DNA of 5,909 nt from Candidatus Heimdallarchaeota archaeon LC_3 (lineage in GTDB: Archaea > Asgardarchaeota > Heimdallarchaeia > Hodarchaeales > LC-3): contig MDVS01000129.1 in NCBI GenBank assembly GCA_001940645.1, positions 1-5,909 on the forward strand. The letters run 5' to 3'. The position numbers were made by a program, and so were the translations under genes. Positions 1 through 5,909 of this stretch are shown piece after piece. Positions within the stretch are counted from its first letter, which is position 1. Every line of letters starts with the position of its first letter. The notes beneath the pieces were generated by a model. It saw nothing but the letters and a program-made list of their open reading frames with translations, did not search any database and had not been told where the DNA came from.

Positions 1-201
1 AGAAAATTTTTCTTTAGATACTTTTTGCAATACAAAAACAGGATTATGTTCGGAATCTGACCACAATATTGCATCTAAATTTTTCCATAGTTCTAATGCA
101 TTATGATTCCAGTAAGACCATAAATTATATGCTAAAGCTCTCAAACCAGAAATTCGATCTGGTATTTTAGATAAATCGATTGGGAGTTGTTCATTGAACA
201 A
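1..201 (-). CDS. glgP: Alpha-glucan (glycogen/maltodextrin) phosphorylase, N-terminal fragment cut by window edge
   Basis: The first 67 codons of a longer gene are present; the rest lies beyond the left edge. The translation contains ISGLRALAYNLWSYW (residues 17-31), then LDAILW and HNPVFVLQKVS. This is the N-terminal signature of the DUF3417-containing, Thermotoga AgpA-type alpha-glucan phosphorylases, where a short opening is followed by LxxLAYNLWWSW and then HNPV. These cytoplasmic PLP enzymes release glucose-1-phosphate from alpha-1,4-glucans; the catalytic and PLP-binding parts are not in the window. The start chosen is TTG at 201-199: it lies just after an in-frame TAG, there is no in-frame ATG before the conserved region, and a GGTG motif sits 7 bases upstream. 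It is transcribed divergently from the L44e gene. The family is clear by eye; the symbol is less certain because glgP and malP names are used interchangeably. Confidence 0.85.
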   Translation of the reverse strand, partial: MFNEQLPIDLSKIPDRISGLRALAYNLWSYWNHNALELWKNLDAILWSDSEHNPVFVLQKVSKEKFS

Positions 202-208
202 ATAATTA

Positions 209-212
209 CACC
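209..212 (-). promoter_or_regulatory. Shine-Dalgarno-like GGTG before the phosphorylase start
   Basis: GGTG on the minus strand, 7 bases before the TTG at 201-199. It matches the anti-SD complement AGGTGATC and supports TTG as the start. Only four bases match, so the support is modest. Confidence 0.4.
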
Positions 213-355
213 GCTAATCAAAAAAAGAAATTAATTCAGAGTTTATTCTAATTTCTGGCTTGATAATATTAATGATAAATTTGTTTATAATGAATACTTT
301 TATTTGAAACAAGATTAATGAATAAATAAGAAACTAATAATTGAAGGTGTTCATT

Positions 356-403
356 GTGTTTTTATTTGATAATCTAACGAATGACCTAAAATTAAAAAAT
401 TAA
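356..403 (+). CDS. Possible 15-codon leader ORF upstream of L44e
   Basis: A GTG at 356 opens a 15-codon frame (MFLFDNLTNDLKLKN) ending in TAA at 401-403, 40 bases before the L44e start. It is noted only because AGGTG at 345-349 lies 6 bases before the GTG, a good ribosome-binding spacing. No homology is recognised, and a frame this short arises easily by chance. It could be a translated leader of the ribosomal-protein transcript if transcription starts upstream of 345; otherwise it is noise. Confidence 0.15.
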   Translation: MFLFDNLTNDLKLKN

Positions 404-430
404 TATACTAAAATAAATATAAATATTAAC

Positions 431-435
431 AAGGA
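431..435 (+). promoter_or_regulatory. Ribosome-binding site for L44e
   Basis: AAGGA ends 8 bases before the TTG at 444. It decides the start: there is no ATG before codon 18, and the spacing fits a normal Shine-Dalgarno interaction. Confidence 0.55.
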
Positions 436-443
436 CAAAAGAC

Positions 444-779
444 TTGACATATTTTGATAATCAGGATGAGCAAAATTTGAAAATTCCAGATTCTATGAGA
501 ACTTATTGCCCCAAATGTAATAAGTATAGTGTAATGAAGGTTTCAATCGAAAAAACTAGACAACGAAGTGGTGGGAAATCAAAAGGAGCACGGCGTCAAG
601 AACGGAACGCAAAAGGTTATGGTAATCATGGTAGATACTCTAAAAGACCAGTTGCTTCAAGGAACATGAGAGTCAAAACTTCAAAAAAAACTGATTTACG
701 ATTAAAGTGTCCAGATTGCTCGAAAAAATGGATTAGAAGTCGTCCAAGAGCAAAAAGAGTGGAAATACTTCGGAAATAG
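444..779 (+). CDS. rpl44e: Large ribosomal subunit protein L44e (eL42 family)
   Basis: A 111-residue basic protein of the archaeal/eukaryotic 60S-type subunit, located near the ribosomal E site in known structures. Two CxxC knuckles are visible, CPKC at 22-25 and CPDC at 89-92, giving the four zinc ligands of this family. Other family marks are RTYCPKCNK near the N-terminus, KGYGNHGR in the middle (the conserved KGYGG region), KKTDLRLKC before the second knuckle, and a basic RAKRVEILRK end. Archaeal members are usually about 90-95 residues; here about 16 extra polar or acidic residues precede the conserved part. The start is TTG with AAGGA 8 bases upstream. In many archaea L44e is followed by S27e; here the next gene, 90 bases on, is a signal peptidase, so that pairing is broken. 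The identification is strong. Confidence 0.93.
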   Translation: MTYFDNQDEQNLKIPDSMRTYCPKCNKYSVMKVSIEKTRQRSGGKSKGARRQERNAKGYGNHGRYSKRPVASRNMRVKTSKKTDLRLKCPDCSKKWIRSRPRAKRVEILRK

Positions 780-855
780 GAAGTTTCAAGAAAAGTATCC
801 TATTAGCATTATTTTCTATAATCGGATGATAGTTAATCCTTAATTGGATCAAAAT

Positions 856-859
856 AGGA
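856..859 (+). promoter_or_regulatory. Ribosome-binding site for the signal peptidase
   Basis: AGGA followed by 10 bases and then TTG at 870. No ATG occurs in frame before the first membrane segment, so this motif supports the TTG start. Confidence 0.45.
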
Positions 860-869
860 ACATATTTTA

Positions 870-2051
870 TTGAATAAAAATGAAAAGAATAATTCATCTT
901 TTAGTGAGAAAAATTTTCCTATTCTAAAAAATGGAATAGAATTATTATTTATGGTTTTAATTGCAGTTATTGTACTTATTTCTGTATTAACGGTTTTCAA
1001 TATCTATCTTGGAACAGGGACCCCTGTTGCTGTGACTACTACTTCTATGGCTCCTGTGTATGGTGGATTTAAACCAGATTTACTATTTGATGAACCTGAA
1101 CTTAGAAAGTATTATCTTCCTTTAGATGGTGATCTTCTTGTTTTGAAGAAACAAACTCCCCATCTTGGAGACACAATTGTATTCAAAAAAAATAGTGCCC
1201 ATACCCCTACACCTATAGTTCATAGAATTATCGCAATTCAAACTAATTCATCAGGGTTCGCTTATTATTTAACAAAGGGTGATAACAATTTTGGGACTGA
1301 TTATAAAAGATTTGGATGGATATCCGAAGATGAACTAATAGGGGTGGTTATAGGTAAAATACCGTCAATTGGTTGGTTGAGTTTAGAGATTCAGAATATA
1401 ACAATGCGTATATTTCTTATTATTGGTTTAGGTGTTTTGCTTTTATTGATGCTATTTGAAGAAGAAGATAAAAAAACTAAAGAAAAAGGAAATCACTATA
1501 AGAAAAGTAGTTCAGGAATTTTTTTAAAATTTTTTAACAAATTAAAGCCTAAATATTCAGGACTGAATTATAATAAATCTCGTTGGATTGTTAAAATGTT
1601 TTCCACACCAAAAGGAAATATTTTTACAGTTGCTTTAATAATAACAACTATTTTTTTAAGTTTAAATATTCAAAAAGCATTTGTTTTGAATAATGGGGTG
1701 AATATTACTTCCTCAAATACTCTTGAGCTCATAAATGCTGGACCAGAAAACATTGGTACAGGATTTTATTTCATTCATTTTGATCTTGAAATAATATCTC
1801 GGGGAATTTTTAACTGGGTTTATAAAATAGAATTGAGATTAAATAGTTCAGATAATGATGTAGTTTACATTTGGATTATACCATATTCTTTTGATGGTAA
1901 ATTGATTATTAAAAGTGGTTTTCCCATTTCACAAGAAATAATAACTTCTACTGGAAATTATTCAATAAACCTATATTATACGATATACTCTTTGGGTTTA
2001 TTTTCACAAGAGCCAGTAACACAGATGTTCAGTTTAAATTATTTGATTTGA
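870..2051 (+). CDS. Sec11-type signal peptidase I with a C-terminal Spc3/SPC22-23-like membrane-anchored domain
   Basis: A 393-residue membrane serine protease expected to remove signal peptides on the outer face of the membrane. Residues 23-47 form the first membrane helix. TTTSMAPVY carries nucleophile Ser59 in the SMxP motif; GDTIVFKK is the next conserved box; IVHRII provides His118, the Sec11/archaeal replacement for the bacterial lysine; KGDNNFGTD (136-144) supplies the conserved acidic box; GVVIGKIPSIGWL closes the catalytic core. Residues 179-197 are a second helix. A normal enzyme would stop about here, but another 195 residues follow: a basic, presumably cytoplasmic linker (198-249), a third helix (about 251-269) and a beta-rich outer domain (270-393). 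That domain has FIHFD at 301-305, IFNW at 313-316, VVYIW at 331-335 and an NYS sequon at 363, in the order I recall for eukaryotic SPCS3. The peptidase call is firm; the Spc3 relationship is inferred from motif alignment by eye. Confidence 0.9.
   Translation: MNKNEKNNSSFSEKNFPILKNGIELLFMVLIAVIVLISVLTVFNIYLGTGTPVAVTTTSMAPVYGGFKPDLLFDEPELRKYYLPLDGDLLVLKKQTPHLGDTIVFKKNSAHTPTPIVHRIIAIQTNSSGFAYYLTKGDNNFGTDYKRFGWISEDELIGVVIGKIPSIGWLSLEIQNITMRIFLIIGLGVLLLLMLFEEEDKKTKEKGNHYKKSSSGIFLKFFNKLKPKYSGLNYNKSRWIVKMFSTPKGNIFTVALIITTIFLSLNIQKAFVLNNGVNITSSNTLELINAGPENIGTGFYFIHFDLEIISRGIFNWVYKIELRLNSSDNDVVYIWIIPYSFDGKLIIKSGFPISQEIITSTGNYSINLYYTIYSLGLFSQEPVTQMFSLNYLI
1617..2048 (+). other. Spc3/SPC22-23-like segment within the signal peptidase: membrane helix plus outer beta domain
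   Basis: Residues 250-393 of the signal peptidase. Their layout, an N-terminal helix entering from a basic cytoplasmic stretch followed by about 125 outer residues, is the type II topology of Spc3/SPCS3. From memory, human SPCS3 has FITFD, then IFDW 12 residues after the start of that motif, a lysine three after the W, a VVLW strand, an NVT sequon and a late G-I/L stretch. Here FIHFD, IFNW with the same 12-residue offset, Lys319 three after Trp316, VVYIW, NYS and SLGLF occur in the same order. Three sequons (278, 325, 363) fit an extracellular location. Confidence 0.6.
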
Positions 2052-2064
2052 AAACTAAAAACCA

Positions 2065-2550
2065 CTATTGATCCCCTTTCATAATGTATAATGATACATG
2101 GTGTCTTTTAAAGTTTAGACTTTCCCAGAATTTAGTTTCAAAACTTGAAAATGCTTCAGCACGAAGTTGTTGCCCACGTATACATTTTTTTTCGAGGATA
2201 ATATTTAATAATTTTCTTCCAATTCGTCTTCGTCTAAATTCGTGAAGTACATAAATCCCCCGAATATAAAAGGCATTTTCTTTTATTCTCGTTGCATCGA
2301 TTTCAATAAAACCAACAATTTGACGGTCTATCTCTCCTGATTTCTCTATTTCGACATTTTCTGCTAATAAAACATTTCCTGGGTGTAATTCAATTCTTTC
2401 TAACATTTCTACACCCACAGATTGAGCAAAACCTGGAATTATCGTATCCTGCATTGCAGCTACTGCAAAATCATAAATAGTGCCAACATCATCTGGAGTT
2501 GCGAATCTGTATTCAATTATGTGCTTCGTTTCATCATGTGTCATATACAT
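2065..2550 (-). CDS. GNAT-family N-acetyltransferase, substrate unknown
   Basis: A 161-residue soluble protein with the GNAT fold, expected to move an acetyl group from acetyl-CoA to an amine. The N-terminal strand and helix are IIEYRFATPDDVGTIYDFA (11-29). A central strand QIVGFIEID (77-85) leads to FYIRGIYVLHEFRRRRIGRKLL (94-115), where the acetyl-CoA loop is R106-RRRIG-R112; the first glycine of the usual RxxGxG motif is replaced by Arg109 while Gly111 is kept. LRAEAF and then SFETKFWESLNFKRH is the usual C-terminal strand-helix-strand with the FWExLGF pattern. RimI-like protein acetylation is possible but not shown. AGGA lies 4 bases before the ATG at 2550 and 10 before a second ATG at 2544, so translation may begin at either. 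It converges on the signal peptidase with a 13-base gap. Confidence 0.82.
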   Translation of the reverse strand: MYMTHDETKHIIEYRFATPDDVGTIYDFAVAAMQDTIIPGFAQSVGVEMLERIELHPGNVLLAENVEIEKSGEIDRQIVGFIEIDATRIKENAFYIRGIYVLHEFRRRRIGRKLLNIILEKKCIRGQQLRAEAFSSFETKFWESLNFKRHHVSLYIMKGDQ

Positions 2551-2592
2551 AATTTCCTAATTTTGTTTAGAAAGTTTTTTTGGATCTAATCA

Positions 2593-2600
2593 CTTTTATA
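2593..2600 (-). promoter_or_regulatory. Candidate TATA box for the acetyltransferase
   Basis: TATAAAAG on the minus strand, about 43 bases before the ATG at 2550. The usual archaeal spacing of about 25 bases would put the transcript start near 2570, giving a leader of about 20 bases that contains the AGGA site. The surroundings are AT-rich, so this remains a candidate. Confidence 0.35.
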
Positions 2601-2739
2601 TTGATTAATTTTTATTATTTAATTAATTAATTTAATTATTGATGTCAAAATAAAGAATAATGTTGAGTGTAAAATGAAATCTATAGATATTGTTTTACAT
2701 AATATGCATATCTTCTGAAAGTAATTTCTTTGTTTTTAT

Positions 2740-2797
2740 CCTGAAACTTGAACTTTATTCTTAATATATTGAATATTAATTAAAAAATAGTTTCAGG
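2740..2797. repeat. Perfect 9-bp inverted repeat flanking the regulator's promoter region
   Basis: CCTGAAACT at 2740-2748 and its exact reverse complement AGTTTCAGG at 2789-2797 are separated by 40 bases. The right arm runs into the AGGTAGGT ribosome-binding region of the winged-helix gene, and a TATA-like TTAATATATT (2761-2770) lies between the arms. A further CTGAAA at 2715-2720 repeats the left-arm core 26 bases upstream. The arms are more GC-rich than their surroundings. It may be an operator pair for the regulator itself, or an RNA hairpin hiding the ribosome-binding site if transcription begins before 2740. Confidence 0.45.
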
Positions 2798-2802
2798 TAG
2801 GT
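2795..2802 (+). promoter_or_regulatory. Ribosome-binding site for the winged-helix regulator
   Basis: AGGTAGGT ends 7 bases before the ATG at 2810. It favours this ATG over the internal ATGs at 2843 and 2855, which lie before the conserved domain and cannot be excluded by homology. Confidence 0.55.
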
Positions 2803-2809
2803 ACGTTCT

Positions 2810-3091
2810 ATGAAAAGTTTTTATGTTGAACCAACCAATAAAATGGAAGAAAATATGAATAAGACTTTATTAACACAAGATATTAGTTCCTTAGATGCTT
2901 CAGTTCTTAATATTTTGAAAAAACAAGGGCCAATAACAAGAGGACAATTAGTGAAAAAAACAGGGATACCAAGATCGACATTGTATGATTCATTGTTTAG
3001 ATTAATGTTAAAGGGTTTGGTGAAAAAATTCCCAGATAGAACAAATGTCTCACGAGGTAGACCCCAAGTATTTTTTGAGGCAAATACTTAA
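2810..3091 (+). CDS. Small winged helix-turn-helix transcriptional regulator
   Basis: A 93-residue protein consisting almost entirely of one winged-helix DNA-binding domain of the broad MarR/TrmB-like type. Residues 28-38 (LDASVLNILKK) form helix 1, ITRGQLVKKTG (42-52) helix 2, IPRSTLYDSLFRLMLKGL (53-70) the recognition helix, and 71-90 the wing, ending in SRGRPQVFFE. The first 26 residues are polar and show no recognisable domain. There is no ligand-binding or dimerisation domain, so it probably acts as a simple DNA-binding dimer. It stands alone, divergent from the acetyltransferase and convergent with Elf1, with an inverted repeat in its upstream region that may be its own operator. The target genes cannot be told from sequence. 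Confidence 0.82.
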   Translation: MKSFYVEPTNKMEENMNKTLLTQDISSLDASVLNILKKQGPITRGQLVKKTGIPRSTLYDSLFRLMLKGLVKKFPDRTNVSRGRPQVFFEANT

Positions 3092-3106
3092 GAGTCTAAG
3101 GTTGAG

Positions 3107-3115
3107 TTCTTTTTT
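3107..3115 (+). terminator. Poly-T terminator after the winged-helix gene
   Basis: TTCTTTTTT lies 16 bases after the stop codon in the 74-base convergent gap. Archaeal RNA polymerase commonly terminates at such U-rich tracts without a hairpin. Confidence 0.45.
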
Positions 3116-3127
3116 ATTAATTATTGG

Positions 3128-3134
3128 AAAAAAA
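3128..3134 (-). terminator. Poly-T terminator after Elf1
   Basis: Seven A bases on the plus strand give a U7 tract on the minus-strand transcript, 31 bases after the Elf1 stop. It lies in the convergent gap opposite the plus-strand terminator. Confidence 0.4.
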
Positions 3135-3165
3135 TGAGAGCATATGTGAATATTATTCATATATA

Positions 3166-3666
3166 TTATTTACGGATTTTGAAATCGTACTTTTTTTTAT
3201 TGTCATCTTCATCTAAGTCATCATCTTCGGTGGTATATTCGTCTTCATCTTTTGTGATATCGTCGTTTTCACTACTAATTGTGGTTTTTGGTGATTCTTT
3301 AGAAATGGTTTGAGTCGAGTCTTTAGAAATATCTTCATTATTTTCTTTTGAGTCTTTTTCATCTGTAGCATCAGTATCTGTTACTGGAGTTTCGGTTTCA
3401 TATTCTTCAGAGGCTTCTCCTCTCTCTAATTCTTCATAGAAATTATCTACCCAAATTCCAAAAATGTCAACCTTATCATGAAGGCGTTTCAATTCGGTAA
3501 AAGTTTTTGTAATATGACAATTACCACACATAACAGTTGCAATACGAACAGGATGTTCTTTAATCTCAATTTTAACTGCTTCTGCTTCGCATCTCGGGCA
3601 CTCGAAAATTGTTGGTAAACTGGGTCGAGGTCTTGTTACGACTTTCCTATGTAATTTTCTTCCCAT
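3166..3666 (-). CDS. Elf1-type transcription elongation factor (zinc ribbon) with a long acidic tail
   Basis: A 166-residue protein. It opens MGRKLHRKVV, like the basic MGK/R start of eukaryotic Elf1, followed by a zinc ribbon: FECPRC (C23, C26) and VMCGNC (C47, C50). Next come the family's closing helices, with KVDIFGIWVDNFYEEL (65-80) matching the Elf1 pattern DVYSxWxDxxEE. In eukaryotes Elf1 binds RNA polymerase II at the DNA entry side and helps it pass nucleosomes; some archaea encode homologues. Residues 83-156 form a low-complexity tail rich in Asp, Glu, Ser and Thr, ending in a short basic KKKYDFKIRK. Such a tail is known from yeast Elf1; archaeal members as I remember them are shorter. 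The ATG at 3666 has a weak GGATG upstream. The gene follows the surface-protein gene by 33 bases and is probably cotranscribed with it. Confidence 0.85.
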   Translation of the reverse strand: MGRKLHRKVVTRPRPSLPTIFECPRCEAEAVKIEIKEHPVRIATVMCGNCHITKTFTELKRLHDKVDIFGIWVDNFYEELERGEASEEYETETPVTDTDATDEKDSKENNEDISKDSTQTISKESPKTTISSENDDITKDEDEYTTEDDDLDEDDNKKKYDFKIRK

Positions 3667-3699
3667 TTATATTACATCCATTTTTTAATAATACTTATT

Positions 3700-4899
3700 T
3701 TATTTGCTTTTTTTCTTTCTTCTAGAAGACTTTATTTGCTTTTTACCTTTTTCATATTGCTTCTTATTATTATTAGATTTTGTCTTTTCTTTTGGTTGTT
3801 CCTGACTTTCTCTTTTAATTGTTGGAGTTACAGTTACTTGAGGAATTACATCTTTATTTCTAATAAATAAAATAAACCCAGTAATAATAAATATTGCACC
3901 TAAGATTATTTGACCTGTTATTAATATAAGCAAAAAATCAAAGTTTTTTTGTGGTTGATCAACGGAATTTTCATTTTGAGTCCAATTTATTGAATCTATC
4001 CAAACTTCTGCATTACTAGCAGTGTTTAACCAAGAAACACTTGTTGAATTTGTTGAATCAGGTCCTGAAAGATCGGAAAACATAAGAGCAGATCCCATTA
4101 GAAATAATCTTGATGTTGTAAGTTCACTAGGATAACCACCTAGGATTACAGGACTATCTTGACCTAGATCAAACGTCCCATCAGAAGCAACGCCGAAAGC
4201 ATCTAAACCAGCTTCAACCATTATATATTCATGGAGGATTTCTACGTGATTACTTTTTGTAACAATTTTGCTTCCATTCTTAAATGAAAATTCAGAGCTA
4301 TTGAGTAAAGGAATAGTGAGAATGGTAATATCATCATAAGAACCTTTTTCTAGTTTTTGTATTGCTATTCCTTCACCAGACGATCCAGCAGAAAACCTAC
4401 TTGCTGGAAAAGCATCTAATCCATTTAGAATTTGGTTTAAATTATTATTATTCATATCTAAGGTGCTATTAGAAGTATAAGGATTTGATAAAAGAATGAA
4501 TCCATGTCTTGGTTGTAAAATCCACTCATTAATATAAGAAATTTCTTGATCAGAATACCGATAATTAAGTTCTTGTCCTGAAGGAGCTTTTGGAGAACCA
4601 GTAATGATTAATATATCTATTCCAGTCAATGATGTTCTATTTAAAGGTTCAGATGAAAATCTAACAGAAAAATTGTTACTAGTTAAGAGATCAAGAGCAC
4701 CTTTCATTATAGTGGAATTGAAATATTGATTTTTTCCTTGATGAAACATCACAATAGCTTTAGGATTAGTAGTGTCCGTGTTTTGATCTGTAGAGGCTAT
4801 TACTCCTATATTACTTTGATAGAGGCTTATAATTGTAATCATTACTAGTGTTAAGGCAATTACATTATGTTTTTTTCTCAAAAACTTCAAAACTTCCAC
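3700..4899 (-). CDS. Membrane-anchored surface protein with an OST48/DUF4350-like (GATase-like) domain
   Basis: A 399-residue predicted exported type I membrane protein. Residues 12-28 are a hydrophobic signal segment with a possible cleavage site near VIA-S (33-36). Residues 46-140 look like a Rossmann-type alpha/beta domain: KAIVMFHQGKNQYF, a helix, FSVRF, GIDILIITGSP, then SDQEISYINEWI and HGFILLSNP, the pattern of DUF4350/GldG-type domains and of the N-terminal part of OST48/Wbp1. RLFLMGSALMFSD (264-276) resembles an OST48 stretch I recall as RVIFSGSLDFFSD. A membrane helix (about 321-347) precedes a 50-residue Lys/Arg-rich cytoplasmic tail. Seven N-x-S/T sequons lie in the outer part. 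An oligosaccharyltransferase subunit role is possible but unproven. The GTG at 4899 is the longest reading; TTG at 4890 is better placed relative to the ribosome-binding site. Elf1 follows 33 bases downstream. Confidence 0.72.
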   Translation of the reverse strand: MEVLKFLRKKHNVIALTLVMITIISLYQSNIGVIASTDQNTDTTNPKAIVMFHQGKNQYFNSTIMKGALDLLTSNNFSVRFSSEPLNRTSLTGIDILIITGSPKAPSGQELNYRYSDQEISYINEWILQPRHGFILLSNPYTSNSTLDMNNNNLNQILNGLDAFPASRFSAGSSGEGIAIQKLEKGSYDDITILTIPLLNSSEFSFKNGSKIVTKSNHVEILHEYIMVEAGLDAFGVASDGTFDLGQDSPVILGGYPSELTTSRLFLMGSALMFSDLSGPDSTNSTSVSWLNTASNAEVWIDSINWTQNENSVDQPQKNFDFLLILITGQIILGAIFIITGFILFIRNKDVIPQVTVTPTIKRESQEQPKEKTKSNNNKKQYEKGKKQIKSSRRKKKSK

Positions 4900-4901
4900 C
4901 T
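4897..4901 (-). promoter_or_regulatory. Ribosome-binding site that argues for a TTG start at 4890
   Basis: AGGTG on the minus strand overlaps the GTG at 4899-4897 itself, so it cannot serve that codon. It stands 6 bases before an in-frame TTG at 4890-4888, which would give a protein three residues shorter, starting with M then KFLRKK. The signal segment is intact either way. Confidence 0.5.
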
Positions 4902-4968
4902 ATTTTGTTGATACGTATAATTATTAGAAGATTTATAACTTTATTCTCTAATTATTTGTCTATATTTT

Positions 4969-4976
4969 AATATAAA
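4969..4976 (-). promoter_or_regulatory. Candidate TATA box for the surface protein-Elf1 transcript
   Basis: TTTATATT on the minus strand, about 70-80 bases before the start codon, close to the archaeal TATA consensus. It would place the transcript start near 4945. A second possible box, TTATAAAT near 4935, would give a very short leader. The choice cannot be settled by eye. Confidence 0.3.
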
Positions 4977-5258
4977 CACGAATTCTCCCCTTAAGAAAAG
5001 CTAAAAAGATTTCATATAAAGATTCATTGTAAAAAAAAAATATTATGAGTCTTGATAATAACTCCTATGATAAAAATACCACAAAATTTCTTTTAAAAAA
5101 TATATACTTGACATGCTATGATAAAAAATTTTTACTAAAAAGGTAGAATTGCATTCCTCCAAAAGTACAACAAAAATCCTAATCTTGCTTTTAAATTCCA
5201 AATAAAAATCATTTTCAATTTCAATTTATCGAAAAATTACTTGTAAACCAATGATTTG

Positions 5259-5267
5259 AAAAAAAAA
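5259..5267 (-). terminator. Candidate poly-U terminator after the EF-1A-like gene
   Basis: Nine A bases on the plus strand give a U9 tract on the minus strand, 79 bases after the stop at 5347. It lies in the loop of an 8-bp inverted repeat (5237-5244 with 5275-5282). U tracts are frequent in AT-rich DNA, so this is tentative. Confidence 0.35.
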
Positions 5268-5346
5268 TTAATTAACAAGTAAGATCAAAAATTCACTCAA
5301 CACAAGTTATAGAAATCAAACTGTTTTGAATAAATTAATGGTTGAC

Positions 5347-5909
5347 TTATTTGAAAAAATCGGTAACTATACCCACTGCTATGGTTTGACCAGCATGTCG
5401 CATTACTAATCTTCCTAGAATTGGCTGATCACTGTATTTTTCTACGATTATTGGATTTTGAGTTTTAATTTCTAAAGAAACTAAATCTCCAGGAAATGCT
5501 AGCATAATGGATTTATCTTTTCTTGGTTTTTTAGTTTTTTCTACTTTTAAAATTCGTTGAATTCGTGCAGAAGTATGTGATAGACCAACGTGGATTAATG
5601 GATTACTTCCTGGTATTAGAGGTCTACCTTCAGTTTCTAATACTAAAACCCGGCAAATTATGGTGGTAGATGGTCTTAATTCTGTATTATTTGAGCAAAT
5701 TACTGTTCCTGGAATTAATCTGTCCCGTTCTATCCCTTTGATTTGTATTCGACCAAAATCTCCTGCATTCAATATGGGAATGGATTCAGAATGAATATCT
5801 AATAAATCTTTAATAATACCTTTATCAGCTGATGGTAATAATTTTATATTTTGTTCAATTTTTAAAGTACCTGCAATTAAACGCCCATATAACATATTAC
5901 CAACTCCAG
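5347..5909 (-). CDS. EF-1A-family translational GTPase, C-terminal domains II and III; probably a divergent paralogue
   Basis: Only the last 186 codons are in the window; the GTP-binding domain lies beyond the right edge. The visible part opens GVGNMLYGRLIAGTLK, matching the GVGTVxxGRVxxGxL start of domain II in EF-1A, eRF3 and Hbs1. The ATG at 5895 is therefore internal, not a start. Domain II continues through NAGDFGRIQIKGIERDRLIPG. Domain III runs from about residue 90 (counting from the internal Met) and closes with PIIVEKYSDQPILGRLVM and RHAGQTIAVGIVTDFF, the family's C-terminal barrel. Canonical aEF1A normally has HHEPLxxAxPGDNxGFNVRG in domain II; here it reads HSESIPILNAGDFGRIQIKG, and the domain III region before GD is shortened. 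This suggests a paralogue acting with a release or rescue factor or another partner rather than tRNA, but the G domain is needed to tell. The superfamily is clear; the subfamily is not. Confidence 0.78.
   Translation of the reverse strand, partial: GVGNMLYGRLIAGTLKIEQNIKLLPSADKGIIKDLLDIHSESIPILNAGDFGRIQIKGIERDRLIPGTVICSNNTELRPSTTIICRVLVLETEGRPLIPGSNPLIHVGLSHTSARIQRILKVEKTKKPRKDKSIMLAFPGDLVSLEIKTQNPIIVEKYSDQPILGRLVMRHAGQTIAVGIVTDFFK

Follow-up and report, generated by a model that had tools for sequence, protein, structure and literature searches.

A Sec11-type signal peptidase with a fused outer beta domain in Asgard archaea, and its possible relation to Spc3

Does the open reading frame at 870..2051 of the window (the whole analysed stretch of 5,909 nucleotides; plus strand here and below unless stated otherwise) encode a Sec11-type signal peptidase fused to an archaeal counterpart of the eukaryotic accessory subunit Spc3 (SPC22, human SPCS3), as a preliminary description of this DNA proposed? 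The frame is single and uninterrupted, with a TTG start that agrees with the relatives, 393 codons and no in-frame stop. The 393 aa product is predicted to unite, within a single archaeal chain, a Sec11-type protease with a helix and an outer beta domain, and the layout given in the preliminary description is recovered by the AF2 model and by hydropathy. TM1 (residues 17-46 as a helix of the model, 16-51 by hydropathy; 918..1007) precedes the Sec11-type catalytic domain (residues 47-167; 1008..1370). Then come TM2 (residues 177-203, model and hydropathy; 1398..1478), a candidate cytosolic linker with 11 K/R against 1 D/E (residues 204-246; 1479..1607), where the pLDDT of the model is 45-51 over residues 201-240, and TM3 (residues 247-272; 1608..1685), predicted by the full model, the model of the domain alone and hydropathy. 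The remainder is the outer beta domain (residues 273-393; 1686..2048), predicted by both models and by Foldseek/VIA comparisons, with seven strands in the full model or eight, if short ones are counted, in the domain model (pLDDT 86.2). The full model is of moderate confidence (pLDDT 73.8, pTM 0.68, below 50 around Ser59). TM2 and TM3 provide two crossings between the catalytic part and the outer domain. Since the linker between these crossings is basic, both outer parts should face outside, which agrees with the same-side topology claimed earlier; the orientation is one that we infer.

The catalytic half contains all the motifs expected from the preliminary description. The predicted nucleophile Ser59 (SMxP, 1044..1046), the predicted general base His118 (VHR, 1221..1223) and both aspartates of the GDNN...D box, Asp138 to Asp144 (1281..1301), are present in 42/42 rows of the long-form alignment, window included. 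Human SEC11A/C are matched with E 4.4e-8, and with E 6.8e-23 by profile. With NCBIfam TIGR02228 the window scores 51.8 bits, 0.05 bit below the cut-off of 51.85, which is passed by its relatives P0003 (54.6), P0008 (64.0), L001 (75.3) and L081; Pfam Peptidase_S26 gives 13.2 bits against a cut-off of 22.9. From these matches and residues, the product is predicted to be a type I signal peptidase of the Sec11/S26B type. Fused enzymes of the Hodarchaeota type, and some of the others, have an insertion after SMxP (residues 63-86, nt 1056-1127); it is missing from human SEC11 and from the two fused groups that diverge most. In the fused copy L035:1306-2457 (G227) the SMxP serine motif is missing in the alignment; this copy is possibly inactive, or the frame is wrong there.

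The first protein search produced ten matches, the window's own among them, the nearest named relative being P0003 from a Hodarchaeales MAG (51% identity). A profile search yielded 85 matches, the weaker of which are ordinary signal peptidases of different build. The full profile is matched at E <= 0.01 by 197/227 Asgard-phylum genomes, at most the best 8 candidates per genome being scored. Near-full-length matches above 218 bits occur in 13 genomes of the Hodarchaeota type, among them G001, Hodarchaeota. In 11 of these 13 the Sec11 match is the only one, so the fused form is the probable housekeeping enzyme.

The outer domain alone is matched at E <= 0.01 by 38 of the 227 genomes. In 31 of them, all with E <= 5e-4, it lies in one ORF with a Sec11 sequence; in G054, one of the 31, stops interrupt the Sec11 part. 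The remaining seven matches (E 0.0016-0.0092) are probably due to chance. Five further genomes (G007, G036, G037, G038, G041) have ORFs of 364-418 aa with the same layout and with W335 kept, whose outer domains can be aligned and are too divergent for the profile. A free-standing outer domain was not found at E <= 1e-3 among the best candidates, at most 15 per genome, in 227 genomes; with at most 8 or 15 candidates scored per genome, a separate copy of divergent sequence may have escaped. Of the fused and split versions for which the preliminary description suggested a survey, the fused one is widespread; a separate copy of the outer domain did not appear at this threshold. All 22 opened unfused Asgard ORFs (186-260 aa, picked for an early match end) lack the outer domain, so the domain is unnecessary for catalysis as such. 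The fused layout is old and occurs in Hodarchaeales as well as in several further Asgard groups; within this analysis, it is found only in Asgard archaea. G056 has two fused signal peptidase genes (C21, C1), the second judged by match coordinates and open-frame length.

The ribosomal protein gene rpl44e (444..779, Pfam Ribosomal_L44, E 2.8e-12) is a conserved neighbour, adjoining the fused gene in 12/13 Hodarchaeota-type genomes (loci L001, L022-L028, L030-L034). In 11 of these 12 genomes it is oriented opposite to the fused gene, unlike the situation in the window. Further downstream, the minus strand of the window (3700-4899) encodes a predicted exported protein of 399 aa with a C-terminal hydrophobic stretch and a basic tail, for which no family match over cut-off was found. 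The unfused sec11 genes at L046, L051 and L090 are flanked, in 3/3 cases, by an Alba-like gene and an OB-fold/acetyl-CoA acetyltransferase pair (names assigned by eye).

Conservation of the outer domain was counted, and its profiles built, on 39 of the 42 rows, window included; P0028, P0035 and P0043, in which the C-terminal part is odd, short or interrupted by long inserts, were dropped. The constant positions are S310 (39/39), G312 (38/39), W335 (38/39), Y339 (39/39) and G376 (39/39). Trp335 (1872..1874) is the most widely kept residue, present also in 17/17 rows of the divergent set A8, and is the sole outer-domain residue invariant throughout the divergent groups. Judged by the alignment, the outer domain evolves fast. 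A second fused group (L036-L041, L043, L044) has a different conserved outer-domain motif, PG(H/Y)WHQ...W..(V/I)YNFEG.K.

The likeness to Spc3 was first proposed from a gapless match to SPCS3. This match does exist: residues 301-319 (1770..1826) pair as FIHFDLEIISRGIFNWVYK / FITFDITADLENIFDWNVK with 8/19 identical positions and form the best gapless 19-mer. However, it does not stand clearly above chance, as the same level is reached by 3/150 shuffles, and when residues 269-393 are aligned locally with the piece of SPCS3, the score of 41 (shuffled mean 28.7) is reached by 99/3000. Nor are the matched positions well kept in the family: F304 is found in 5/39 rows, D305 in 3/39 and W316 in 9/39, the most frequent of the eight identities being K319 (20/39), F314 (18/39) and F301 (16/39). 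The segment corresponding to FNWNTKQ of SPC22 is not conserved, other members showing FNT, FNF, FNN or HWHQ.

Profile searches against SPC22, the course suggested in the preliminary description, gave nothing above the cut-off. Pfam SPC22 (PF04573) reaches its 25-bit cut-off in 0/42 long-form members. In a set of 21 it was found in 0/21, being absent from the best 25 of 32 families (down to E 0.12), and it passed the cut-off in 0/10 of the divergent ORFs (10 of 14 scanned). With the SPC22 model in 227 genomes, no fused gene is among the matches listed, and 0/227 genomes have a match over the cut-off. The sole match among the 42 members, in P0003 (16.5 bits, E 0.0061), aligns TM3 with the start of the SPC22 profile, but families without evident relation score E 0.0003-0.002 in the same scan. 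Profile-profile comparison of the outer domain with Spc3 by hhalign (five clades and all 74 domains) gives E 0.07-0.66 in registers that are not shared; the Spc3 side comprised 34 matches of yeast Spc3, the named ones from budding yeasts, and one human piece, and a wider sample could alter this result.

The pairwise comparisons are similar. The mean Z of 74 Asgard outer domains against the human SPCS3 piece is -0.13, the control of 40 unrelated segments having mean 0.05, sd 0.43 and maximum 1.13. Yeast Spc3 has Z 0.38 over all 74 domains; with the two groups that diverge most, of 6 and 8 sequences, it has 1.03 and 1.18, values at the border of the control range. The outer-domain profile scores on average 1.24 bits on 120 of 355 Spc3 matches, against 0.54 on reversed and -0.46 on shuffled sequences, with the best real score (8.8) below the best decoy (11.9). 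Profile-profile, profile-sequence and pairwise tests are thus at or near chance at the sequence level. W335 and G376 have plausible counterparts in W114 and G163 of yeast Spc3, a correspondence drawn by eye that is suggestive only. The family constants S310, G312 and Y339 differ in the alignments from those of Spc3.

In a structural ranking by Foldseek, made blind to the Spc3 hypothesis, human SPCS3 is first of 350,542 chains for the full model (prob 1.00, TM 0.21/0.40) and second of 350,542 for the domain alone (prob 1.00, TM 0.40/0.37). SPCS3 is not among the best 50 VIA matches of the outer domain. With the domain alone, Foldseek fits the luminal domain of TMEM106B best (8b7d, TM 0.53/0.56); this structure and other sandwiches fit the outer domain better than SPCS3 does. 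A chain of a Sec61-TRAP structure, 8b6l_E (the subunit being unnamed in the match), also has TM 0.49/0.51. The predicted fold is a beta-sandwich, as the preliminary description expected, but on these scores not specifically that of SPCS3. Together with the lack of an SPC22 profile match above the cut-off, this outcome goes half-way to the refutation that the preliminary description had laid down for itself.

In a quick Sec11 tree of 80 rows the eukaryotes are unresolved near the root of the drawing. In a tree of 76 rows (four long rows dropped), where the free search had overlooked better trees, none of three constraints is rejected, namely a single group of all fused forms (p-AU 0.669), a group joining these to the eukaryotes (p-AU 0.671), and one joining the eukaryotes to the fused forms of the Hodarchaeota type (p-AU 0.694). 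A careful search on 62 rows (18 dropped) placed eukaryotic Sec11 on a long branch amid the unfused Asgard enzymes (98/93). Forcing the eukaryotes together with the fused forms costs 14.72 log units (p-AU 0.246), and with all unfused forms 2.13 log units (p-AU 0.451); neither is rejected. The observed placement speaks, as far as the alignment goes, against descent of eukaryotic Sec11 from the fused gene. One origin of the fused forms appears compatible with the trees rather than demonstrated by them. These trees carry low weight because of their 163 or 164 columns and four eukaryotic rows on a long branch.

The reading that we consider moderately probable, partly by analogy, is that the gene product serves a Hodarchaeales-like Asgard archaeon as its main type I signal peptidase, with the outer domain as a cis-acting accessory working like Spc3. 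TM1 would anchor the Sec11/S26B protease and hold the Ser-His-Asp site on the cell exterior, close to the membrane. The chain would recross the membrane via TM2, run through the basic cytosolic linker and emerge again via TM3, so that the beta-sandwich would lie on the side of the protease. There it probably acts in cis, packing near the catalytic domain and stabilising the protease or aiding substrate positioning, much as SPCS3 does in trans within the complex of eukaryotes. By analogy with the human complex, where the catalytic domain of SEC11 owes stability to the luminal domain of SPCS3 (PMC11579918), stabilisation in cis is the most likely role. The single chain, its residues, their conservation and the fusion across lineages are observed, and the helices and fold class are predicted; we infer the packing, the helper role and the step from neighbour to partner. 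Against this reading stand the moderate confidence of the full model, the absence of the domain from the opened unfused ORFs and the fast change of the domain.

A narrower form of the same reading is that TM3 and the outer domain are a true Spc3/SPC22 homologue, the single chain of an ancestor common to these archaea and eukaryotes having been split in the latter. It draws on the first or second rank of SPCS3 in Foldseek and on the occurrence of Sec11 and an outer domain in one chain in the archaeal group often placed nearest the eukaryotes: in PMC10307638 eukaryotes are placed as sister to Hodarchaeales, a placement disputed by another analysis (PMC12395588). However, no SPC22 profile match passes the cut-off, the profile-profile E-values are high, the TM-score with SPCS3 is low and exceeded by those of TMEM106B and others, and the Sec11 tree does not unite eukaryotes with the fused forms. 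We therefore regard this homology as doubtful; of the ancestor or counterpart seen in the preliminary description, the fused layout and the Foldseek rank stand, whereas the SPC22 profiles, TM-scores and Sec11 tree do not bear it out. It is likewise a tentative proposal that Spc3/SPCS3 has its prokaryotic ancestor or sister in the outer domain of these Asgard proteins, formerly part of one chain that was split at eukaryogenesis. Alternatively, the domain could be an unrelated sandwich of Ig/LEA2/FN3 type with a role other than cleavage, e.g. docking to the translocon, glycans or the cell surface. Against this, its presence on a signal peptidase in 31 genomes and the invariance of S310, Y339 and G376 suggest a role tied to the protease, and in TRAP alpha and beta the helix follows the domain and does not precede it; this possibility, too, seems rather unlikely. 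A misassembly or chance read-through fusing two genes can practically be dismissed: nothing was found in its favour, the frame has no stop, and the layout is identical in many separate contigs and genomes.

Compared with known systems, the cis-acting accessory reading has the following context. Eukaryotic-type translocon partners (OST and TRAP subunits) are reported in Asgard archaea (PMC10307638, PMC11417166). Passages of these two papers name Sec61, OST and parts of TRAP but no accessory subunit of signal peptidase, 'signal peptid' occurring 0 times in the main text of the former. The titles and abstract beginnings listed from open-licence papers, a scope outside which most subscription papers and preprints fall, contained no description of the fused protein or of an Asgard Spc3. 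The fused enzyme is thus a widespread Asgard form of a known signal peptidase, apparently undescribed in the open-licence literature. An enzyme that has signal peptidase and accessory outer domain in one chain offers a concrete, testable candidate for the origin of the two-subunit core. If the homology with Spc3 were true, the eukaryotic two-subunit catalytic core would have begun as one chain in archaea of the Heimdallarchaeia type, and a split during eukaryogenesis would have yielded Sec11 and Spc3.

With the archaeal and eukaryotic type I signal peptidases (S26B, Sec11; TIGR02228) the protein shares the catalytic half, the Ser/His/Asp residues and TM1; unlike them, it has about 190 additional residues forming the linker, TM3 and the outer beta domain. 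The luminal domain of TMEM106B (8b7d) is the closest fit of the domain, yet it has 12% identity and does not belong to a protease. The TRAP subunits of the translocon, reported in Asgard archaea (PMC10307638), also have an outer beta-sandwich beside the translocon; they are separate proteins, whereas the Asgard outer domain is fused and has its helix ahead of it. Spc3/SPCS3 (PF04573) has in common with the fused protein a helix that leads into an outer beta domain beside Sec11, and the Foldseek rank of 1 or 2; it differs in being a separate eukaryotic chain, while the Asgard protein is one chain, in the low TM-score, and in its mostly different invariant residues. Should the domain turn out not to be Spc3, it still shows Asgard lineages adding in cis, beside their signal peptidase, something comparable to what is assembled in trans by eukaryotes.
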